Below are positions 1-64,000 of a stretch of DNA of 64,000 nt, in pieces (position 1 is the stretch's first letter; each line of letters begins with the position of its first letter). The position numbers were made by a program, and so were the translations under genes. The notes under the pieces were generated by a model that was not told the origin of the DNA, made no database searches, and saw only the letters and a program-made list of their open reading frames with translations. The DNA comes from Agrococcus sp. KRD186 (GTDB lineage Bacteria > Actinomycetota > Actinomycetes > Actinomycetales > Microbacteriaceae): the NCBI RefSeq assembly GCF_017168255.1, contig NZ_JABFAP010000001.1:1705691-1769690 (forward strand). Reading direction: 5' to 3'.

Positions 1-858
<858 letters not shown>

Positions 859-862
<4 letters not shown>

Positions 863-2394
863 GCTGCCGCTCCTTCGCTCGGGTCGGTCGGGTCTGCGGG
901 CGCACCCGCGGGAGGCTCGCCGGCCATCATCAGGCCGAGCGTGTCCCGGCTGGTGTCCGCTGGCACGACGCCCACGACGCCGCCGCGATACATCACCGCG
1001 ATGCGGTCGGCCAGCCCGACCACCTCGTCGAGCTCGGTCGAGACGACGATGACGGGGATGCCCGCGTCGCGGCTGGCGATGACCTGGCTGTGCACGAACT
1101 CGATCGAGCCGACATCGAGGCCGCGGGTGGGCTGCGAGGCGACGAACAGCGCCAGCGGGCGACCCAGCTCGCGAGCGAGCACCACCTTCTGCTGGTTGCC
1201 GCCGGAGAGCGTGCCGACACGCGTGTCGATGCCCTGTGCGCGGATGTCGAAGGCACCCAGCTTCTCGGTCGCGAACGCATCGCGCACGGCCCGGTCGATC
1301 GACCCGGCCTTGACGAACGGCTCGCCCCGGTAGCGATCGAGCATGAGGTTCTCGGCGATCGTGAAGTCGCCGACGAGGCCGTCGACCGTCCTGTCCTCCG
1401 GCACGAAGCCGACGCCCGAGTCGAGCACCTCGCGCACCGACTTCCCCTGCAGCTCGAGCCCGTTGAGCGTGATGGACCCGGTCGCGCGCGGCTGCATCCC
1501 GATGATCGCCTCGGTCAGCTCGGTCTGACCGTTGCCCTGCACGCCGGCGATGCAGAGCACCTCGCCGCCGCGAACATCGAAGGAGACGTCGTTGACGACC
1601 TTCTGGCCGATGGCGTCCAGCACGGTGAGCCCGCGGATCTCGACCACGTTGTCGGTGAGCACCGGCGGGCTCTTCTGCACGGTCAGCTCTACTGCGCGGC
1701 CGACCATCATGGAGGCCAGCTCGTTGCTGGAGTCCTCGCGGCTCGCCTCGCCGACCACCTTGCCCAGGCGGATGACCGTGATGCGGTCGGCGATCGCGCG
1801 CACCTCGCGCAGCTTGTGGGTGATGAAGACGATGGCCGTGCCCTCGTCGCGGAGCTGCTGCATGATCGCCATCAGCTCATCGGTCTCCCGCGGCGTCAGC
1901 ACGGCGGTGGGCTCGTCGAACACGAGCACCTTCGCATCCTGCGACAGCGCCTTGATGATCTCGACGCGCTGCTGCACACCGACGGGCAGATCCTCGATCT
2001 TCGCATCCGGGTCGATGTGGAAGCCGAAGCGGTCGGAGATCTCACGCACCTTCTGCTTGGCGCCGGCGAGCCCGCCGAGCGCCTTCTCGTGCCCGAGCAG
2101 CACGTTCTCGGCGACGGTGAAGACCGGGATCAGCATGAAGTGCTGGTGCACCATGCCGATGCCGGCGCGCATGGCGTCGCCGGGGCCTGAGAAGCGCTGC
2201 ACCTCGCCATCGAGCAGGATCTGGCCCTCGTCGGCCTGGTACAGGCCGTAGAGCACGTTCATGAGGGTGGACTTGCCGGCGCCGTTCTCACCCAGCAGGC
2301 AGTGGATCTCACCCGCGTTCACCTCGAGGTCGATGTGATCGTTGGCGGTGAGCGCGCCGAAGCGCTTCGTGATGCCCTTGAGCTCGAGGGTCAT
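859..2394 (-). CDS. ABC transporter ATP-binding protein with two NBDs (BMP/nucleoside-type importer)
   Basis: Cytoplasmic energy subunit of the importer, 511 aa, the usual size for double-NBD sugar/nucleoside ATPases. The first NBD has Walker A GENGAGKST (~residue 39) and Walker B VLVFDEPTAVL, with an atypical signature (PVGVQQRVEI). The second NBD has a degenerate P-loop (GVQGNGQTE) but an intact signature LSGGNQQKVVLARELG. This asymmetry is normal for the family. I start at the ATG at 2394 because GAAGGAAGG sits just upstream; a longer reading to 2478 adds 28 unlikely residues. It lies downstream of the two binding-protein genes and overlaps the permease gene by 4 nt. The start-proximal gap of 129 bp contains a strong hairpin. 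Confidence 0.93.
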
Positions 2395-2478
2395 GTGCCT
2401 TCCTTCGACGACGGTGACGACGCAAGTGAATCTAGTGGGTGTGCGCGCGAGCGCGCAGACGGGCCCGGTGCCGCTCAC

Positions 2479-2514
2479 GCGTGTGGGGGCCGGCAGGCGC
2501 CGACCCCCACGCGC
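2479..2514 (-). terminator. Strong intercistronic hairpin between binding protein and ATPase genes
   Basis: Arms 2479-2494 and 2499-2514 pair almost perfectly (GTGGGGG against CCCCCAC in the core, with one mismatch) around a 4-nt loop. No T-run follows on the minus strand. It lies 10 nt after the stop of the upstream lipoprotein gene, so it probably acts as a partial terminator or as a 3' mRNA stabiliser. That would allow more binding protein than ATPase and permease to be made. The role is inferred. Confidence 0.6.
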
Positions 2515-2523
2515 GATGTGCGC

Positions 2524-3630
2524 CTACTGCTGCGGGCTGGACGGCGACTCGACCACGATGTCACCGGCGATGATGCCGGCCGTGATCTCGTCGAGCTGAC
2601 CCTGCAGCTCCGGGTCGACAGCGCCCTCGAAGTCGTGGAACGGCGCAAGCGCGACGCCCTCGTTCTCGAGCGTGCCGACGTACGGCTCGCTCGAGAACTC
2701 GCCGGCAGCGGCCTGGTTCACGACCGTCTCGACGCCGGTCGCCATGCCCTTGAGGATCGAGGTCAGGAAGAGGTCGGCGTTCTCGGTCGAGGTCTCGTAG
2801 AGGTCGGCGTCGACGCCCACCAGCACGATGCCCGAGTCGTCACCCGCGTCGCGGATCGCCTCTGCGGCCGACAGGAAGATCGGGCCACCGACGGGCAGCA
2901 GCACGTCAGCGTTCTGGCCGATGAAGGTCTGGGCCATCGACTTGGCCTCGACGCCGGCCTCGAAGCCGCCCGTGAACGAGCCGTCCTGCGCCTCCGGGTC
3001 CCAGCCGAGCACCTGCACGTCCGTGCCGTTCTGCTCGTTGAAGTACATGGCGCCCTCGTAGAAGCCATCCATGAAGATCGTCACCGGCGGGATCGGCAGG
3101 CCGCCCCACGTCGCGATGATGCCCGTCTCGGTGTAGGAGGCGGCGGCGTAGCCGGCGAGGAAGGCCGCCTGCGCCGTGTCGTACACGATGGGCTGCACGT
3201 TGGGCAGGTCGATCGAGCTGTCGTCGATGATCGCGTAGTTGAGGTCGGGGTTGGCCTCAGCCGACGCGGCGGTCGCCTCGGCGAGCGAGAAGCCGACCGA
3301 GACGATCATGTTGCAGCCCTGGTCGATGACGCTCGAGAGGTTGGGCGCGTAGTCGGCAGCGGACTGCGACTCGACCGAGATCGGCTCGACGCCGAGCGAC
3401 TCTGCTGCGGCCTCGAGGCCCTCGAGCCCGAGCTGGTTGAAGGAGCGGTCGTCGAAGCCGCCCGAGTCGGAGACGATGCAGGGCGTGATGTCGGCCGTGG
3501 CGGCGGGCTCCGAGCCCGTCGGCTCGGACTCAGCGGGTGCCTCCGGCGCAGCGGCGCAGCCGGCGAGCAGCAGCGACGCGCCGAGCGCGATCGCGCCGCC
3601 GCGGAGGGCGGATCGAGTGGTCTTCCTCAA
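2524..3630 (-). CDS. BMP-family substrate-binding lipoprotein (first of two)
   Basis: Extracellular, lipid-anchored solute receptor of the importer, 368 aa. The start is a TTG at 3630 with GGAGG six bases upstream. It gives a short basic N-terminus, a hydrophobic stretch and the lipobox LLAG-C, then an Ala/Pro/Glu linker. The mature domain carries the BMP/Med/PnrA pattern: GGFDDRSFNQLGLEGLE near the N-terminus, later FLAGYAAASYTETG. The family binds nucleosides such as purines; the exact ligand here is unknown. It ends in VESPSSPQQ, nearly the same as the end of the paralogue encoded upstream (VESPSSP), which points to a tandem duplication. A TATGCT -10-like box at 3694-3689 may give this gene its own promoter. 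Confidence 0.92.
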   Translation of the reverse strand: MRKTTRSALRGGAIALGASLLLAGCAAAPEAPAESEPTGSEPAATADITPCIVSDSGGFDDRSFNQLGLEGLEAAAESLGVEPISVESQSAADYAPNLSSVIDQGCNMIVSVGFSLAEATAASAEANPDLNYAIIDDSSIDLPNVQPIVYDTAQAAFLAGYAAASYTETGIIATWGGLPIPPVTIFMDGFYEGAMYFNEQNGTDVQVLGWDPEAQDGSFTGGFEAGVEAKSMAQTFIGQNADVLLPVGGPIFLSAAEAIRDAGDDSGIVLVGVDADLYETSTENADLFLTSILKGMATGVETVVNQAAAGEFSSEPYVGTLENEGVALAPFHDFEGAVDPELQGQLDEITAGIIAGDIVVESPSSPQQ

Positions 3631-3733
3631 GGGATTCCTCCAGTGCAAAGGATGCTCGCCGCGGCGCGGCGTAGCGCATGTTGGGTCGAGCATAGAGCCG
3701 CGCTCGCCCCGTGCGCGCCGTGCCGGTTACACC

Positions 3734-3749
3734 GCAACGCAATCGTTGC
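3734..3749. promoter_or_regulatory. 16-bp inverted repeat between the two binding-protein genes
   Basis: GCAACG and CGTTGC flank a CAAT spacer, forming a perfect 6-bp dyad 17 nt downstream of the stop of the upstream lipoprotein gene and about 100 nt before the next start. It could be an operator or a short hairpin. The AT content is higher than in the surroundings. The regulator is unknown. Confidence 0.4.
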
Positions 3750-3765
3750 AATCGCTGAGTCGCGC

Positions 3766-4836
3766 TCAGGGGCTCGAGGGCGACTCCACCGTGATCTCGC
3801 CGGCGATGATCTGCTGCCGCAGCGCATCGAGCTCCGCCGTCGTCTCGTCGCTGACGCGCGAGTCGAGGTCGTGGAAGGGTGCGATGTCGACGCCGCCGTT
3901 CTCGAGCGTGCCGATGATGGGCTCGTCCGAGATCGTGCCGTCGACGGCGTCCGCGACGGCGCCGACCACGGCATCCTCCGTGTTCTTCAGGATGCTGGTG
4001 AGCAGCAGCGGCCGGAACTCGGCCGGCAGCGTGTCGTAGCCGTCGTTGTCGACCCAGATCACCAGCGCCTCGCCGCCGGCGTCGAGCGAGGCGCGGAAGG
4101 CGCCCTCGCCGACCTGACCGGCGACCGGCAGGATCACGTCGGCGCCCTGTGCGATGAACGCCTGCGTCTGGGTCTGGCCGAGGCTGACGTTCTCGAAGTC
4201 GCCGGTGAAGGTGCCGTCCTGCGAGTCCGGGTCCCAGCCGAGCAGCTCGACCTCGGCGCCCTTCGCCTCGTTGTAGGCGTCGATGCCGGCCGCGAAGCCG
4301 TCCATGAACAGCGTCACCGGCGGCTGATTGCCGCCGCCGAAGGTGGCGACGATGCCGGTCTCGGTGACGGATGCGGCGGTGTAGCCGGCGAGGTAGGCCG
4401 CCTGCGCGGTGTCGAAGACGATCGAGCGCACGTTGGGGCCTTCGACGAACTCGTCGACGATGGCGAACTGCACCTCGGGATTGGCCGCTGCCTGCTCCCC
4501 CGTCGCCGCGACGAGCTCGTAGCCCACCGTCAGCACGAAGCCGCAGCCGGTCTCGACGGCGGCCGCCACATTGGGGGCCAGATCGCTCTCACTGGTGGAG
4601 ACGAGCGCGTTGACCTCGACGCCGAGCTCCTGCTGCGCGCGCTCCATGCCTGCCCAACTGGTCTCGTTGAACGAGCGGTCGTTGAGACCGCCGGAGTTCG
4701 TGACCATCTGTGCGCACTCGAGCGACCGCTCGGCACCGGGATCGGCCGAAGCGCCCGATCCAGCGGGCGGGGGCGCGGCGCAGCCTGCGAGCAGGATGAG
4801 GGCGGCGAGCGCAGGGACAGCGAGCGTGCGGGACAA
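3766..4836 (-). CDS. BMP-family substrate-binding lipoprotein (second, promoter-proximal)
   Basis: Second receptor for the same importer, 356 aa. The start is a TTG at 4836 with AAGGAG seven bases upstream; the in-frame ATG at 4896 has no comparable site and would put a long arginine-rich stretch before the signal peptide. The signal is SRTLAVPALAALILLAG followed by the lipobox Cys. The BMP signature GGLNDRSFNETSWAGMERA is present, and YLAGYTAASVTETG matches the paralogue. It is the first gene of the apparent operon (this gene, second lipoprotein, ATPase, permease). A -10-like TACGAT at 4868-4863 gives a predicted leader of about 20 nt. Two receptors for one pump may widen the substrate range, or be a recent duplication. 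Confidence 0.92.
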   Translation of the reverse strand: MSRTLAVPALAALILLAGCAAPPPAGSGASADPGAERSLECAQMVTNSGGLNDRSFNETSWAGMERAQQELGVEVNALVSTSESDLAPNVAAAVETGCGFVLTVGYELVAATGEQAAANPEVQFAIVDEFVEGPNVRSIVFDTAQAAYLAGYTAASVTETGIVATFGGGNQPPVTLFMDGFAAGIDAYNEAKGAEVELLGWDPDSQDGTFTGDFENVSLGQTQTQAFIAQGADVILPVAGQVGEGAFRASLDAGGEALVIWVDNDGYDTLPAEFRPLLLTSILKNTEDAVVGAVADAVDGTISDEPIIGTLENGGVDIAPFHDLDSRVSDETTAELDALRQQIIAGEITVESPSSP

Positions 4837-4862
4837 GGGCGACTCCTTCGTGCGGTGGCGCA

Positions 4863-4868
4863 ATCGTA
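4863..4868 (-). promoter_or_regulatory. Candidate -10 box of the BMP importer operon
   Basis: On the minus strand TACGAT fits TANNNT and lies 26 nt upstream of the TTG start at 4836, leaving room for the AAGGAG ribosome binding site. No clear -35 is seen at 17 bp. Confidence 0.45.
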
Positions 4869-4921
4869 ACCGGCGGCGCGTACGCCGTCGGCGCACGCGC
4901 CGCGGCGGAGGGCTGCACTCG

Positions 4922-6034
4922 TCAGAGCGCGTCGGTGTTGCCCGAGCGCCGCACCGCGTCGACGACCTGCTTCACGCGCTGCGCGTTGTCGGTCGTGGTG
5001 ACCAGCAGCGCATCCGGGGTGTCGACGACCACCACGTCGTGGATGCCCACCACGGAGACGATGCGCTTCGACTGCGAGACCACGATGCCGCTCGCCGAGT
5101 CGGCGAGCACCGTCCCCTCGGTGCCGAGGATCGCGAGCCGCCCGCGCCGGCCGTTGTTGTGCAGCTTCGCGACGGCCGAGAAGTCGCCGACGTCGTCCCA
5201 GTCGAAGTCGCCTGGCACGACCACCATGCGGCCGCGGGCGGCCGCGGGCTCCGCCACCGAGTAGTCGATGGCGATCTTCTGCAGCTGCGGCCAGATGCGG
5301 TCGACGGCGGGGCCGCGCCTGGCCGGCTCGTCCCAGGCCTCGGCCAGCTCCTCGATCTGCGCGGCGAGCTCCGGCTCCTCCGAGGCGAGCTCCGCGAGCA
5401 GCACGTCGGCACGGGCGATGAACATGCCGGCGTTCCAGAGGTAGTCGCCCTCGTCGAGGTACCGCTGGGCGACCTGGGCGGACGGCTTCTCGACGAACTC
5501 CCGCACGATCGCCGCGCGCGGTGCGTCCGCGACGCCGACGCTGTCGCCGGCGCGGATGTAGCCGAAGCCGATGGCCGGCTCGGTCGGCGTGATGCCGATC
5601 GTGGCGATGTAGCCCGCGCGCGCGGCTGCGACGGCCTCGGCCGTCACCCGGCGGAACGCGCGCTCGTCGTCGATCACGTGGTCGGCGGCGAACGAGCCGA
5701 CGATCACGTCGGGCTCGCGCCGGCGCAGGATCGCCGCCGCGAGCGCCACCGCCACGGTCGAGTCGCGCGGATCGGCCTCGAGCACGATGTTCGCGTCCTC
5801 GAGCTCGGGGATCTGCGCCTCGACGGCTGCCCGGTGCGCGCGCCCGGTGACCACCATCGTGCGGCCGGGGCCCGACAGCGGGCTCAACCGGTCGTAGGTC
5901 GCGCGCAGCAGCGTCTTGCCGCTGCCGGTGAGGTCGTGGAGGAACTTGGGCGCGTCCGCGCGCGAGAGCGGCCAGAGGCGCGAACCGGTGCCGCCCGCAG
6001 GGATGATGCTGTAGAAGTCGTCGAGAGTCGCCAC
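4922..6034 (-). CDS. manC: Mannose-1-phosphate guanylyltransferase (GDP-mannose pyrophosphorylase)
   Basis: Cytoplasmic enzyme making GDP-mannose from mannose-1-phosphate and GTP, the donor for mannosylated envelope lipids and glycans. The N-terminus has the nucleotidyltransferase signature IIPAGGTGSRLWPLSR with PKFL nine residues after it; later GFGYIRAGD and VEKP as in the family. At 370 aa it holds only the transferase part and lacks the C-terminal type II phosphomannose isomerase domain found in long ManC/AlgA proteins. The GTG start at 6034 has no Shine-Dalgarno but lies 6 nt after TAGGCT, so a leaderless mRNA is likely. It is divergent from a GDP-mannose-type glycosyltransferase, which fits a shared pathway. 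Confidence 0.93.
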   Translation of the reverse strand: MATLDDFYSIIPAGGTGSRLWPLSRADAPKFLHDLTGSGKTLLRATYDRLSPLSGPGRTMVVTGRAHRAAVEAQIPELEDANIVLEADPRDSTVAVALAAAILRRREPDVIVGSFAADHVIDDERAFRRVTAEAVAAARAGYIATIGITPTEPAIGFGYIRAGDSVGVADAPRAAIVREFVEKPSAQVAQRYLDEGDYLWNAGMFIARADVLLAELASEEPELAAQIEELAEAWDEPARRGPAVDRIWPQLQKIAIDYSVAEPAAARGRMVVVPGDFDWDDVGDFSAVAKLHNNGRRGRLAILGTEGTVLADSASGIVVSQSKRIVSVVGIHDVVVVDTPDALLVTTTDNAQRVKQVVDAVRRSGNTDAL

Positions 6035-6139
6035 GGTGCGAGCCTAGCCAGCCGCACCCAGCCGATCCCCACCGCTCGTTCACCGGCCGTTCACCGGCCG
6101 CTCCCGGCTGCGTCCACGCGGGCGTCCTACCGTGGAGCC
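6035..6139. promoter_or_regulatory. Divergent promoter region with two leaderless-type -10 boxes
   Basis: On the minus strand TAGGCT (6046-6041) is 6 nt from the GTG of manC. On the plus strand TACCGT (6128-6133) is 6 nt from the GTG of the glycosyltransferase. Neither gene has a good ribosome binding site at normal spacing. The inner part also has a direct repeat of TTCACCGGCCG (around 6079-6101). Confidence 0.6.
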
Positions 6140-7291
6140 GTGAGCATCGAGCGAGTCGCGATCGTGACCGAGAGCTTCCTGCCGACCGTCAACGGCGTGA
6201 CCACCTCCGTCTGCCGGGTGCTCGACCACCTGGTCGACACCGGCCGCGAGGCCGTCGTCATCACGCCCCGCTGCGGCGCACCGGTGCACTACCGCGGCGT
6301 GCCCGTGCACGAGGTGCCCTCCTTCGCCTATCGGCGCTTCCCCGTCGGCCTGCCCAGCCCGCAGGTGGCAGCCCTGCTCGCGCGCTTCCAGCCCGACATC
6401 CTGCATGCGGCGAGCCCGTTCATGCTCGGCGGTCAGGCGATCGCCGAGGCGGCGCGCATCGGGCTGCCGAGCGTGGCGATCTACCAGACCGATGTCGCCG
6501 GCTTCGCGCGTCGCAACCGGCTCGGCGCCGGCTCCGCCTTCGCCTGGCAGATCATCCGGCTCATCCACAACAGCGCCGACCGCACGCTCGCCCCCTCGAG
6601 CGCCGCGATCGACGACCTTGCGGCCGCGGGCGTCAAGCGCGTGCACCGGTGGACCCGCGGCGTCGACCTCGACGGCTTCCACCCCGACAACCGCCAGGGC
6701 CCGGCTGCCGCGAACCTGCGCAGACGCATCGCGCCCGGAGGTGAGACGGTGGTCGGCTACGTCGGCCGCGTGGCCCCCGAGAAGGGGCTCGACCGGCTGC
6801 GCGCGCTCGCGGGCATGCCCGGCATCCGGCTCGCGATCGTCGGCGACGGCCCCGGCATGACCGAGACCCGCAGGCAGCTCGCCGACCTCAAGCCCGTCTT
6901 CCTCGGCCAGCTCGGCGGCTCCTCGCTGCGCGCCGCCTACGCCGCGATGGACGTCTTCGTGCACACCGGCGCCGAGGAGACCTTCGGCCAGACGTTGCAG
7001 GAGGCGGCGGCCAGCGGCCTGCCCGTCGTGGCCCCGCGTGCCGGCGGCCCGATCGACCTGGTGGACCACGGGACGACCGGGTTCCTCTTCACGACCGACG
7101 ACGCATCCGACCTTCGTCACGCGGTCGAGCGGCTCGTCGTCGACCCCGGCATGCGGGCGCGGATGGGCGAGGCCGGCCGCCGTCGCGTGCTCGGCCGGTC
7201 GTGGGGAGCGGTGGTCGACGAGCTGATCGGCCATTACGAGGGCGCAGCCCGTCGCGCACTGCGCGGCGTGGACGACCTCGTCGACGCGTAA
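6140..7291 (+). CDS. GT4-family glycosyltransferase, probable GDP-mannose-dependent alpha-mannosyltransferase
   Basis: Peripheral membrane or cytosolic GT-B enzyme, 383 aa, expected to transfer mannose to a lipid or glycan acceptor. The N-terminal half has the GT4 pattern ERVAIVTESFLPTVNGVTTS, and the sugar-nucleotide half has VVGYVGRVAPEKGLDRL and the EX7E element in GAEETFGQTLQEAAASGLPV. The closest described relatives by pattern are MgtA and PimB' of mycobacteria and corynebacteria. The acceptor cannot be told from sequence. The GTG start is 6 nt after TACCGT. It sits back to back with the GDP-mannose synthase gene, supporting mannose as the donor. Confidence 0.88.
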   Translation: MSIERVAIVTESFLPTVNGVTTSVCRVLDHLVDTGREAVVITPRCGAPVHYRGVPVHEVPSFAYRRFPVGLPSPQVAALLARFQPDILHAASPFMLGGQAIAEAARIGLPSVAIYQTDVAGFARRNRLGAGSAFAWQIIRLIHNSADRTLAPSSAAIDDLAAAGVKRVHRWTRGVDLDGFHPDNRQGPAAANLRRRIAPGGETVVGYVGRVAPEKGLDRLRALAGMPGIRLAIVGDGPGMTETRRQLADLKPVFLGQLGGSSLRAAYAAMDVFVHTGAEETFGQTLQEAAASGLPVVAPRAGGPIDLVDHGTTGFLFTTDDASDLRHAVERLVVDPGMRARMGEAGRRRVLGRSWGAVVDELIGHYEGAARRALRGVDDLVDA

Positions 7292-7305
7292 GCGGCGGAC
7301 CGTCC

Positions 7306-7333
7306 CTGGCGGTGTTCGCCAGAGGCATAGGAT
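7306..7333 (+). promoter_or_regulatory. Hairpin and -10 box upstream of sdhCDAB
   Basis: CTGGCG and CGCCAG (7306-7311, 7317-7322) form a perfect 6-bp stem with a 5-nt loop, directly followed by TAGGAT (7328-7333), a good -10 candidate 39 nt before the sdhC start. The dyad sits near where a -35 or operator would lie. It could also end transcription of the glycosyltransferase gene, though no T-run follows. Confidence 0.45.
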
Positions 7334-7372
7334 GGAAGAACCTTGCCCGGTCGAACAACGGAGGGAACGCGC

Positions 7373-7807
7373 GTGTCTGAGACATCGAGCAGCCTCACCC
7401 TCCCCGACCCCAGTCCTCGGAAGACCACGTTCAGCGGCACGCTGTATCGCGGCAACGAGGGCATGTGGTCGTGGGTGCTCCACCGCATCACCGGTGTGGC
7501 GATCTACTTCTTCCTGCTTGTGCACGTGCTCGACACCGCGCTCATCCGCGTGAGTCCAGAGGCGTACAACGCAGTGATGGCGACGTACAAGAACCCGATC
7601 ATGGGGCTCGGCGAGGTCGTGCTGGTCGGCGCGGTCGTGCTGCACGCCATGAACGGCCTGCGCATCATCCTGGTCGACGCGTGGCCGTGGGCGACGAAGC
7701 ACCAGCGCCTGCTGTTCTGGATCGTGATGGGACTGGTCGCCGTGCTGATGCTGTACTTCACGCCGACGCACCTGATCAACGTGTTCTCGCCCGAAGGAGG
7801 CGCGTGA
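7373..7807 (+). CDS. sdhC: Succinate dehydrogenase cytochrome b556 subunit
   Basis: Membrane anchor subunit of complex II, 144 aa, binding haem b and quinone with SdhD. Three hydrophobic segments are visible, with the family motif WSWVLHRITGVAIYFFLLVH and a second His in VVLHAMNGLRIILVD; these His and Arg residues are the usual haem and quinone ligands. The GTG start at 7373 is preceded by GGAGGGAA; a longer in-frame reading from 7343 has no such site. First gene of sdhCDAB, overlapping sdhD by one base. Confidence 0.95.
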   Translation: MSETSSSLTLPDPSPRKTTFSGTLYRGNEGMWSWVLHRITGVAIYFFLLVHVLDTALIRVSPEAYNAVMATYKNPIMGLGEVVLVGAVVLHAMNGLRIILVDAWPWATKHQRLLFWIVMGLVAVLMLYFTPTHLINVFSPEGGA

Positions 7808-8265
7808 TGACCGCCACGATCGAGAATCCGAACTACGCCTACCCGGCCCGCTCGGCCGGGCGTCGCGGCCCGAACCTCGAGAAGGCCGGCTGGATCTTCA
7901 TGCGCGCCTCCGGCGTCGTGCTGATCGTGCTGATCTTCGGCCACCTGGCGTTCAACCTGCTCTGGACCCCCGGCGGCATCCGCGCGGTCGACTTCGGCTT
8001 CGTGGGCGGCAAGCTCGCGCAGCCGTTCTGGCAGTGGTGGGACGTGCTGATGCTGTGGCTGGCGATCCTGCACGGCTCGAACGGCATGCGCACGATCGTC
8101 AACGACTACGTGCACAAGCCGATGATCCGCACCGTCGCCCTGTGGGCGATCGGCATCGCAGCCGCGGTGCTGATCATCCTCGGCACCCTCATCACGTTCA
8201 CGTTCAACCCGTGCCCCGAGGGCGCGGACCTCTCGCTGCTGCCTTCGTTCTGCGCAGAGCTCTAA
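7807..8265 (+). CDS. sdhD: Succinate dehydrogenase membrane anchor subunit
   Basis: Second membrane anchor of complex II, 152 aa, with three transmembrane stretches. It contains GWIFMRASGVVLIVLIFGHL with the conserved Arg, Ser and His, and LAILHGSNGMRTIVNDY in the second segment. The ATG at 7807 overlaps the stop of sdhC (TGATG), so translation is coupled. A short cytoplasmic N-terminus is rich in Arg and Gly. Confidence 0.94.
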   Translation: MTATIENPNYAYPARSAGRRGPNLEKAGWIFMRASGVVLIVLIFGHLAFNLLWTPGGIRAVDFGFVGGKLAQPFWQWWDVLMLWLAILHGSNGMRTIVNDYVHKPMIRTVALWAIGIAAAVLIILGTLITFTFNPCPEGADLSLLPSFCAEL

Positions 8266-8289
8266 GCACGATTCGGAGATCCCCAGTAC

Positions 8290-10076
<1,787 letters not shown>

Positions 10077-10077
<1 letters not shown>

Positions 10078-10895
10078 TGGCTGCGACGCAGATCACCGAC
10101 AACGACACCACCCCCGAGCCGGTGGACTCGGCCGCCGAGGCCGCTGACCGCCAGGTGCAGGCAGCAGACGCGATCGAGGAACCCCAGAGCTTCCCCGTCA
10201 CCGTCATCGTGCGCCGCTACGACCCCGAGATCGACGACGAGCCGCGCTGGGTCGACTACGACGTGCAGATGTTCGCCACCGAGCGCATCCTCGACGCCCT
10301 GCACCGCATCAAGTGGGAGCAGGACCCCTCGCTCGCCTTCCGCCGCTCGTGCGCCCACGGCGTGTGCGGCTCGGACGCCATGCGCATCAACGGCAAGAAC
10401 CGGCTCGCCTGCAAGGCGCTGGTGAAGGACTTCGACACCTCGAAGCCCATCTACGTCGAGGCGATCAAGGGTCTGCCGCTCGAGAAGGACCTGATCGTCG
10501 ACATGGAGCCGTTCTTCGACTCCTTCCGCGAGATCCAGCCGTTCCTGCAGGCCACCGGCAAGCCCGAGAAGGAGCGCCACCAGACGATCGCGCAGCGCGA
10601 GCGCTTCGACGACACCACCAAGTGCATCCTGTGCGCCGCGTGCACCACCTCGTGCCCGGTGTTCTGGACCGACGGCCAGTACTTCGGCCCCGCCGCGATC
10701 GTGAACGCGCACCGCTTCATCTTCGACTCGCGCGACGAGGCGAGCCAGGTGCGCCTCGACATCCTCAACGACAGGGAGGGCGTGTGGCGCTGCCGCACGA
10801 CCTTCAACTGCACGGATGCGTGCCCGCGCGGCATCCAGGTCACCAAGGCCATCGCAGAGGTCAAGCAGGCCATGATGACGGGCGTCAAGCTCTGA
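10077..10895 (+). CDS. sdhB: Succinate dehydrogenase iron-sulfur subunit
   Basis: Electron-transfer subunit of complex II, 272 aa. After an N-terminal extension of about 35 residues that is rich in Asp, Glu and Ala, it shows the plant-ferredoxin-type [2Fe-2S] cluster (RRSCAHGVCGSDAMRING, then LAC) and the C-terminal [4Fe-4S] and [3Fe-4S] ligands (CILCAACTTSCPVFW and CRTTFNCTDACPRG). The ATG overlaps the sdhA stop. It ends the operon and is followed by a terminator hairpin. Confidence 0.97.
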
Positions 10896-10913
10896 GCTGA
10901 CCTGCATCGACGG

Positions 10914-10948
10914 AGGCCGGACCCTGCGGGGATCCGGCCTTCGTCGTC
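10914..10948 (+). terminator. Terminator of sdhCDAB
   Basis: AGGCCGGA (10914-10921) pairs with TCCGGCCT (10933-10940) around an 11-nt loop, followed by TCGTCGTCT instead of a T-run. It lies 18 nt after the sdhB stop, between convergent genes. Confidence 0.75.
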
Positions 10949-10961
10949 TGCGCCGGCGACG

Positions 10962-11369
10962 CTACGAGCGACGCACGGCGACGACGTTCGCCACTGCCCA
11001 CGCGATGGTGAGCAGGATGATCTGCGCCCACGCCACCCAGAACATGGGCCCCGAGGGTGTCAGCAGCATGGCCGCGATGAAGACGCCGATCGCGATCACC
11101 ATCGCGCACACGCCCAGGATGGCGAAGGCCTGCGCGCCGATCGCCCGGTCGCGCTCGTCGACGTACTCGATCGCATTCAGGCGGTGGATGTCGCTCGCGC
11201 GACCGGATCGCGCGTAGATCGCGCTCGCCGCGATGACCACGGCGGCGGCGAGGAAGATGATCGCGACGCCCCACTGCGCGAGCACCGCGAACAGCACGGC
11301 GGCCGCGAGCGCCACCGCGGTCAGCACGGCATTCCACCAGGACATCCCCAGTCGCTTATGCGTCGACAT
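10962..11369 (-). CDS. Small four-helix membrane protein, partner of an Xre-type regulator
   Basis: Membrane protein of 135 aa with about four hydrophobic helices (for example AVLTAVALAAAVLFAVLAQW) and a cytoplasmic loop containing IEYVDERDRAIGAQAF. The DERDR loop resembles the DUF2178-type proteins that are often encoded next to small Xre regulators; that assignment is from memory of the family. The ATG at 11369 lies inside the end of the regulator gene (14-bp overlap), so both are co-translated. Function unknown. Confidence 0.75.
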   Translation of the reverse strand: MSTHKRLGMSWWNAVLTAVALAAAVLFAVLAQWGVAIIFLAAAVVIAASAIYARSGRASDIHRLNAIEYVDERDRAIGAQAFAILGVCAMVIAIGVFIAAMLLTPSGPMFWVAWAQIILLTIAWAVANVVAVRRS

Positions 11370-11550
11370 CGAACAGCTCCTCCACGGTGGTCTCGAAGTG
11401 CCGGGCCAGGTGCACGGCGAGGGTGAGCGAGGGGTCGTAGCGGCCGGTCTCGATCGCGTTGATGGTCTGGCGCGAGACGCCCATGGCGGTCGCGAGCGCC
11501 TGCTGCGACAGCGACTGCTGGAGCCTGAGCTCTCGGACGCGACTCTCCAT
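11356..11550 (-). CDS. Small Xre-family HTH transcriptional regulator
   Basis: A 64-aa protein that is essentially one helix-turn-helix domain: LQQSLSQQALATAMGVSRQT then INAIETGRYDPSLTLAVHLA. Proteins of this size with a membrane-protein partner are common (YozG/HipB-like). The ATG at 11550 is 6 nt downstream of TACGCT, so the mRNA is probably leaderless. A perfect dyad overlaps its -35, which predicts autorepression. Confidence 0.88.
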   Translation of the reverse strand: MESRVRELRLQQSLSQQALATAMGVSRQTINAIETGRYDPSLTLAVHLARHFETTVEELFDVDA

Positions 11551-11556
11551 ATGGAA

Positions 11557-11615
11557 AGCGTACTTGACACATCCGTCGATGACAAGCACACTTGTCATGT
11601 CAAGCCGACTTGTCA
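11557..11615 (-). promoter_or_regulatory. Promoter with overlapping operator for the Xre regulator gene
   Basis: Reading the minus strand: -35 TTGTCA (11585-11580), a 17-bp spacer, -10 TACGCT (11562-11557), then 6 nt to the ATG. The -35 is part of a perfect dyad, TGACAAG (11580-11586), 4 nt, CTTGTCA (11591-11597). Extra half-sites of the same type lie at 11563-11569, 11598-11604 and 11609-11615. Binding by the encoded HTH protein is inferred. Confidence 0.7.
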
Positions 11616-11648
11616 CCTGGCGAGTCCCGCCGATCGGAGGAACCACCC

Positions 11649-12131
11649 GTGCTCGAAGCCCTTTCCGACTTCACCGCAGGCCTGCCCGGCTGGGCCCAGT
11701 GGCTCGGGATCATGCTCATCAGCGCGATCCCCTTCGTCGAGAGCTACTTCGGCTCGGTCATCGGCATCCTGGTCGGCCTCCACCCCGTCGTCGCGATCGT
11801 CGCCGCCATCGCCGGCAACGCGATCTCGATGCTCGGGTTCGTGCTCGCCGCGGACGCGACCCGCAGGAAGGTGCTGGATCGTCGCGAGACGCCCGAGGAG
11901 GCCTCACCGCGGCGGCAGCGGCTCAAGCGCATGTTCGACCGCTTCGGCGTCCCGGGCGTGAGCCTACTGGGCCAGACGCTGCTGCCGAGCCAGATCACCT
12001 CGGGCGCGATGGTCTCCTTCGGCGCCTCGCGCAACGCCGTCATCCTGTGGCAGTGCATCTCGATCGTCGTCTGGGGCGTGGCCTTCGGCCTGCTGGCGCT
12101 CGGCGGTGTCGAGCTGCTCGCGCTCCGATAG
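11649..12131 (+). CDS. Small integral membrane protein, possible small multidrug export (PF06695-like) protein
   Basis: 160-aa protein with hydrophobic segments around WLGIMLISAIPFVESYFGSV, a second and third helix, a charged loop (ADATRRKVLDRRETPEEA), and a C-terminal helix. The acidic and Pro residues in IPFVESYFGS and a later small-residue pair recall the Sm_multidrug_ex family; this is a weak match by eye. The GTG at 11649 has GGAGGAA upstream. It is divergent from the Xre gene, so the shared operator might influence it. Transport substrate not known. Confidence 0.72.
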   Translation: MLEALSDFTAGLPGWAQWLGIMLISAIPFVESYFGSVIGILVGLHPVVAIVAAIAGNAISMLGFVLAADATRRKVLDRRETPEEASPRRQRLKRMFDRFGVPGVSLLGQTLLPSQITSGAMVSFGASRNAVILWQCISIVVWGVAFGLLALGGVELLALR

Positions 12132-12200
12132 TCGGCGGCGGGCCACCTGGGTCGGCGGCGCGGACGCGGCGCCGGGTGCGATGTGGGGCAGACTGGCCGC

Positions 12201-14078
12201 GTGAACGACACGACGATCGCCGCACTCGACCGGCTCGGCGCCCTGCGCAGCGAGCTCGACGGCGTGGCGCTGCCGCTGTCGGTCGCCGGCGCCGATGCCG
12301 CGCGGGATGCGCGCAGGTCGGCGGTGCGGCAGATCGACGACTACATCCAGCCGCGACTGAGCAACCTCGAGGCACCGCTGCTGGCGGTCGTCGGCGGCTC
12401 CACCGGTGCGGGCAAGTCGACGCTCGTGAACGCGCTCGTGGGCATCCCCGTCACCCGCACGGGGGTCATCCGCCCGACGACCCGGCAGCCGATCCTGCTG
12501 CACTCCCCTGCCGACGCCGCCTGGTTCGCCTCCACGCGCATCCTGCCCGGCCTCGCCCGCGTCACCGGCACGGTGCGCGAGGCGCCCTCGAACGAGGCGG
12601 GCGAGGAGCCCGATGCCGCGCAGATCGGCTCGGTGGTGCTGGTCGCCGACGAGCGGGTGCCGCGGGACCTGGCGATCCTCGACGCGCCCGATGTCGACTC
12701 GATCGCCGACGAGAATCGCGAGCTCGCCGCCCAGCTGCTCGCCGCGGCCGACCTGTGGCTGTTCGCCACCACCGCCAACCGCTACGCCGACGCCGTGCCG
12801 TGGAAGCTGCTCGACGACGCCGCCGCGCGCGACATCACCGTCGGCGTCGTGCTGAACCGGGTGCCGCCAGGGGCCGAGGCCGAGGTCGAGGCCGACCTGC
12901 GCCAGATGCTGGGGCTGCGCGGGCTCGGCACTGCGCCGGTGTTCGTCGTCGCCGAGTCGGCCCTGGACGACCGCGGCATGCTGCCCGAGCAGGCGGTGGC
13001 CGGCATCCGCGGCTGGCTCACCGCGATCGCCGGCGACCGCGCCGAGCGCGCTCGCATCGCCGGGCGCACGCTCGCCGGCACGGTCGAGCGGCTCGGGGTC
13101 ACCGCGCGCGCCGTCGCCGAGGCGAGGGACGAGCAGATCGTGGTCGCGAAGGACCTGCGCGAGACCATCGCCACCGTCCACCACGATGCCGCGGAGCGCG
13201 TCGGCGACGCGACTCGCGACGGGGTGCTGCTGCGCGGCGAGGTGCTCGCGCGCTGGCAGGACTTCGTCGGCACCTCCGACGTCTTCCGCACGCTCGAGTC
13301 CTGGTTCTCCCGCACCCGCGACACGGTCACCGCCTGGTTCCAGGGCCGGCCGGCGCCCGCGATCGAGGTGGAGCACGAGATCGAGTCGGGGCTGCACGCC
13401 GTCATGGTCGACGAGGCGGGCCGCGCGGCGTCCGAGGCGTGGACGCGCGTGCGGCAGAGCGCCGTCGGCAGGCAGCTCACGAGCGGCGCCGACCTCGCGC
13501 ATCCCTCGCCCGAGCTGGCCGAGCGGGCGTCGCGGCTCGTGCGCGACTGGCAGCAGGCGCTCATCGAGCTGATCACCGAGCAGGCCGCCGGCAAGCGCAC
13601 CAAGGCCCGCGTGATGTCGCTGGGGCTCAACGTCATCACGGTCGCGCTCATGGTGGTCGTGTTCGCCTCCACCGGCGGGCTCACCGGCGGCGAGCTCGCG
13701 ATCGCCGGCGGCTCGGCGGTCGTCGGGCAGAAGCTGCTCGAGACGATCTTCGGCGAGGATGCGGTGCGTCGCCTGGCCGCGCAGGCGCGCCAGGACCTCG
13801 AGGCACGCGTGCACGTGCTGATGGATGGCGAGGCCGCCCGCTGGGATGCGCTGCTCGCCCCGGTGGAGGAGGGCGCCGACGGCGACGCGCTGCGCGATGC
13901 CGCCACCTGGCTGCAGACCGCGATGGCCGCCGTCGGCGCGCCGGCTGAGCAGCACTCGCGCTCGTTGCTGCCGAGCGACCTGGTCGAGGCGGAGGCGCTC
14001 GACGACGAGGCCGAGTCGCCGATCGAGGGCGAGGCGACCCAGATCCGCGAGCTCGGCCCGGGCGAGGCGGACCGATGA
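12201..14078 (+). CDS. Dynamin-like / YfjP-type GTPase, first of a pair
   Basis: 625-aa GTPase. The G domain shows G1 GGSTGAGKSTLVNAL (~residue 68), G3 DAPDVDS, and a G4-like LNRV that lacks the usual Asp of NKxD. The C-terminal half is helical and rich in Ala, Glu and Arg, with a hydrophobic hairpin (NVITVALMVVVFASTGGLTG) that could insert into the membrane. The architecture resembles bacterial dynamin-like proteins, including the side-by-side DynA/DynB type of actinobacteria. The GTG at 12201 is 6 nt after CAGACT, a possible variant -10. It overlaps the second GTPase gene by 4 nt. Probable role: membrane remodelling or division-associated; not shown by sequence. Confidence 0.85.
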   Translation: MNDTTIAALDRLGALRSELDGVALPLSVAGADAARDARRSAVRQIDDYIQPRLSNLEAPLLAVVGGSTGAGKSTLVNALVGIPVTRTGVIRPTTRQPILLHSPADAAWFASTRILPGLARVTGTVREAPSNEAGEEPDAAQIGSVVLVADERVPRDLAILDAPDVDSIADENRELAAQLLAAADLWLFATTANRYADAVPWKLLDDAAARDITVGVVLNRVPPGAEAEVEADLRQMLGLRGLGTAPVFVVAESALDDRGMLPEQAVAGIRGWLTAIAGDRAERARIAGRTLAGTVERLGVTARAVAEARDEQIVVAKDLRETIATVHHDAAERVGDATRDGVLLRGEVLARWQDFVGTSDVFRTLESWFSRTRDTVTAWFQGRPAPAIEVEHEIESGLHAVMVDEAGRAASEAWTRVRQSAVGRQLTSGADLAHPSPELAERASRLVRDWQQALIELITEQAAGKRTKARVMSLGLNVITVALMVVVFASTGGLTGGELAIAGGSAVVGQKLLETIFGEDAVRRLAAQARQDLEARVHVLMDGEAARWDALLAPVEEGADGDALRDAATWLQTAMAAVGAPAEQHSRSLLPSDLVEAEALDDEAESPIEGEATQIRELGPGEADR

Positions 14079-15694
14079 GCGAGACGAGCATCGACCAGCT
14101 GCTCGGGGCGCTCTCCGAGGCGGCGGAGCTGGGCGCCGGTCGCGTGCCCACCGACGAGCTCGAGCAGGCGCGGCGCGTCGCCGAGCGCGCGGGCGAGCGA
14201 CGCGCGCTCTCGAGCGAGCACACGGTGGTGGGATTCTTCGGCGCCACCGGCTCCGGCAAGTCCTCGCTGATGAACGCGCTGGCGGGCGAGCCGATCGCGC
14301 GCACGCACGTGCGGCGGCCGACCACCTCGGTGCCGCTCGCGGCCGTGTGGAACGCGCGTGGCGCATCCGCCCTGCTCGACTGGCTGCAGGTCAGCGAGCG
14401 GCGTGTGATGGAGCAGCCGTTCGTCGCCGGTCAGGACCTCTCGCTCATCCTGCTCGACCTGCCAGACTTCGACTCCGTCGCGCTCGAGCACCGGGCGATC
14501 GCCGAGCGACTCGCCGGCCAGGTCGACGTGCTCGTCTGGGTGGTCGACCCGCAGAAGTATGCCGACGCCGTCATCCACCGCGACTTCATCGCGCCGCTGG
14601 CCACGCACGCATCCGTCACCGCCGCCGTGCTCAACCAGGTCGACCGCCTGCCGGCCGGCGAGGTCGGGCAGGTCGTCGACTCGCTGCGCGGGCTGCTGCG
14701 GCGCGACGGGCTCGAGCGGGCGCAGGTGCTGCCGGTGTCGGCGACCGAGGGCACCGGCATCGACGCGCTGCGCGCACTGATCGCGCGCTTCGCCGCGGAG
14801 CGCAAGGCGGCGTCGCAGCGGCTCGCGGCAGACGTGCAGTCCATCGCCCGGCGTCTTGAGGCAGCAGGCGTGCCGGGGAAGCTGCGCGGCGCCGATGTGC
14901 AGGAGCTCGAGCGCGGCCTCTCGCGCGCGGCGAACGTCGACGCTGTCGCGCGGGCGGTGGCGGGCTCGTACCGCAAGCGCGCCGGGCAGGTCACCGGATG
15001 GCCGGTGACCGCCTGGCTGCTGCGGCTGGCCCCCGACCCGCTGCGGCGACTGCACCTGGCGTTCGGCCGCGAGCGCGGGCGCGACGCCGAGGTGCACCGG
15101 ACCGGCATGCCGCCGATGAACGCCGCGCAGCGCGCCCAGGCGGGGCTCGCGGTGCGCGCCTACGCCGATTCGGCGGCGGCGGGGCTCGGCGCCGGCTGGG
15201 CCGCCGCGATCCACGAGCATGCGGCGGATGCGCTCGAGTCGCTGCCGTCGGAGCTCGACCGGGCGGTCGCCCGCACGGATCTCGGCGCGCGCGCCTCCTG
15301 GTGGTGGCCGCTGCTGGCGGCGATCCAGTGGCTCGCCCTGATCACGGCGGTCATCGGCGGCGTCTGGCTGCTGCTGCCCATCCTGCTGCCGCTGTGGGGC
15401 ATGGTGGCGCCGGTGATCCCGCAGGCCGAGGGGACCGAGACCTGGCTCGACGGCTGGCCGATCCCGTTCGTCGGGCTGCTCGGCGGCGTGCTGGTGGGCA
15501 TCGTGCTGGGCCTGATCGGGGCGGCCGTCGGCGGTGCCGTCGGAGCCGCGCGCCGTTCGCGAGCGCGGCGGCGGCTGCGCAAGCAGGTCGGCGCCGTGGC
15601 GCGCGAGAGCGTCGTGCTGCCGATCGAGGGCGAGCGCGAGCGGGCGCGCGAGTTCGCGGTCGCGCTCGCGCGGGCCGCGGGGCGGAAGCGATAG
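14075..15694 (+). CDS. Dynamin-like / YfjP-type GTPase with C-terminal membrane segments, second of a pair
   Basis: 539-aa GTPase with G1 GATGSGKSSLMNAL (~residue 55), G3 DLPDFDS, and G4-like LNQVDRL that keeps the Asp. About residues 405-490 contain two strong transmembrane stretches (LITAVIGGVWLLLPILLPLW and LLGGVLVGIVLGLIGAAVGG) followed by a very basic tail ([13 protein letters not shown]). So it is probably the membrane-anchored partner of the preceding GTPase. The ATGA overlap with that gene implies matched synthesis and perhaps a heteromer. Confidence 0.86.
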   Translation: MSETSIDQLLGALSEAAELGAGRVPTDELEQARRVAERAGERRALSSEHTVVGFFGATGSGKSSLMNALAGEPIARTHVRRPTTSVPLAAVWNARGASALLDWLQVSERRVMEQPFVAGQDLSLILLDLPDFDSVALEHRAIAERLAGQVDVLVWVVDPQKYADAVIHRDFIAPLATHASVTAAVLNQVDRLPAGEVGQVVDSLRGLLRRDGLERAQVLPVSATEGTGIDALRALIARFAAERKAASQRLAADVQSIARRLEAAGVPGKLRGADVQELERGLSRAANVDAVARAVAGSYRKRAGQVTGWPVTAWLLRLAPDPLRRLHLAFGRERGRDAEVHRTGMPPMNAAQRAQAGLAVRAYADSAAAGLGAGWAAAIHEHAADALESLPSELDRAVARTDLGARASWWWPLLAAIQWLALITAVIGGVWLLLPILLPLWGMVAPVIPQAEGTETWLDGWPIPFVGLLGGVLVGIVLGLIGAAVGGAVGAARRSRARRRLRKQVGAVARESVVLPIEGERERAREFAVALARAAGRKR

Positions 15695-15699
15695 CGGCT

Positions 15700-15741
15700 C
15701 CGGCCTCGTGACGCGTCGCGCTCCGCGCAGCGCTCCTCGAC
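15700..15741. repeat. Intergenic palindromic repeat, possible copy of a Microbacteriaceae-type element
   Basis: Between convergent genes. GCGCT and AGCGC (15718-15722, 15729-15733) form a short hairpin inside a sequence of the form CCTCGTGACGC...CTCCTCGACC. This resembles the longer element at 50284-50356 (TCTCGATACGC...CTACTCGACC). It may act as a bidirectional terminator. Confidence 0.4.
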
Positions 15742-17388
15742 CTACGCGGCGGCGGCCTGCCGCGCGCCGGCCGCCGAGGTCGCGGCGAGCGCCCGTGCCG
15801 CCCGCGCCTTCGCCTCCTCGAGCGTGACCGTCAGCAGCTCCGCGCGCACGTCGGCGATCGCGGATGCGCTCATCGACAGCGAGGTCACGCCCAGCCCCAC
15901 CAGCACGACCGCCAGCGCGGGGTCGGCGGCGGCCTCGCCGCACACGCCCACCTGCTTGCCCGCCGCGCTGCCCGCATCCCCCAGCAGCTTCACCAGCCGC
16001 AGCACCGCCGGGTGCCACGGATCCTGCATGGCGGAGACGCTGCCGAGCTGCCGGTCGGCGGCCATCGTGTACTGGGTCAGGTCGTTCGTGCCGATGGAGA
16101 CGAAGTCGGCCACCTCGAGCACCTGGTCGGCGAGCACCGCGATCGACGGCACCTCGGCCATCGCGCCCACCCGCTCGAGCCCGAGCTCCTTGCCGAGCGA
16201 GACGAAGTACTCGGCCTCCTCGCGATCGGCGATCATCGGCGCCATCACGTGCAGCTCGGCCTCGGTCGCCGCCTGTGCGTTGGCGAGCGCCGTCAGCTGG
16301 TCGCGCAGGATCTGCTCGCTCGCCCGCAGCGCGCGGATGCCGCGCAGGCCGAGCGCCGGGTTCTCCTCGTGCGCGTCGTTCAGGAACGACAGCGGCTTGT
16401 CGGCGCCCGCGTCGAGCACGCGCACGACCACCTTCTTGCCGGGGAAGGCCTGCAGCACATCGGTGTAGGCCCTGGTCTGCTCCTCGACCGTCGGCGCGGA
16501 GGTGGCGCCCAGGAAGAGGAACTCGGTGCGGAACAGCCCGACGCCCTCGGCGCCCAGCTCGACCGCGCCCGGCGCATCCTTCGCCGAGCCGACGTTCGCC
16601 AGCAGCGGCACCTTCGTGCCGTCGGCCAGCGCCCCGTCGGTGATCGGCGCGGTGGCGGCGGCCAGCCGGCTCTCCCGCTCAGCGCGGGCGGCGGTGACGG
16701 ATGCGTCGTCAGGGTCGAGCACGACGGTGCCGGCCCGCGCGTCCACGATCGCGAGCTGCCCGTCGGCCATCGCGTCGAGCGCACCGACCACGCCCACGAC
16801 CGCCGGCAGCGACTTGGAGCGGGCGAGGATCGCGGTGTGCGAGGTGGGCCCGCCGTCCTGCGTGACGAGCGCGAGCGTCTTCTCCAGGTCGAGCGTGGCC
16901 GTGTCGGCCGGAGCGAGATCGCGTGCGACCAGGATGAAGGGCTCGTCCGAGGCGGGCACCCCGGGCGCGGGCACCCCGCGCAGCCGGGCCACGACTCGCT
17001 GGGCGACGTCGTCGAGGTCGGTGGCGCGCTCTGCCATGTAGCCGCCCATCTCCGTGAGCATCTCGCGGAAGGCCGCGTACGCATCCCAGGTCGCCTTCTC
17101 GGCGTTCGCGCCGCCGTCCAGGCGGGCGCGCACGTCGTCGAGGATCGCCGGATCCTGCGCCATCAGTGCCGCCGCCTCCAGCACCTGCCGAGCCTCGCCC
17201 CCGGCGGCGGCGGCGCGCGCGTTCAGGTCGGCGGCGACCTCGGTCAGCGCCGTCTGCACGCGCTGGTGCTCGCCGTCGGCGTCGGCCGCCAGCGGCTCGT
17301 CGCTGGGCGGCGCCAGCGGCTCCGGCATCTTCAGCACCTTCGCGACTGCGACACCGCGACCGACTCCGACTCCTGAGAGCGCACTCAT
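15742..17388 (-). CDS. ptsI: PTS enzyme I (phosphoenolpyruvate-protein phosphotransferase)
   Basis: Cytosolic first enzyme of the phosphotransferase system; takes phosphate from PEP and passes it to HPr. 548 aa, near the usual 555-575. The phospho-His is in GGPTSHTAILAR (~residue 182). The PEP-binding regions are FRTEFLF, GLRGIRALRASEQILRDQL, and SIGTNDLTQYTMAADR, and the C-terminal catalytic Cys is in GVCGEAAADP (CGEMAGDP in most enzymes). The ATG at 17388 is 6 nt from TAGTGT, so leaderless. No HPr or sugar-specific gene is nearby in the window. Confidence 0.95.
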   Translation of the reverse strand: MSALSGVGVGRGVAVAKVLKMPEPLAPPSDEPLAADADGEHQRVQTALTEVAADLNARAAAAGGEARQVLEAAALMAQDPAILDDVRARLDGGANAEKATWDAYAAFREMLTEMGGYMAERATDLDDVAQRVVARLRGVPAPGVPASDEPFILVARDLAPADTATLDLEKTLALVTQDGGPTSHTAILARSKSLPAVVGVVGALDAMADGQLAIVDARAGTVVLDPDDASVTAARAERESRLAAATAPITDGALADGTKVPLLANVGSAKDAPGAVELGAEGVGLFRTEFLFLGATSAPTVEEQTRAYTDVLQAFPGKKVVVRVLDAGADKPLSFLNDAHEENPALGLRGIRALRASEQILRDQLTALANAQAATEAELHVMAPMIADREEAEYFVSLGKELGLERVGAMAEVPSIAVLADQVLEVADFVSIGTNDLTQYTMAADRQLGSVSAMQDPWHPAVLRLVKLLGDAGSAAGKQVGVCGEAAADPALAVVLVGLGVTSLSMSASAIADVRAELLTVTLEEAKARAARALAATSAAGARQAAAA

Positions 17389-17394
17389 GCGGCC

Positions 17395-17404
17395 ACACTA
17401 CGCT
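17395..17404. promoter_or_regulatory. Overlapping divergent -10 boxes for ptsI and the YihY-type gene
   Basis: ACACTACGCT reads TAGTGT on the minus strand (17400-17395) and TACGCT on the plus strand (17399-17404). The two boxes share their TA, so two polymerases cannot bind together. The minus transcript would begin at or near the ptsI ATG; the plus transcript would have a leader of about 30 nt. Confidence 0.6.
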
Positions 17405-17443
17405 GGCCACCCGACCATCGCGAGCGAAGCGAGAGGGGCCGTG

Positions 17444-18409
17444 ATGCAGCAGCTGATCGAGCGGATCATGCGGTCCTGGCCGGTGCGCGCCTGGCAGCGG
17501 TACGGCGAGATGCGCGGACCGGTGCTGGCGCAGGGCATGACGCTCCAGGCGTTCCTGTCGCTGTTCGCGGCGCTGTTCGTCGCCTTCGCCATCTTCACGG
17601 CGGTGCTGGGCGGCAACGTCGGCCTGCGGCGCGCGGTGATCGATTCGATCAGCTCGTCGATCCCCGGTCTGCTCGGCGAGAACGGCGCGATCACGACCGA
17701 GGATCTGCTGAGCCTCAGCATCTCGGGCTGGGCCGGCGCCATCGGTGCCGTGGTGATCCTCTTCACCGCGATCTCGTGGGTCGCCGTGAGCCGCGAGGGG
17801 TTCCGCGCCATGTTCGACCTCGGCTCGCCATCGATGAACGTCGTCGTGCTGAAGCTGCGCGACCTCGGCGTTGCCGTCGGCATCGGCCTGCTCGTGGTGG
17901 TCTCCGCGGGCCTGCTGGTGGTCACCGAGGGCTTCGCCGAGGCGCTCGGCCTGGGCTGGACCACCCAGGCGCTCGGCGTCGTCAGCCAGCTGCTGCTCGA
18001 CACCTCGATCGTGCTGCTGCTGTACCGATTCGGCGGCCGGCTGCGGCTGCCGGCGAAGTACATGGTGCCGGCGGCCGCCGCCTGCGCGGTGGCGTTCTTC
18101 GGGCTCAAGCTCGTCGCCTCGATGCTCTTCGGGTCGGTCGAGAACAACCCGCTGCTCGCCGGTGTCGCGGCGCCGGTGATCATGCTGATCTGGCTCGGCT
18201 TCATCATGCAGATCCTGCTCATCGCGCTGGCGTTCATCGCGGTCACGCCGACCGGGCGCGGCTACACGCGGCTGGTGGAGTCGGGCGGCATCGACGGCCG
18301 GCTGACCCCTGAGGAGGCGCAGGGACTGCTCGACCGGCTCGAGGAGGGCAAGGCGCCGCGGCTCGACGCGGTGCGTGCCCACCGGCGGCTCTCCAAGCGC
18401 AGCCGCTGA
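17444..18409 (+). CDS. YihY/virulence factor BrkB family membrane protein
   Basis: 321-aa integral membrane protein with about six hydrophobic segments, for example AALFVAFAIFTAVLGGNVGL, VVILFTAISWVAV, and IMLIWLGFIMQILLIALAF. The pattern LAQGMTLQAFLSLF...FTAISW fits the YihY/BrkB family (once mislabelled RNase BN). The function in this family is unsettled. The charged C-terminal tail is cytoplasmic. I use the ATG at 17444; the adjacent GTG at 17441 is too close to GAGAGGGG. Divergent from ptsI. Confidence 0.88.
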   Translation: MQQLIERIMRSWPVRAWQRYGEMRGPVLAQGMTLQAFLSLFAALFVAFAIFTAVLGGNVGLRRAVIDSISSSIPGLLGENGAITTEDLLSLSISGWAGAIGAVVILFTAISWVAVSREGFRAMFDLGSPSMNVVVLKLRDLGVAVGIGLLVVVSAGLLVVTEGFAEALGLGWTTQALGVVSQLLLDTSIVLLLYRFGGRLRLPAKYMVPAAAACAVAFFGLKLVASMLFGSVENNPLLAGVAAPVIMLIWLGFIMQILLIALAFIAVTPTGRGYTRLVESGGIDGRLTPEEAQGLLDRLEEGKAPRLDAVRAHRRLSKRSR

Positions 18410-18502
18410 CGCGACCGGGCCGGACCGCACGGCGTCACGGAACGCATCCGTCGTCGTCCGCAGGGCGCGAGCGTGTCGGCGGCGGTCGGTAGGCTCGAGG
18501 GC

Positions 18503-19330
18503 ATGGTCCGCATCGCCTCCGTCAACGTCAACGGCGTCCGCGCCGCGTTCCGCAAGGGCATGGGCGACTGGCTCGAGGCCGGTGGCTTCGACATCGTCGC
18601 GCTGCAGGAGGTGCGGGCGCAGGATGAGGATCTGCTGCCGCTCGTGCCCGGCTGGCACATGCTGCACGATCCCGCCACCGCGAAGGGCCGCGCCGGCGTC
18701 GCCGTGCTCTCGCGCGAGCCCTCGATCGCGCACCGCACCGACATCGGCCTGAAGACCTTCGACACCAAGGGCCGCTGGCTCGAGGCCGACTTCCTGATCG
18801 GCGAGACGCTGCTCACGGTCGTCTCGGCCTACGTGCACTCCGGCGAGGTCGGCACGCCCAAGCAGGACGCCAAGATGCGCTTCCTCGACTCGATGGCCAA
18901 GCGCCTGCCGCAGCTGCGGAAGCACACCGACCACGTCGCGGTGATGGGCGATCTCAATGTCGGCCACACGCCGCTCGACATCAAGAACTGGCGCGGCAAC
19001 CAGAAGAGCGCCGGCTTCCTGCCCCAGGAGCGCTCCTACTTCGACCGCTTCTTCGGCAGCGGCATGGTCACCGGCGTCGACGGCGTGCGCGGCCGCGGCC
19101 ACGGATGGGTCGACGTGGGCAGGGCGGCGCACCCCGAGGTCGACGGCCCCTACACCTGGTGGTCGCAGCGCGGCAAGGCGTTCGACACCGACACCGGCTG
19201 GCGCATCGACTACCAGATGGCATCGCCCGCGCTCGCGGCCGTCGCGAGCGAGTACCGCGTCGACCGCTACCCCTCATACGACACCCGCTGGTCCGACCAC
19301 GCCCCCGTCGTCGTCGACTACAACCTCTAG
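18503..19330 (+). CDS. xth: Exodeoxyribonuclease III / AP endonuclease
   Basis: 275-aa Mg-dependent nuclease acting at abasic sites and 3' blocks in base excision repair. Family motifs: RIASVNVNGVRAAF (Asn), ALQEVRAQ (catalytic Glu), MGDLNVGHTPLDIKN (Asp, Asn), and the C-terminal RIDYQM and WSDHAPVVVDY (Asp-His pair). The ATG at 18503 is 7 nt after TAGGCT, again leaderless. trpS follows 7 nt after its stop, with the trpS ribosome binding site overlapping the stop codon. Confidence 0.95.
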   Translation: MVRIASVNVNGVRAAFRKGMGDWLEAGGFDIVALQEVRAQDEDLLPLVPGWHMLHDPATAKGRAGVAVLSREPSIAHRTDIGLKTFDTKGRWLEADFLIGETLLTVVSAYVHSGEVGTPKQDAKMRFLDSMAKRLPQLRKHTDHVAVMGDLNVGHTPLDIKNWRGNQKSAGFLPQERSYFDRFFGSGMVTGVDGVRGRGHGWVDVGRAAHPEVDGPYTWWSQRGKAFDTDTGWRIDYQMASPALAAVASEYRVDRYPSYDTRWSDHAPVVVDYNL

Positions 19331-19337
19331 GAGCCTC

Positions 19338-20333
19338 ATGGCACAGCCCCGCCTCTACTCGGGGATGCAGCCCTCCTCGGGCTCGCTCCACCTCGGCAAC
19401 TACATCGGCGCGCTGCAGCAGTGGCGGCAGATGCAGGAGGGCTACGACGCCTTCTTCTCGATCGTCGACCTGCACGCGATCACCGTGCCGCAGTCGCCTG
19501 CGGTGCTGCGCGAGCAGGTGCGCACGCTCGCCGCGCAGTACATCGCCGGCGGCATCGACCCCGACAGCTCCTGCCTCTACGTGCAGTCGCACGTCGCGGC
19601 GCACGCGCAGCTGGCCTGGCTGCTGGGCACGATCACCGGCTTCGGCGAGGCCAGCCGGATGACGCAGTTCAAGGACAAGACCGCAAGGGGCGGGCAGGAG
19701 GCGGCGTCGGTGGGACTGTTCACCTACCCGATCCTGATGGCGGCCGACATCCTGCTCTACGACGCCGACCTGGTGCCGGTGGGCGACGACCAGAAGCAGC
19801 ACGTCGAGCTCACCCGCGACCTCGCCGAGCGCTTCAACAAGCGCTTCGGGACGACCTTCACGGTGCCCAAGCCGCAGATCCTCGCCGACGGCGCCCGCAT
19901 CTACGACCTCCAGAGCCCGGAGTCGAAGATGTCGAAGTCGGCCGACAACGACAAGGGCATCGTCTGGCTGCTCGACGATCCGGCGAAGACGGCGAAGAAG
20001 ATCCGCTCGGCGGTGACCGACACCGAGGGCTCGATCCGCGCCGACAAGGCCGCCAAGCCCGGCGTGACGAACCTCCTCGACATCCTCAGCGCGATGACCG
20101 GCACCCCGGTGGCATCGCTCGAGGCCGAGTTCTCCGGCCAGGGCTACGGCGTGTTCAAGACGGCGGTGGCGGATGCGGTGGTCGCCGAGCTCGCACCGGT
20201 GCGGGAGCGCACGCTCGAGCTGCTGGCCGACCCGGCGGAGCTCGACCGACTGCTGGCCGTCAACGCCGACCGCGCCGCCGAGGTGGCCGACGCGACCCTC
20301 GGCCGCGCGCTGGAGGCCATGGGGCTGCGATGA
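19338..20333 (+). CDS. trpS: Tryptophanyl-tRNA synthetase
   Basis: Class I aminoacyl-tRNA synthetase charging tRNA-Trp, 331 aa, normal size. The HIGH-type motif is PSSGSLHLGNYIGAL and the KMSKS loop is ESKMSKSADNDKG. The GDDQKQHVELTRDLAERFN stretch is characteristic of TrpRS. The ATG has TAGGAG directly upstream. The stop overlaps the next gene (ATGA). Confidence 0.97.
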   Translation: MAQPRLYSGMQPSSGSLHLGNYIGALQQWRQMQEGYDAFFSIVDLHAITVPQSPAVLREQVRTLAAQYIAGGIDPDSSCLYVQSHVAAHAQLAWLLGTITGFGEASRMTQFKDKTARGGQEAASVGLFTYPILMAADILLYDADLVPVGDDQKQHVELTRDLAERFNKRFGTTFTVPKPQILADGARIYDLQSPESKMSKSADNDKGIVWLLDDPAKTAKKIRSAVTDTEGSIRADKAAKPGVTNLLDILSAMTGTPVASLEAEFSGQGYGVFKTAVADAVVAELAPVRERTLELLADPAELDRLLAVNADRAAEVADATLGRALEAMGLR

Positions 20334-20914
20334 CCGCACCCGCTGATGCGCGCCTGGCCGGCCCGATGCTGCCGGTGATGGGCGGCAAGATCGTGCTCAC
20401 CGCGCTGCGCGAGGGCGACATCGACCGCGTGCTCGAGGCCTGCACGACCGAGCAGGCGCGGCGCTGGCTCGAGACCCCCTGGCCGTATGCGCCCGCAGAC
20501 GCCGAGGGATTCGTGCGCGAGTTCGCGCCGGCCGGCTGGCGCGGCGAGCACGAGGAGCGCGTCTGGGCGATCCGCGAATCGCTGCGCGGCCCGCTCGCCG
20601 GCGTCATCGGCCTGCGCACGCTCGAGGGCGAGGTGGGGTTCTGGCTGCACCCGGCAGCGCAGGGCAGGGGCCTGATGGCGGATGCGCTGCGCACCGTGGT
20701 CGGGCATGCGGAGGGCTGCCTGACCTGGCCGGAGGTGCACTGGAGCTGCTACGACGGCAACCTCGGCTCGATGCGGGTCGCGAAGGCCGCCGGCTTCACC
20801 TACCTCGGTGCCCGCGAGGGCACGCAGCGGGGCGAGCCGCGGCTGCAGCACCGCGCCGTGCGGGTCTCGAGCGGCATGCCGGCGGGTGCGCGCCCCTGGC
20901 CGACCCTCGACTGA
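20330..20914 (+). CDS. GNAT-family N-acetyltransferase
   Basis: 194-aa acetyltransferase. It begins the fold with MGGKIVLTALREGDIDRVLE, has the acetyl-CoA P-loop variant HPAAQGRGLMADALR, and ends in the RimJ-like stretch NLGSMRVAKAAGFTYLGARE. It probably acetylates an amine on a protein N-terminus or a small molecule; the substrate is unknown. It is co-translated with trpS (4-bp overlap) and ends 5 nt from the convergent toxin gene. Confidence 0.87.
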   Translation: MTAPADARLAGPMLPVMGGKIVLTALREGDIDRVLEACTTEQARRWLETPWPYAPADAEGFVREFAPAGWRGEHEERVWAIRESLRGPLAGVIGLRTLEGEVGFWLHPAAQGRGLMADALRTVVGHAEGCLTWPEVHWSCYDGNLGSMRVAKAAGFTYLGAREGTQRGEPRLQHRAVRVSSGMPAGARPWPTLD

Positions 20915-20919
20915 GCGTT

Positions 20920-21267
20920 CTAGAGCTGCAGGTGGAGGCGCAGTGCCTCGTCGACCTCTCGCATCAGTGCAACCGGCACATGACCGACCGCGACGCCGAT
21001 GCGCTCGACCGCGACCGACCGCACCTGCTCGGCTTGCGCCTTGGAATCCTGCCCGAGACCGGTCGGGGCCGCCGGCAGCAGCGCCTGGAACGGGAAGACT
21101 CGCGCTGTCGAGCTCGTGATCGGCACAACCGTGACCACACCACGCCCGAGGCGCGCAGCGACCGCGTTCGCACGGTCGTTGCTCACGATCACCGCCGGGC
21201 GACGCTTGCTCGCCTCGCTGCCGACCACCGGCTCGAGATCGACGAGCCGGATCTCACCGCGGCGCAA
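20920..21267 (-). CDS. MazF/PemK-like endoribonuclease toxin
   Basis: 115-aa type II toxin candidate. The pattern [20 protein letters not shown] then [13 protein letters not shown] matches the start of MazF/PemK proteins, which cut mRNA at short motifs. The C-terminal part ([13 protein letters not shown]) fits the family's dimer strand. The start is a TTG at 21267, which overlaps the antitoxin gene by 14 bp; no ATG or GTG fits the family's N-terminus. Expression is therefore tied to the antitoxin. Confidence 0.85.
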
Positions 21268-21484
21268 CGCCGACCCCGTCGCCGGTGACCGACTCCCAGG
21301 CTGCGCGATCGCCGGACTCCTCCCACTGTGCCCAGGCCGCCTCGTAGTCGTCCTCGAGCTCCGGCATGCGAAGCATGCGGACGGCGTGCTGCAGCGCCGC
21401 TGAGCGCGACGGCAGGCCAGCGGCGCGCGCAAACTCGTCCAGCGCCTCGACGTCCTCGTCGGGAAGGCTGATGCTGATCTTCAT
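21254..21484 (-). CDS. Ribbon-helix-helix antitoxin (MazE/CopG-type)
   Basis: 76-aa protein with the RHH DNA-binding N-terminus [20 protein letters not shown] followed by [14 protein letters not shown], and an acidic, Trp-containing C-terminus ([17 protein letters not shown]) that would wrap the toxin. It is first in the operon, as usual for antitoxins. The ATG at 21484 is 6 nt after TAGGAT, and a perfect dyad covers that box, predicting autorepression by the antitoxin. Confidence 0.87.
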
Positions 21485-21490
21485 ACCGGC

Positions 21491-21507
21491 ATCCTACCGT
21501 GGTAGGA
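21491..21507 (-). promoter_or_regulatory. Operator overlapping the -10 of the toxin-antitoxin operon
   Basis: TCCTACC and GGTAGGA (21492-21498, 21501-21507) form a perfect 7-bp dyad with a 2-nt centre. The minus-strand -10, TAGGAT (21496-21491), is contained mostly in the left arm. This is the classic layout for a RHH antitoxin operator. Confidence 0.68.
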
Positions 21508-21590
21508 CTGCCGGTGCGAGAGCGGTGTGCGGCATTGCGCCACGACGGGAATGGGCGGCCGCGCGCGTGAGTTGTAGGGTGGCAGTGCAA

Positions 21591-21728
21591 CGTGCCCGGG
21601 GTCAGTGCAAGTCTGAACCGGCGGTGAGAGTCCGCGACCCGAGCGACCTGCGTCCAGACGAGCGGGGCGATCGGCTGAGCTGGTGGAATTCCAGCACCGA
21701 CGGTGAGAGTCCGGAGGGGAGGCGCACG
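21591..21728 (+). ncRNA. FMN riboswitch (RFN element)
   Basis: Aptamer upstream of the riboflavin operon. The conserved RFN blocks can be read in order: CGGGGTCAGTG, GAACCGGCGGTGAGAGTCCG, then after a variable stem GGTGGAATTCCAGC, ACCGACGGTGAGAGTCCGGA and GGGGAGG. The ends (GTGCC near 21592, GGCGCAC at 21721) can close P1. A -10 candidate TAGGGT lies at 21575-21580. FMN binding should lower expression of ribD-ribE-ribBA-ribH. Confidence 0.95.
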
Positions 21729-21729
21729 C

Positions 21730-21779
21730 AGGGTCGACCGCCGACCCTCCGTTCCCCGTGCTCGTTCGGAGAGGGACGG
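21730..21779 (+). promoter_or_regulatory. Expression platform of the FMN riboswitch
   Basis: AGGGTCG pairs with CGACCCT (21730-21736, 21742-21748). The right arm of this hairpin continues into CTCCG (21747-21751), which can instead pair with CGGAG (21767-21771) in the ribD ribosome binding site. The two pairings compete, so control of translation initiation is likely. No T-run for a terminator is seen. Confidence 0.6.
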
Positions 21780-22796
21780 ATGTCGGGAATCACCGCAGCA
21801 GAGCGCGACGCGATGGCTCGCGCGCGCGTGCTCGCGCTGCAGGGACCGCGCAGCACCAACCCGCAGGTGGGCGCCGTCATCCTTGCCGCCGACGGCCGCA
21901 CCCTCGCCGAGGGCTTCCACCGCGGCACCGGCAGCCCGCACGCCGAGGTCGATGCGCTCTCGCAGCTCGCCCCCGACGAGGCCGCCGGCGCGACCGCGAT
22001 CGTGACCCTCGAGCCCTGCAACCACACCGGCCGCACCGGCCCGTGTGCCATCGCGCTCATCGATGCCGGCATCGCCCGCGTCGTCTACGGCGCCTCCGAC
22101 CCCGGCGACGAGTCGAGCCACGGCGCCACGCGCCTGCGCGAGGCAGGCGTCGAGATCGATCGGCTCGACGTGCCGGAGGCAGACGCCCTGATCGCCGACT
22201 GGCTGTTCGTGCAGCGCACCGGCCGCCCGCGCGTGACGATCAAGTGGGCACAGTCGCTCGACGGTCGCGCCGCAGCCGCCGATGGCACCAGTCGGTGGAT
22301 CACCGGCCCGGAGGCGCGCGCCCACGTGCATCGCGAGCGCAGCGCGCACGACGCGATCGCCGTCGGCACCGGCACGGTGCTCGCCGACGACCCGAGGCTC
22401 ACCGCCCGCATCGACGGGGTCGAGCACCCCCCGCAGCCCGTCCCCGTCGTCTTCGGCGAGCGCGCCATCCCCGACGAAGCTGCCGTCCGCAACCACCCGC
22501 GCGGCCATCGCACGGCCGGGCACGACCTCGAGCGCGAGCTCGCCGCCCTCGCCGCCTCGGGGCTCCAGTCCCTCTACGTCGAGGGCGGGCCGACGCTCGC
22601 GAGCGCCTTCATCCGCGCCGGCCTCGCCGACCGCCTCACCGTCTACATCGCGCCGACCCTCCTCGGGGGACCGCGCACCGCCATCGACGCCATCGGCGTC
22701 GGCACCATCGACGAGCAGCGCCGCCTCACGGTGACACGGCTCGAGCAGCTCGGCCGCGACCTCCTGGTCGAGGCCACGACAGAAGGCGAGCACTGA
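21780..22796 (+). CDS. ribD: Bifunctional riboflavin deaminase-reductase
   Basis: 338-aa enzyme for the second and third steps of riboflavin synthesis. The N-terminal deaminase has the zinc ligands HAEVDAL and LEPCNHTGRTGPC. The C-terminal reductase has RPRVTIKWAQSLDGR, TSRWITGPEARAHVH, and VGTGTVLADDPRLTAR for NADPH and substrate binding. The ATG at 21780 follows GGAGAGGGACGG, which is the predicted target of the riboswitch. It overlaps the next gene by one base. Confidence 0.96.
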   Translation: MSGITAAERDAMARARVLALQGPRSTNPQVGAVILAADGRTLAEGFHRGTGSPHAEVDALSQLAPDEAAGATAIVTLEPCNHTGRTGPCAIALIDAGIARVVYGASDPGDESSHGATRLREAGVEIDRLDVPEADALIADWLFVQRTGRPRVTIKWAQSLDGRAAAADGTSRWITGPEARAHVHRERSAHDAIAVGTGTVLADDPRLTARIDGVEHPPQPVPVVFGERAIPDEAAVRNHPRGHRTAGHDLERELAALAASGLQSLYVEGGPTLASAFIRAGLADRLTVYIAPTLLGGPRTAIDAIGVGTIDEQRRLTVTRLEQLGRDLLVEATTEGEH

Positions 22797-23410
22797 TGTT
22801 CACCGGCATCATCGAGGAGCTCGGCGAGATCGTCTCGTTCGAGCCCAACGGAGCGGCCTGGCGCCTCACCGTGCGCGGCCCGCTGGCCGTCAGCGACGCA
22901 TCCCACGGCGACTCGATCGCGGTGAACGGCCTGTGCCTCACCGTCGTCGACCAGACGACGGATGCGTTCACCGCCGACGTCATGCAGGTCTCGGTCGACA
23001 TGTCCACACTGGGCGACCGCAGCCCCGGCGACCGCGTCAACCTGGAGCGCGCGGCTGCGGTCGGCGACCGCCTCGGCGGCCACATCGTGCAGGGTCACAT
23101 CGACGGCACCGCCACCGTGCTCGCGATCACCGAGGGCGACGGCCAGCGCACCGTGCGGTGCTCGCTCGACGGCGAGCACGCGCGGCTGGTGACCACCAAG
23201 GGCTCGATCGCGATCGACGGCATCTCGCTGACGGTCTCGGGCATCAGCGATGCCGACCAGGCCGAGCAGTGGTTCGAGGTCTCGCTCATCCCCGAGACGC
23301 TCGAGACGACCACGCTCGGCTTCCGCGCCGTGGGCGAGCGCGTCAACATCGAGACCGATATCGTCGCTCGGCACGTCGAGCGCATGCTGCAGCTGGAGGG
23401 AAAGCGATGA
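22796..23410 (+). CDS. ribE: Riboflavin synthase alpha subunit
   Basis: 204-aa enzyme dismutating two lumazine molecules into riboflavin. Two lumazine-binding barrels are visible, the first starting MFTGIIEELGEIVSFEPNG and with VNGLCLTVV, the second with GHIVQGHIDGTATVL and IDGISLTVSG. The ATG overlaps the ribD stop (TGATG), and its own stop overlaps the ribBA ATG (ATGA). Confidence 0.96.
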   Translation: MFTGIIEELGEIVSFEPNGAAWRLTVRGPLAVSDASHGDSIAVNGLCLTVVDQTTDAFTADVMQVSVDMSTLGDRSPGDRVNLERAAAVGDRLGGHIVQGHIDGTATVLAITEGDGQRTVRCSLDGEHARLVTTKGSIAIDGISLTVSGISDADQAEQWFEVSLIPETLETTTLGFRAVGERVNIETDIVARHVERMLQLEGKR

Positions 23411-24675
23411 GCATCACCACCATCGACGTCGCGCTGAAGGCGCTCCGCGAGCGCAAGCCCGTCATCGTCGTCGACGACGAGGGTCGCGAGAACGAGGGCG
23501 ACCTGATCATGTCGGCGCAGCTGGCGACCGCCGAGTGGATCGCCTTCATGGTGCGCCACACCTCCGGCTACCTGTGCGCGCCGCTGACGGCCGAGCGGGC
23601 CGACGAGCTGGGGTTGCCGCTGATGGTGCTCGAGAACGAGGACGAGCGGCAGACGGCGTACACGATCACGGTCGACGCCGCCGATCGCTCGTCGACCGGC
23701 ATCTCGGCGGACGACCGCGCGCACACCCTGCGCGTGCTCGCCGACCCCGACTCCGACGCGTCGAGCCTGCGCCGCCCCGGCCACATCGTGCCGCTGCGCG
23801 CCGTCGAGGGCGGCGTGCGCGCGCGCCCCGGCCACACCGAGGCGGCGGTCGAGCTGATGCAGCTTGCCGGCCTCTCCCCGGTCGGCGTGATCGGCGAGCT
23901 GGTCGAGGATGCCGGCGAGATGCGCCGGCTGCCCTCGCTGATCGCCTTCGGCGAGGAGCACGACCTGCCGGTGATCACCATCGCCGATCTGATCGGCTAC
24001 CTCGACGCCGGCGGCATCCCCACGGCCTGCGGCGGCGCGAACGAGGAGTCGGCGCGCGTCTCCTTCGAGGTGGAGACGAACGTGCCGACGCGCTTCGGCA
24101 CCTTCCGCATCGCCGCCTACCGCGACCGGCAGACGGGCGCCGACCACCTGGCAATCATCTCCGGCGACCAGCTCGGCGACGGCGCGCTCGTGCGCGTGCA
24201 CTCCGAGTGCCTCACCGGCGAGGCGCTGCACTCGCTCAAGTGCGAGTGCGGGCCGCAGCTCGACGACGCCATGCAGCAGATCCAGCAGAACGGCGGCGGC
24301 ATGGTCGTCTACCTGCGCGGCCAGGAGGGGCGCGGCATCGGCCTGATCAACAAGCTGCGCGCCTACAAGCTGCAGGAGGAGGGCCTCGACACGCTCGACG
24401 CCAACCTGGCGCTCGGCCTGCCCGCCGATGCGCGCGAGTACGGCGCGGCCGCGGCGATCATCCGGCAGCAGGGCGTGGCGTCGGTGCGGCTGCTCTCGAA
24501 CAACCCGCTCAAGCGAGAGGCGCTCGAGCAGCACGGCGTCGAGGTGCAGGAGCTCGTGCCGCTGCTGGTGGGCGTCGGCGCCCACAACGAGCACTACCTC
24601 GAGGCCAAGCGCGACCGCATGGGTCACCGGCTGCCGGAGGTCATCACGCAGAACGACGAGCAGGGAGAGGGCTGA
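23407..24675 (+). CDS. ribBA: Bifunctional DHBP synthase / GTP cyclohydrolase II
   Basis: 422-aa fusion catalysing both entry reactions of riboflavin synthesis. The DHBP synthase half has DDEGRENEGDLI, HTSGYLCAPLT and RPGHIVPLRA. The cyclohydrolase half has the zinc cluster HSECLTGEALHSLKCECG, the catalytic GQEGRGIGLINKLRAY, and NNPLKREAL. Fusion in this order is usual in actinobacteria. Confidence 0.97.
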   Translation: MSITTIDVALKALRERKPVIVVDDEGRENEGDLIMSAQLATAEWIAFMVRHTSGYLCAPLTAERADELGLPLMVLENEDERQTAYTITVDAADRSSTGISADDRAHTLRVLADPDSDASSLRRPGHIVPLRAVEGGVRARPGHTEAAVELMQLAGLSPVGVIGELVEDAGEMRRLPSLIAFGEEHDLPVITIADLIGYLDAGGIPTACGGANEESARVSFEVETNVPTRFGTFRIAAYRDRQTGADHLAIISGDQLGDGALVRVHSECLTGEALHSLKCECGPQLDDAMQQIQQNGGGMVVYLRGQEGRGIGLINKLRAYKLQEEGLDTLDANLALGLPADAREYGAAAAIIRQQGVASVRLLSNNPLKREALEQHGVEVQELVPLLVGVGAHNEHYLEAKRDRMGHRLPEVITQNDEQGEG

Positions 24676-24678
24676 GCC

Positions 24679-25179
24679 ATGGCTGGAGAAGGACGTCCCG
24701 ACGGCGCCGGGCCCGATGCGACGGGGCTGGATGCGAGCGGGCTGAGGATCGCGATCGTGCACGGCCGCTGGCACGAGCAGATCGCCACCGGACTGCTGGA
24801 GGGCTCGCGCCGCGCGCTCGCCGAGATGGGGGCCGAGGTGACCGAGCTGCCGGTGCCGGGCTCGTTCGAGCTGCCGGTCGTGGCGCAGGCGGCGCTCGAG
24901 GCCGGCTTCGACGGGGCCGTGGCGCTCGGCGTCATCATCCGCGGCGGCACGCCGCACTTCGAGTACGTCTCCGAGGCCGCGACGATGGGCCTCACCGAGG
25001 TGGCCGTGCGCACCGGCAAGCCGGTCGGCTTCGGCGTGCTCACGCTCGACGACGAGCAGCAGGGGATCGACCGCGCCGGCCTCCCCGGCTCCAAGGAGGA
25101 CAAGGGCCGCGAGGCCGCCGAGGCGGTCGTCGAGGCGGCCCTGGCGCTGCGCTCGCTGCGCGGTGGAGCTATGGGCTGA
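24679..25179 (+). CDS. ribH: 6,7-dimethyl-8-ribityllumazine synthase
   Basis: 166-aa lumazine synthase, penultimate riboflavin step, forms icosahedral or decameric shells. It contains LRIAIVHGRWHEQIATGLLE, VPGSFELPVVAQAA, GVIIRGGTPHFEYV with the catalytic His in PHFEYV, and GVLTLDDEQQ. The N-terminal extension is rich in Gly, Asp and Ala. The last six codons, coding RGGAMG, lie inside the structured repeat that follows, so the native C-terminus may have been rewritten by the repeat. Confidence 0.95.
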   Translation: MAGEGRPDGAGPDATGLDASGLRIAIVHGRWHEQIATGLLEGSRRALAEMGAEVTELPVPGSFELPVVAQAALEAGFDGAVALGVIIRGGTPHFEYVSEAATMGLTEVAVRTGKPVGFGVLTLDDEQQGIDRAGLPGSKEDKGREAAEAVVEAALALRSLRGGAMG

Positions 25180-25237
25180 GGCCCTTTCGGGCCTCAGCCG
25201 CGACCCCAGCGCCCGGGCCCGTCTCGGGCCCGGGGCT
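25160..25237 (+). repeat. Structured double-hairpin intergenic repeat, copy 1 (after ribH)
   Basis: Shared lead GCGGTGGAGCT (25160-25170), hairpin I GGCTGAGGCCC-TTTC-GGGCCTCAGCC (25174-25199), linker with GCGACCCCAGC, hairpin II CCCGGGCCCG-TCT-CGGGCCCGGG (25212-25234). The same layout with compensatory stem changes occurs at 34315-34393 and, shorter, at 63018-63060. It probably ends the rib operon. Confidence 0.75.
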
Positions 25238-25435
25238 CCGTTCCGCCGGCGGGCGGATGCGTCGCGACGGGCTGCATTGAGCGCGACCGTCCCGCTCCAC
25301 AGCCGTTACACTCGAGTGTCGTCCCAGCGGAGCCGAGGGTGTCTCCGACGCGACCGGCCCGCCACGAGCGGACCGCTCCCCCGCGCGCTGCACACCCGCA
25401 CTCGATCGCGCGCGAACCGCATTCAGGAAGCACGC
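25238..25435 (+). other. Upstream region of the MFS transporter gene
   Basis: 198 bp without a gene. A TACACT -10-like box lies at 25307-25312, giving a leader of over 100 nt. An AGGAAG ribosome binding site precedes the ATG at 25436. No convincing -35 or further structure was seen. Confidence 0.3.
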
Positions 25436-26797
25436 ATGTCCATCTCCGCATCTCAGGCGACCGCGGTGTCGTCGCAGCAGCAGCCGGCAAACTCGCGCGG
25501 CCGCGTCCTCTTCGCCAGCCTCATCGGCACCACGATCGAGTTCTACGACTTCTACGTCTACGCGACGGCTGCCGTGCTGGTGTTCCCGCACCTCTTCTTC
25601 CCCACCGGCGACGACACCACGGCGCTGCTGGCCTCCTTCGCCGCGTTCGGCGCCGCGATGGTCGCGCGCCCCATCGGCTCGGTCGTCTTCGGCCATCTGG
25701 GCGACAAGCACGGGCGCAAGCTCACGCTGGTCGGGGCGCTGCTGACGATGGGGATCGCCACCTTCCTGATCGGCCTGCTGCCCACCTACGGCCAGATCGG
25801 CTGGTTCGCCGCCGCGCTGCTGGTGCTCATGCGCCTCGCGCAGGGCTTCGCCCTCGGCGGCGAGTGGTCGGGTGCGGCGCTGGTCGCGACCGAGAACGCC
25901 CCTGCCGGCAAGCGCGCCTGGTACGGCACCTTCCCGCAGCTGGGCGCGCCGATCGGCTTCATCATCGCCAACGGGCTCTTCCTCATCATCGCTGCGGCGC
26001 TGCCGAGCGACGACCCCTCGATGCCGTCGGATGCGTTCCTCGAGTGGGGCTGGCGCATCCCCTTCCTGTTCTCGGCCGTCATGGTCATCGTCGGCCTGTG
26101 GGTGCGGCTGAAGCTGGTCGAGTCGACCTCGTTCGAGAAGGCGAAGACCACCGGCACCATCCAGCGCCTGCCGCTGGCGACCGTGTTCCGCGACCACTGG
26201 AGGGAGCTCATCCTGGGCACCTTCTTCATGCTCGCCACCTACGTGCTCTTCTACCTGATGACCGCGTTCTCGCTCACCTACGGCCGCGCGCCGGTGGACG
26301 CCGAGGTGCCGGGCCTGGGCTACTCGTACAACACCTTCGTGCTGATGCTCATCGTGGGCGTGGTGTTCTTCGGCATCTTCACGCTCGTCTCCGGCCCGCT
26401 CGCCGACCGCTTCGGCCGGCGGAAGCTGCTCATCTGGGTGACGCTCGCGATCATCGCCTTCGGGCTGCTGTGGGTGCCGCTGACCGGCGGTGGCTTCTTC
26501 GGCGTCATCATGTGGCTGATCATCGGCATGTCGCTGATGGGCTTCACCTTCGGCCCGATGGGCGCGCTGCTGCCCGAGCTGTTCCCCACCAACGTGCGCT
26601 ACACCGGCTCGGGCGTGAGCTACAACGTCTCGTCGATCCTCGGCGCAGCGGTCGCCCCGTTCATCGCGGTGGCGCTGTGGACGGCCGGCGGCGGCAGCCC
26701 GTTCTGGGTGGGCGTCTACCTGTCCGCGGCGGGCGCGCTGACGCTCGTCGCGCTGCTGCTCTCGAAGGAGACGAAGGACGTCGACATGGAGCGCTGA
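25436..26797 (+). CDS. MFS transporter, metabolite:proton symporter (MHS) family
   Basis: 453-aa permease with 12 hydrophobic segments. MHS hallmarks: SLIGTTIEFYDFYVYATAAV at helix 1, RPIGSVVFGHLGDKHGRKLT between helices 2 and 3, ALGGEWSGAALVATENAPAG, and LADRFGRRKLL in the second half. Relatives take up shikimate, proline/betaine, alpha-ketoglutarate or citrate with protons; the substrate here is unknown. The ATG at 25436 has AGGAAG upstream. Separate transcription unit from the rib operon. Confidence 0.92.
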   Translation: MSISASQATAVSSQQQPANSRGRVLFASLIGTTIEFYDFYVYATAAVLVFPHLFFPTGDDTTALLASFAAFGAAMVARPIGSVVFGHLGDKHGRKLTLVGALLTMGIATFLIGLLPTYGQIGWFAAALLVLMRLAQGFALGGEWSGAALVATENAPAGKRAWYGTFPQLGAPIGFIIANGLFLIIAAALPSDDPSMPSDAFLEWGWRIPFLFSAVMVIVGLWVRLKLVESTSFEKAKTTGTIQRLPLATVFRDHWRELILGTFFMLATYVLFYLMTAFSLTYGRAPVDAEVPGLGYSYNTFVLMLIVGVVFFGIFTLVSGPLADRFGRRKLLIWVTLAIIAFGLLWVPLTGGGFFGVIMWLIIGMSLMGFTFGPMGALLPELFPTNVRYTGSGVSYNVSSILGAAVAPFIAVALWTAGGGSPFWVGVYLSAAGALTLVALLLSKETKDVDMER

Positions 26798-26819
26798 CGC
26801 GCGAGAGAGCGGATGCGTT

Positions 26820-26849
26820 CGGCCGGCCGCCCGGGAGGGTGGCCGGCCG
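26820..26849. terminator. Bidirectional hairpin between MFS gene and surE
   Basis: CGGCCGGCC (26820-26828) pairs with GGCCGGCCG (26841-26849) around a 12-nt loop. It lies between convergent genes, a few bases from the surE stop. No T-run on either side. Confidence 0.6.
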
Positions 26850-26852
26850 CGC

Positions 26853-27611
26853 TCATGCCCCCCGCTCGGCGATCGTCTGCACCGCCGTGATGGTCGCGAA
26901 GCCGGCCGCCAGCCGCTCCATGTCGCTGCCCGGCGCATCGTCTGCCCGATGCTCGCGGATGGACAGCCGCACCTCGTCGCCGGCGAGCTCGGTGAGCGTG
27001 GTCTGCACGATGCCGAACGGCGCCAGCGGCGCCTCCACCAGCTCCAGCCCGGCCGCGTCGGCGACGTTGGGCACGTTCAGGTTCAGCACCGTGCCGGCGG
27101 GCGCGCCCAGCAGCCGCGCCAGCGCGCCGCCCGCCACGGTCGCGGCGCTCGCCCAGTGCTGCTCGTGCTGCTCGACCAGGCCGACGTCGAGCGAGACGGC
27201 GAGCGCCCGCACGCCGCCCTGCCCGGCGGTGAGCGCCGCACCGACGGTGCCGGAGTGCATGATGGCGCCGCCGACGTTCGCGCCCCGGTTGATGCCGCTG
27301 AGCACCACGTCGGGCTTGCCTCCGAACGAGCCGTGCAGCGCGAGCAGCGTGATGAGAGCGGGTGCGGCGTGCACGGCGTAGGCGTCCCCGTCGATACCCG
27401 GCAAACTGCGCCGCTCGGAGCGCACCGTGCCCTTGCCCCCGGCCGCAGTCACCGCAGAGCCCTGCGTGGCGATGATGGAGGCGCTGGCGCCGGAGTGCTC
27501 ATGCGCCGGGGCCGCGATCACCACCTCGAGGCCCGCTGCCGCAGCGGCTCCCGCCAGTGCCACGAGCCCTGGCGAGTCGATCCCGTCGTCGTTGGTGATC
27601 AGTGCCCGCAT
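26853..27611 (-). CDS. surE: 5'/3'-nucleotidase SurE
   Basis: 252-aa metal-dependent phosphatase acting on nucleoside monophosphates and perhaps polyphosphate. The N-terminus MRALITNDDGIDSPG has the metal-binding Asp pair; HEHSGASASI holds the metal-binding Ser and SGINRGANVG the Asn. The ATG at 27611 overlaps the stop of the PfkB gene by one base; a longer frame to 27869 runs inside that gene and is not real. Confidence 0.93.
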   Translation of the reverse strand: MRALITNDDGIDSPGLVALAGAAAAAGLEVVIAAPAHEHSGASASIIATQGSAVTAAGGKGTVRSERRSLPGIDGDAYAVHAAPALITLLALHGSFGGKPDVVLSGINRGANVGGAIMHSGTVGAALTAGQGGVRALAVSLDVGLVEQHEQHWASAATVAGGALARLLGAPAGTVLNLNVPNVADAAGLELVEAPLAPFGIVQTTLTELAGDEVRLSIREHRADDAPGSDMERLAAGFATITAVQTIAERGA

Positions 27612-28561
27612 CAGCACTCCTCTGGATCGTCGTCGTCGTCCGCGCCGAGCTCCTGCAGCTCGACCTGCTCGGCGATCGCGCGGATGGCCTCCGCGTCGCC
27701 CGTGCCGAGGCCCCGCCGCGTCGCGTTGACCGCACCGGCCGCGGCCCCCGTCCTCACCGCCTGCGCGTGGTCGCCCCCGGCAGCGAGCACGGCCGCGAGG
27801 CCCGCGGTGTAGGAGTCGCCAGCGCCACGCGGGTCGACCGGCTCGAGCTCGGGGGCCACGACGCGCCACGCGCCCTGCTCCCCCACCACGATCGAGCCCG
27901 CCTCGGCGCGCGTGACGGCGACCAGCGCGATGCCGTCGGCGGCCAGCCTGCGCGCCGCCGCGAGCAGCTGCGACTCGTCGTCGCCGTCATCGACCCGGCC
28001 GTCCTCGACGAGCTCCTCGTGGCTCACCTTCAGCACGTCCACGCCGCCCTCCAGCGCTGCCGCCATGCGATCGCCGGCGAGGTCGACGAGCACCGGCTTG
28101 CCGAGCTGCCGCATGTCGCTCGCGAGCCGCCGGTAGACGTCGGCGTCGAGCGTCCGCTCGCCGTCCGGCCCCGAGAGGATGACGAGATCGGCATCCGCCG
28201 CCTCGCGCAGCATCGCGGAGTACAGCGAGTCGAGCGCGTGGCGCGGGATCCGCTCGCCCTCAGCCTCCACGACGGCGACGCGCTCGCCGCCGCGACGGTC
28301 GTGGATGTAGGCGGGGCTGATGCCCTCGTGCTGGATCGCCTCGACGCGGAAGCCCTCCTCGTCGAGCAGGTGGCGCGAGACCCGCCCCGCCTCCCCGGTG
28401 AGCGTGCACACGAGCACGACGTCGACGCCGAGCGAGGCGAGCATCCGTGCCTGCCACACGCCCTGCCCGCCGACGTGGAGATGCACGTCGGCCTCGCCGC
28501 GCAGTTCCTCGACGGTCACCGTCAGCATCGGTGCGGGGGCGAAGATCACGACGCGCGCCAT
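27611..28561 (-). CDS. PfkB-family carbohydrate kinase (1-phosphofructokinase/ribokinase-like)
   Basis: 316-aa sugar kinase. Pattern: opening RVVIFAPAPMLTVTV, glycine-rich HVGGQGVWQARMLASLG (the 1-phosphofructokinase type has GGKGxNxA here), and the catalytic C-terminal DPRGAGDSYTAGLAA with the base Asp. The Gln-Gly-Val in place of Lys-Gly-x-Asn makes the substrate uncertain. The acidic C-terminal tail has five Asp in a row. The ATG is 7 nt from TACAGT (28574-28569), so probably leaderless. First gene of a two-gene operon with surE. Confidence 0.87.
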   Translation of the reverse strand: MARVVIFAPAPMLTVTVEELRGEADVHLHVGGQGVWQARMLASLGVDVVLVCTLTGEAGRVSRHLLDEEGFRVEAIQHEGISPAYIHDRRGGERVAVVEAEGERIPRHALDSLYSAMLREAADADLVILSGPDGERTLDADVYRRLASDMRQLGKPVLVDLAGDRMAAALEGGVDVLKVSHEELVEDGRVDDGDDESQLLAAARRLAADGIALVAVTRAEAGSIVVGEQGAWRVVAPELEPVDPRGAGDSYTAGLAAVLAAGGDHAQAVRTGAAAGAVNATRRGLGTGDAEAIRAIAEQVELQELGADDDDDPEEC

Positions 28562-28591
28562 GCCCGCAACTGTAGGCGCGCCGGCTGGACG

Positions 28592-29443
28592 TCAGCGCAG
28601 GAACAGCGCGCGCAGCCGTGCGGTCGTGAACCACAGGCCGAGCACGATCATCACCCCGAAGTACAGCACGTGCAACCAGATCGAGGGCTGGATGAGCCCG
28701 GTCGTCAGCTGCCGGATCATGTCGACCCCGTGCCACAGCGGCATCGCCTGGATCACCCACTGGAACCCCTGCGGGTAGACCTCGATGGGGAAGAACGTGG
28801 CCGAGAGCAGGAACATCGGCATCATCAGGAAGAACACGTAGTCGAGGTGCTGGAACGTCTTCATGTAGCTGGTGATGGCCATGCCGAACGAAGCGAAGCC
28901 GAAGGCGACGATCAGCGCGGCGGGGATCGCCAGCACCGCCGTCCACGACAGGTTGAGCCCCATGAGGGTGGTGACGACCATGAAGCCGCAGGCGTAGAGC
29001 AGGCCGCGGAACAGCGCCAGCAGGATCTCGCCCAGCGCCACGTCGAGCGGGCCGAGCGAGGTGGAGAGCATCTGCTGGTAGAGCTTGGCGAAGTTCATCT
29101 TGAAGAAGACGTTCATCGTCGAGTCGTAGACGGCGCCGTTCATCGCGCTCACCGCCATCAGTGCGGGCGCGATGTACGCGGCGTACTCCACGTCGACGCC
29201 GTAGAACTCGACGGTGCCGATCAGGGCGCCGAGCCCGACGCCCATCGAGAGCAGGTAGAAGACCGGCTCGAAGAAGCCCGTCAGCACCACCACCCAGTTC
29301 GTGCGCGCCATCACCTGCAGGCCGCGCGCCACGACCGAGCGGGTGTTGCCCGCGTAGATGCCGCGCAGCGGGCCGCGAACGGTGGGTGCGGGAGCCTGGA
29401 GCAGCTCGGTCGGCAGCAGCTCGGTCGGGCGCTGCCCGGTCAC
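28592..29443 (-). CDS. ABC-2 type exporter permease (second of two)
   Basis: 283-aa membrane protein with six hydrophobic segments and the ABC-2 pattern: FFEPVFYLLSMGVGLG early, PLDVALGEILLALFRG in the middle, and FFPIEVYPQGFQWVIQAMPL near the end, as in DrrB/NodJ. The GTG at 29443 overlaps the stop of the upstream permease gene (GTGA); the track ATG at 29485 is inside that gene. It probably pairs with that permease and the ATPase to export a drug, lipid or glycan. Confidence 0.9.
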   Translation of the reverse strand: MTGQRPTELLPTELLQAPAPTVRGPLRGIYAGNTRSVVARGLQVMARTNWVVVLTGFFEPVFYLLSMGVGLGALIGTVEFYGVDVEYAAYIAPALMAVSAMNGAVYDSTMNVFFKMNFAKLYQQMLSTSLGPLDVALGEILLALFRGLLYACGFMVVTTLMGLNLSWTAVLAIPAALIVAFGFASFGMAITSYMKTFQHLDYVFFLMMPMFLLSATFFPIEVYPQGFQWVIQAMPLWHGVDMIRQLTTGLIQPSIWLHVLYFGVMIVLGLWFTTARLRALFLR

Positions 29444-30297
29444 TTGTCGAGCCTCCGTCGGAAGGTGCGGACGGAGAGCCAGCACGTCAGACTGGCGAGC
29501 AGCACCAGGTAGCCGATGTGCACCAGCGCCATGAGCGGCGACAGCGCTGCGTCGTAGAGCGCCGCGCGGCCCAGCTCAGCCGCATGCCAGAGCGGCGAGA
29601 TCCAGCCGATCCAGTGCAGGAAGGCCGGCAGCGTCTCGAGGGGGAAGTAGGTGCCCGAGAAGAGCGTGAGCGGCACGACCACGAAGCGCTCGACGAACGA
29701 GAGCTGCCCGCGGTCCTCGGTCTGGGTCGACACCCACGCCATCACCGCGAAGCCGACGGCGGTGGCGAGCAGCAGACCGATCGGCAGCAGCAGCAGCGCA
29801 CCGATCGGGCTGCCGATGCCGAAGACCACCATCACGAGCGAGAACGCCACGAGCGGCAGCAGCACCCGCACGAGCACCGATACCTGGAAGCCGACCACGA
29901 TGTGGGCGGCGCCGATCGGCGTGCCGTTCATGGCGAAGAACATCGGGAACCATTTGAAGCCGCCGAACACGCCGTAGGTGTTCTCCTGCGCAGCCGTCTG
30001 CATGGCCGTCGCCATCGCGAGCGCGGGCGCGATGAACACCAGGTAGGGCACGCCGTCGACGCCCTGGGCCCCCTGGTTGGCGTCGACCAGCAGGCCGAGG
30101 CCCAGGCCGAGGCCGAGCAGGAACAGGAACGGGGAGCCGACGCTGATGGCGATCCAGGAGGCCACGTAGGAGCGCATCGCCCGGATGCGGTGCTCGGCCA
30201 CGAACCACCAGCCCCAGGCACGCGCGCGGCGTGCGACGACGGCGTGGTCGACGGCACCCGCATCCGCCATGCCCCCGTGCTGCGTGATCGCGGTCAT
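29440..30297 (-). CDS. ABC-2 type exporter permease (first of two)
   Basis: 285-aa integral membrane protein with six hydrophobic helices. It has VASWIAISVGSPFLFLLGLG at the first helix and FSGTYFPLETLPAFLHWIGW near the end, matching ABC-2 permeases. The ATG at 30297 overlaps the ATPase stop by 4 nt. The N-terminal 40 residues are cytoplasmic. Confidence 0.9.
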   Translation of the reverse strand: MTAITQHGGMADAGAVDHAVVARRARAWGWWFVAEHRIRAMRSYVASWIAISVGSPFLFLLGLGLGLGLLVDANQGAQGVDGVPYLVFIAPALAMATAMQTAAQENTYGVFGGFKWFPMFFAMNGTPIGAAHIVVGFQVSVLVRVLLPLVAFSLVMVVFGIGSPIGALLLLPIGLLLATAVGFAVMAWVSTQTEDRGQLSFVERFVVVPLTLFSGTYFPLETLPAFLHWIGWISPLWHAAELGRAALYDAALSPLMALVHIGYLVLLASLTCWLSVRTFRRRLDK

Positions 30298-31226
30298 TCG
30301 ATCAGCGACCTTCCGGTGAGCCGCAGGAAGACGTCCTCGAGGCTCGAGCGGCGCACGAGCGAGGTGATGGGGCTCAGCCCGCGCTCGTGCACCGCCGACA
30401 TCGCCGCCTCGCCGTCGTCGTCGTACACGAGCACCCGATCGGGCAGCACCTCGATGCGGGAGCCGATGCCCGCGATCGCCTTCGCCGCCTCCTCGTTGCG
30501 GGCGGAGCCGAAGCGCACCTCGAGCACCTCGCGGGTGGAGTACTGCCGGATGAGCGAGGAGGGGCTGCCCTCGGCGACGATGGTGCCCTTGTCGACCACC
30601 ACGAGCCGGTCGCAGAGCTGCTCGGCCTCATCCATGTAGTGCGTGGTGAGCACGAGCGTGGTGCCCTCCTCCTTCAAGCGGAAGAGGCGATCCCACAGCA
30701 CGTGCCGTGCCTGCGGGTCGAGGCCGGTGGTGGGCTCGTCGAGCAGCATCGCCTTCGGGCTGTTGATGAGGCCGCGGGCGATGGTGAGCCGTCGCTTCAT
30801 GCCGCCCGAGAGGCCGTCGACGCGGGACTTGCGCTTCTCGGTCAGCTGCGCGAACTCCAGCAGCTCCTCGGCGCGGCGCTTCACGTAGGGCAGCGGCAGG
30901 CCGAAGTAGCGGCCGTAGATGATGAGGTTGTCGATCACCCGCAGCTCCTCGTCGAGCTGGTCGGCCTGCGGCACGATGCCCAGCTGCGCACGGATCTCGG
31001 GCCCGTGATCGGCAGGGTCGAAGCCGAGCACGCTGAGCTCGCCAGAGGTGCGCGTGGAGGTCGCGGCGATCATGCGCATGGTCGTCGACTTGCCGGCGCC
31101 GTTCGGACCCAGGAAGCCGAACGCCTCGCCCGGCTGGATCGCGAAGTCGATGCCGTCGACGGCGGTGAAGCCGCCGTAGCGCTTGGTGAGGCCCGTGGCT
31201 TCGATGACAGGTGCTGGCACGGACAC
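30294..31226 (-). CDS. ABC exporter ATP-binding protein (DrrA/NodI-like)
   Basis: 310-aa ATPase. Walker A GPNGAGKSTTMRM (~residue 40), Q-loop GIVPQADQLDEELRV, signature LSGGMKRRLTIARGL, Walker B AMLLDEPTTGLD, and a DrrA-like C-terminal regulatory domain. The start is uncertain: the GTG at 31226 is only 2 nt after TAGCGT, while a second in-frame GTG at 31220 is 8 nt after it and better fits a leaderless mRNA. Head of a three-gene exporter operon divergent from a small HTH gene. Confidence 0.92.
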   Translation of the reverse strand: MSVPAPVIEATGLTKRYGGFTAVDGIDFAIQPGEAFGFLGPNGAGKSTTMRMIAATSTRTSGELSVLGFDPADHGPEIRAQLGIVPQADQLDEELRVIDNLIIYGRYFGLPLPYVKRRAEELLEFAQLTEKRKSRVDGLSGGMKRRLTIARGLINSPKAMLLDEPTTGLDPQARHVLWDRLFRLKEEGTTLVLTTHYMDEAEQLCDRLVVVDKGTIVAEGSPSSLIRQYSTREVLEVRFGSARNEEAAKAIAGIGSRIEVLPDRVLVYDDDGEAAMSAVHERGLSPITSLVRRSSLEDVFLRLTGRSLIE

Positions 31227-31266
31227 TCACGCTACTGCCTGCCACCGACAGGCGGCACCCAACGTT

Positions 31267-31306
31267 GTCAACCTGGGTTGACGCATCCGTCGGTGTCAAC
31301 CATCAT
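31267..31306. promoter_or_regulatory. Operator and promoter of the small HTH gene
   Basis: GTCAACC-TG-GGTTGAC (31267-31282) is a perfect 7-bp dyad, and a third copy GTCAACC lies at 31295-31301. On the plus strand TTGACG (31278-31283) is 17 bp from CATCAT (31301-31306), itself 6 nt from the ATG at 31313. The dyad covers the -35 and the extra half-site touches the -10. Autoregulation, and perhaps control of the divergent exporter operon, is inferred. Confidence 0.6.
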
Positions 31307-31312
31307 TAACAG

Positions 31313-31516
31313 ATGGAGAGGTTCACCGCATCGGGCGAGCGGCCCCTCGGCACCCTCGAGCAGCTGGCGCAGGCGGCCGAGGCCCGCCGCGAGATCGAGC
31401 GGGAGGAATCTGCGCTCGTCAGACGCGCAAGAATGGAGGGGTTCGCCTGGCAGGCGATCGCCGACGCGCTCGGCGTCTCGCGCCAGGCGGTCCACAAGAA
31501 GCACGGCAGACGATAG
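31313..31516 (+). CDS. Small HTH DNA-binding protein
   Basis: 67-aa protein. A charged helical N-terminal half is followed by FAWQAIADALGVSRQAVHKK, a clear helix-turn-helix, and a basic end (HGRR). The whole protein is little more than one DNA-binding unit, so it probably works as a dimer. It lies between two ABC exporter loci and has a palindromic site overlapping its promoter. Ligand or partner unknown. Confidence 0.8.
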   Translation: MERFTASGERPLGTLEQLAQAAEARREIEREESALVRRARMEGFAWQAIADALGVSRQAVHKKHGRR

Positions 31517-31564
31517 CCGGTGGACGCAGCAGACGACGCGGCGCATGCGCCGAGGAAGCGCGGG

Positions 31565-33349
31565 ATGAGCGAGCGACGAGGGATGTTCGGCAGACGGCGC
31601 AGCGACGACGGCCCGCGGGCGAGCGTGCGGGAGCTGCTGCCCTACCTGTTCCCGAAGAAGGGGCTGCTGACGGCGGCGATCGTGCTGTCGGTGCTGGGCG
31701 CGGCCTTCGCGCTCGCGCAGCCGGTGCTGGTGCAGGAGGTCATCGCGCGGGTCGAGGAGAAGCAGCCGCTCGAGTGGCTGCCGTGGCTGCTCGTGGTGGT
31801 CGTGGTGGTGGGGGCGCTCAGCGACGGGTTCCAGCACTTCCTGCTGCAGGTGCTGGGCGAGCACGTGGTGCTGCTCACGCGGCGCACGCTCGTGACGCGC
31901 ATGCTGCGGCTGCCGATCAGCGAGTTCGACGCCCGCCGGGTCGGCGACCTCGTCAGCCGCGTCGGCAGCGACACCACGCTGCTGCGCGCGGTGCTGACGC
32001 AGGGGCTGGTGGAGTCGATCGGCGGCGTGCTCACGCTCGTCGGGGCGATCATCGCCATGCTCATCATCGACCCGCTGCTGCTGGGCCTGACCGTGGCGGT
32101 GCTCGCGGTCGCGATCGCGGCGATGCTCGTCGTCATGCCGCGGCTCAGCCGCGCCTCCGGCAAGGCGCAGGAACAGGTCGGCCATCTCACCAGCGCGCTC
32201 GAGCGGGCGATCAGCGCCGTGCGCACCGTGCGCGCTGCCGGTGCCACCGAGCGCGAGGTCGAGGGCATCGGCGCGCGCGCTGGCGACGCCTTCCAGTCGG
32301 GCGTGCGGGTGGCGCGCATCTCGGCGTTCGTCGTGCCGATCCTGGGCGTCGCGGTGAACGTGTCGTTCCTGGTGGTGCTCGGTGTCGGCGGCCTGCGCGT
32401 GGCAACCGGCGAGATCGAGATCTCGCAGCTGGTGGGCTTCCTGCTGTTCCTGTTCCTGATGGTGATGCCGCTGGGCCAGCTCGCCGGCGCCATCGCGGCG
32501 GTCAGCGTCGCCCTCGGCGCGCTCGGCCGCATCCAGGAGATCGTGCGCCTGCCCGGTGAGGCGGATGCGGATGCCGGCACGGCGCTGACCGTGCGGCCGG
32601 GCGCGCCCATGGTCGCGTTCGAGGGCGTCTCCTTCGCGTATCCGGCAGCCGAGGATGAGCGCGTCGTGCTCGAGGAGATCTCGTTCCAGGTGCCTGCCGG
32701 ATCGCGCACGGCCCTCGTCGGCCCATCCGGGGCGGGCAAGTCGACGACCTTCGCACTGGTCGAGCGCTTCTACGACGTGACGGCCGGCCGGGTGCTGGTC
32801 GGGGGCGTCGACGTGCGCGAGGTCGACCGCGAGAGCTTGCGTGCTCGCATCGGCTACGTCGAGCAGGATGCGCCGGTGCTCGCCGGCACCCTGCGCGACA
32901 ACCTGCGGCTGGGCGCCCCCGATGCCAATGACGAGCAGCTGCTGGCGGCGCTCGACTCGGTGAACCTGGGCTCGCTCGTGAGCCGTGCGGCGAAGGGGCT
33001 GAGCGCCGAGGTCGGCGAGGGCGGCGTGCTGCTCTCGGGCGGCGAGCGGCAGCGGCTGGCGATCGCCCGCGCGCTGCTCGCCTCGACGCCGATCCTGCTG
33101 CTGGACGAGTCGACCGCCAATCTCGACGCCCGCAACGAGGCCGCGCTGAAGGTGGCGCTCGACGTGGCGAGCGAGGGCCGCACCACGCTCGTGATCGCGC
33201 ACCGGCTCGCGACGGTCGTCGACGCCGACCAGATCGTGGTGCTCGACGGCGGGCGGGTGCTCGCCACCGGCACGCATACCGAGCTGCTGGAGTCGTCGCC
33301 GCTCTACCGCGAGCTCGCCGCCCACCAGCTGCTCGCGCCAGCTCCCTGA
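31565..33349 (+). CDS. ABC exporter half-transporter (TMD-NBD fusion)
   Basis: 594-aa transporter with six transmembrane segments (about residues 45-300) and one NBD: Walker A GPSGAGKSTT, Q-loop GYVEQDAPVLAG, signature LLSGGERQRLAIARALL, Walker B ILLLDESTANLD, H-loop VIAHRLATV. It should work as a homodimer, exporting a lipid or drug (BmrA/MsbA type). I use the ATG at 31565, with GAGGAAG seven bases upstream; the GTG at 31520 has no such site. It follows the small HTH gene by 48 bp and may be its regulated partner. Confidence 0.91.
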   Translation: MSERRGMFGRRRSDDGPRASVRELLPYLFPKKGLLTAAIVLSVLGAAFALAQPVLVQEVIARVEEKQPLEWLPWLLVVVVVVGALSDGFQHFLLQVLGEHVVLLTRRTLVTRMLRLPISEFDARRVGDLVSRVGSDTTLLRAVLTQGLVESIGGVLTLVGAIIAMLIIDPLLLGLTVAVLAVAIAAMLVVMPRLSRASGKAQEQVGHLTSALERAISAVRTVRAAGATEREVEGIGARAGDAFQSGVRVARISAFVVPILGVAVNVSFLVVLGVGGLRVATGEIEISQLVGFLLFLFLMVMPLGQLAGAIAAVSVALGALGRIQEIVRLPGEADADAGTALTVRPGAPMVAFEGVSFAYPAAEDERVVLEEISFQVPAGSRTALVGPSGAGKSTTFALVERFYDVTAGRVLVGGVDVREVDRESLRARIGYVEQDAPVLAGTLRDNLRLGAPDANDEQLLAALDSVNLGSLVSRAAKGLSAEVGEGGVLLSGGERQRLAIARALLASTPILLLDESTANLDARNEAALKVALDVASEGRTTLVIAHRLATVVDADQIVVLDGGRVLATGTHTELLESSPLYRELAAHQLLAPAP

Positions 33350-33375
33350 CCTTTCAGATGGGTAGCGTGGGCCGC

Positions 33376-34281
33376 ATGCGACGCGTGATGCACGACCGGT
33401 TCGGCGGGCCAGAGGTGCTCGAGCTGCGCGAGGTGGAGGAGCCGCATGCGGGCCCCGGCGAGGTGCGCATCCGCGTCGAGTCTGCGGCGCTCAATCCCGT
33501 CGACTGGAAGATCTTCACCGGCCCGGGCGCCGAGCGCCGCGGCCTCGAGCCGCCCATGGGCGTCGGCAACGACATCGCCGGCACGATCGACGAGATCGGC
33601 GACGGCGTCGACGGATGGGTCGTGGGCGACCGCGTGTTCGGCTCGGCCCGCACACGGGCGCTCCAGGACTGGACGACCGTAACGCCCGAGCGTGAGCGCC
33701 TCGCCCGCATCCCCGCGGGCCTCGACGCCGGAGTCGCCGCGAGCCTCGTGGTCGCCGGCCGCACCGCGTGGGACGGCGTCGAGCAGCTGATCGAGCGCGG
33801 CGGCGAGACCATCTTCATCAACGGTGGTGCTGGCGGTGTCGGTCAGCTCGCCGTGCAGCTCGCCGAGCGCAAGGGAGCGCGCGTGATCGGCTCGGCGAGC
33901 GAGCGCAACGCCGACTTCCTGCGCTCCCTCGGCGCGGAGCCGGTGGCGTACGGCGAGGGGCTCGCAGAGCGCCTGGAGGCGATGCTGCCGATCGACGCGT
34001 GCTTCGACTGCCAAGGGGCCGACGGCGTCGCCGCAGCGCTCGAGGTCGGCGTGCCGATCGAGCGCTGCATCGCGATCGCCGTCAAGGGTGCGCACGGCGC
34101 ACGGGGCGTCGCCGGCGACCTGGAGCGCACCGGCGCCCTCGACGAGCTCGCGGCACTGGCCGCATCCGGTGACCTGCTCGTGCCGGTCGAGGCGCGCTAC
34201 CCGCTCGAGCGGTTCCGCGAAGCGTACGAGCACCTGATGGACGGCCACGTGCGCGGCAAGCTCATCGTCGACCTGGGCTGA
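33376..34281 (+). CDS. NADP-dependent MDR-family oxidoreductase (quinone-oxidoreductase-like)
   Basis: 301-aa zinc-free alcohol dehydrogenase/quinone reductase relative. GroES-like part: MHDRFGGPEVLELREVEEP, AALNPVDWKIFTG. Rossmann part: INGGAGGVGQLAVQLAERKG then VIGSASERNADFLRSLGAE. No zinc-binding Cys set is seen. The likely reaction is NADPH reduction of a quinone or enone. The ATG is 7 nt after TAGCGT (33363-33368), so leaderless. It is convergent with gabD. Confidence 0.9.
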   Translation: MRRVMHDRFGGPEVLELREVEEPHAGPGEVRIRVESAALNPVDWKIFTGPGAERRGLEPPMGVGNDIAGTIDEIGDGVDGWVVGDRVFGSARTRALQDWTTVTPERERLARIPAGLDAGVAASLVVAGRTAWDGVEQLIERGGETIFINGGAGGVGQLAVQLAERKGARVIGSASERNADFLRSLGAEPVAYGEGLAERLEAMLPIDACFDCQGADGVAAALEVGVPIERCIAIAVKGAHGARGVAGDLERTGALDELAALAASGDLLVPVEARYPLERFREAYEHLMDGHVRGKLIVDLG

Positions 34282-34314
34282 CCCGCCCTCCGGATCACCG
34301 TCGCTGAGAGCTGG

Positions 34315-34393
34315 CGGCGGGGGCCTGGGACAGGCCCCCGAGCTGGGGTCGCGGCGACGGCCCGAAAAGGCCGTCGCCCCAGAGCTCCACCGC
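34315..34393 (-). repeat. Structured double-hairpin intergenic repeat, copy 2 (after gabD)
   Basis: Minus-strand element starting directly after the gabD stop with GCGGTGGAGCT (34393-34383). Hairpin I is GGCGACGGCC-TTTTCG-GGCCGTCGCC (34378-34353), then GCGACCCCAGC, then hairpin II CGGGGGCCTG-TCC-CAGGCCCCCG (34340-34318). Compared with copy 1, three pairs in each stem are changed on both sides while loops and linker stay the same. Confidence 0.75.
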
Positions 34394-35863
34394 TCAGGCG
34401 AACGGGTTCGGCATCAGCGTGTACTTCGTCTCGAGGTACTCGTGGATGCCCTCGGCGCCGCCCTCGCGGCCCAGGCCCGACTGCTTCACGCCGCCGAAGG
34501 GACCGGCCGCGTTCGAGACGACGCCCACGTTGAGGCCCATCATGCCGGTGTCGATCAGCTCGATCATGCGCTGGCCGCGCTTGGTGTCCTCGGTGAAGAC
34601 GTAGCCGACCAGGCCGTACTCGGTGGCGTTCGCGAGGCGGACGGCGTCCTCCTCGGTGCTGAAGCGCTGGATGGCGACGACCGGGCCGAAGATCTCCTCG
34701 ATTGAGACCGCCATGTCGGCGTTGACGCCGTCGAGCACGGTGGGCTCGAAGAACGAGCCGGGGCCGTCGATGGCCTTGCCGCCGGCGACCAGCGTCGCGC
34801 CGTCGGCGACGGCGGCATCCACCAGGCGCACGGCGTTGTCGACGGCCTTGTCCTCGACGAGCGGGCCGATGTTGACGCCCTCCTCGGTGCCGCGGCCGAC
34901 CTTCATCTGCTTGACGGCGTCGCCGATGCGCTGGGCGAACTCGTCGGCGACCGACTCGTGCACGATGAAGCGGTTCGCGGCGGTGCAGGCCTGGCCGATG
35001 TTGCGGAACTTCGCCAGCAGTGCACCCTCGACGGCCTTGTCCAGGTCCGCGTCGTCGAACACCACGAAGGGTGCGTTGCCGCCGAGCTCCATCGACGCCT
35101 TCAGCACGTTGTTCGCCGCCTGCTTCAGCAGGTTGACGCCCACCGGCGTCGAGCCCGTGAACGAGACCTTGCGCAGGCGCGGGTCGGCGAGCAGCTGCTC
35201 GGAGAGCGCGCCGGTCGACTTCGTCGTGATGACGTTGACGACGCCCTTCGGCAGACCGGCCTCCTCGAGCAGGCCGACGAGCGCGAGCGTCGTCAGCGGC
35301 GTCAGGGTTGCGGGCTTGACGACCGCGGTGCAGCCAGCGGCGAGCGCAGGCCCGAGCTTGCGGGTGGCCATCGCGAGCGGGAAGTTCCAGGGCGTGATGA
35401 GGAAGCACGGGCCGACCGGGCGGTGCGTGACGATCATCTGGCCGGTGCCCTCGGGTGTCATCGTGTAGCGGCCGTCGATGCGCACGGCCTCCTCCGAGAA
35501 CCAGCGCAGGAACTCGCCGCCGTAGGCGACCTCGCCGCGCGCCTCGGCGAGCGGCTTGCCCATCTCCATGGTCATGAGGAGCGCGAACTCCTCCTTGCGC
35601 TCCTGCAGCAGGTCGAAGGCCTTCCGCAGGATCTCGCCGCGCACGCGAGCGGGCGTGCGGCCCCAGGCCTCCTGCGCGTCGACGGCGGCGTCGAGCGCGC
35701 GCACGCCGTCCTCGACCGAGCCGTTCGCGATCTGTTTGATGACCTCGCCGGTGGCGGGGTCGCGCACGTCGATCGTGCCCTGCTCGCCGTCGATCCACTC
35801 GCCGCCGATGAACAGCTGGCCGTGGACGCTGTCGAGCACCTGGCTCTCGGTGGTCGCGCTCAT
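34394..35863 (-). CDS. gabD: NADP-dependent succinate-semialdehyde dehydrogenase
   Basis: 489-aa aldehyde dehydrogenase turning succinate semialdehyde into succinate. Motifs: ITPWNFPLAMATRKLGPALA, catalytic Glu in MELGGNAPFVVF, nucleophile Cys in NIGQACTAANRF, and the C-terminal EIFGPV and GGVKQSGLGREGG. Length and the ANRF context fit GabD/SSADH rather than broad ALDHs. The ATG at 35863 has GAAGGAG upstream. A 16-bp palindrome overlaps its probable -10. Confidence 0.93.
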   Translation of the reverse strand: MSATTESQVLDSVHGQLFIGGEWIDGEQGTIDVRDPATGEVIKQIANGSVEDGVRALDAAVDAQEAWGRTPARVRGEILRKAFDLLQERKEEFALLMTMEMGKPLAEARGEVAYGGEFLRWFSEEAVRIDGRYTMTPEGTGQMIVTHRPVGPCFLITPWNFPLAMATRKLGPALAAGCTAVVKPATLTPLTTLALVGLLEEAGLPKGVVNVITTKSTGALSEQLLADPRLRKVSFTGSTPVGVNLLKQAANNVLKASMELGGNAPFVVFDDADLDKAVEGALLAKFRNIGQACTAANRFIVHESVADEFAQRIGDAVKQMKVGRGTEEGVNIGPLVEDKAVDNAVRLVDAAVADGATLVAGGKAIDGPGSFFEPTVLDGVNADMAVSIEEIFGPVVAIQRFSTEEDAVRLANATEYGLVGYVFTEDTKRGQRMIELIDTGMMGLNVGVVSNAAGPFGGVKQSGLGREGGAEGIHEYLETKYTLMPNPFA

Positions 35864-35893
35864 GAGGGACTCCTTCGTCGAGGGGAATTGCGA

Positions 35894-35909
35894 CGATCGT
35901 ATACGATCG
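35894..35909 (-). promoter_or_regulatory. Palindromic operator over the gabD -10
   Basis: CGATCGTATACGATCG is a perfect 16-bp palindrome. On the minus strand it contains TACGAT (35901-35896), a -10 candidate about 33 nt from the ATG. The GTATAC core is typical of GntR/FadR-family sites. No such regulator is encoded beside it in the window. Confidence 0.65.
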
Positions 35910-35950
35910 CTGGCACGGCGCGCCAGGATGGGTCTGGTCGCTCCCCCAGC

Positions 35951-38134
35951 CTACGACCCGGCGGGTGCGGAAACCGTGCGTGCCGACTCCGAGCGCTCGC
36001 GCGCCAGCTTCGACGGCCACCAGGTCTTCGGCCCGATCTCGAGCGCGAGCGCCGGCACCAGCAGCGAGCGCACGAGCGTCGTGTCGATCAGCACGCCGAG
36101 CGCCACGATGATCGCCAGCTGCAGCAGGAACAGCACCGGGATCACGCCCAGCGCCGCGAAGGTGGCCGCCAGCACGACGCCGGCTGAGGTGATGACGCCG
36201 CCGGTGACGCGCAGGCCGCGCAGCACGCCCTCGCGGTGGCCGCGCTCGGCGACCTCCTCGCGCACGCGCGTCATCAGGAAGATGTTGTAGTCCACGCCCA
36301 GCGCCACGAGGAAGACGAACGCGAACAGCGGCACCGCCGGATCCATCGCCGGGATGCCCATCCAGCCCAGGATGACCGCGCCGACGCCCAGCGCCGTGAA
36401 GTACGACAGCACCGTGGTCGTCAGCAGCACGACCGCGGCGACGATCGAGCGCAGCAGCAGCATCAGGATGAGCGAGATCACCAGCAGCACGATCGGGATG
36501 ATGAGCGCCCGGTCGCGATCGGATGCGTCGTTGGTGTCGATCGCGGTCGCGGTCGTGCCGCCGACGCGCACCTCGGGCGAGACCTCGTGCACGACATCGC
36601 GCAGCTCGCGCACCACCGCCTGCGCCTCGTCGGAGTCTGGCGCGTCGACGAGGGTCGCCTGCAGCAGCACCTGCCCGTCGACCACCGTCGGCTGCGCGTC
36701 GCCGAAGGGAGATGCCGGGTCGACCGGGAGCGGGATGGAGCCCGAGGGCGAATCCTCGCTGACCACCGCGACGCTCTCGACGCCCTCGACGCCGGCCACC
36801 GCATCCGCCACCGCATCGAGGTCGGTCTCGGGCGCGAGCACCTGCGTGGGCGCGCCGGAGCCACCGGGGAAGTGCGCGGAGAGCAGCGCCTGGCCGTCGC
36901 GGGCCTGCGACTCGCCGACCACGAAGTCGCTCGAGGGCACGCCCTCGGCCTGCAGCTGCGTCGCGCCGACCGCGCCGATGCCGAGCACGAGCGCGGTCGC
37001 GATCCAGACGGTGCGGGTGCGGCGGTCGACAAGGCGCGAGACGGCGCTCCACAAGCCCTTGCCCTCGGGCTTCGTGCGGGGGCGGCCCGGCGTGGGCGCG
37101 AAGGGCCAGAAGGCGACCCGGCCGAAGGCGAGCAGCAGCGCGGGCAGCATCGTCAGACCGGCCAGGATCGACGTCGCGATGCCGATCGCCGCGACCGGGC
37201 CGAGCTGCTGGTTGGAGACCAGGTCGCTCAGCAGCAGGCACAGCAGGCCGGCGATCACGGTGCCGCCGGAGGCGATGATCGGCTCGAACGAGCCCTTGAG
37301 CGCGCGCACCGTCGCCTGCCAGCGGGAGTCGACCTCGCCGAGCGCCTCGCGGAATCGCGCCGTGTACAGCAGTGCGTAGTCGGTGGCGGCGCCCACGACC
37401 AGGATGAAGAGGATGCCCTGGGTCTGGCCGCTGAGGGTCAGCACGTCGGCCTTCGCGAGCTCGAACACGATCAGGATCGCCAGACAGAGTGCCGAGACCG
37501 ACGTGAGCAGCACCAGCACCGGCAGGATCGGCGAGCGGTAGACCACCATGAGGATGAGGAAGACCGCCCCGAAGGCCACCAGCAGCAGCAGCCCGTCGAT
37601 GCCGCCGAACGCCTCCACGATGTCGGCGCTGAAGCCGGCCGGCCCGGTGACCGCCGCCTGCAGGCCGGTGTCGGCCGACGCATCCGCGACCTCTGCACGC
37701 AGCGTCTCGACGATGTCTGACACCTCGCCCGAGTCGCCCGAGCTGTCGAGCAGCGCGACGAACTGCGCGGCGCGGCCATCCTCGCTCGGGATGAGCGGAG
37801 AGGTCTCGACCACGCCTTCGAGCTCGGCGACCTGCTGCTGCAGGGCCTCGAGGCGCTCGAGCGCATCGGCATCGAGCTCGCCCTCGCCCGCGGCGACGAC
37901 GATCGCCGGCACCTCGTCGTCGCCGAGGAAGTCGGGCAGCGCATCCTGCACCGCGGTCGACTCGGCGCTCGAGGGCAGGAAGCTCGTCTGATCGTTGGAG
38001 ACGACCGAGGAGAGCTTGCCGAAGGTGGGGCCGCCGAGCCCAGCGGCTGCGAGCCAGCCGAGGATCAGGACGACGGGCAGGAGGATGCGGAGCCAGGTGG
38101 GGACCCCGCTGCGGGAGCGATTGCGCGATGACAC
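35951..38134 (-). CDS. MMPL/RND-family membrane transporter
   Basis: 727-aa exporter with 12 hydrophobic segments in two halves. After the first helix comes a large extracytoplasmic loop (about residues 35-165). The membrane core has LTLSGQTQGILFILVVGAAT and DYALLYTARFREAL, and the second half VFLVALGVDYNIFLMTRVRE, the usual proton-relay regions with Asp-Tyr pairs. Such proteins export lipids, pigments or drugs. The GTG at 38134 is 6 nt from TAGGCT (38146-38141), so leaderless. The C-terminal tail is charged and cytoplasmic. Single gene unit. Confidence 0.92.
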   Translation of the reverse strand: MSSRNRSRSGVPTWLRILLPVVLILGWLAAAGLGGPTFGKLSSVVSNDQTSFLPSSAESTAVQDALPDFLGDDEVPAIVVAAGEGELDADALERLEALQQQVAELEGVVETSPLIPSEDGRAAQFVALLDSSGDSGEVSDIVETLRAEVADASADTGLQAAVTGPAGFSADIVEAFGGIDGLLLLVAFGAVFLILMVVYRSPILPVLVLLTSVSALCLAILIVFELAKADVLTLSGQTQGILFILVVGAATDYALLYTARFREALGEVDSRWQATVRALKGSFEPIIASGGTVIAGLLCLLLSDLVSNQQLGPVAAIGIATSILAGLTMLPALLLAFGRVAFWPFAPTPGRPRTKPEGKGLWSAVSRLVDRRTRTVWIATALVLGIGAVGATQLQAEGVPSSDFVVGESQARDGQALLSAHFPGGSGAPTQVLAPETDLDAVADAVAGVEGVESVAVVSEDSPSGSIPLPVDPASPFGDAQPTVVDGQVLLQATLVDAPDSDEAQAVVRELRDVVHEVSPEVRVGGTTATAIDTNDASDRDRALIIPIVLLVISLILMLLLRSIVAAVVLLTTTVLSYFTALGVGAVILGWMGIPAMDPAVPLFAFVFLVALGVDYNIFLMTRVREEVAERGHREGVLRGLRVTGGVITSAGVVLAATFAALGVIPVLFLLQLAIIVALGVLIDTTLVRSLLVPALALEIGPKTWWPSKLARERSESARTVSAPAGS

Positions 38135-38160
38135 TTAGCCAGCCTATCTGTTAGTTCGGC

Positions 38161-38190
38161 TATATAAAACCGCTCCCGCTCGCCGGGAGC
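38161..38190 (-). terminator. Rho-independent terminator of pncA
   Basis: GCTCCCG (38172-38178) pairs with CGGGAGC (38184-38190). Read on the minus strand the stem is followed by GGTTTTATATAG, one of the few T-rich tails in the window. It lies 47 nt after the pncA stop. Confidence 0.78.
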
Positions 38191-38203
38191 TGAATACAGA
38201 CAC

Positions 38204-38223
38204 GCTACATGTAGAGGATCTAC
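38204..38223. promoter_or_regulatory. Overlapping palindromes downstream of pncA and upstream of the MMPL gene
   Basis: CTACATGTAG (38205-38214) is a perfect palindrome; GTAGA-GGA-TCTAC (38211-38223) is a second dyad sharing GTAG. The surrounding 80 bp are unusually AT-rich for this DNA. It may be an operator for the MMPL gene or an alternative RNA fold. Confidence 0.35.
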
Positions 38224-38236
38224 CTATCGAGTGCCC

Positions 38237-38809
38237 TCAGGCGGTTGCCACGACCTGCACGCCCGCATCGCGCAGCTCGTCCAGCGCAGTGGCGCGCGTC
38301 TCCGCCGAGACGGCGCTCGTGAGACCGTCGATCACGCGGACCTTGAGGCCCGCGAGCGCCGCGTCCAGGGCAGACGCCTTCACGCAGTAGTCGGTCGCGA
38401 TGCCGACGACGTCGAGCTCGTCGATGTCCTGCTCCTCCAGCACCTCGGCGAGCGTCTCGCCCTCGTCGGTCGTGCCCTCGAAGGCCGAGTAGGCGGGCTC
38501 CCCCTGGCCCTTCTTGATGTGCACGTCGATCGCGAGAGCATCAAGGGCCGCGTGATACTCGGCGCCTTGGGTGCTGGCGACGCAGTGCACCGGCCAGGTG
38601 TCGACGTAGTCGGGTTCGCCGCTCGCGAAGTGGCCGCCGTTGTCACCGTCGGCGTCGTGCCAGTCGCGACTGGCCACCACCAGTGCGTAGGCGTGGGTGC
38701 GCAGGTGCTCGGTGATGGCAGCCGCCGCGGCGGCACCGCCCTCGGTGCCGAGCGCGCCGCCCTCGGTGAAGTCGTTCTGCACGTCGACGATCAGGATCCC
38801 GCGAGTCAT
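38237..38809 (-). CDS. pncA: Nicotinamidase / pyrazinamidase-like cysteine hydrolase
   Basis: 190-aa enzyme hydrolysing nicotinamide to nicotinate in NAD salvage. The catalytic triad is visible: Asp in ILIVDVQNDFTEGG, Lys in HIKKGQG, Cys in GIATDYCVKASALDA. The metal ligands Asp and His are in SRDWHDADGDNGGHF. Real start is the ATG at 38809, 6 nt after TATCCT (38821-38816), so leaderless; the ATG at 38860 would add 17 residues before the conserved start. Confidence 0.93.
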   Translation of the reverse strand: MTRGILIVDVQNDFTEGGALGTEGGAAAAAAITEHLRTHAYALVVASRDWHDADGDNGGHFASGEPDYVDTWPVHCVASTQGAEYHAALDALAIDVHIKKGQGEPAYSAFEGTTDEGETLAEVLEEQDIDELDVVGIATDYCVKASALDAALAGLKVRVIDGLTSAVSAETRATALDELRDAGVQVVATA

Positions 38810-38892
38810 GCGCCCAGGATATTGCCGACGCCTGCCGACAGCGTCGACGTGCACGTGCACCCCTCAGCCGAGCCACGTGCGTGCCGCCAGCA

Positions 38893-38919
38893 TGACGAAG
38901 GCCCCGCCGGAGCGGGGCC
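38893..38919 (-). terminator. Terminator downstream of tRNA-Thr
   Basis: GGCCCCGC and GCGGGGCC (38900-38907, 38912-38919) form an 8-bp stem with a 4-nt loop, 11 nt after the tRNA end, followed on the minus strand by TTCGTCA. Confidence 0.7.
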
Positions 38920-38930
38920 GATCGCGCTTG

Positions 38931-39003
38931 TGCCGCCTGGGAGAATCGAACTCCCGACCTATTCATTACGAGTGAATCGCTCTGCCGACTGAGCTAAGGC
39001 GGC
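38931..39003 (-). tRNA. tRNA-Thr (anticodon CGU)
   Basis: 73-nt cloverleaf on the minus strand: acceptor GCCGCCT pairing AGGCGGC, D-arm with GCTCAGTCGGCAGAGC, anticodon stem ATTCA/TGAAT with loop CTCGTAA (anticodon CGT), T-arm GGGAGTTCGATTCTCCC, discriminator A. The CCA end is not encoded. Confidence 0.95.
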
Positions 39004-39142
39004 GTGCCTGGGCACGATCAACAATCATAGCGCATCGACTGCGCAGGCCCCGCCGTCACCGCGCTCCCGCCGAGCCCGCTTTCGGGCGACCTGGACGCAT
39101 CCGCCCTTGACGCCTTCCACCGCCTCCAACAGGCTCGGAGGC

Positions 39143-41557
39143 ATGACCGCGACCGCATGGCAGCGCCGGAGCGCACCGGCGAGCACGACCGAGCTCGAGC
39201 ACGTCGACGCGTGGTGGCGGGCGGCGAACTACCTGAGCATCGGCCAGATCTACCTGCAGCAGAACCCGCTGCTGCGCGAGCCGCTGCAGCCCGAGCACAT
39301 CAAGCGGCGCCTGCTCGGCCACTGGGGCACGACGCCCGGGCTGAACTTCGTCTACGGGCACCTGAACCGCGCCATCCGCCATCGCGCGCAGCGCACCCTG
39401 TTCGTGATGGGCCCGGGCCACGGCGGGCCGAGCGGCGTCGCGTGCGCCTGGCTCGAGGGCACCTACACCGAGCGCTTCCCGGACATCGGGCGGGACGAGC
39501 AGGGGATGCAGCGCCTGTTCCGGCAATTCTCCTTCCCCGGCGGCATCCCGAGCCATGCGGCACCCGAGACGCCCGGCTCGATCAACGAGGGCGGCGAGCT
39601 CGGCTACTCGCTCGCGCACGCCTACGGCGCAGCGCTCGACGACCCCGAGCTGCTGGTCGCGTGCGTGATCGGCGACGGCGAGGCGGAGACCGGACCGCTC
39701 GCCGGCTCCTGGCACGCGAACAAGCTGCTCAACCCCGCTGCCGACGGGGTCGTGCTGCCGATCCTGCACCTCAACGGCTGGAAGATCGCGAACCCGACGC
39801 TGCTCGCGCGCATCCCCGAGGCCGAGCTCGTCGCGCTGATGCGCGGCTACGGGCACGAGCCGCTCATCGTCACCGTCGGCGCCGACGGCGAGGACCCGAT
39901 GGATGCGCATGCCCGCTTCGCCGAGGCGCTGGACGACGCGCTCGACCGCATCGCACGGATCAAGGCGGATGCGGCGGCCGGCGCACTCGAGCAGCGGCCC
40001 GCCTGGCCGATGATCGTGCTGCGCAGCCCGAAGGGCTGGACCTGCCCCGACGAGGTGGACGGCAAGGCCATCGAGGGCACCTGGCGCGCGCATCAGGTGC
40101 CGCTCGAGGAGGTGCGCGAGAACGAAGCGCACCGGCGGCTGCTCGAGCAGTGGCTGCGCAGCTATCGCCCGGAGGAGCTCTTCGACGAGCAGGGCGCCCC
40201 GCGGCCGGTCGTGACCGGCGCCGCACCGGCGGGCGAGCTGCGGATGAGCGCGACGCCGGTGGCCAACGGCGGCGAGCTGCGGCGCGCGCTGGCGCTCGCC
40301 GACTTCCGCGCCGAGGCGCAGCAGGTCGATCCGGCCGACCGCGGCGCTCGCAGCACCGGCTCGACCGCCGTGCTGGGCGAGTGGCTGGCGGCGGTGCTGC
40401 GCGACAATCCCGACACCTTCCGCATCTTCGGGCCTGACGAGACCGCATCCAATCGCCTCGCACCGGCCGTCTACGAGGTGACCGACAAGCAGTGGAACGC
40501 CGAGACGCTGCCGGTCGACGAGCACCTGGCGCCGACCGGGCGCGTGATCGAGGTGCTGAGCGAGCACCTGTGCCAGGGGCTGCTCGAGGGCTATCTGCTC
40601 ACCGGCCGCCACGGGCTGTTCAACACCTACGAGGCCTTCGTGCACATCGTCGACTCGATGTTCAACCAGCACGCGAAGTGGCTCGAGTCCGCCGGCAAGA
40701 TCGAGTGGCGCGCGCCGATCGCGAGCCTCAACTACCTGCTCTCGAGCCACGTCTGGCGGCAGGATCACAACGGCTTCAGCCATCAGGATCCGGGCTTCAT
40801 CGACGTGGCGCTGAACAAGAGCGCCGACGTGGTGCGCGTCTACCTGCCCTTCGACGCGAACACGCTGCTGTCGACCGCCGACCACTGCCTGCGCTCGACC
40901 GGCTACGTCAACGTGATCGTCGCCGGCAAGCAGCCGCAGCCGCAGTGGCTGACGATGGAGGAGGCGATCGAGCACTGCACGCGCGGGCTCGGCATCCTGC
41001 CCTGGGCGGGCACCGAGGCCGAGGACCGGCCGGCGGATGCGGTGCTGGCGGCAGCCGGGGACGTGCCGACGCTCGAGATGCTCGCGGCCACGTCGCTGCT
41101 GCGCGCAGCGATCCCGGAGCTCTCGCTGCGGGTCGTGAACGTCGTCGACCTCGCTCGCCTGCAGCAGGAGCACCAGCACCCGCACGGCCTGCCCGACGCC
41201 GAGTACGACCGCATCTTCACACGCGACAAGCCGGTGATCTTCGCCTATCACGGCTATCCGTGGCTCATCCATCGGCTCACGTACAAGCGCGCCGGCCATG
41301 ACCAGCTGCACGTGCACGGCTTCCTCGAGCGCGGCACCACGACGACGCCGTTCGACATGGTGATGCTCAACGAGCTCGACCGCTACACGCTCGCGGTCGA
41401 TGTGATCGACCGGGCAGGTTTCGCCGAGTCGCACGCTGAGGTGCGGCGCGCGCTCGTCGACGCGCGCGACCGCGCCAAGGCGTACACGCGGGAGCACGGC
41501 GCCGACATCCCGGAGGTGGCGGATTGGGTCTGGGCGGGAGACGCAACGGGCAGGTGA
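39143..41557 (+). CDS. xfp: Xylulose-5-phosphate/fructose-6-phosphate phosphoketolase
   Basis: 804-aa TPP enzyme splitting xylulose-5-P or fructose-6-P with phosphate into acetyl-P plus a triose or tetrose phosphate. Motifs: [22 protein letters not shown]/Mg site [39 protein letters not shown], and the end [11 protein letters not shown]. Full length for the family. The ATG at 39143 has GGAGG very close and CAGGCT 7 nt away, so it may be leaderless. Acetyl-P could be drawn to acetyl-CoA or to acetate; acs is 12 kb away. No acetate kinase or Pta is seen. Confidence 0.96.
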
Positions 41558-41597
41558 CAGGGCGCGCAGGGGCGCGGAGCAGAACGGGGTTCGTCGC

Positions 41598-43403
41598 TCA
41601 GGTGCGCATCACGATGTGCGGCGGCGGATGCAGATCGACCGCTGGGGCGCGCGCGGCGCGACCGAACTGTTGATCCAGTAGCGCGCGGAGGCGAGGCTCG
41701 ACGCCACGCGCCCGTTCGCGCGATCGGCGGTGCGGCCGTCGAGTCGCCTGAGGCCGCCCTGCGACGGGAGCCAGGGTCGCCGCCATGGCGGCCGGGACCC
41801 GCACCGCGAGAGCAGGCGGCGCGGCGGCCGCGAGGCTGCCGGGGCTGGCGCTACCGGCACCGGCGTCAGCGACGGTGCTGCCGCTTCCGGCTCCGGTGCC
41901 GGTGGCACCGGTGCTGCCGATCGACGCGATCGCGGCGCGTGCGCTCTCGCTCACGGCGGCCTCGCGGGTCGCGCCCGTGCGGCTGGTGCGTGCGTAGCGG
42001 TCGGTGGTGCGCAACTGGGGCACGATGCGCCAGTTGCCGGGCTCTGGTCCTGCGGCTTCGACGCGGAGGCGGCCGGCGTGGATCTCGTGGTGGTGGTAGA
42101 CGCAGACGAGGATGCCGTTGGTGATGTCGGTGGGGCCGTCGGCCTCCCAGGGGGTGATGTGGTGGGCCTCGCACCAGGAGGCGGGCAGGCCGCAGCCGGG
42201 TACCCGGCAGCCCTTGTCGCGGGCGGCCAGCGCGCGCCGCTGCGCACGGTTGAACAGCCGCTCGGTCCTGCCGAGGTTCAGCACCTGGCCGACGCCGTTG
42301 ACGACCGCGTGGTGGATGGTCGCATCGCACGCGAGCCGGGCAACGTACTCGATCGGCACCAGATCACCGGTGTGCTCAATAGTCAGCGTCCGATCGGGCG
42401 AGGGGCGGTCGTGCAGGTAGGCGTTGTAGGCGTCGATGGTGCCGGTGAACACGAGCGTGGGCGCTTCGCCGCCGGCGATCGGCGCGTCGCCGGAGGCGGC
42501 GTGCGCGCGGACCAAGCCGATGAGGATGTCGTGCCGCTTCTGCTCGCGCGTGCGGTCATCGACCACGCCCGAGTCGTCGCCTGCCGGGTTGCCGTTGAGG
42601 TCCACGTCCCGGCCGGCGTCGCAGTCGTCGCCGCACGCGTCGCTGCAGCCGTCGTGGCCGGTGTCGCGGAAGGCGACCTTCACCCGCGGGCCTTCGTGCG
42701 CGTCGACCACGGCCTTCAGCGAGGAGCCATCCTCCGCCGGCGACCAGCCGCGCCAGCCCCAGCCGCCGCGCTCCCGCCAGATGCGGAACGACCGCTCGGT
42801 GCGCTGCCGCTCGTCTGCCGGCAGCACCCCGTCCGGGTCGATCGCCGCGACATACACGCGCGCCTGGTCGGCCAGCAGCTCGGGCACCAGCGGGAAGTCG
42901 GGATCGGTGGCGGCATCGACCAGCAGACCCTCGGCCCACGCCAGCCGCTCCAGATCCGCGCGCGGCGCCGCCGGCTCCAAGGTGCCGACGATCGTGCGCG
43001 CCTGCTCCAGCGACAGGGCGCCCGCGTCGATCGCGGCAGACACTCGCGGGTACTTGACCGCGATGTCGCCGCCGGTGAGCGACATCCCCGGGCTGACCAT
43101 CGCCGCCAACGCGAGCAGCTGGTGCGCGTCGCGGCCGCGGATGCCGAACGACTGCGCGACCGCCTCCTTCGCGCTCCGACTCCCCATCGCGCGACAGAGC
43201 CTCTGATCGGCCGGCCCCTGGGAGCGCTCCTCAATCAGGCCCGCAAGCCGCACCTGCAGCGCATCCACGATCCGCGACAGCGCCGCCGTGCCGGCCAGCG
43301 CATCCTCGACCACCGTCACCGGCGCCATCGCGAGCGCATCGACACGATCGAGCACGGCACGCGCGGCATCCACCGCTACGCCCATCTGCTGCTCAGTCAC
43401 CAT
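41598..43403 (-). CDS. DUF222/HNH endonuclease (13E12 repeat family)
   Basis: 601-aa protein. An N-terminal DUF222 region (about 30-240) is followed by a Cys/Asp-rich insert (246-278, with CSDACGDDCDAGRD), then the rest of the core and an HNH nuclease domain at about 396-442 (KGCRVPGCGLPASWCEAHHI, VCVYHHHEIH). The zinc-type Cys pairs and catalytic His are intact. The tail from about 485 is low-complexity Gly/Ala/Ser then basic. The ATG at 43403 has GGACGGAG upstream and a TACTCT -10 at 43429-43424. A near-consensus SOS box lies upstream. Function in this family is unproven; DNA damage response or mobility are the leading ideas. Confidence 0.88.
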   Translation of the reverse strand: MVTEQQMGVAVDAARAVLDRVDALAMAPVTVVEDALAGTAALSRIVDALQVRLAGLIEERSQGPADQRLCRAMGSRSAKEAVAQSFGIRGRDAHQLLALAAMVSPGMSLTGGDIAVKYPRVSAAIDAGALSLEQARTIVGTLEPAAPRADLERLAWAEGLLVDAATDPDFPLVPELLADQARVYVAAIDPDGVLPADERQRTERSFRIWRERGGWGWRGWSPAEDGSSLKAVVDAHEGPRVKVAFRDTGHDGCSDACGDDCDAGRDVDLNGNPAGDDSGVVDDRTREQKRHDILIGLVRAHAASGDAPIAGGEAPTLVFTGTIDAYNAYLHDRPSPDRTLTIEHTGDLVPIEYVARLACDATIHHAVVNGVGQVLNLGRTERLFNRAQRRALAARDKGCRVPGCGLPASWCEAHHITPWEADGPTDITNGILVCVYHHHEIHAGRLRVEAAGPEPGNWRIVPQLRTTDRYARTSRTGATREAAVSESARAAIASIGSTGATGTGAGSGSTVADAGAGSASPGSLAAAAPPALAVRVPAAMAATLAPVAGRPQATRRPHRRSRERARGVEPRLRALLDQQFGRAARAPAVDLHPPPHIVMRT

Positions 43404-43451
43404 CGACTCCGTCCGTTGCGACGAGAGTAGATGCGGCTACCCACACGACCC

Positions 43452-43467
43452 TCGAATGCCTGTTCGA
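43452..43467 (-). promoter_or_regulatory. LexA (SOS) box upstream of the HNH/DUF222 gene
   Basis: TCGAAT-GCCT-GTTCGA matches the actinobacterial SOS consensus TCGAAC-N4-GTTCGA at 11 of 12 fixed positions. It lies 48 bp upstream of the ATG, over the -35 area of the TACTCT promoter, a position suited to repression by LexA. Confidence 0.68.
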
Positions 43468-43483
43468 ACAAGGCTAGACGAAG

Positions 43484-43499
43484 GCACCCACACGGGTGC
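43484..43499 (-). terminator. Hairpin after the secreted hydrolase gene
   Basis: GCACCC-ACAC-GGGTGC, perfect 6-bp stem, about 60 nt downstream of the hydrolase stop on the minus strand and followed there by CTTCGTCTAG. Confidence 0.5.
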
Positions 43500-43558
43500 G
43501 GGCAGAGCGGCAGGCTGTGGAGAACTCGGCCCTCAGACCAGAAGCATGGCCACGCTGC

Positions 43559-45124
43559 TCAGCAGTCGAGGTCGCCCGTCGGCGCCGTGCCCGTCAGGAA
43601 GTAGTCGTTGACGGGCCGATCGACACATGCGTTGCCGTTGTTGTACTGGCTGTGCCCCTCTGCGTCGACCGAGATGAGCACGCCCGACTCGAGCATCCCT
43701 GCCAGTTCGACCGCCTGCTGGTAGGAGGTTGCAGGGTCGTTCAGCCCACCGATGACGATGATCGGCTCGGCACCGGGCGCCGTGATCTCGTGCGGCTGCC
43801 GCGTCGCCTCGAACGGCCATGCGGCGCACGAGCCGACGCCGACGAAGTCGGGGCCGAGCGTGGGCGCGGCGGCCATGATCTGCTCGGCGTTCGCACGGAT
43901 CTCGTCGAAGTCGGTCACAGCGGGCTGATCGAGGCAGTTCACCGCGATGAGCGCCTCGAGCGAGTTGTCGCTGAAGGTGCCGTCGGGGTTGACGCCGTAG
44001 TACTCGTCGGCCGCGGCGTACGCCGATTCGCCGCTGCCGCCCTCCACGTCGGCGAGGATCTGGCGCAGCGTCGGCCACTGGAAGTCGCTGTAGAGATTGG
44101 CGGCGATCGCGATGAACAGCGCACCCGAGCCGAGCTGCCGGCCGTCGTTCACCGTGATGGGGTTCGCATCGAGCCGGTCGATGAGCTCGCGGGTCTGCGC
44201 CAGCGCATCCGCCTTGTCGCCTTCGAAGGTGCAATCGCTCTGCTGGAGGCAGTCGGCCACGAAGTTGCCGTACGCGAGCTCGAAGCCGGCGGCCTGGTGC
44301 AGGGTGCCCTCGAAGTCGGTGGCGTCGGGAGCGACGGCGGCGTCGAGCACCATGCGACCGACGTTCTCGGGGAACAGGTCGGCGTACGTCGAGCCGATCA
44401 GCGTGCCGTACGAGACGCCCAGGTAGTTGAGCTGCTGCTGGCCGAACAGCGCCCGCAGCAGGTCCATGTCGCTCGCGACCTGCTCGGTGCCGACGAACTC
44501 GAGATAGGGGCCGGTCTGCTCGAGGCAGGCGTCGGCGAACCACTGCGCAGATTCGAGCTGCTGCTCGAGGTCGGCATCGCTGAGCGGCTCGGGTGCGGGG
44601 CCGGGCGGCATCTCCCACAGCCAGTCGTAGAGCTCTGCCGGGTCGTCGTAGCAGCTGATGGGCGTCGAACCGCCGACGCCGCGGGGATCGAAGCCCACCA
44701 AGTCGTAGCCCTCGCGCACCTCGGGGGGCAGCAGGTAGTCGCCGTAGTCGCGCACGTACTCGACGCCCGATGCGCCGGGCCCGCCGGGGTTGTAGAGGAT
44801 CGCGCCCTGCCGCTCGCCGGTGGCGGGGGCGACGGTCACGGCGAGCTCGATGGTGTCAGCGGATGGGTCGTCCCAGTTCATCGGGGCCGTGACGGTGCCG
44901 CACCACAGGGTGCCGCAGTCGCTCCAGTCGACCTGTTGGCCATAGAACTGCTCGAGCTCCGGCGCGACCTGCTCGCCCGTGGGGGTCCACTGCGGCTCGC
45001 CGGTCGCCTGCCCGGGAGTCTGCGGCTCACCGGGCAGCGGCGGCGGCAGGATGCATCCCGTCAGCGCGAGGGTCGACACGGCGATGGCGGCGAGCGCGGC
45101 CAAGCCGCGACGGGTGCGATGCAT
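43559..45124 (-). CDS. Secreted alpha/beta-hydrolase lipoprotein, tripeptidyl aminopeptidase-like
   Basis: 521-aa exported enzyme. The signal ALAAIAVSTLALTG precedes a lipobox Cys. The alpha/beta fold shows ILYNPGGPGASGVEY (oxyanion), nucleophile Ser in YLGVSYGTLIGS, Asp in VIGGLNDPATSY and His in SVDAEGHSQY, plus a C-terminal TAP-like region with several Cys. Relatives release tripeptides or act as esterases in actinobacteria. The ATG at 45124 is 6 nt from TACGCT (45136-45131). Its place after holB is common in this phylum. Confidence 0.92.
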   Translation of the reverse strand: MHRTRRGLAALAAIAVSTLALTGCILPPPLPGEPQTPGQATGEPQWTPTGEQVAPELEQFYGQQVDWSDCGTLWCGTVTAPMNWDDPSADTIELAVTVAPATGERQGAILYNPGGPGASGVEYVRDYGDYLLPPEVREGYDLVGFDPRGVGGSTPISCYDDPAELYDWLWEMPPGPAPEPLSDADLEQQLESAQWFADACLEQTGPYLEFVGTEQVASDMDLLRALFGQQQLNYLGVSYGTLIGSTYADLFPENVGRMVLDAAVAPDATDFEGTLHQAAGFELAYGNFVADCLQQSDCTFEGDKADALAQTRELIDRLDANPITVNDGRQLGSGALFIAIAANLYSDFQWPTLRQILADVEGGSGESAYAAADEYYGVNPDGTFSDNSLEALIAVNCLDQPAVTDFDEIRANAEQIMAAAPTLGPDFVGVGSCAAWPFEATRQPHEITAPGAEPIIVIGGLNDPATSYQQAVELAGMLESGVLISVDAEGHSQYNNGNACVDRPVNDYFLTGTAPTGDLDC

Positions 45125-45173
45125 GCATTCAGCGTATGGGGCGTCGCTATGCGCGCGGCGAGCGCCGCCGCCG

Positions 45174-46322
45174 TCAGCGGCGCTGCGCGGCGCGGGCCGC
45201 CTGCACGAGCATCGCCTCGAGCGCGAGCAGCGGCGGCACGTTCGCCTCGATGCGCTCGCGGGCGAGGCGGATGGCGTCGAGCACGTCGATCACGGCCGCG
45301 CGGGCGAGGTAGTCGGCGGCGGCCTGCACGGTCGGCTGCATCGCCTGGTTCACGAGTTCTCGGCCCACGCCCAGTTGCGTCATGAGGATGTCGCGGTAGA
45401 GCGAGAGCAGGTCGACGAGGATGCGGTCGACGCCATCGCGCATGCCCCGCTTGGCCCGTTGCTTCTGCGCCTCCTCGAGCTCCTTCAGCTGCTTGCGCAG
45501 CTGCGGTGGCACCGTGCCGCCGGGCTCGATGCCCAGCTGCCGCAGCGCCTGCGCGCGCTCGACCTCGTCGCGCTCGGCGGAGAGCGCGTCGGCGTCGGCG
45601 GTCGCGATCTCGACGTAGCGGGCAGCGGCCAGCACCGCCGACGCCGACGTCGACACACGCATGGCGATGTCGAGCGTCTCCGCTCGGCGGGCCCGCGCCT
45701 CCGGGCTCTGCGCCAGCCGGCGCGCCATCCCGATGTGGCTCTGCGCCTCGCGGGCCGCGCGCTCGGCGACGTCCCGCTCCACCCCGTCGCGCTCCACCAG
45801 CAGCCGTGCCACCTCATCGGGGTCGGGCACCTGCAGCGTGAGGGTGCGCACCCGCGAGCGGATGGTCGGCAGCAGGTCTGCCTCGCTCGGCGCGCAGAGG
45901 ATCCAGACCGTCTCGGGCGGCGGCTCCTCGAGCGCCTTCAGGAGTGCGTTCGAGGTGCGCTCGGCCATCCGGTCGGCGTCCTCCACCACCACCACGCGGT
46001 GGCGCGAGCTCGAGGGCGCGAGCGATGCCCGCTGCACGACGGCGCGGGCCTGCGCGATGGTGATGAGCACGCCCTCGGTCGAGAGCGTGACCAGATCGGG
46101 GTGCGTGCGCGCGGTGACGAGCGTCTCGATCTCGGGGTCGATGCCGCTCGGCGGCGAGAGCAGTGCGGCCGCGAACGCGTAGGCGAGATTCGAGCGGCCC
46201 GATCCGGGCGGCCCGGTCAGCAGCCAGGCATGGGTCGTCGAGCCGGGAGCATCGCTGGCCGCGCGCTGCAGCTGCGCGACCGCGTCGGTCTGCCCCACGA
46301 TCTCGCTCCAGCCGCCCGTCAT
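45174..46322 (-). CDS. holB: DNA polymerase III subunit delta'
   Basis: 382-aa clamp-loader subunit. It has the AAA+ layout with a P-loop variant GPPGSGRSNLAYAF, in which Arg replaces the usual Lys, VVEDADRMAERTSNALLKAL (degenerate Walker B), and EEPPPETVWILCAPSEADLL with sensor 1. Loss of ATP-binding residues is normal for delta'. No four-Cys zinc module is seen, as in other actinobacteria. It is encoded after tmk and topA, the usual order in this phylum. Confidence 0.93.
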   Translation of the reverse strand: MTGGWSEIVGQTDAVAQLQRAASDAPGSTTHAWLLTGPPGSGRSNLAYAFAAALLSPPSGIDPEIETLVTARTHPDLVTLSTEGVLITIAQARAVVQRASLAPSSSRHRVVVVEDADRMAERTSNALLKALEEPPPETVWILCAPSEADLLPTIRSRVRTLTLQVPDPDEVARLLVERDGVERDVAERAAREAQSHIGMARRLAQSPEARARRAETLDIAMRVSTSASAVLAAARYVEIATADADALSAERDEVERAQALRQLGIEPGGTVPPQLRKQLKELEEAQKQRAKRGMRDGVDRILVDLLSLYRDILMTQLGVGRELVNQAMQPTVQAAADYLARAAVIDVLDAIRLARERIEANVPPLLALEAMLVQAARAAQRR

Positions 46323-46358
46323 GCGCGCTCCCCCACCGTCAACCGTCCCGTGCAGCGC

Positions 46359-46991
46359 TCAGCGCTGCATGTCGAGCATCGCACGCACATGCGACACGAC
46401 GCTCGCGTGCACGCTCTCGGGTGCAGCGGATGCGTCGACGACGACGAAGCGGTTCGGCTCGGCCTCGGCGAGCGACAGGTAGGCATCGCGCACGCGCTGC
46501 GCGAAGTCGAGGCCCGTGTCCTCCAGCCGGTCGTAGGGCGCGTGCTCGCGGCCGGCCATCCGCTCACGGCCGACCGCCGGGTCGATATCGAGCAGGATCG
46601 TCAGGTGCGGCAGCAGCCCGTCGATCGCCCACAGCGACAGATCGCGCACCTGCTGCGGGTCGAGCTCGCGCCCGGCACCCTGGTAGGCGACCGAGGAGTC
46701 GAGGTAGCGATCCTGCACCACCACGTCGCCGCGCTCGATCGCAGGCCGCACGAGCGTCGCGACATGGTGCGCGCGATCGGCGGCGAACAGCAGCGCCTCC
46801 GCGCGCGGCGCGACGTGCCCCTCGGTGTGCTGCACGAGCCGGCGGATCTCGACGCCGAGCTCGGTGCCGCCTGGCTCGTGCGTGCGCACGACCGTGCGGC
46901 CGCGGTCCTCGAGCCACGCCTGCAGCAGGCCAGCCTGCGTCGACTTGCCGGAGCCGTCGCCGCCTTCGAGGGTGATGAAGGCGCCGGTCAT
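46359..46991 (-). CDS. tmk: Thymidylate kinase
   Basis: 210-aa dTMP kinase. P-loop FITLEGGDGSGKSTQAGLL, DR(Y) motif VVQDRYLDSSVAYQGAG, and the LID-type GREHAPYDRLE. Real start is the ATG at 46991 (MTGAFITLEGG); the longer frame runs into topA. Ribosome binding site weak. Supplies dTDP for DNA synthesis, fitting its neighbours topA and holB. Confidence 0.95.
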   Translation of the reverse strand: MTGAFITLEGGDGSGKSTQAGLLQAWLEDRGRTVVRTHEPGGTELGVEIRRLVQHTEGHVAPRAEALLFAADRAHHVATLVRPAIERGDVVVQDRYLDSSVAYQGAGRELDPQQVRDLSLWAIDGLLPHLTILLDIDPAVGRERMAGREHAPYDRLEDTGLDFAQRVRDAYLSLAEAEPNRFVVVDASAAPESVHASVVSHVRAMLDMQR

Positions 46992-47034
46992 GCGTTGCTG
47001 CTCATGCGTCGCTGCTGCTGGGATCGGTGCTCGC

Positions 47035-49785
<2,751 letters not shown>

Positions 49786-49928
49786 GCTCACGCTCACTGC
49801 TCTATAGAAAAAAGGGGTGTCGGCCCGACCGGGCCACGATTCGACACTGTACACACGGTGTCATTGCGCGCTCACAGCCGGGTGCACCGCGTTCGCTGGC
49901 GGCGGAGGGCCGCGCACGGGGTGCTGCG

Positions 49929-50261
49929 TCACGGTGGCGGCCCTGCACGGGCGGTGACGGATGCGGTGAGCGGCCCGACCGGGACGGTGGCCGTCACGCG
50001 CGCCTCCAGCCCGTCGATCCGGCAGTCGGCGAGCCTCGCGTGACTCGCGGTCGCCACCGCCTGCGCCAGCGCGCAGGGGCTGCCGTCGGCGAACCCGGCG
50101 AGCGCGTCCGCCGCGGCCAGCACCGCCGCATCGGCGGCCGCCGCCGCACGCGCCTGCGCGATCGCCGCGGTGCCAGCGCCCACGACCAGCATCGCCAGCA
50201 GCAGCGCCGCCGTCGCCACCGCGAGCGCGAGCGCCGCCCCCGCCCCGCGCTCGCCGCTCAC
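49929..50261 (-). CDS. TadE-like pilus assembly protein (Rv3654c-type)
   Basis: 110-aa protein beginning SGERGAGAALALAVATAALL, a single N-terminal transmembrane helix that follows a Gly-Glu-Arg-Gly motif typical of the actinobacterial TadE-like proteins encoded last in tad loci. Then AlaAsp-rich helix and a C-terminal strand region with two Cys. Start: GTG at 50261. Separated from the other tad genes by a palindromic repeat. Probable minor pilin. Confidence 0.78.
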   Translation of the reverse strand: MSGERGAGAALALAVATAALLLAMLVVGAGTAAIAQARAAAAADAAVLAAADALAGFADGSPCALAQAVATASHARLADCRIDGLEARVTATVPVGPLTASVTARAGPPP

Positions 50262-50283
50262 GTGCTCGTCGAGCAGCCCCGGA

Positions 50284-50356
50284 GGGGCGTATCGAGACGA
50301 CACTCGCTGCCGGTCTCGATACGCCCGACTCCGTCGAGCTACTCGACCACCGGAGT
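50284..50356. repeat. Palindromic intergenic repeat inside the tad locus
   Basis: Two hairpins in tandem. The first has perfect 14-bp arms, GGGCGTATCGAGAC (50285-50298) and GTCTCGATACGCCC (50313-50326). The second has ACTCCG/CGGAGT outer arms (50328-50333, 50351-50356) and an inner GTCGAG-CTA-CTCGAC. The wording CTCGATACGC...CTACTCGACCACCGG is, from memory, common between genes in Microbacteriaceae. Confidence 0.75.
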
Positions 50357-50359
50357 GTC

Positions 50360-50728
50360 TCACCGCCCGCCCCCGTGCGCGCAGCTCCGCGCCGTCAGCG
50401 TCAGCGCTCCCCCGAGCGCGTCGCGCGAGAGCACCGCGCACACGAGCTCGCCCTGCTGCTCGAGCCTCAGCGCCGCTCCGTCGGCGTACGCCGCCGGGTC
50501 ATCGTCGCGACCGGCGGCGCGGGCCGCCGCACCCGCCGACTGCTCGAGGCTCACCTGCGCGGCCGTCGCGGCGACCGCGCCGACCGCGATCGCGATCGCG
50601 AGCACCGCTGCGGGCAGCGCCGCGGCGAGCTCGGCGGTCACTGCCCCGAGCTCGCCGCGGAGCAGCCCGCGCAGGCGACGACCGGGCCGGGCCTGCCCCC
50701 TACGACCCGCAGCCACCTGCTCGAGCAT
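50360..50728 (-). CDS. TadE-family pilus assembly protein (Rv3655c-type)
   Basis: 122-aa protein with a basic N-terminus, then LGAVTAELAAALPAAVLAIA, a TadE-type Glu at the start of a single hydrophobic helix, and a periplasmic C-terminus with a Cys pair. Glu five residues into the hydrophobic stretch is the prepilin-like signature. The ATG at 50728 is 3 nt after the stop of the pilin gene, so coupled. The initial 25 residues are unusual and a later GTG start is possible. Confidence 0.8.
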   Translation of the reverse strand: MLEQVAAGRRGQARPGRRLRGLLRGELGAVTAELAAALPAAVLAIAIAVGAVAATAAQVSLEQSAGAAARAAGRDDDPAAYADGAALRLEQQGELVCAVLSRDALGGALTLTARSCAHGGGR

Positions 50729-50731
50729 CGG

Positions 50732-50905
50732 TCACTGCACCGTCAGTGCGCGCTGCACCATGTCGGTGAGCATGCCGCGCACCTCATCCGAGCGCAGGAT
50801 CACCACCAGCAGCCCGGCGAACCCCACCGCCGCCATCGTCGCGATGACGTACTCGGCGGTCGCCGCGCCGTCCTCTTCCTGCACCAGTCTCTCGAGCATC
50901 CTCAT
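50732..50905 (-). CDS. Flp-pilin-like protein (DUF4244 type)
   Basis: 57-aa small pilin candidate. EEDGAATAEYVIATMAAVGF shows the type IVb prepilin cleavage pattern: Gly, then Glu at position +5 followed by Tyr, at the head of a hydrophobic helix. The ATG at 50905 has GAGGAGG at good spacing; the longer frame to 50998 is rejected. It would be the main pilus subunit, and the preceding 231-bp gap has a long inverted repeat that may raise its mRNA level. Confidence 0.85.
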   Translation of the reverse strand: MRMLERLVQEEDGAATAEYVIATMAAVGFAGLLVVILRSDEVRGMLTDMVQRALTVQ

Positions 50906-51051
50906 GCTCGCCTCCTCTCCATTGGGAGCCCCAAGGGTGCGACATGCGAGTGCACCCGCGTGCGGCTGCGAGCCCCGCCTGTGGATGACTGCGGTCATCC
51001 CGCCACGGATCCGCGGCGGCGAGCCATGGGCGCTACGGCCACGCCTTGCAC

Positions 51052-51110
51052 AGGAATGCCGACTTGCTGCACGAGTGATGCGTCACTCCTGCGCAGGACC
51101 GTCATTCCCT
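51052..51110. repeat. Long imperfect inverted repeat upstream of the pilin gene
   Basis: Arms of about 28 bp pair imperfectly around TGCG; the core GAGTGA-TGCG-TCACTC (51073-51088) is perfect, and GGAATG/CATTCC close the base. It lies in the 231-bp gap between the TadB/C-like gene and the pilin gene. Possible mRNA processing or attenuation point. Confidence 0.5.
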
Positions 51111-51136
51111 GCGCGGTGCCGCGGGCGGGGCGGCGG

Positions 51137-51979
51137 CTACGCGAGCGGCGTGAGCGCACCCGAGAGCATCGAGACCACGAGCGGCACGATTACCAGCAGC
51201 GAGAAGGCGGGCAGCACGCAGGCGCCCAGCGGCAGCGCCAGCTGCACGGCGGCCCGCTGCGCGCGCGCCTCGCCGTCGAGCCGCGCCCGGGTGCGCGCAG
51301 CCGACGCCTCCGCGAGCAGCAGGCCGCGCACAGGCACGCCCGCCCGGCGCGCCAAATCGAGTGCGGCATCGACATCCTCCCAGCCGCTCGCGAGCACGCC
51401 GGCATCCGCGAGCGCAGCGGCTGCGAGCTCCCGCGCACGATCGGCCGCCCCGCCGCCCGCGAGCGCCACCGCGACCAGGTCGAGCGCGAGCCCGGGCGCC
51501 GGGTCGCCGCGCGCTGCTCTGCGCACGATCGCCCGCGACCATGCCCAGGCCGCGACCAGCAGCACCGCACCCGCGAGCACCGACCCTGTGCCGATGCCGC
51601 CACCGAGCGCAGCACCGAGCACATCGAGCCCGAGCGCCAGCCCGAAGCCGAGGCCGACGATCGGCAGCAGCATGACGAGCTTCGCAGTCGCCCGCGGACC
51701 GGCGAGCGCCGACTCCAGCGCGCGTCGCTGCGCCGCCTGCTCCCGCAGCAGCCCGGCCAGCCGTTCGAGCGTGGGCGCCATCGGCGCGCCCGTCTGCTGC
51801 GCGACCGCGAGCACTGCGGTGATCAGCCCGCCGCCCGCCTGCCCGCCGCCGACCTGCGCGGCGACCGCAGCCGCATCCGTGCCCAGCACCGCCCACGCCC
51901 GCTCGATCGGCAGCCCGCCGGCCACGAGCGCCGCCACGCGGTGCACGGTGGCCGCGGCCTCGTTTGCCTCGCGCTTCAC
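51137..51979 (-). CDS. Tad secretion F-domain membrane protein, apparent TadB-TadC fusion
   Basis: 280-aa membrane platform protein of the pilus machine. The first half has VHRVAALVAGGLPIERAWAV and QQTGAPMAPTLERLAGLLRE then a hydrophobic pair (TadB-like). The second repeats the pattern with DLARRAGVPVRGLLLAEA and AVQLALPLGACVLPAFSLLV (TadC-like). The GTG at 51979 overlaps the ATPase stop (GTGA). Mycobacterial loci have two separate genes here, so this is a compact form. Confidence 0.82.
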   Translation of the reverse strand: MKREANEAAATVHRVAALVAGGLPIERAWAVLGTDAAAVAAQVGGGQAGGGLITAVLAVAQQTGAPMAPTLERLAGLLREQAAQRRALESALAGPRATAKLVMLLPIVGLGFGLALGLDVLGAALGGGIGTGSVLAGAVLLVAAWAWSRAIVRRAARGDPAPGLALDLVAVALAGGGAADRARELAAAALADAGVLASGWEDVDAALDLARRAGVPVRGLLLAEASAARTRARLDGEARAQRAAVQLALPLGACVLPAFSLLVIVPLVVSMLSGALTPLA

Positions 51980-53049
51980 GTCGGCCGCACCACCAGCCGC
52001 TCGCCGTCGAGCGCCAGCTCGCCGATGGCCGCCACCCGCCGCACCGGGCCCGGCGGGTGGTCGGCATCCGCTTCGGCAATCGGCGTTCCCTCGCCGTCGG
52101 ATCGCTCGACGTGCAGCACCGCGTCGATCGCGCTGACCGCCTGGCGCGCGAGTGCCGTCGGCGTCAGCCCTGCGAGCGCGCCGAGCGCCTCGAGTCTGGC
52201 CGGCACGTCGTCGAGCGAGTTCGCGTGCAGCGTGCCGGCGCCCCCGTCGTGGCCCGTGTTGAGCGCCGACAGCAGCTCGCGCACCTCCGCACCGCGGCAC
52301 TCCCCCAGCACCAGCCGGTCGGGCCGCATGCGCAGCGCCTCGCGCACGAGCTGCTCGAGCCCGATCGCGCCGGCGCCCTCGGCGTTCGCCTGCCGCGCCT
52401 CGAGCGATACGACATGGGGGTGCCGGATGCGCAGCTCGGCGACATCCTCGATCGTCACGATGCGCTCGGTGCTGGCGGCGCCGGAGAGCATCGCGCCCAG
52501 CAGCGTCGTCTTGCCCGAACCGCCGGCACCGGTCACGAGCACGTTCGCGCGCCGATCGACCAGCGCCCGCACCCGCTCGAGCGGCACGAGCGCGAAGGCA
52601 CCGCTCGCCTCGAGCTCTGTGAGCGACAGCGCCGCCACCCGCGGCAGCCGGATCGACAGCTGCGCGCCCGCCACGGCGACCGGCGGCAGCACCGCGTGCA
52701 CCCGGATGCCGTCGTGCAGCCGCACGTCGACGCACGGCGTCGCCTCGTCCACGTGCCTGCCGCCGGCGGCCACCAGCGCGATGGCGAGCGAGCGCGCCCG
52801 CGCCGCGTCGAGCAGCAGCGGCGCGCGCTCGGCACCCGCACCCCGGTCGACCCAGACCTGCCCGGCCGTCACGAACACATCCGTCACCGCGGCCTCCGCG
52901 ACCAGCGGGGCCAGCTCGCCGAACTCGCGCAGCGAGCCGCCGCCCGAGCCGGTCCTGGCGGGCGAAGCGGTGGGCACGGCCGGCCGCGCGCCGGCGACGA
53001 ACGGGATGCCCGTCCCCCGCCCGAACGCGGGCCCGGCTCGTGCAGTCAT
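51976..53049 (-). CDS. tadA: Tad pilus secretion ATPase (CpaF/TadA)
   Basis: 357-aa hexameric ATPase powering pilus export. Walker A VTGAGGSGKTTLLGA, Asp box IVTIEDVAELRI, Walker B RPDRLVLGECRGAEV, His box GGAGTLHANSLDDV. A shorter N-terminal domain than CpaF. The ATG at 53049 is 7 nt from TACCGT (53062-53057), so leaderless. First gene of the tad set; no CpaE/Ssd gene lies upstream. Confidence 0.93.
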   Translation of the reverse strand: MTARAGPAFGRGTGIPFVAGARPAVPTASPARTGSGGGSLREFGELAPLVAEAAVTDVFVTAGQVWVDRGAGAERAPLLLDAARARSLAIALVAAGGRHVDEATPCVDVRLHDGIRVHAVLPPVAVAGAQLSIRLPRVAALSLTELEASGAFALVPLERVRALVDRRANVLVTGAGGSGKTTLLGAMLSGAASTERIVTIEDVAELRIRHPHVVSLEARQANAEGAGAIGLEQLVREALRMRPDRLVLGECRGAEVRELLSALNTGHDGGAGTLHANSLDDVPARLEALGALAGLTPTALARQAVSAIDAVLHVERSDGEGTPIAEADADHPPGPVRRVAAIGELALDGERLVVRPT

Positions 53050-53378
53050 GGCTCGCACGGTAGGGCCGCACCGCACCCGCCCGCGGCCGGGACGCATCCG
53101 TCTGTGGAGAACCGCGGGCGACCCGGTGCAGCGAAGCACGAGCGCAGGCCGGTCGGGGGCGCGCCAGGCGGGTGAGAGAAGGCGGCGCCCACCTTGGGGG
53201 AAGGGGGCGCCGCCGCAGGAAGGCGAATGGGGGATCCGCCGTGCACCTGCTCACGTCGGCCAGGCCGACGCAGACCATGGTAGGCGGGAAGCGCTCAGCC
53301 GGTGAGCGCAACACGACGCAATCTGACAGCGGCGCGCGAGTAGGCTCGCCCCGACAGTGCCGTCTGTGAGGAGAACCA
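53050..53378. promoter_or_regulatory. 329-bp divergent region between tadA and acs
   Basis: Holds the tadA -10 (53062-53057), a perfect 10-bp hairpin GGCGGCGCCC/GGGCGCCGCC (53181-53190, 53205-53214), a perfect dyad CGTCGGCC-A-GGCCGACG (53254-53270), and a -10 candidate TAGGCT (53341-53346) for acs. No small gene was convincing. The dyad looks like an operator for acs. Confidence 0.45.
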
Positions 53379-55325
53379 GTGTCTGACCGCATCGATCACC
53401 TGCTGAACGAGACCCGCCGCTTCGCGCCGCCGGAGGCGCTGGCAGGCGATTCCGCGACGTCCGCCGCGCTCTACGAGCAGGCGAGCGAGGATCGCCTGGG
53501 CTTCTGGGCCGAGCAGGCGAGGCAGCTGCAGTGGGAGAAGCCCTTCACCGAGGTGCTCGACTGGCAGCCGCCGCACGCGAAGTGGTTCCACGACGGCACG
53601 CTCAACGTGGCCGTCAACTGCCTCGACCGGCACGTCGAGGCAGGCAACGGCGACCGCGTCGCCTTCCACTGGGAGGGCGAGCCGGGCGACCGGCGCACCC
53701 TCACGTACGCCGACATGACCGCCGAGGTCAAGCGGCTCGCCAACGTGCTCGAGGAGCTCGGCGTCAAGGCCGGCGACCGCGTCGCCATCTACCTGCCGAT
53801 GCTGCCGGAGGCGGTCGCCGCGATGCTCGCCTGCGCCCGCATCGGCGCCGTGCACACGGCCGTGTTCGGCGGCTTCAGCCCCTCGAACCTGCGCGGCCGC
53901 ATCGACGACGCCGGCGCGACGCTCGTCATCACCACCGACGGCGCCTGGCGCAAGGGCAAGGTCTTCGCACTGAAGCCGACCGTCGACGAGGCGCTGCGCG
54001 AGCCGGGCCACGGCGTGCGCAACGTGCTGGTCGTCAAGCGCGGCGAGAACGAGATCGACTGGGTGGACGGCCGCGACGTCTGGTACCACGAGGCGATGGC
54101 GGATGCGCCCGCCGAGCACGTGGCACAGGCCTTCCCCGCCGAGCACGCGCTGTTCATCCTCTACACCTCCGGCACGACGGGCAATCCGAAGGGCATCCTG
54201 CACACGAGCGCCGGCTACCTGACCCAGACCTCGTTCACGCATCGCCACGTGTTCGACCTGAAGCCCGCGTCGGATGTCTTCTGGTGCACCGCCGACATCG
54301 GCTGGGTCACCGGTCACAGCTACACCGTCTACGGGCCGATGGCCAACGGCACGACGCAGGTGATGCACGAGGGCACCTTCGACACCCCCACGCCCGAGCG
54401 CCCGTGGCAGATGATCGAGCGCTACGGCGTGACGATCTTCTACACCGCCCCCACGGCCATCCGCACCTTCATGAAGCTCGGCCGCCAGCACACGCAGACG
54501 AGCGACCTCTCGAGCCTGCGCGTGCTCGGCTCGGTGGGCGAGCCCATCAACCCCGAGGCCTGGATCTGGTACCGCGACGTCATCGGCGGCGGCCACACCC
54601 CGGTGGTCGACACGTGGTGGCAGACCGAGACCGGCGCGATCATGATCTCGGCGCTCGCCTCGGTGACGACGCTCAAGCCCGGCAGCGCGCAGGTGCCGAT
54701 CCCGGGCATCGAAGCGGATGTGTACGACGAGTCGGGCACGCCGGTCGCGAACGGCGATGGCGGGCTGCTCGTCATCCCCGAGCCGTGGCCGTCGATGCTG
54801 CGCACCATCTGGGGCGACGACGACCGCTACCGCCAGACTTACTGGGAGAAGTTCGGCGACACCTACTTCGCCGGCGACGGCGCCCGCAAGGACGAGGACG
54901 GCGAGATCTGGATGCTCGGCCGCGTCGACGACGTCATGAACGTCTCCGGCCACCGGCTCTCGACCGCCGAGATAGAGTCGTCGCTCGTCGCGCACGAGGG
55001 GGTCGCCGAGTCGGCGGTGGTGGGGGCGACGGATGCGACCACGGGCCAGGCGGTCGTCGCCTTCGTGATCCTGAAGGAGTCGGCGTCGAACGAGCACTCG
55101 GTCGAGGAGGCCGAGCAGATCCTGCGGCAGCACGTGGCGAAGGACATCGGCGCGATCGCTCGCCCGCGGCAGGTGTTCATCGTGCCGGATCTGCCCAAGA
55201 CCCGCTCGGGCAAGATCATGCGGCGGCTGCTGCGTGATCTCGCCGAGGGCCGCGCGCTCGGCGACACCACGACGCTCGCCGACCAGAGCGTGGTCGACGC
55301 GATCAAGGAGCAGTTCCGCGCGTAG
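53379..55325 (+). CDS. acs: Acetyl-CoA synthetase
   Basis: 648-aa AMP-forming ligase making acetyl-CoA from acetate. Core motifs: ILYTSGTTGNPKGILHT (P-loop), VDTWWQTETGAIMIS, YFAGDGARKDEDGEIWMLGR, and the acetylation Lys in KTRSGKIMRRLLR. Full length. The GTG at 53379 has GAGGAG upstream. Feeds the TCA cycle from acetate. Acs lysine acetylation by a GNAT is possible, as in other bacteria. Confidence 0.97.
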   Translation: MSDRIDHLLNETRRFAPPEALAGDSATSAALYEQASEDRLGFWAEQARQLQWEKPFTEVLDWQPPHAKWFHDGTLNVAVNCLDRHVEAGNGDRVAFHWEGEPGDRRTLTYADMTAEVKRLANVLEELGVKAGDRVAIYLPMLPEAVAAMLACARIGAVHTAVFGGFSPSNLRGRIDDAGATLVITTDGAWRKGKVFALKPTVDEALREPGHGVRNVLVVKRGENEIDWVDGRDVWYHEAMADAPAEHVAQAFPAEHALFILYTSGTTGNPKGILHTSAGYLTQTSFTHRHVFDLKPASDVFWCTADIGWVTGHSYTVYGPMANGTTQVMHEGTFDTPTPERPWQMIERYGVTIFYTAPTAIRTFMKLGRQHTQTSDLSSLRVLGSVGEPINPEAWIWYRDVIGGGHTPVVDTWWQTETGAIMISALASVTTLKPGSAQVPIPGIEADVYDESGTPVANGDGGLLVIPEPWPSMLRTIWGDDDRYRQTYWEKFGDTYFAGDGARKDEDGEIWMLGRVDDVMNVSGHRLSTAEIESSLVAHEGVAESAVVGATDATTGQAVVAFVILKESASNEHSVEEAEQILRQHVAKDIGAIARPRQVFIVPDLPKTRSGKIMRRLLRDLAEGRALGDTTTLADQSVVDAIKEQFRA

Positions 55326-55337
55326 GGCATGTGCGTG

Positions 55338-55368
55338 GGCGCTCCGCGGAGCGCCTACGCGTAGGCGA
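55338..55368. terminator. Nested hairpins between acs and the RidA gene
   Basis: GGCGCTCC-GC-GGAGCGCC (55338-55355), and overlapping CGCCTACG-CGTAGGCG (55353-55368). Between convergent genes; the second covers the RidA stop codon. Probably a bidirectional terminator. Confidence 0.6.
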
Positions 55369-55813
55369 CGATGAGCTCCACCTCGACGGGCGCGCCGAGC
55401 GGCAGCTCGAAGACGCCGACGGCGCTGCGCGCGTGCTTGCCAGCGTCGCCGAAGATCTCGCCCAGCACGTCGCTCGCGCCGTTGACGACGCCCGGCTGGC
55501 CCGTGAAGCCCTCGGCCGAGGCGACGAATCCGACCACCTTGACGATGCGGGTGACGCGGTCGAGCGAGCCGATCTCGGCCTCGATCGCGGCGAGCGCGTT
55601 GAGTGCGCACTGGCGCGCATCGGCCTTGGCATCCTCAGCCGAGACCTCGCCACCGACCTTGCCGGTGCGGGGCATCGCACCATCGACCATCGGCAGCTGG
55701 CCGGAGGTGTAGACGAACCCGTTCGCCGAGACCGCAGGCACGTAGGAGGCCACCGGCGGCACCACCGTCGGCAGCGTGATGCCGAGCTCGCTCAGCCGCT
55801 CGGCGACGCTCAT
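55355..55813 (-). CDS. RidA/YjgF-family protein
   Basis: 152-aa RidA-like protein (enamine/imine deaminase family). Motifs: GFVYTSGQLPMVDGAMPRTG, DARQCALNALAAIEAEIGSL and VFELPLGAPVEVELIVAY. The catalytic Arg of true RidA (PxSR near position 105) is not clear here, so it may belong to a divergent subgroup of about 150 aa. The ATG at 55813 overlaps the stop of the 57-aa gene upstream. Confidence 0.9.
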   Translation of the reverse strand: MSVAERLSELGITLPTVVPPVASYVPAVSANGFVYTSGQLPMVDGAMPRTGKVGGEVSAEDAKADARQCALNALAAIEAEIGSLDRVTRIVKVVGFVASAEGFTGQPGVVNGASDVLGEIFGDAGKHARSAVGVFELPLGAPVEVELIVAYA

Positions 55814-55983
55814 GCCGGCTCCTCCGACTCGACCGGGCGCTTCAGGAACGCGACCATGCCGCCCTCTGGGCCGTTCGCGACGTGCACGAGCTCCCAGCCA
55901 TCGGTGCCCCAGGTGTTCAGGATCGCCGTCTCCCGGTGGATCAGGAGCGGTGTCGTCACGTACTCCCACGTCGTTCTTGCCAT
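55810..55983 (-). CDS. Small DUF4177-like protein encoded before RidA
   Basis: 57-aa protein found by hand translation: starts MARTTWEYVTTPLLIHRETA, middle LNTWGTDGWELVHVANGPEG, end FLKRPVESEEPA. The WEY...GWELV pattern is like DUF4177 proteins that often lie before RidA in actinobacteria. The ATGA overlap with the RidA gene argues for a real, coupled gene. Function unknown. Confidence 0.82.
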   Translation of the reverse strand: MARTTWEYVTTPLLIHRETAILNTWGTDGWELVHVANGPEGGMVAFLKRPVESEEPA

Positions 55984-56031
55984 CGTCTGTCGTCCCCGCC
56001 CTCATAGGTTGTTCCCGTACCCTGGCATGCT

Positions 56032-58689
56032 ATGGCCGCAACACGACACAAGCCAGGAAGCCTGCTGGGCTCGATCCTCGGGATCATCGGGTTCTCCGCG
56101 ATCGCCGGGATCCTCATCTCGGCGACCCTGACGCCCGCGCTCGCGGTCGCGAGCAGCACCGCGAACAGCGGCCTCGACCTCTTCGAGAGCCTCCCCTCGT
56201 ACGCGCAGATCAACCAGCAGGCCGAGCGCAACCGCATCTACGGCATGCGCGACGGCCAGCCGGTCGAGATGGCCCAGTTCTACGCCCAGGACCGCCAAGT
56301 GCTGCAGTGGAGCGACGTGCCCACCAACGCCGTGAACGCCCTGGTCGCCGGCGAGGACCGCCGCTTCTACACCCACGGCGGCGTCGACGCGCCCTCGGTC
56401 ATCCGCGCCGGCATGTCGCAGCTGGGCTTCGGCGGCGACTCGGGAGCCTCGACGCTCACCATGCAGCTCGTGCGCATGCAGATCGCGATCGACGCGTGCC
56501 TCGCCGATCCCGAGGATGAGGCCGCCCAGGCGACCTGCGCTGCGCAGTACACCGAGTCGTACCAGCGCAAGCTCGCCGAGATGCGGCTCGCGATCGGCCT
56601 CGAGCAGGTGTACACGAAGAACGAGATCGTGCTGGCCTACCTCAACCTCGCCAACTTCGGCGGCAACGTCTACGGCATCGAGTCGGGTGCGCAGCGCCTC
56701 TTCAGCAAGTCGGCGTCGGAGCTGACGGTCGCCGAGTCGGCGGCGCTCATCGCCACCGTGCAGAACCCCTCCACGCGCAACCTCTTCAACGCCGAGAACT
56801 GGCCGCGCAACCAGGAGCGCCGCGACTTCATCATCAACAGCATGGCGGGCGAGGGCTACATCACCGCCGACGAGCAGGCCGAGGCGCTCGCGACGCCGGT
56901 CGACGAGAACTTCGTGACCTATTCGCCGGCGAACAACGGCTGCATCGCCGGGCACGACTCCGCGCGGTTCTTCTGCGACTACGTGCAGCGCGTGCTGCAG
57001 AACGACAAGGTCGACGGCCACTACATCCTCGGCGCCGAGCAGGCCGACAACGCGCGAGCCCTCTTCCAGGGCGGCTACCGCATCTACACCTCGATCGACC
57101 TGAGCCTGAACGACGCCAACCAGGCAGTCGTCGACGCCTATGCGCCGAACGACTACGCAGACTGGTTCGGCGGCGCGGTGACGCAGCTCGAGGTCGGCAC
57201 CGGACGCATCCTCTCCATGGTGCAGAACAAGGACTACGACCCGCGCGCCGACCCCGCGCTGCCCGAGGGCGAGGAGGTGCCGTCGATGACGGCGACGGCG
57301 GTGAACTACAACGTCGACTACCGCGATGGCCGCTCGATCGGCTTCCAGCCGGGCTCCGGGTTCAAGATCTTCACCCTCGCGCAGTGGATCATCGACCGGC
57401 GCTCGGTGAACGAGCAGGTCGATGCGACCGAGGAGAACTGGACGACGGGTGAGTTCACCGCCTCGTGCAACCCCGGAGCCACCGCCATCGAAGCCGGCGG
57501 CTGGGAGCCGCAGAACAACGAGGGCAACCAGTACTCGCGCATGACGCCGACGGAGATCATGGTGAACTCCGTCAACACCGGCACCCTGCGGATGGCGAGC
57601 CAGCTCGATCTCTGCGACGTGATGGACACCGCGGCCGCCATGGGCGTGGAGCGTGGCGACGCCGGCTCGATCGACCCGAATACCCGCGAGGTGATCGAGA
57701 ACAACCTCGTGCCGCTGCCCTCCGCGATCATCGGCGGAGCGTGGCCCGTGACGCCGATGAGCATGGCGGAGGCCTTCGCGACCATCTCGAACGGCGGCAT
57801 CCACTGCGAGCCGATCGCGATCGACCGCATCGTCGCCCGCGACGGCTCCGAGGTCGCACCCCCGGGGCAGGACTGCCAGCAGGCGATCACCCCCGAGGTC
57901 GCGTCGGTCATGCAGCTCGTGCTGGACGAGGTGACGCAGCGCAACCCGCTGAACAACCCGGCCGGCAGCACCCCGGTCATCTCGAAGACCGGTACGACCA
58001 ACGGCGTCCGCCACACCTGGGTCAACGGTGCGAGTCCGACCGTCGCCACCTCCGTGTGGGTCGGCAACATCAAGGGCAGCAACAACCTCGACGAGCTCAA
58101 CCTCTGGAACGTGCGCTCGCAGATCTTCCGCGGCGTGATGACAGAGGCGATCAACCGCTACCCCGGTGGGCAGTTCCTCTCCCCCGACCAGGACACCCTG
58201 CAGGGTGACGCGAACGCGCTGCCGGACGTGACCGGCCAGAGCGTCGCCGACGCGCAGGCCACGCTCGCGGCCGCCGGCTTCGAGGTGCAGGTCGCAGACC
58301 CGATCGACGGCATCCAGGCGAGCGGCATGGTCGAATACACCGCGCCCGGCGCGGGCTCGCTGGTGACCACGCAGACGCCGATCATCATCTACCCCTCCAA
58401 CGGAGCGCTGGCGCCCGACGCCGAGCAGCCGGAGGAGACGACTCCGCCGGATGCGGCCGGCCAGACCTGGCCGGACCTCTCGGCGCAGTCGATCAGCGAT
58501 GCCAGATCCACGCTGTCCAGCGCCGGCTTCAACCCCGACCTGGTGCAGATCACCTGGCAGGATCACGGCGAGGCGAACCTCTGCACCGTGCTCGCGCAGA
58601 ATCCGCTGCCCGAAGCTCCCGGCGCACCCGGCGACCCGATCTCGGTCGTCGTCGGCACCAACGCCTCGGGAGGCGACCCTGGCTGCTAG
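56032..58689 (+). CDS. Class A penicillin-binding protein with PASTA repeats (PonA-like)
   Basis: 885-aa bifunctional peptidoglycan synthase. N-terminal membrane anchor ILGIIGFSAIAGILISATL; transglycosylase motifs GEDRRFYTHGGVD and ASTLTMQLVRMQ; transpeptidase SxxK as SGFK in FQPGSGFKIFTLAQW, SVN in VNSVNTGTL, KTG in ISKTGTTNGVRHTW. Two PASTA domains near the end (LPDVTGQSVADAQATLAAAG and WPDLSAQSISDARSTLSSAG). The ATG is 8 nt after TACCCT. Extracellular, divergent from the RidA pair. Confidence 0.94.
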   Translation: MAATRHKPGSLLGSILGIIGFSAIAGILISATLTPALAVASSTANSGLDLFESLPSYAQINQQAERNRIYGMRDGQPVEMAQFYAQDRQVLQWSDVPTNAVNALVAGEDRRFYTHGGVDAPSVIRAGMSQLGFGGDSGASTLTMQLVRMQIAIDACLADPEDEAAQATCAAQYTESYQRKLAEMRLAIGLEQVYTKNEIVLAYLNLANFGGNVYGIESGAQRLFSKSASELTVAESAALIATVQNPSTRNLFNAENWPRNQERRDFIINSMAGEGYITADEQAEALATPVDENFVTYSPANNGCIAGHDSARFFCDYVQRVLQNDKVDGHYILGAEQADNARALFQGGYRIYTSIDLSLNDANQAVVDAYAPNDYADWFGGAVTQLEVGTGRILSMVQNKDYDPRADPALPEGEEVPSMTATAVNYNVDYRDGRSIGFQPGSGFKIFTLAQWIIDRRSVNEQVDATEENWTTGEFTASCNPGATAIEAGGWEPQNNEGNQYSRMTPTEIMVNSVNTGTLRMASQLDLCDVMDTAAAMGVERGDAGSIDPNTREVIENNLVPLPSAIIGGAWPVTPMSMAEAFATISNGGIHCEPIAIDRIVARDGSEVAPPGQDCQQAITPEVASVMQLVLDEVTQRNPLNNPAGSTPVISKTGTTNGVRHTWVNGASPTVATSVWVGNIKGSNNLDELNLWNVRSQIFRGVMTEAINRYPGGQFLSPDQDTLQGDANALPDVTGQSVADAQATLAAAGFEVQVADPIDGIQASGMVEYTAPGAGSLVTTQTPIIIYPSNGALAPDAEQPEETTPPDAAGQTWPDLSAQSISDARSTLSSAGFNPDLVQITWQDHGEANLCTVLAQNPLPEAPGAPGDPISVVVGTNASGGDPGC

Positions 58690-59623
58690 CCCCAGAGCGC
58701 TCGGCTTGGGTCTCGGCGGCGTGCTCGCCGCCGGCGCCGCGGTGGCCGCCTACGCGACCGCGATCGAGCCGCAGGCCTTCCGCATCCGTCACGAGACGCT
58801 GCGGGTGCTGCCCGCGGGCGCCCGGCCGATCCTGGTGCTGCACCTGGCCGACATCCATCTGGCGCCCTGGCAGGAGCGCAAGCTCGAGTGGCTCGAGGGC
58901 CTCACGAGCCTCGAGCCGGATCTCATCGTCAACACCGGCGACAGCCTCGGCCACCGAGCCGCGGTGCCCGCGCTGGCCGATGCCCTGCGCGTCTTCCAGG
59001 GCGTGCCCGGCTTCTTCGTGCACGGCTCGAACGACGTGTACGGGCCCGAGCCCAAGAATCCGCTGCGCTACTTCGGCGGGCCCTCGAAGCCGCCCGGCGA
59101 GTCGCACGCGAGCCGGCTCGACACCGCCGGCCTCGAGCGCGCCTACGCAGCGCTCGGCTGGCTGGACCTCAACAACGCCGCCCGCGCGATCGAGGTGCGC
59201 GGCACGAGCGTCGCGGCCTTCGGCGTCGCCGACGCGCACCGCCACTGGGATCGGCTCGACGAGACCGAAGCCGCGCTCTCGAGCATGCGCAAGGCGCTCG
59301 GCGACGGGCCCCGCGTGACCCTCGGCGTCACGCACGCGCCGTACCAGCGCATCCTCAACGCCTTCGTCGACCTGGGGGCGGATGCGATCCTCGCCGGGCA
59401 CACGCACGGCGGCCAGGTGCGGGTGCCAGGCGGGCACGCGCTCGTCACCAACTGCGACATCCCGCGCGAGCAGGCCTCGGGCCTCAGCACCTGGGCGCAC
59501 GAGGGGCGCGCGGTGCCGCTGAACGTCTCGCAGGGCATCGGCGCCTCGATCTACGCGCCGTTCCGGCTCGGCACTCCCCCGGAGGCGGTCGCGGTGTCGC
59601 TGCGGCCCCGCGACATCGGGTAG
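58679..59623 (+). CDS. Metallophosphoesterase (YkuE-type)
   Basis: About 314 aa. N-terminal membrane anchor (GLGLGGVLAAGAAVAAYATA), then the calcineurin-like motifs VLHLADIHLAPW, IVNTGDSLGH, VHGSNDVYGP, and the C-terminal LAGHTHGGQVRVPG. Probably extracellular or membrane-bound, cleaving phosphodiesters or lipid pyrophosphates. Start unclear: CTG at 58679 has GGGAGG at ideal spacing and overlaps the PBP gene by 11 bp; TTG at 58706 has no such site. Pairing of PBP and this gene is conserved in actinobacteria. Confidence 0.9.
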   Translation: MAASPRALGLGLGGVLAAGAAVAAYATAIEPQAFRIRHETLRVLPAGARPILVLHLADIHLAPWQERKLEWLEGLTSLEPDLIVNTGDSLGHRAAVPALADALRVFQGVPGFFVHGSNDVYGPEPKNPLRYFGGPSKPPGESHASRLDTAGLERAYAALGWLDLNNAARAIEVRGTSVAAFGVADAHRHWDRLDETEAALSSMRKALGDGPRVTLGVTHAPYQRILNAFVDLGADAILAGHTHGGQVRVPGGHALVTNCDIPREQASGLSTWAHEGRAVPLNVSQGIGASIYAPFRLGTPPEAVAVSLRPRDIG

Positions 59624-59669
59624 ACTGGTGCGGTTGCTCACCGGGGTCTCCGCTCTGGCGCAGTGACAT

Positions 59670-59748
<79 letters not shown>

Positions 59749-59751
59749 TGT

Positions 59752-59781
59752 GAGAGCCCTCGCCGACAGGCGGGGGCTCTC
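59752..59781 (+). terminator. Terminator of tRNA-Pro
   Basis: GAGAGCCC...GGGCTCTC with an inner CGCC-GACA-GGCG, 6 nt after the tRNA, followed by GTCGTCCGT. Confidence 0.75.
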
Positions 59782-59812
59782 GTCGTCCGTGGCCTCAATA
59801 CGGCCCGGCGGC

Positions 59813-60421
59813 CTACTCGGCCAGCGGGGAACCCAGCCGGCCGGCCGATTCCTGCAGGTAGCACGAGCCGCAGAGCGACTCGTAGGTGACCGCCTCGCCG
59901 TCGATGGCGACCTGGTCGCCGTCGAAGACGAATCCGTCACCGACCTTGCGGGCGTTGAACATCGCCTTGCGGCCGCAGCGGCAGATGGTCTTGAGCTCCT
60001 CGAGCGAGTGCGCGAGCTCGAGCAGCCGCGCCGAGCCGGGGAACGCGTGCGTGAGGAAGTCGGTGCGGAGGCCGTAGGCCAGCACCGGCACGCCGCGCTC
60101 GACCGCGATGCGCAGCAGCTCGTCGACCTGCGCCGAGGTGAAGAACTGCGCCTCGTCGACCAGCAGGCACGCGACCGGCTCGTCGCTGCGCGCCGCCGCC
60201 TGCTCGAAGCGCTCGATCACCGACTCGTCGCGCGCGACCACGAAGTCGACCTGTCGCGTCACCCCCAGGCGCGAGACGATGCCGTGCTCGCCCTTCGTGT
60301 CGATGGCCGGCTTGGCGAGCAGCACGCGCTGGCCGCGCTCCTCGTAGTTGAAGGCGGTCTGCAGCAGGCCGGTGGACTTGCCGGAGTTCATCGCGCCGTA
60401 GCGGAAGTAGAGCTTCGCCAC
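59813..60421 (-). CDS. tdk: Thymidine kinase (type II)
   Basis: 202-aa salvage enzyme phosphorylating thymidine. P-loop FRYGAMNSGKSTGLLQ, Walker B LVDEAQFF, lasso region with VAYGLRTDFLTHAF, and four zinc Cys (ICRCGRKAMFN and SLCGSCY). GTG start at 60421, 2 nt after the stop of the LuxR gene. Co-transcribed with mqo and the regulator. Together with tmk it completes dTMP supply. Confidence 0.95.
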   Translation of the reverse strand: MAKLYFRYGAMNSGKSTGLLQTAFNYEERGQRVLLAKPAIDTKGEHGIVSRLGVTRQVDFVVARDESVIERFEQAAARSDEPVACLLVDEAQFFTSAQVDELLRIAVERGVPVLAYGLRTDFLTHAFPGSARLLELAHSLEELKTICRCGRKAMFNARKVGDGFVFDGDQVAIDGEAVTYESLCGSCYLQESAGRLGSPLAE

Positions 60422-60423
60422 GA

Positions 60424-61047
60424 CTAGAGGATGCCGTCCTCTTCAGCGCGGAGGCTCAGCTCGATGCGCTTGCCCGCGGGGCGCTGCACTGCGGCGTACT
60501 TCGCGCGCACCCGGCGCAGGAAGGTCTTCGCCGTCTCGTAGCCGACGCCCATCTCGGCGGCGACCTGCACGGTCGTGAGTCCCTGCACGTAGTGCGCGAG
60601 CGCGCGCCGCTCCCCCGGCGACAGCCGCGGACGCGGGGGCGAGTCGTCCATGGCAACGCGATTGCCGCGACGACGCCCCTGGCGCACGGTCGCGAGCCGC
60701 TCGACGACGCCCGTCGCCGCATCGGCCAGCGGCACGATGACGGCTCCGGCCTCCTCCAGCGACTGCCGCAGCTCGTCATCGGCATCGGCGTGCACGACCA
60801 CGAAGGCGCCGGCGGCCGCGGCGGTGACCGCGTGGGCGAACAGCTGACGACCGGGCTCCTCCGCCAGCACAACGACATCGCCGGGGAAGCCGGCGTCGAC
60901 GACCAGGTCGGTGAAGCGCGGGGCGACGGCGCTCAGTCGCAGCCGGGGATCAGCCGTGACCGCGGCGCGCAGGGCCGCGCCGAGCGTGCCGCTCGCGACG
61001 ATGGAGACGGTGCGGGGAGTGCCGGTCTCTGCGGCGGTCGCAGTCAT
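60424..61047 (-). CDS. LuxR-type HTH regulator with pseudo-receiver
   Basis: 207-aa protein. The C-terminal DNA-binding domain has RLSPGERRALAHYVQGLTTV and QVAAEMGVGYETAKTFLRRV, a LuxR/NarL-like HTH with a conserved spacing. The N-terminal 120 residues look like a receiver fold, but at the phosphoacceptor strand it reads DVVVLAEEPG, without the Asp, so it is probably not phosphorylated. ATG at 61047, 11 nt after mqo. Possible regulator of its own operon; target unknown. Confidence 0.85.
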   Translation of the reverse strand: MTATAAETGTPRTVSIVASGTLGAALRAAVTADPRLRLSAVAPRFTDLVVDAGFPGDVVVLAEEPGRQLFAHAVTAAAAGAFVVVHADADDELRQSLEEAGAVIVPLADAATGVVERLATVRQGRRRGNRVAMDDSPPRPRLSPGERRALAHYVQGLTTVQVAAEMGVGYETAKTFLRRVRAKYAAVQRPAGKRIELSLRAEEDGIL

Positions 61048-61058
61048 CTGCCATCACC

Positions 61059-62576
61059 TCATGCGGTCGAGCGCGCAGCGCCCGGAGCGAGCTCGGGCTC
61101 CGGTGTCTCCACCAGGCGCAGCGTGCGCGCGGTGCGCGCCAGCACCTCGCGCGCGGCCCCGGCGTCGTCGTTGAGCTTGGTGCCGTAGCTCGGGATCAGC
61201 TCGGTGAGCGTCGTCTTCCACGCCGGCATGCGCTCAGGGAAGCATCGCTCGAAGATCGTCAGCATGATGTGCACGGCGGTCGATGCCCCCGGCGATGCGC
61301 CGAGCAGGCCGGCGATCGTGCCGTCGGCGCCCGTGACCACCTCGGTGCCGAACTGCAGCACCCCGCCCTTGTCGGGGTCGCGCTTCATCACCTGCACCCG
61401 CTGGCCGGCGGTGATGAGGCGCCAGTCCTCGTCCTTCGCGTCCGGCATGAACTCGCGCAGGGCATCCAGGCGCTGCTGGCGGGAGGCGAAGACCTCGCCC
61501 ATCAGGTAGCCGACGAGGTCGAAGTTCGCGAGCCCCGCGCGGATCATGGGCCAGAGGTTGTGGCCCTTGATCGTCTCGAACATGTCGGTGTAGCTGCCGG
61601 TCTTCAGGTACTTCGGGCTGAAGCCCGCGTACGGGCCGAACAGCAGGCTCGCCTCGCCGTCGACCACGCGCGTGTCGAGGTGCGGCACCGACATCGGCGG
61701 TGCGCCGACACTGGCCTTGCCGTACACCTTCGCGGTGTGGCGGGCGACCACCTCAGGGTTGTCGGTGCGCAGGAAGGCGCCCGTGATGGGGAAGCCGCCA
61801 AAGCCCTTGGCCTCCGGGATGCCCGACTGCTGCAGCAGCTTGAGCGCGCCGCCGCCCGCGCCGACGAAGACGAAGCGCGCGTGCACCTCGTTGGCCGTCT
61901 GCCCGACCTCGCTGCGCACCCGCAGCCGCCAGTCGCCGTCCGAGCGGCGCTTGAGGCCGGTGACGGTGACGTTGGTGTGCACCCGCGCGCCGTCCTCCGC
62001 CAGCTTCCCGATCAGCATCCGCGTCAGTGCGCCGAAGTCGACGTCGGTGCCGTCGGTCGAGCGGGTGGCGGCGATCGGCTGCGACTTCTTGCGCCCGGGG
62101 ATGAGCGTCGGCGCCCACTCGCGGATGACCTCTGCGTCCTCGGAGTACTCGAGCCCGAAGAACAGCGGCTCGTCCTTCAGCAGCTCCCAGCGGCGGCGCA
62201 GGTAGTCGACGTTGTCCTCGCCCCAGACGAAGGTCATGTGCGGGGTGGGCGAGATGAAGCCCTTCGGGTCGGGCAGCGTGCCGTCCTCGACGAACGACGA
62301 CCAGAGCTGGCGCGAGAGCTGGAACTGCTCGTTGATGGTGACGGCCTTGTCGGTCGTCATCGAGCCGTCTGCGCCCTCGGGCATGTAGTTGAGCTCGCAC
62401 AGCGCGGCGTGCCCGGTGCCGGCGTTGTTCCACGGGTTCGAGGACTCCATCCCGACCTCGGGCAGTCGCTCGAACACCTCGATCGACCACGACGGCTCGA
62501 GGCGGTGCAGGAGGGCTCCGAGCGTCGCGCTCATGATCCCTCCGCCGATCAGGGCGACATCGATGGACTTGCTCAC
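61059..62576 (-). CDS. mqo: Malate:quinone oxidoreductase
   Basis: 505-aa FAD enzyme oxidising malate to oxaloacetate and passing electrons to menaquinone at the membrane. FAD motif DVALIGGGIMSATLGALL; signature region NPWNNAGTGHAALCELNYMP; end LGASPGASTAVHIMLTIFER. Typical length. GTG start at 62576, 7 nt after TAGAAT (62589-62584), a strong leaderless promoter. First gene of the mqo-regulator-tdk operon. Confidence 0.97.
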   Translation of the reverse strand: MSKSIDVALIGGGIMSATLGALLHRLEPSWSIEVFERLPEVGMESSNPWNNAGTGHAALCELNYMPEGADGSMTTDKAVTINEQFQLSRQLWSSFVEDGTLPDPKGFISPTPHMTFVWGEDNVDYLRRRWELLKDEPLFFGLEYSEDAEVIREWAPTLIPGRKKSQPIAATRSTDGTDVDFGALTRMLIGKLAEDGARVHTNVTVTGLKRRSDGDWRLRVRSEVGQTANEVHARFVFVGAGGGALKLLQQSGIPEAKGFGGFPITGAFLRTDNPEVVARHTAKVYGKASVGAPPMSVPHLDTRVVDGEASLLFGPYAGFSPKYLKTGSYTDMFETIKGHNLWPMIRAGLANFDLVGYLMGEVFASRQQRLDALREFMPDAKDEDWRLITAGQRVQVMKRDPDKGGVLQFGTEVVTGADGTIAGLLGASPGASTAVHIMLTIFERCFPERMPAWKTTLTELIPSYGTKLNDDAGAAREVLARTARTLRLVETPEPELAPGAARSTA

Positions 62577-62698
62577 GGGTCCGATTCTAGAACAAGCGTC
62601 GACAACCGGAATTCGGGGTACACAGGAGCAGCCCTGGGGACGGGCCTACCATTGGCGCGTCGACACCGAACGGTCGGCAGTGGCGAGAGGAGCCGGAG

Positions 62699-63013
62699 AT
62701 GGGAATCCTGGACGACGCGAAGGACAAGCTCGGCGACGCCGCCGGCTGGGTCAAGGACCGTGCGGAGCAGATCGGTGATCAGGCGCAGGACGCCGGGCAG
62801 ACGATCGGCGGCAAGGCCGCGGACGCCAAGCACTGGGTGGAGTCGCGGGTCGGCGGTGCCGACGCGGGCTCCAGCGCACCCGAGGCGCGCAGCGGTGGCG
62901 GGGGCGAGTTCGCGACCGAATGGGTGGATGTGTCCACGGACGCGGGCGCGGCCGCCCCGCAGGCGGATGCCGACGAGGTCGGCGCTGAGGAAGCGGACGA
63001 CCGGATCGTCTGA
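62699..63013 (+). CDS. Small acidic helical protein, possibly MT0933/CsbD-like
   Basis: 104-aa protein. The N-terminal 40 residues are amphipathic helix (MGILDDAKDKLGDAAGWVKD, then RAEQIGDQAQDAGQT), like proteins annotated as MT0933-type antitoxins or stress-related CsbD/YtxH. The rest is Gly/Ala/Asp-rich and very acidic. The ATG has AGGAG upstream, and TACCAT at 62647-62652 is a -10 candidate. No toxin gene neighbours it. Function unknown. Confidence 0.7.
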   Translation: MGILDDAKDKLGDAAGWVKDRAEQIGDQAQDAGQTIGGKAADAKHWVESRVGGADAGSSAPEARSGGGGEFATEWVDVSTDAGAAAPQADADEVGAEEADDRIV

Positions 63014-63017
63014 TCGC

Positions 63018-63060
63018 GCCGTGACCCCGGCCCGAGACGGGCCGGGGCGCTGGCGTCGCT
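63018..63060 (-). repeat. Structured intergenic repeat, copy 3 (after asd)
   Basis: On the minus strand: GCTGC-TCCC-GCAGC (a short hairpin I), then CGACGCCAGC, then hairpin II CCCCGGCCCG-TCT-CGGGCCGGGG (63047-63025). Loop and linker match copies 1 and 2, and one pair of the stem is swapped on both sides relative to copy 1. It lies just after the asd stop. Confidence 0.6.
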
Positions 63061-63074
63061 GCGGGAGCAGCGCG

Positions 63075-64000
<926 letters not shown>

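Follow-up and report, generated by a model that had tools for sequence, protein, structure and literature searches.

A short two-hairpin repeat at gene ends in Agrococcus and other Microbacteriaceae, probably a small mobile DNA element

Three genes in the window analysed here, a stretch of 64,000 nucleotides from Agrococcus sp. KRD186, end at or in copies of a short repeat of about 78 nt that consists of an outer helix (P1) and two hairpins (P2 and P3). The best explanation, to which we give a probability of roughly 0.65, is that the repeat is a non-autonomous mobile DNA hairpin element, served by a putative mover acting in trans and lying mostly at the ends of host genes. This reading is suggested by comparisons between genomes, which show dispersal, element-free sites in a relative, target duplications in relatives, a sharp 5′ end, conserved pairing, and positions at gene 3′ ends in both orientations. 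Since the hallmarks of the REP/REPIN and MITE families fail and the genome of origin has no RVT_1 reverse transcriptase, we file the repeat as a new variant among small mobile palindromic elements.

The features of the window that bear on the element are these:

25156..25238, + strand: full copy 1, a model match of 97.4 bits
25158..25169, + strand: 5′ box and P1 5′ strand of copy 1, GCGCGGTGGAGC, with the G variant at model position 8
25174..25199, + strand: P2 (hairpin I) of copy 1, stem GGCTGAGGCCC/GGGCCTCAGCC and loop TTTC, containing the ribH stop TGA at 25177-25179
25200..25212, + strand: 3′ box and P1 3′ strand of copy 1, GCGACCCCAGCGC, with the C variant at model position 50
25212..25234, + strand: P3 (hairpin II) of copy 1, loop GTCTC; base 25212 is able to pair in P1 or P3
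34314..34397, - strand: full copy 2, a match of 86.8 bits whose start falls at the stop codon of an aldehyde dehydrogenase gene (called gabD in the preliminary description)
63021..63077, - strand: copy 3, degenerate, 41.6 bits, E 0.003, with the linker and P3 kept and P2 lost; its start is at the TAG with which the gene for the semialdehyde dehydrogenase closes
24679..25179, + strand: ribH (DMRL synthase), an open frame whose start codon is not fixed and whose last codons and stop (RGGAMG, stop) lie within the element

The preliminary description had given all three copies one layout, with hairpins whose stems change on both sides. Copies 1 and 2 do share it (box, hairpin I, linker GCGACCCCAGC and hairpin II) and differ by two-sided stem changes as claimed; copy 3 lacks hairpin I. 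It has instead a short hairpin, GCTGC-TCCC-GCAGC, in a position that in the related genome G011 is taken up by the 5′ box and the whole of hairpin I, the 3′ box there being changed. The short hairpin is therefore not homologous to hairpin I, and the copy at 63018 is a deletion derivative of the element. By Pfam, the genes that end at the three copies encode DMRL synthase (ribH), an aldehyde dehydrogenase and a semialdehyde dehydrogenase; the ribH stop codon is inside copy 1, ending 24 nt in. The window also holds an FMN riboswitch (RF00050, 76.8 bits, 21589-21730, + strand) upstream of the region with ribH, the carrier of copy 1, and two tRNA genes, at 38931-39003 (- strand) and 59670-59743 (+ strand).

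The number of copies in this genome (3.10 Mb, G000) is far beyond chance. Copy 1 finds 29 matches with blastn, and a covariance model (R1), built from an alignment of 25 full copies from the genome, finds 34 at E<=1, 31 of them at E<0.01; a search of this kind for further copies had been proposed in the preliminary description, and they are there. The 31 own copies examined below are 30 of these 31 matches together with one at 2361394 (E 0.045), that at 1940218 being left out. The 5′ box, GCGCG[G/C]TGGAGCT, is followed by a linker of about 4-5 nt and by P2 with its UUUC loop, and the 3′ box, GCGAC[C/G]CCAGCGC, is followed by P3 with the loop GUCYC. Loops and boxes are conserved among the aligned copies. 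At G000:C1:1183527-1183749 (L012:1528-1750) one full copy is followed by two half copies (linker and P3) about 70 nt apart, and L009:1398-1515 (+), which adjoins the copy at 110022, has a sub-threshold match to the actinobacterial sRNA Ms_IGR-7 (39.4 of 45 bits).

The paired positions change together. The 25 own copies score 0.359 for covariation, compared with 0.112 when shuffled (0 of 500 as high) and at most 0.118 when slid; for 78 distinct rows from other genomes, which were aligned to the model and so lean to it, the score is 0.328 against 0.088. The covariation for which a test had been suggested is there, with many two-sided changes. In a table of pairs from 181 aligned copies, P1 position 8-50 is C-G in 99 and G-C in 75, and position 4-56 is C-G in 155, A-T in 15, G-C in 5 and T-A in 1. 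The table implies that the two boxes are both strands of one helix, with C and G variants that switch together, and it gave the final register of P1, two having been counted at first. A tandem G.A/A.G pair lies at 11-48 and 12-47, where L021, L091 and L126 have Watson-Crick pairs instead. A kink-turn reading of P1 was ruled out, the three-base bulge being absent. In L119, L094 and L082 the sequence of P1 is different yet complementary, e.g. GGGCGTGTCGCC/GGCGACACGCCC in L119.

Copy 1 folds better than its shuffles (z -3.9, with 1 of 200 as good) and so does copy 2 (z -4.3, with 0 of 200); five own copies folded as RNA beat their shuffles with z from -3.1 to -6.1, and, folded as DNA, copy 1 does so on both strands and copy 2 on one. 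Covariation is by itself no proof of RNA function; the hairpins of mobile REPINs likewise show compensatory changes (according to parts of PMC3116915) and template switching is able to homogenise the arms of inverted repeats (according to parts of PMC8604942).

A record of insertion can be read from the relatives. In stretches of G011, 15 of the 31 own copies were mapped on both flanks: 11 of these sites are without trace of the element, two hold it intact, one holds a decayed copy and one a different derivative. At seven of the 11 traceless sites the flanks are no more than 48 nt apart; for L019, L024, L028 and L200 they are separated by 73-363 nt in G011, and these sites are not clean. The missing copies may in part be losses.

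Target duplications are found beside copies elsewhere. In a set of 183 copies, which contains orthologues, 13 have the stretch immediately 5′ of the element repeated downstream of it with a score of at least 16, against 0 of 183 for an inverted control. These 13 lie in other Agrococcus genomes and in G032, and in every one the end of the left target copy falls between -3 and +6 nt relative to the model start. A duplication at this score is seen beside none of the 31 own copies examined, and the seven short-gap sites in G011 have none as far as read. Among the matches listed for named records, 21 of 103 copies have a duplication (1 of 103 for the inverted control), copies too near the end of a stretch being left out of the count. 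In 20 of the 21 the left copy ends at the element start; the length is 19-67 nt with a median of 35, and the longest, that of 67 nt included, come from tandem arrays. The two sets overlap in some records, and by eye there are about 20 distinct duplication sites. The gap from the element to the right copy is mostly 0-31 nt, with 47 in L052 and 113 in L314. For random left-right pairs, 99% score below 14.5 and 14.0 in the two sets, and the maxima, 37.5 and 27.5, are taken, unchecked, to be orthologous pairs.

Copies that stand singly, flanked left and right by a target copy, are found at unrelated genes. There are also tandem arrays (in L148, L078, L089 and L280), and arrays are seen whose unit is element plus target copy. 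The array at L078:1501-1740 (G012) has three units of 79 nt, and L089:1501-2009 (G012) holds a series with 154-nt dimers, in which the P1 boxes are off consensus yet pair and a part reads N. In L175:1201-1283 and in L148 the element lies within a native palindrome, GAGAGCCCCGCCGAAGCGGGGCTCTC, half of which is duplicated.

The element is associated with the ends of genes rather than with their beginnings. With a simple codon-usage gene caller, 153 stops and 43 starts fall within 40 nt of the 183 copies, which bears out the enrichment after stop codons that the preliminary description wanted examined. These comprise 78 sense and 75 antisense stops, and 32 antisense and 11 sense starts, so that a place on the coding strand at the 3′ end of a gene, claimed for all three window copies and correct for them, is no general rule. 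The 31 own copies lean to the sense strand as first reported (17 sense and 12 antisense stops). Between tandem genes there are 36 sense and 56 antisense copies in the 183-copy set (7 and 5 for the own genome; 5 and 9 each for G012 and G032); 56 of the 183 lie between convergent genes and 17 between divergent ones, and the simple gene caller places 14 inside a gene. The orientation data agree with a DNA element.

For 9 of the 31 own copies the end of the sense gene lies within the model match, 12-25 nt in, and C-termini supplied by the element include ALARWS where G011 has the native ALNDLR, AKIRAVEH where it has AKIRSAR, and WLPLVRGGAPE where it has WLPLVRLPHPKGD, each directly before the stop. 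Beside antisense copies the right-hand duplicate often has the last 20-40 nt of the gene with the stop (by eye in L040, L108, L194, L196 and L291), so the gene end can be rebuilt; the duplicate in L048 is a repeat of the next gene's start and not of a gene end.

Within the genus the element is present in 19 of 24 genomes, the own one included, and it is also found in 4 of 13 other family members and 0 of 23 genomes of other families. A family-wide scan of 299 Microbacteriaceae genomes from 85 genera, in which at most 15 matches were scored per genome, found it in 69 of the genomes and 32 of the genera. The distribution is patchy within genera, e.g. in g103, with at least 15 matches against 1 or 2. 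An order-wide search with stricter filters gave 2 of 248 genomes, both Microbacteriaceae, and a scan of named records gave at least 112 stretches. Among the matches listed there, Parvibaculum and Acidobacteria MAG contigs have whole elements with flanks that by eye are like those of other Microbacteriaceae loci, and are suspected to be misbinned Microbacteriaceae; a match in Azohydromonas is without hairpins and resembles coding sequence, and was ruled out as an element. In L326 and L328, also among the matches listed, copies adjoin what by eye appear to be tRNA gene sequences. The box pattern has 0 matches in viral_contigs, where a phage origin was looked for. Literature searches for Agrococcus repeat elements or Microbacteriaceae interspersed repeats found no paper, from which we make no wider claim of absence, and one for Microbacterium repetitive extragenic palindromic sequences returned, by title, none on such an element.

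Where a copy has stayed in place it seems to have been constrained. The 25 orthologous pairs compared, 22 taken by rule and 3 added by hand, have members in common and are not independent. Their boxes differ at 18 of 650 sites (2.8%) and their loops at 17 of 225, against 48 of 100 (48%) in the linker and 57 of 100 in the tail; the set is biased to intact copies, as both members had to match the model, and one decayed copy occurs among the 15 mapped sites. Of the 669 stem pairs 49 changed: 30 exchanged one Watson-Crick pair for another by changes in both arms, and the single changes comprise 10 with G.U, 1 with A.C and 8 others. Most of the orthologous pairs have 0-2 double changes, and some have several paired changes at once. 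To judge from these alignments, the constraint exceeds that expected of a dead insertion and looks like selection in place, and that of the boxes beside a variable linker counts against a purely selfish reading. The box constraint could come from selection in place, from conversion among copies, or from homogenisation of the arms by template switching, as parts of PMC8604942 describe it.

The preliminary description took the paired changes to mean selection on RNA structure and not just a mobile repeat, i.e. a strand-specific structured RNA, such as a 3′ UTR element, selected for its fold. The strong two-sided covariation, the conserved loops and boxes, the position after stop codons, the constraint at orthologous sites and the lean to sense stops in the own genome would all fit. 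If pairing served an RNA of one strand, G.U would be expected to be far better tolerated than A.C. Stem cells in 174 distinct rows of the element hold 4513 Watson-Crick pairs, 45 G.U, 30 A.C and 76 others (G.U against A.C, p=0.11), and roughly distinct events number 33 for G.U and 26 for A.C, whereas in 31 tRNAs of the own genome the acceptor and T stems hold 343 Watson-Crick pairs, 28 G.U and 1 A.C, in a stem register chosen with G.U counted as paired, which slightly favours G.U. The two ratios differ with a Fisher p=1e-4, for cells that do not count as independent; taken by themselves, P2 and P3 have 36 G.U against 20 A.C (p=0.04). A weak RNA component of selection may for both reasons be present. 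The absence of an overall sense bias, with the excess of antisense copies between tandem genes, speaks against the RNA reading, and the traceless G011 sites, the target duplications in relatives and the patchy bursts point to mobility. Rfam at gathering has no match over the copies in the window, and at E<=5 the nine own loci give one chance-level match over a copy, Pab19 (E 4.1), on the opposite strand. We regard this reading as quite unlikely. Less so, though still unlikely, is a mobile element that the host later kept as a bidirectional terminator or stabiliser of mRNA 3′ ends, its hairpins being selected on both strands. Copy 1 folds on either strand, the copies between convergent and divergent genes would suit such a role, and there is the constraint in place; but a T-run was seen after P3 in none of the 183 copies and, on the other strand, after P1 in 2 of them, copy 1 has no terminator-like site, copies have turned over at the G011 sites, and a plain terminator would have no need of conserved boxes. 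Such a role is compatible with the mobile-element explanation as a side effect.

Other routes of spread are harder to reconcile with the data. SINE retroelements are small, structured and non-autonomous, with variable target duplications, and retroposition of this kind, in which the RNA of the element is reverse-transcribed into a nicked target, would account for duplications of long and variable length and for the sharp 5′ end. We hold it to be very unlikely: the consensus has no A-rich tail, and a search for the RVT_1 family found it absent from the own genome and from 22 of 24 genus genomes, so that an RVT_1 enzyme is not supported as the mover. The two exceptions are reverse transcriptase genes in G006 and G011 (L365 and L366). 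The least probable account, to which we give hardly any credence, does without insertion and supposes that an old repeat was multiplied by tandem duplication and gene conversion. It draws on the four arrays and on the orthologous pairs with several paired changes at once, and is opposed by single copies with flanking target copies at unrelated genes, by the copies missing from G011, and by the 0-2 double changes in most orthologous pairs. Nearest in kind are the REP, BIME and REPIN families (GTAG and CGTC superfamilies), which are likewise short, palindromic, mostly downstream of genes, mobile and clustered, with compensatory changes (REPIN hairpins show them in parts of PMC3116915) and a GA-flanked foot; here the foot GA-GC...GC-GAC is like those of Xanthomonas and Pseudomonas REPs in parts of PMC2817692. 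Size, gene-end location and an imperfect palindrome would suit a REP or REPIN family with a Y1 (RAYT) transposase as its mover, which we nonetheless think highly improbable. Y1 (PF01797) was found in 0 of 24 genus genomes and in 0 of 15 other Microbacteriaceae genomes rich in matches, with a positive E. coli control, so a Y1 mover is not supported in any of the 39 genomes searched. A REP is defined by a GT[AG]G tetranucleotide 0-2 nt before the hairpin (in parts of PMC6006769), and here, of 181 copies, 77 have G at position 8 and 101 have C, a variant that reads CTGG and so has no GT[AG]G. The element differs further in its two unequal hairpins and outer helix, and in making target duplications, where known IS200/IS605 members make no larger ones by the account in parts of PMC2817692. 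The main text of a REP survey (PMC3733652) does not use the word 'Actinobacteria', as far as its consulted parts go, and cites untagged REP-like sequences in M. tuberculosis; a search for literature on REP-associated tyrosine transposases in Actinobacteria found no paper. Nor was a recurrent mobile gene seen beside the copies among the 25 largest clusters of 755 predicted proteins at named loci, as judged by eye.

The mobile-element explanation can be put as a mechanism. An element of about 78 bp would fold as single-stranded DNA into P1, with its tandem G.A mismatches, P2 and P3, and a putative enzyme acting in trans would insert it, at least partly with a target duplication of about 20-50 bp, whose left copy would end at the first bases of the element and whose right copy would follow mostly 0-31 nt after it. 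We infer that the enzyme recognises the DNA strand in its folded form, and that strand recognition together with homogenisation of the arms may have led to arms that change together. Insertions at gene ends would be those that survive, the element probably supplying a stop codon in the sense orientation and the duplication probably rebuilding the gene end in the antisense one. A bolder claim, which seems possible to us but rather doubtful, is that this is a new type of transposition, with DNA of under 80 bp recognised as a folded single strand, variable target duplications of about 20-50 bp, an enzyme class unlinked to bacterial transposons, and gene 3′ ends as refuges.

Among actinobacterial repeats, the MIRU repeats of mycobacteria are also short, lie over stop codons and are partly in tandem. 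Our element is likened to them by description and not by sequence, and a search for papers on MIRU with target site duplication found none. Bacterial MITEs such as Correia and RUP are likewise non-autonomous, under 200 bp and flanked by target duplications in the account given by parts of PMC2229807. Compared with the MITEs described there, the element has neither terminal inverted repeats nor TA ends (the consensus ends were read by eye), and its target duplication is long and variable, 19 to 67 nt, instead of short and of fixed length.

The best-known small palindromic repeats of bacteria are tied to Y1 transposases or to insertion of the MITE type, and the present element has its own anatomy. 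Many Microbacteriaceae keep a record of its insertion that includes duplications of about 20-50 bp, no enzyme is visible, and the mover is thus a findable target. The case also warns against taking covariation between the two arms of a dispersed repeat as sufficient evidence of selection on RNA; the ratio of G.U to A.C and a test of orientation help to separate an RNA reading from a DNA reading.
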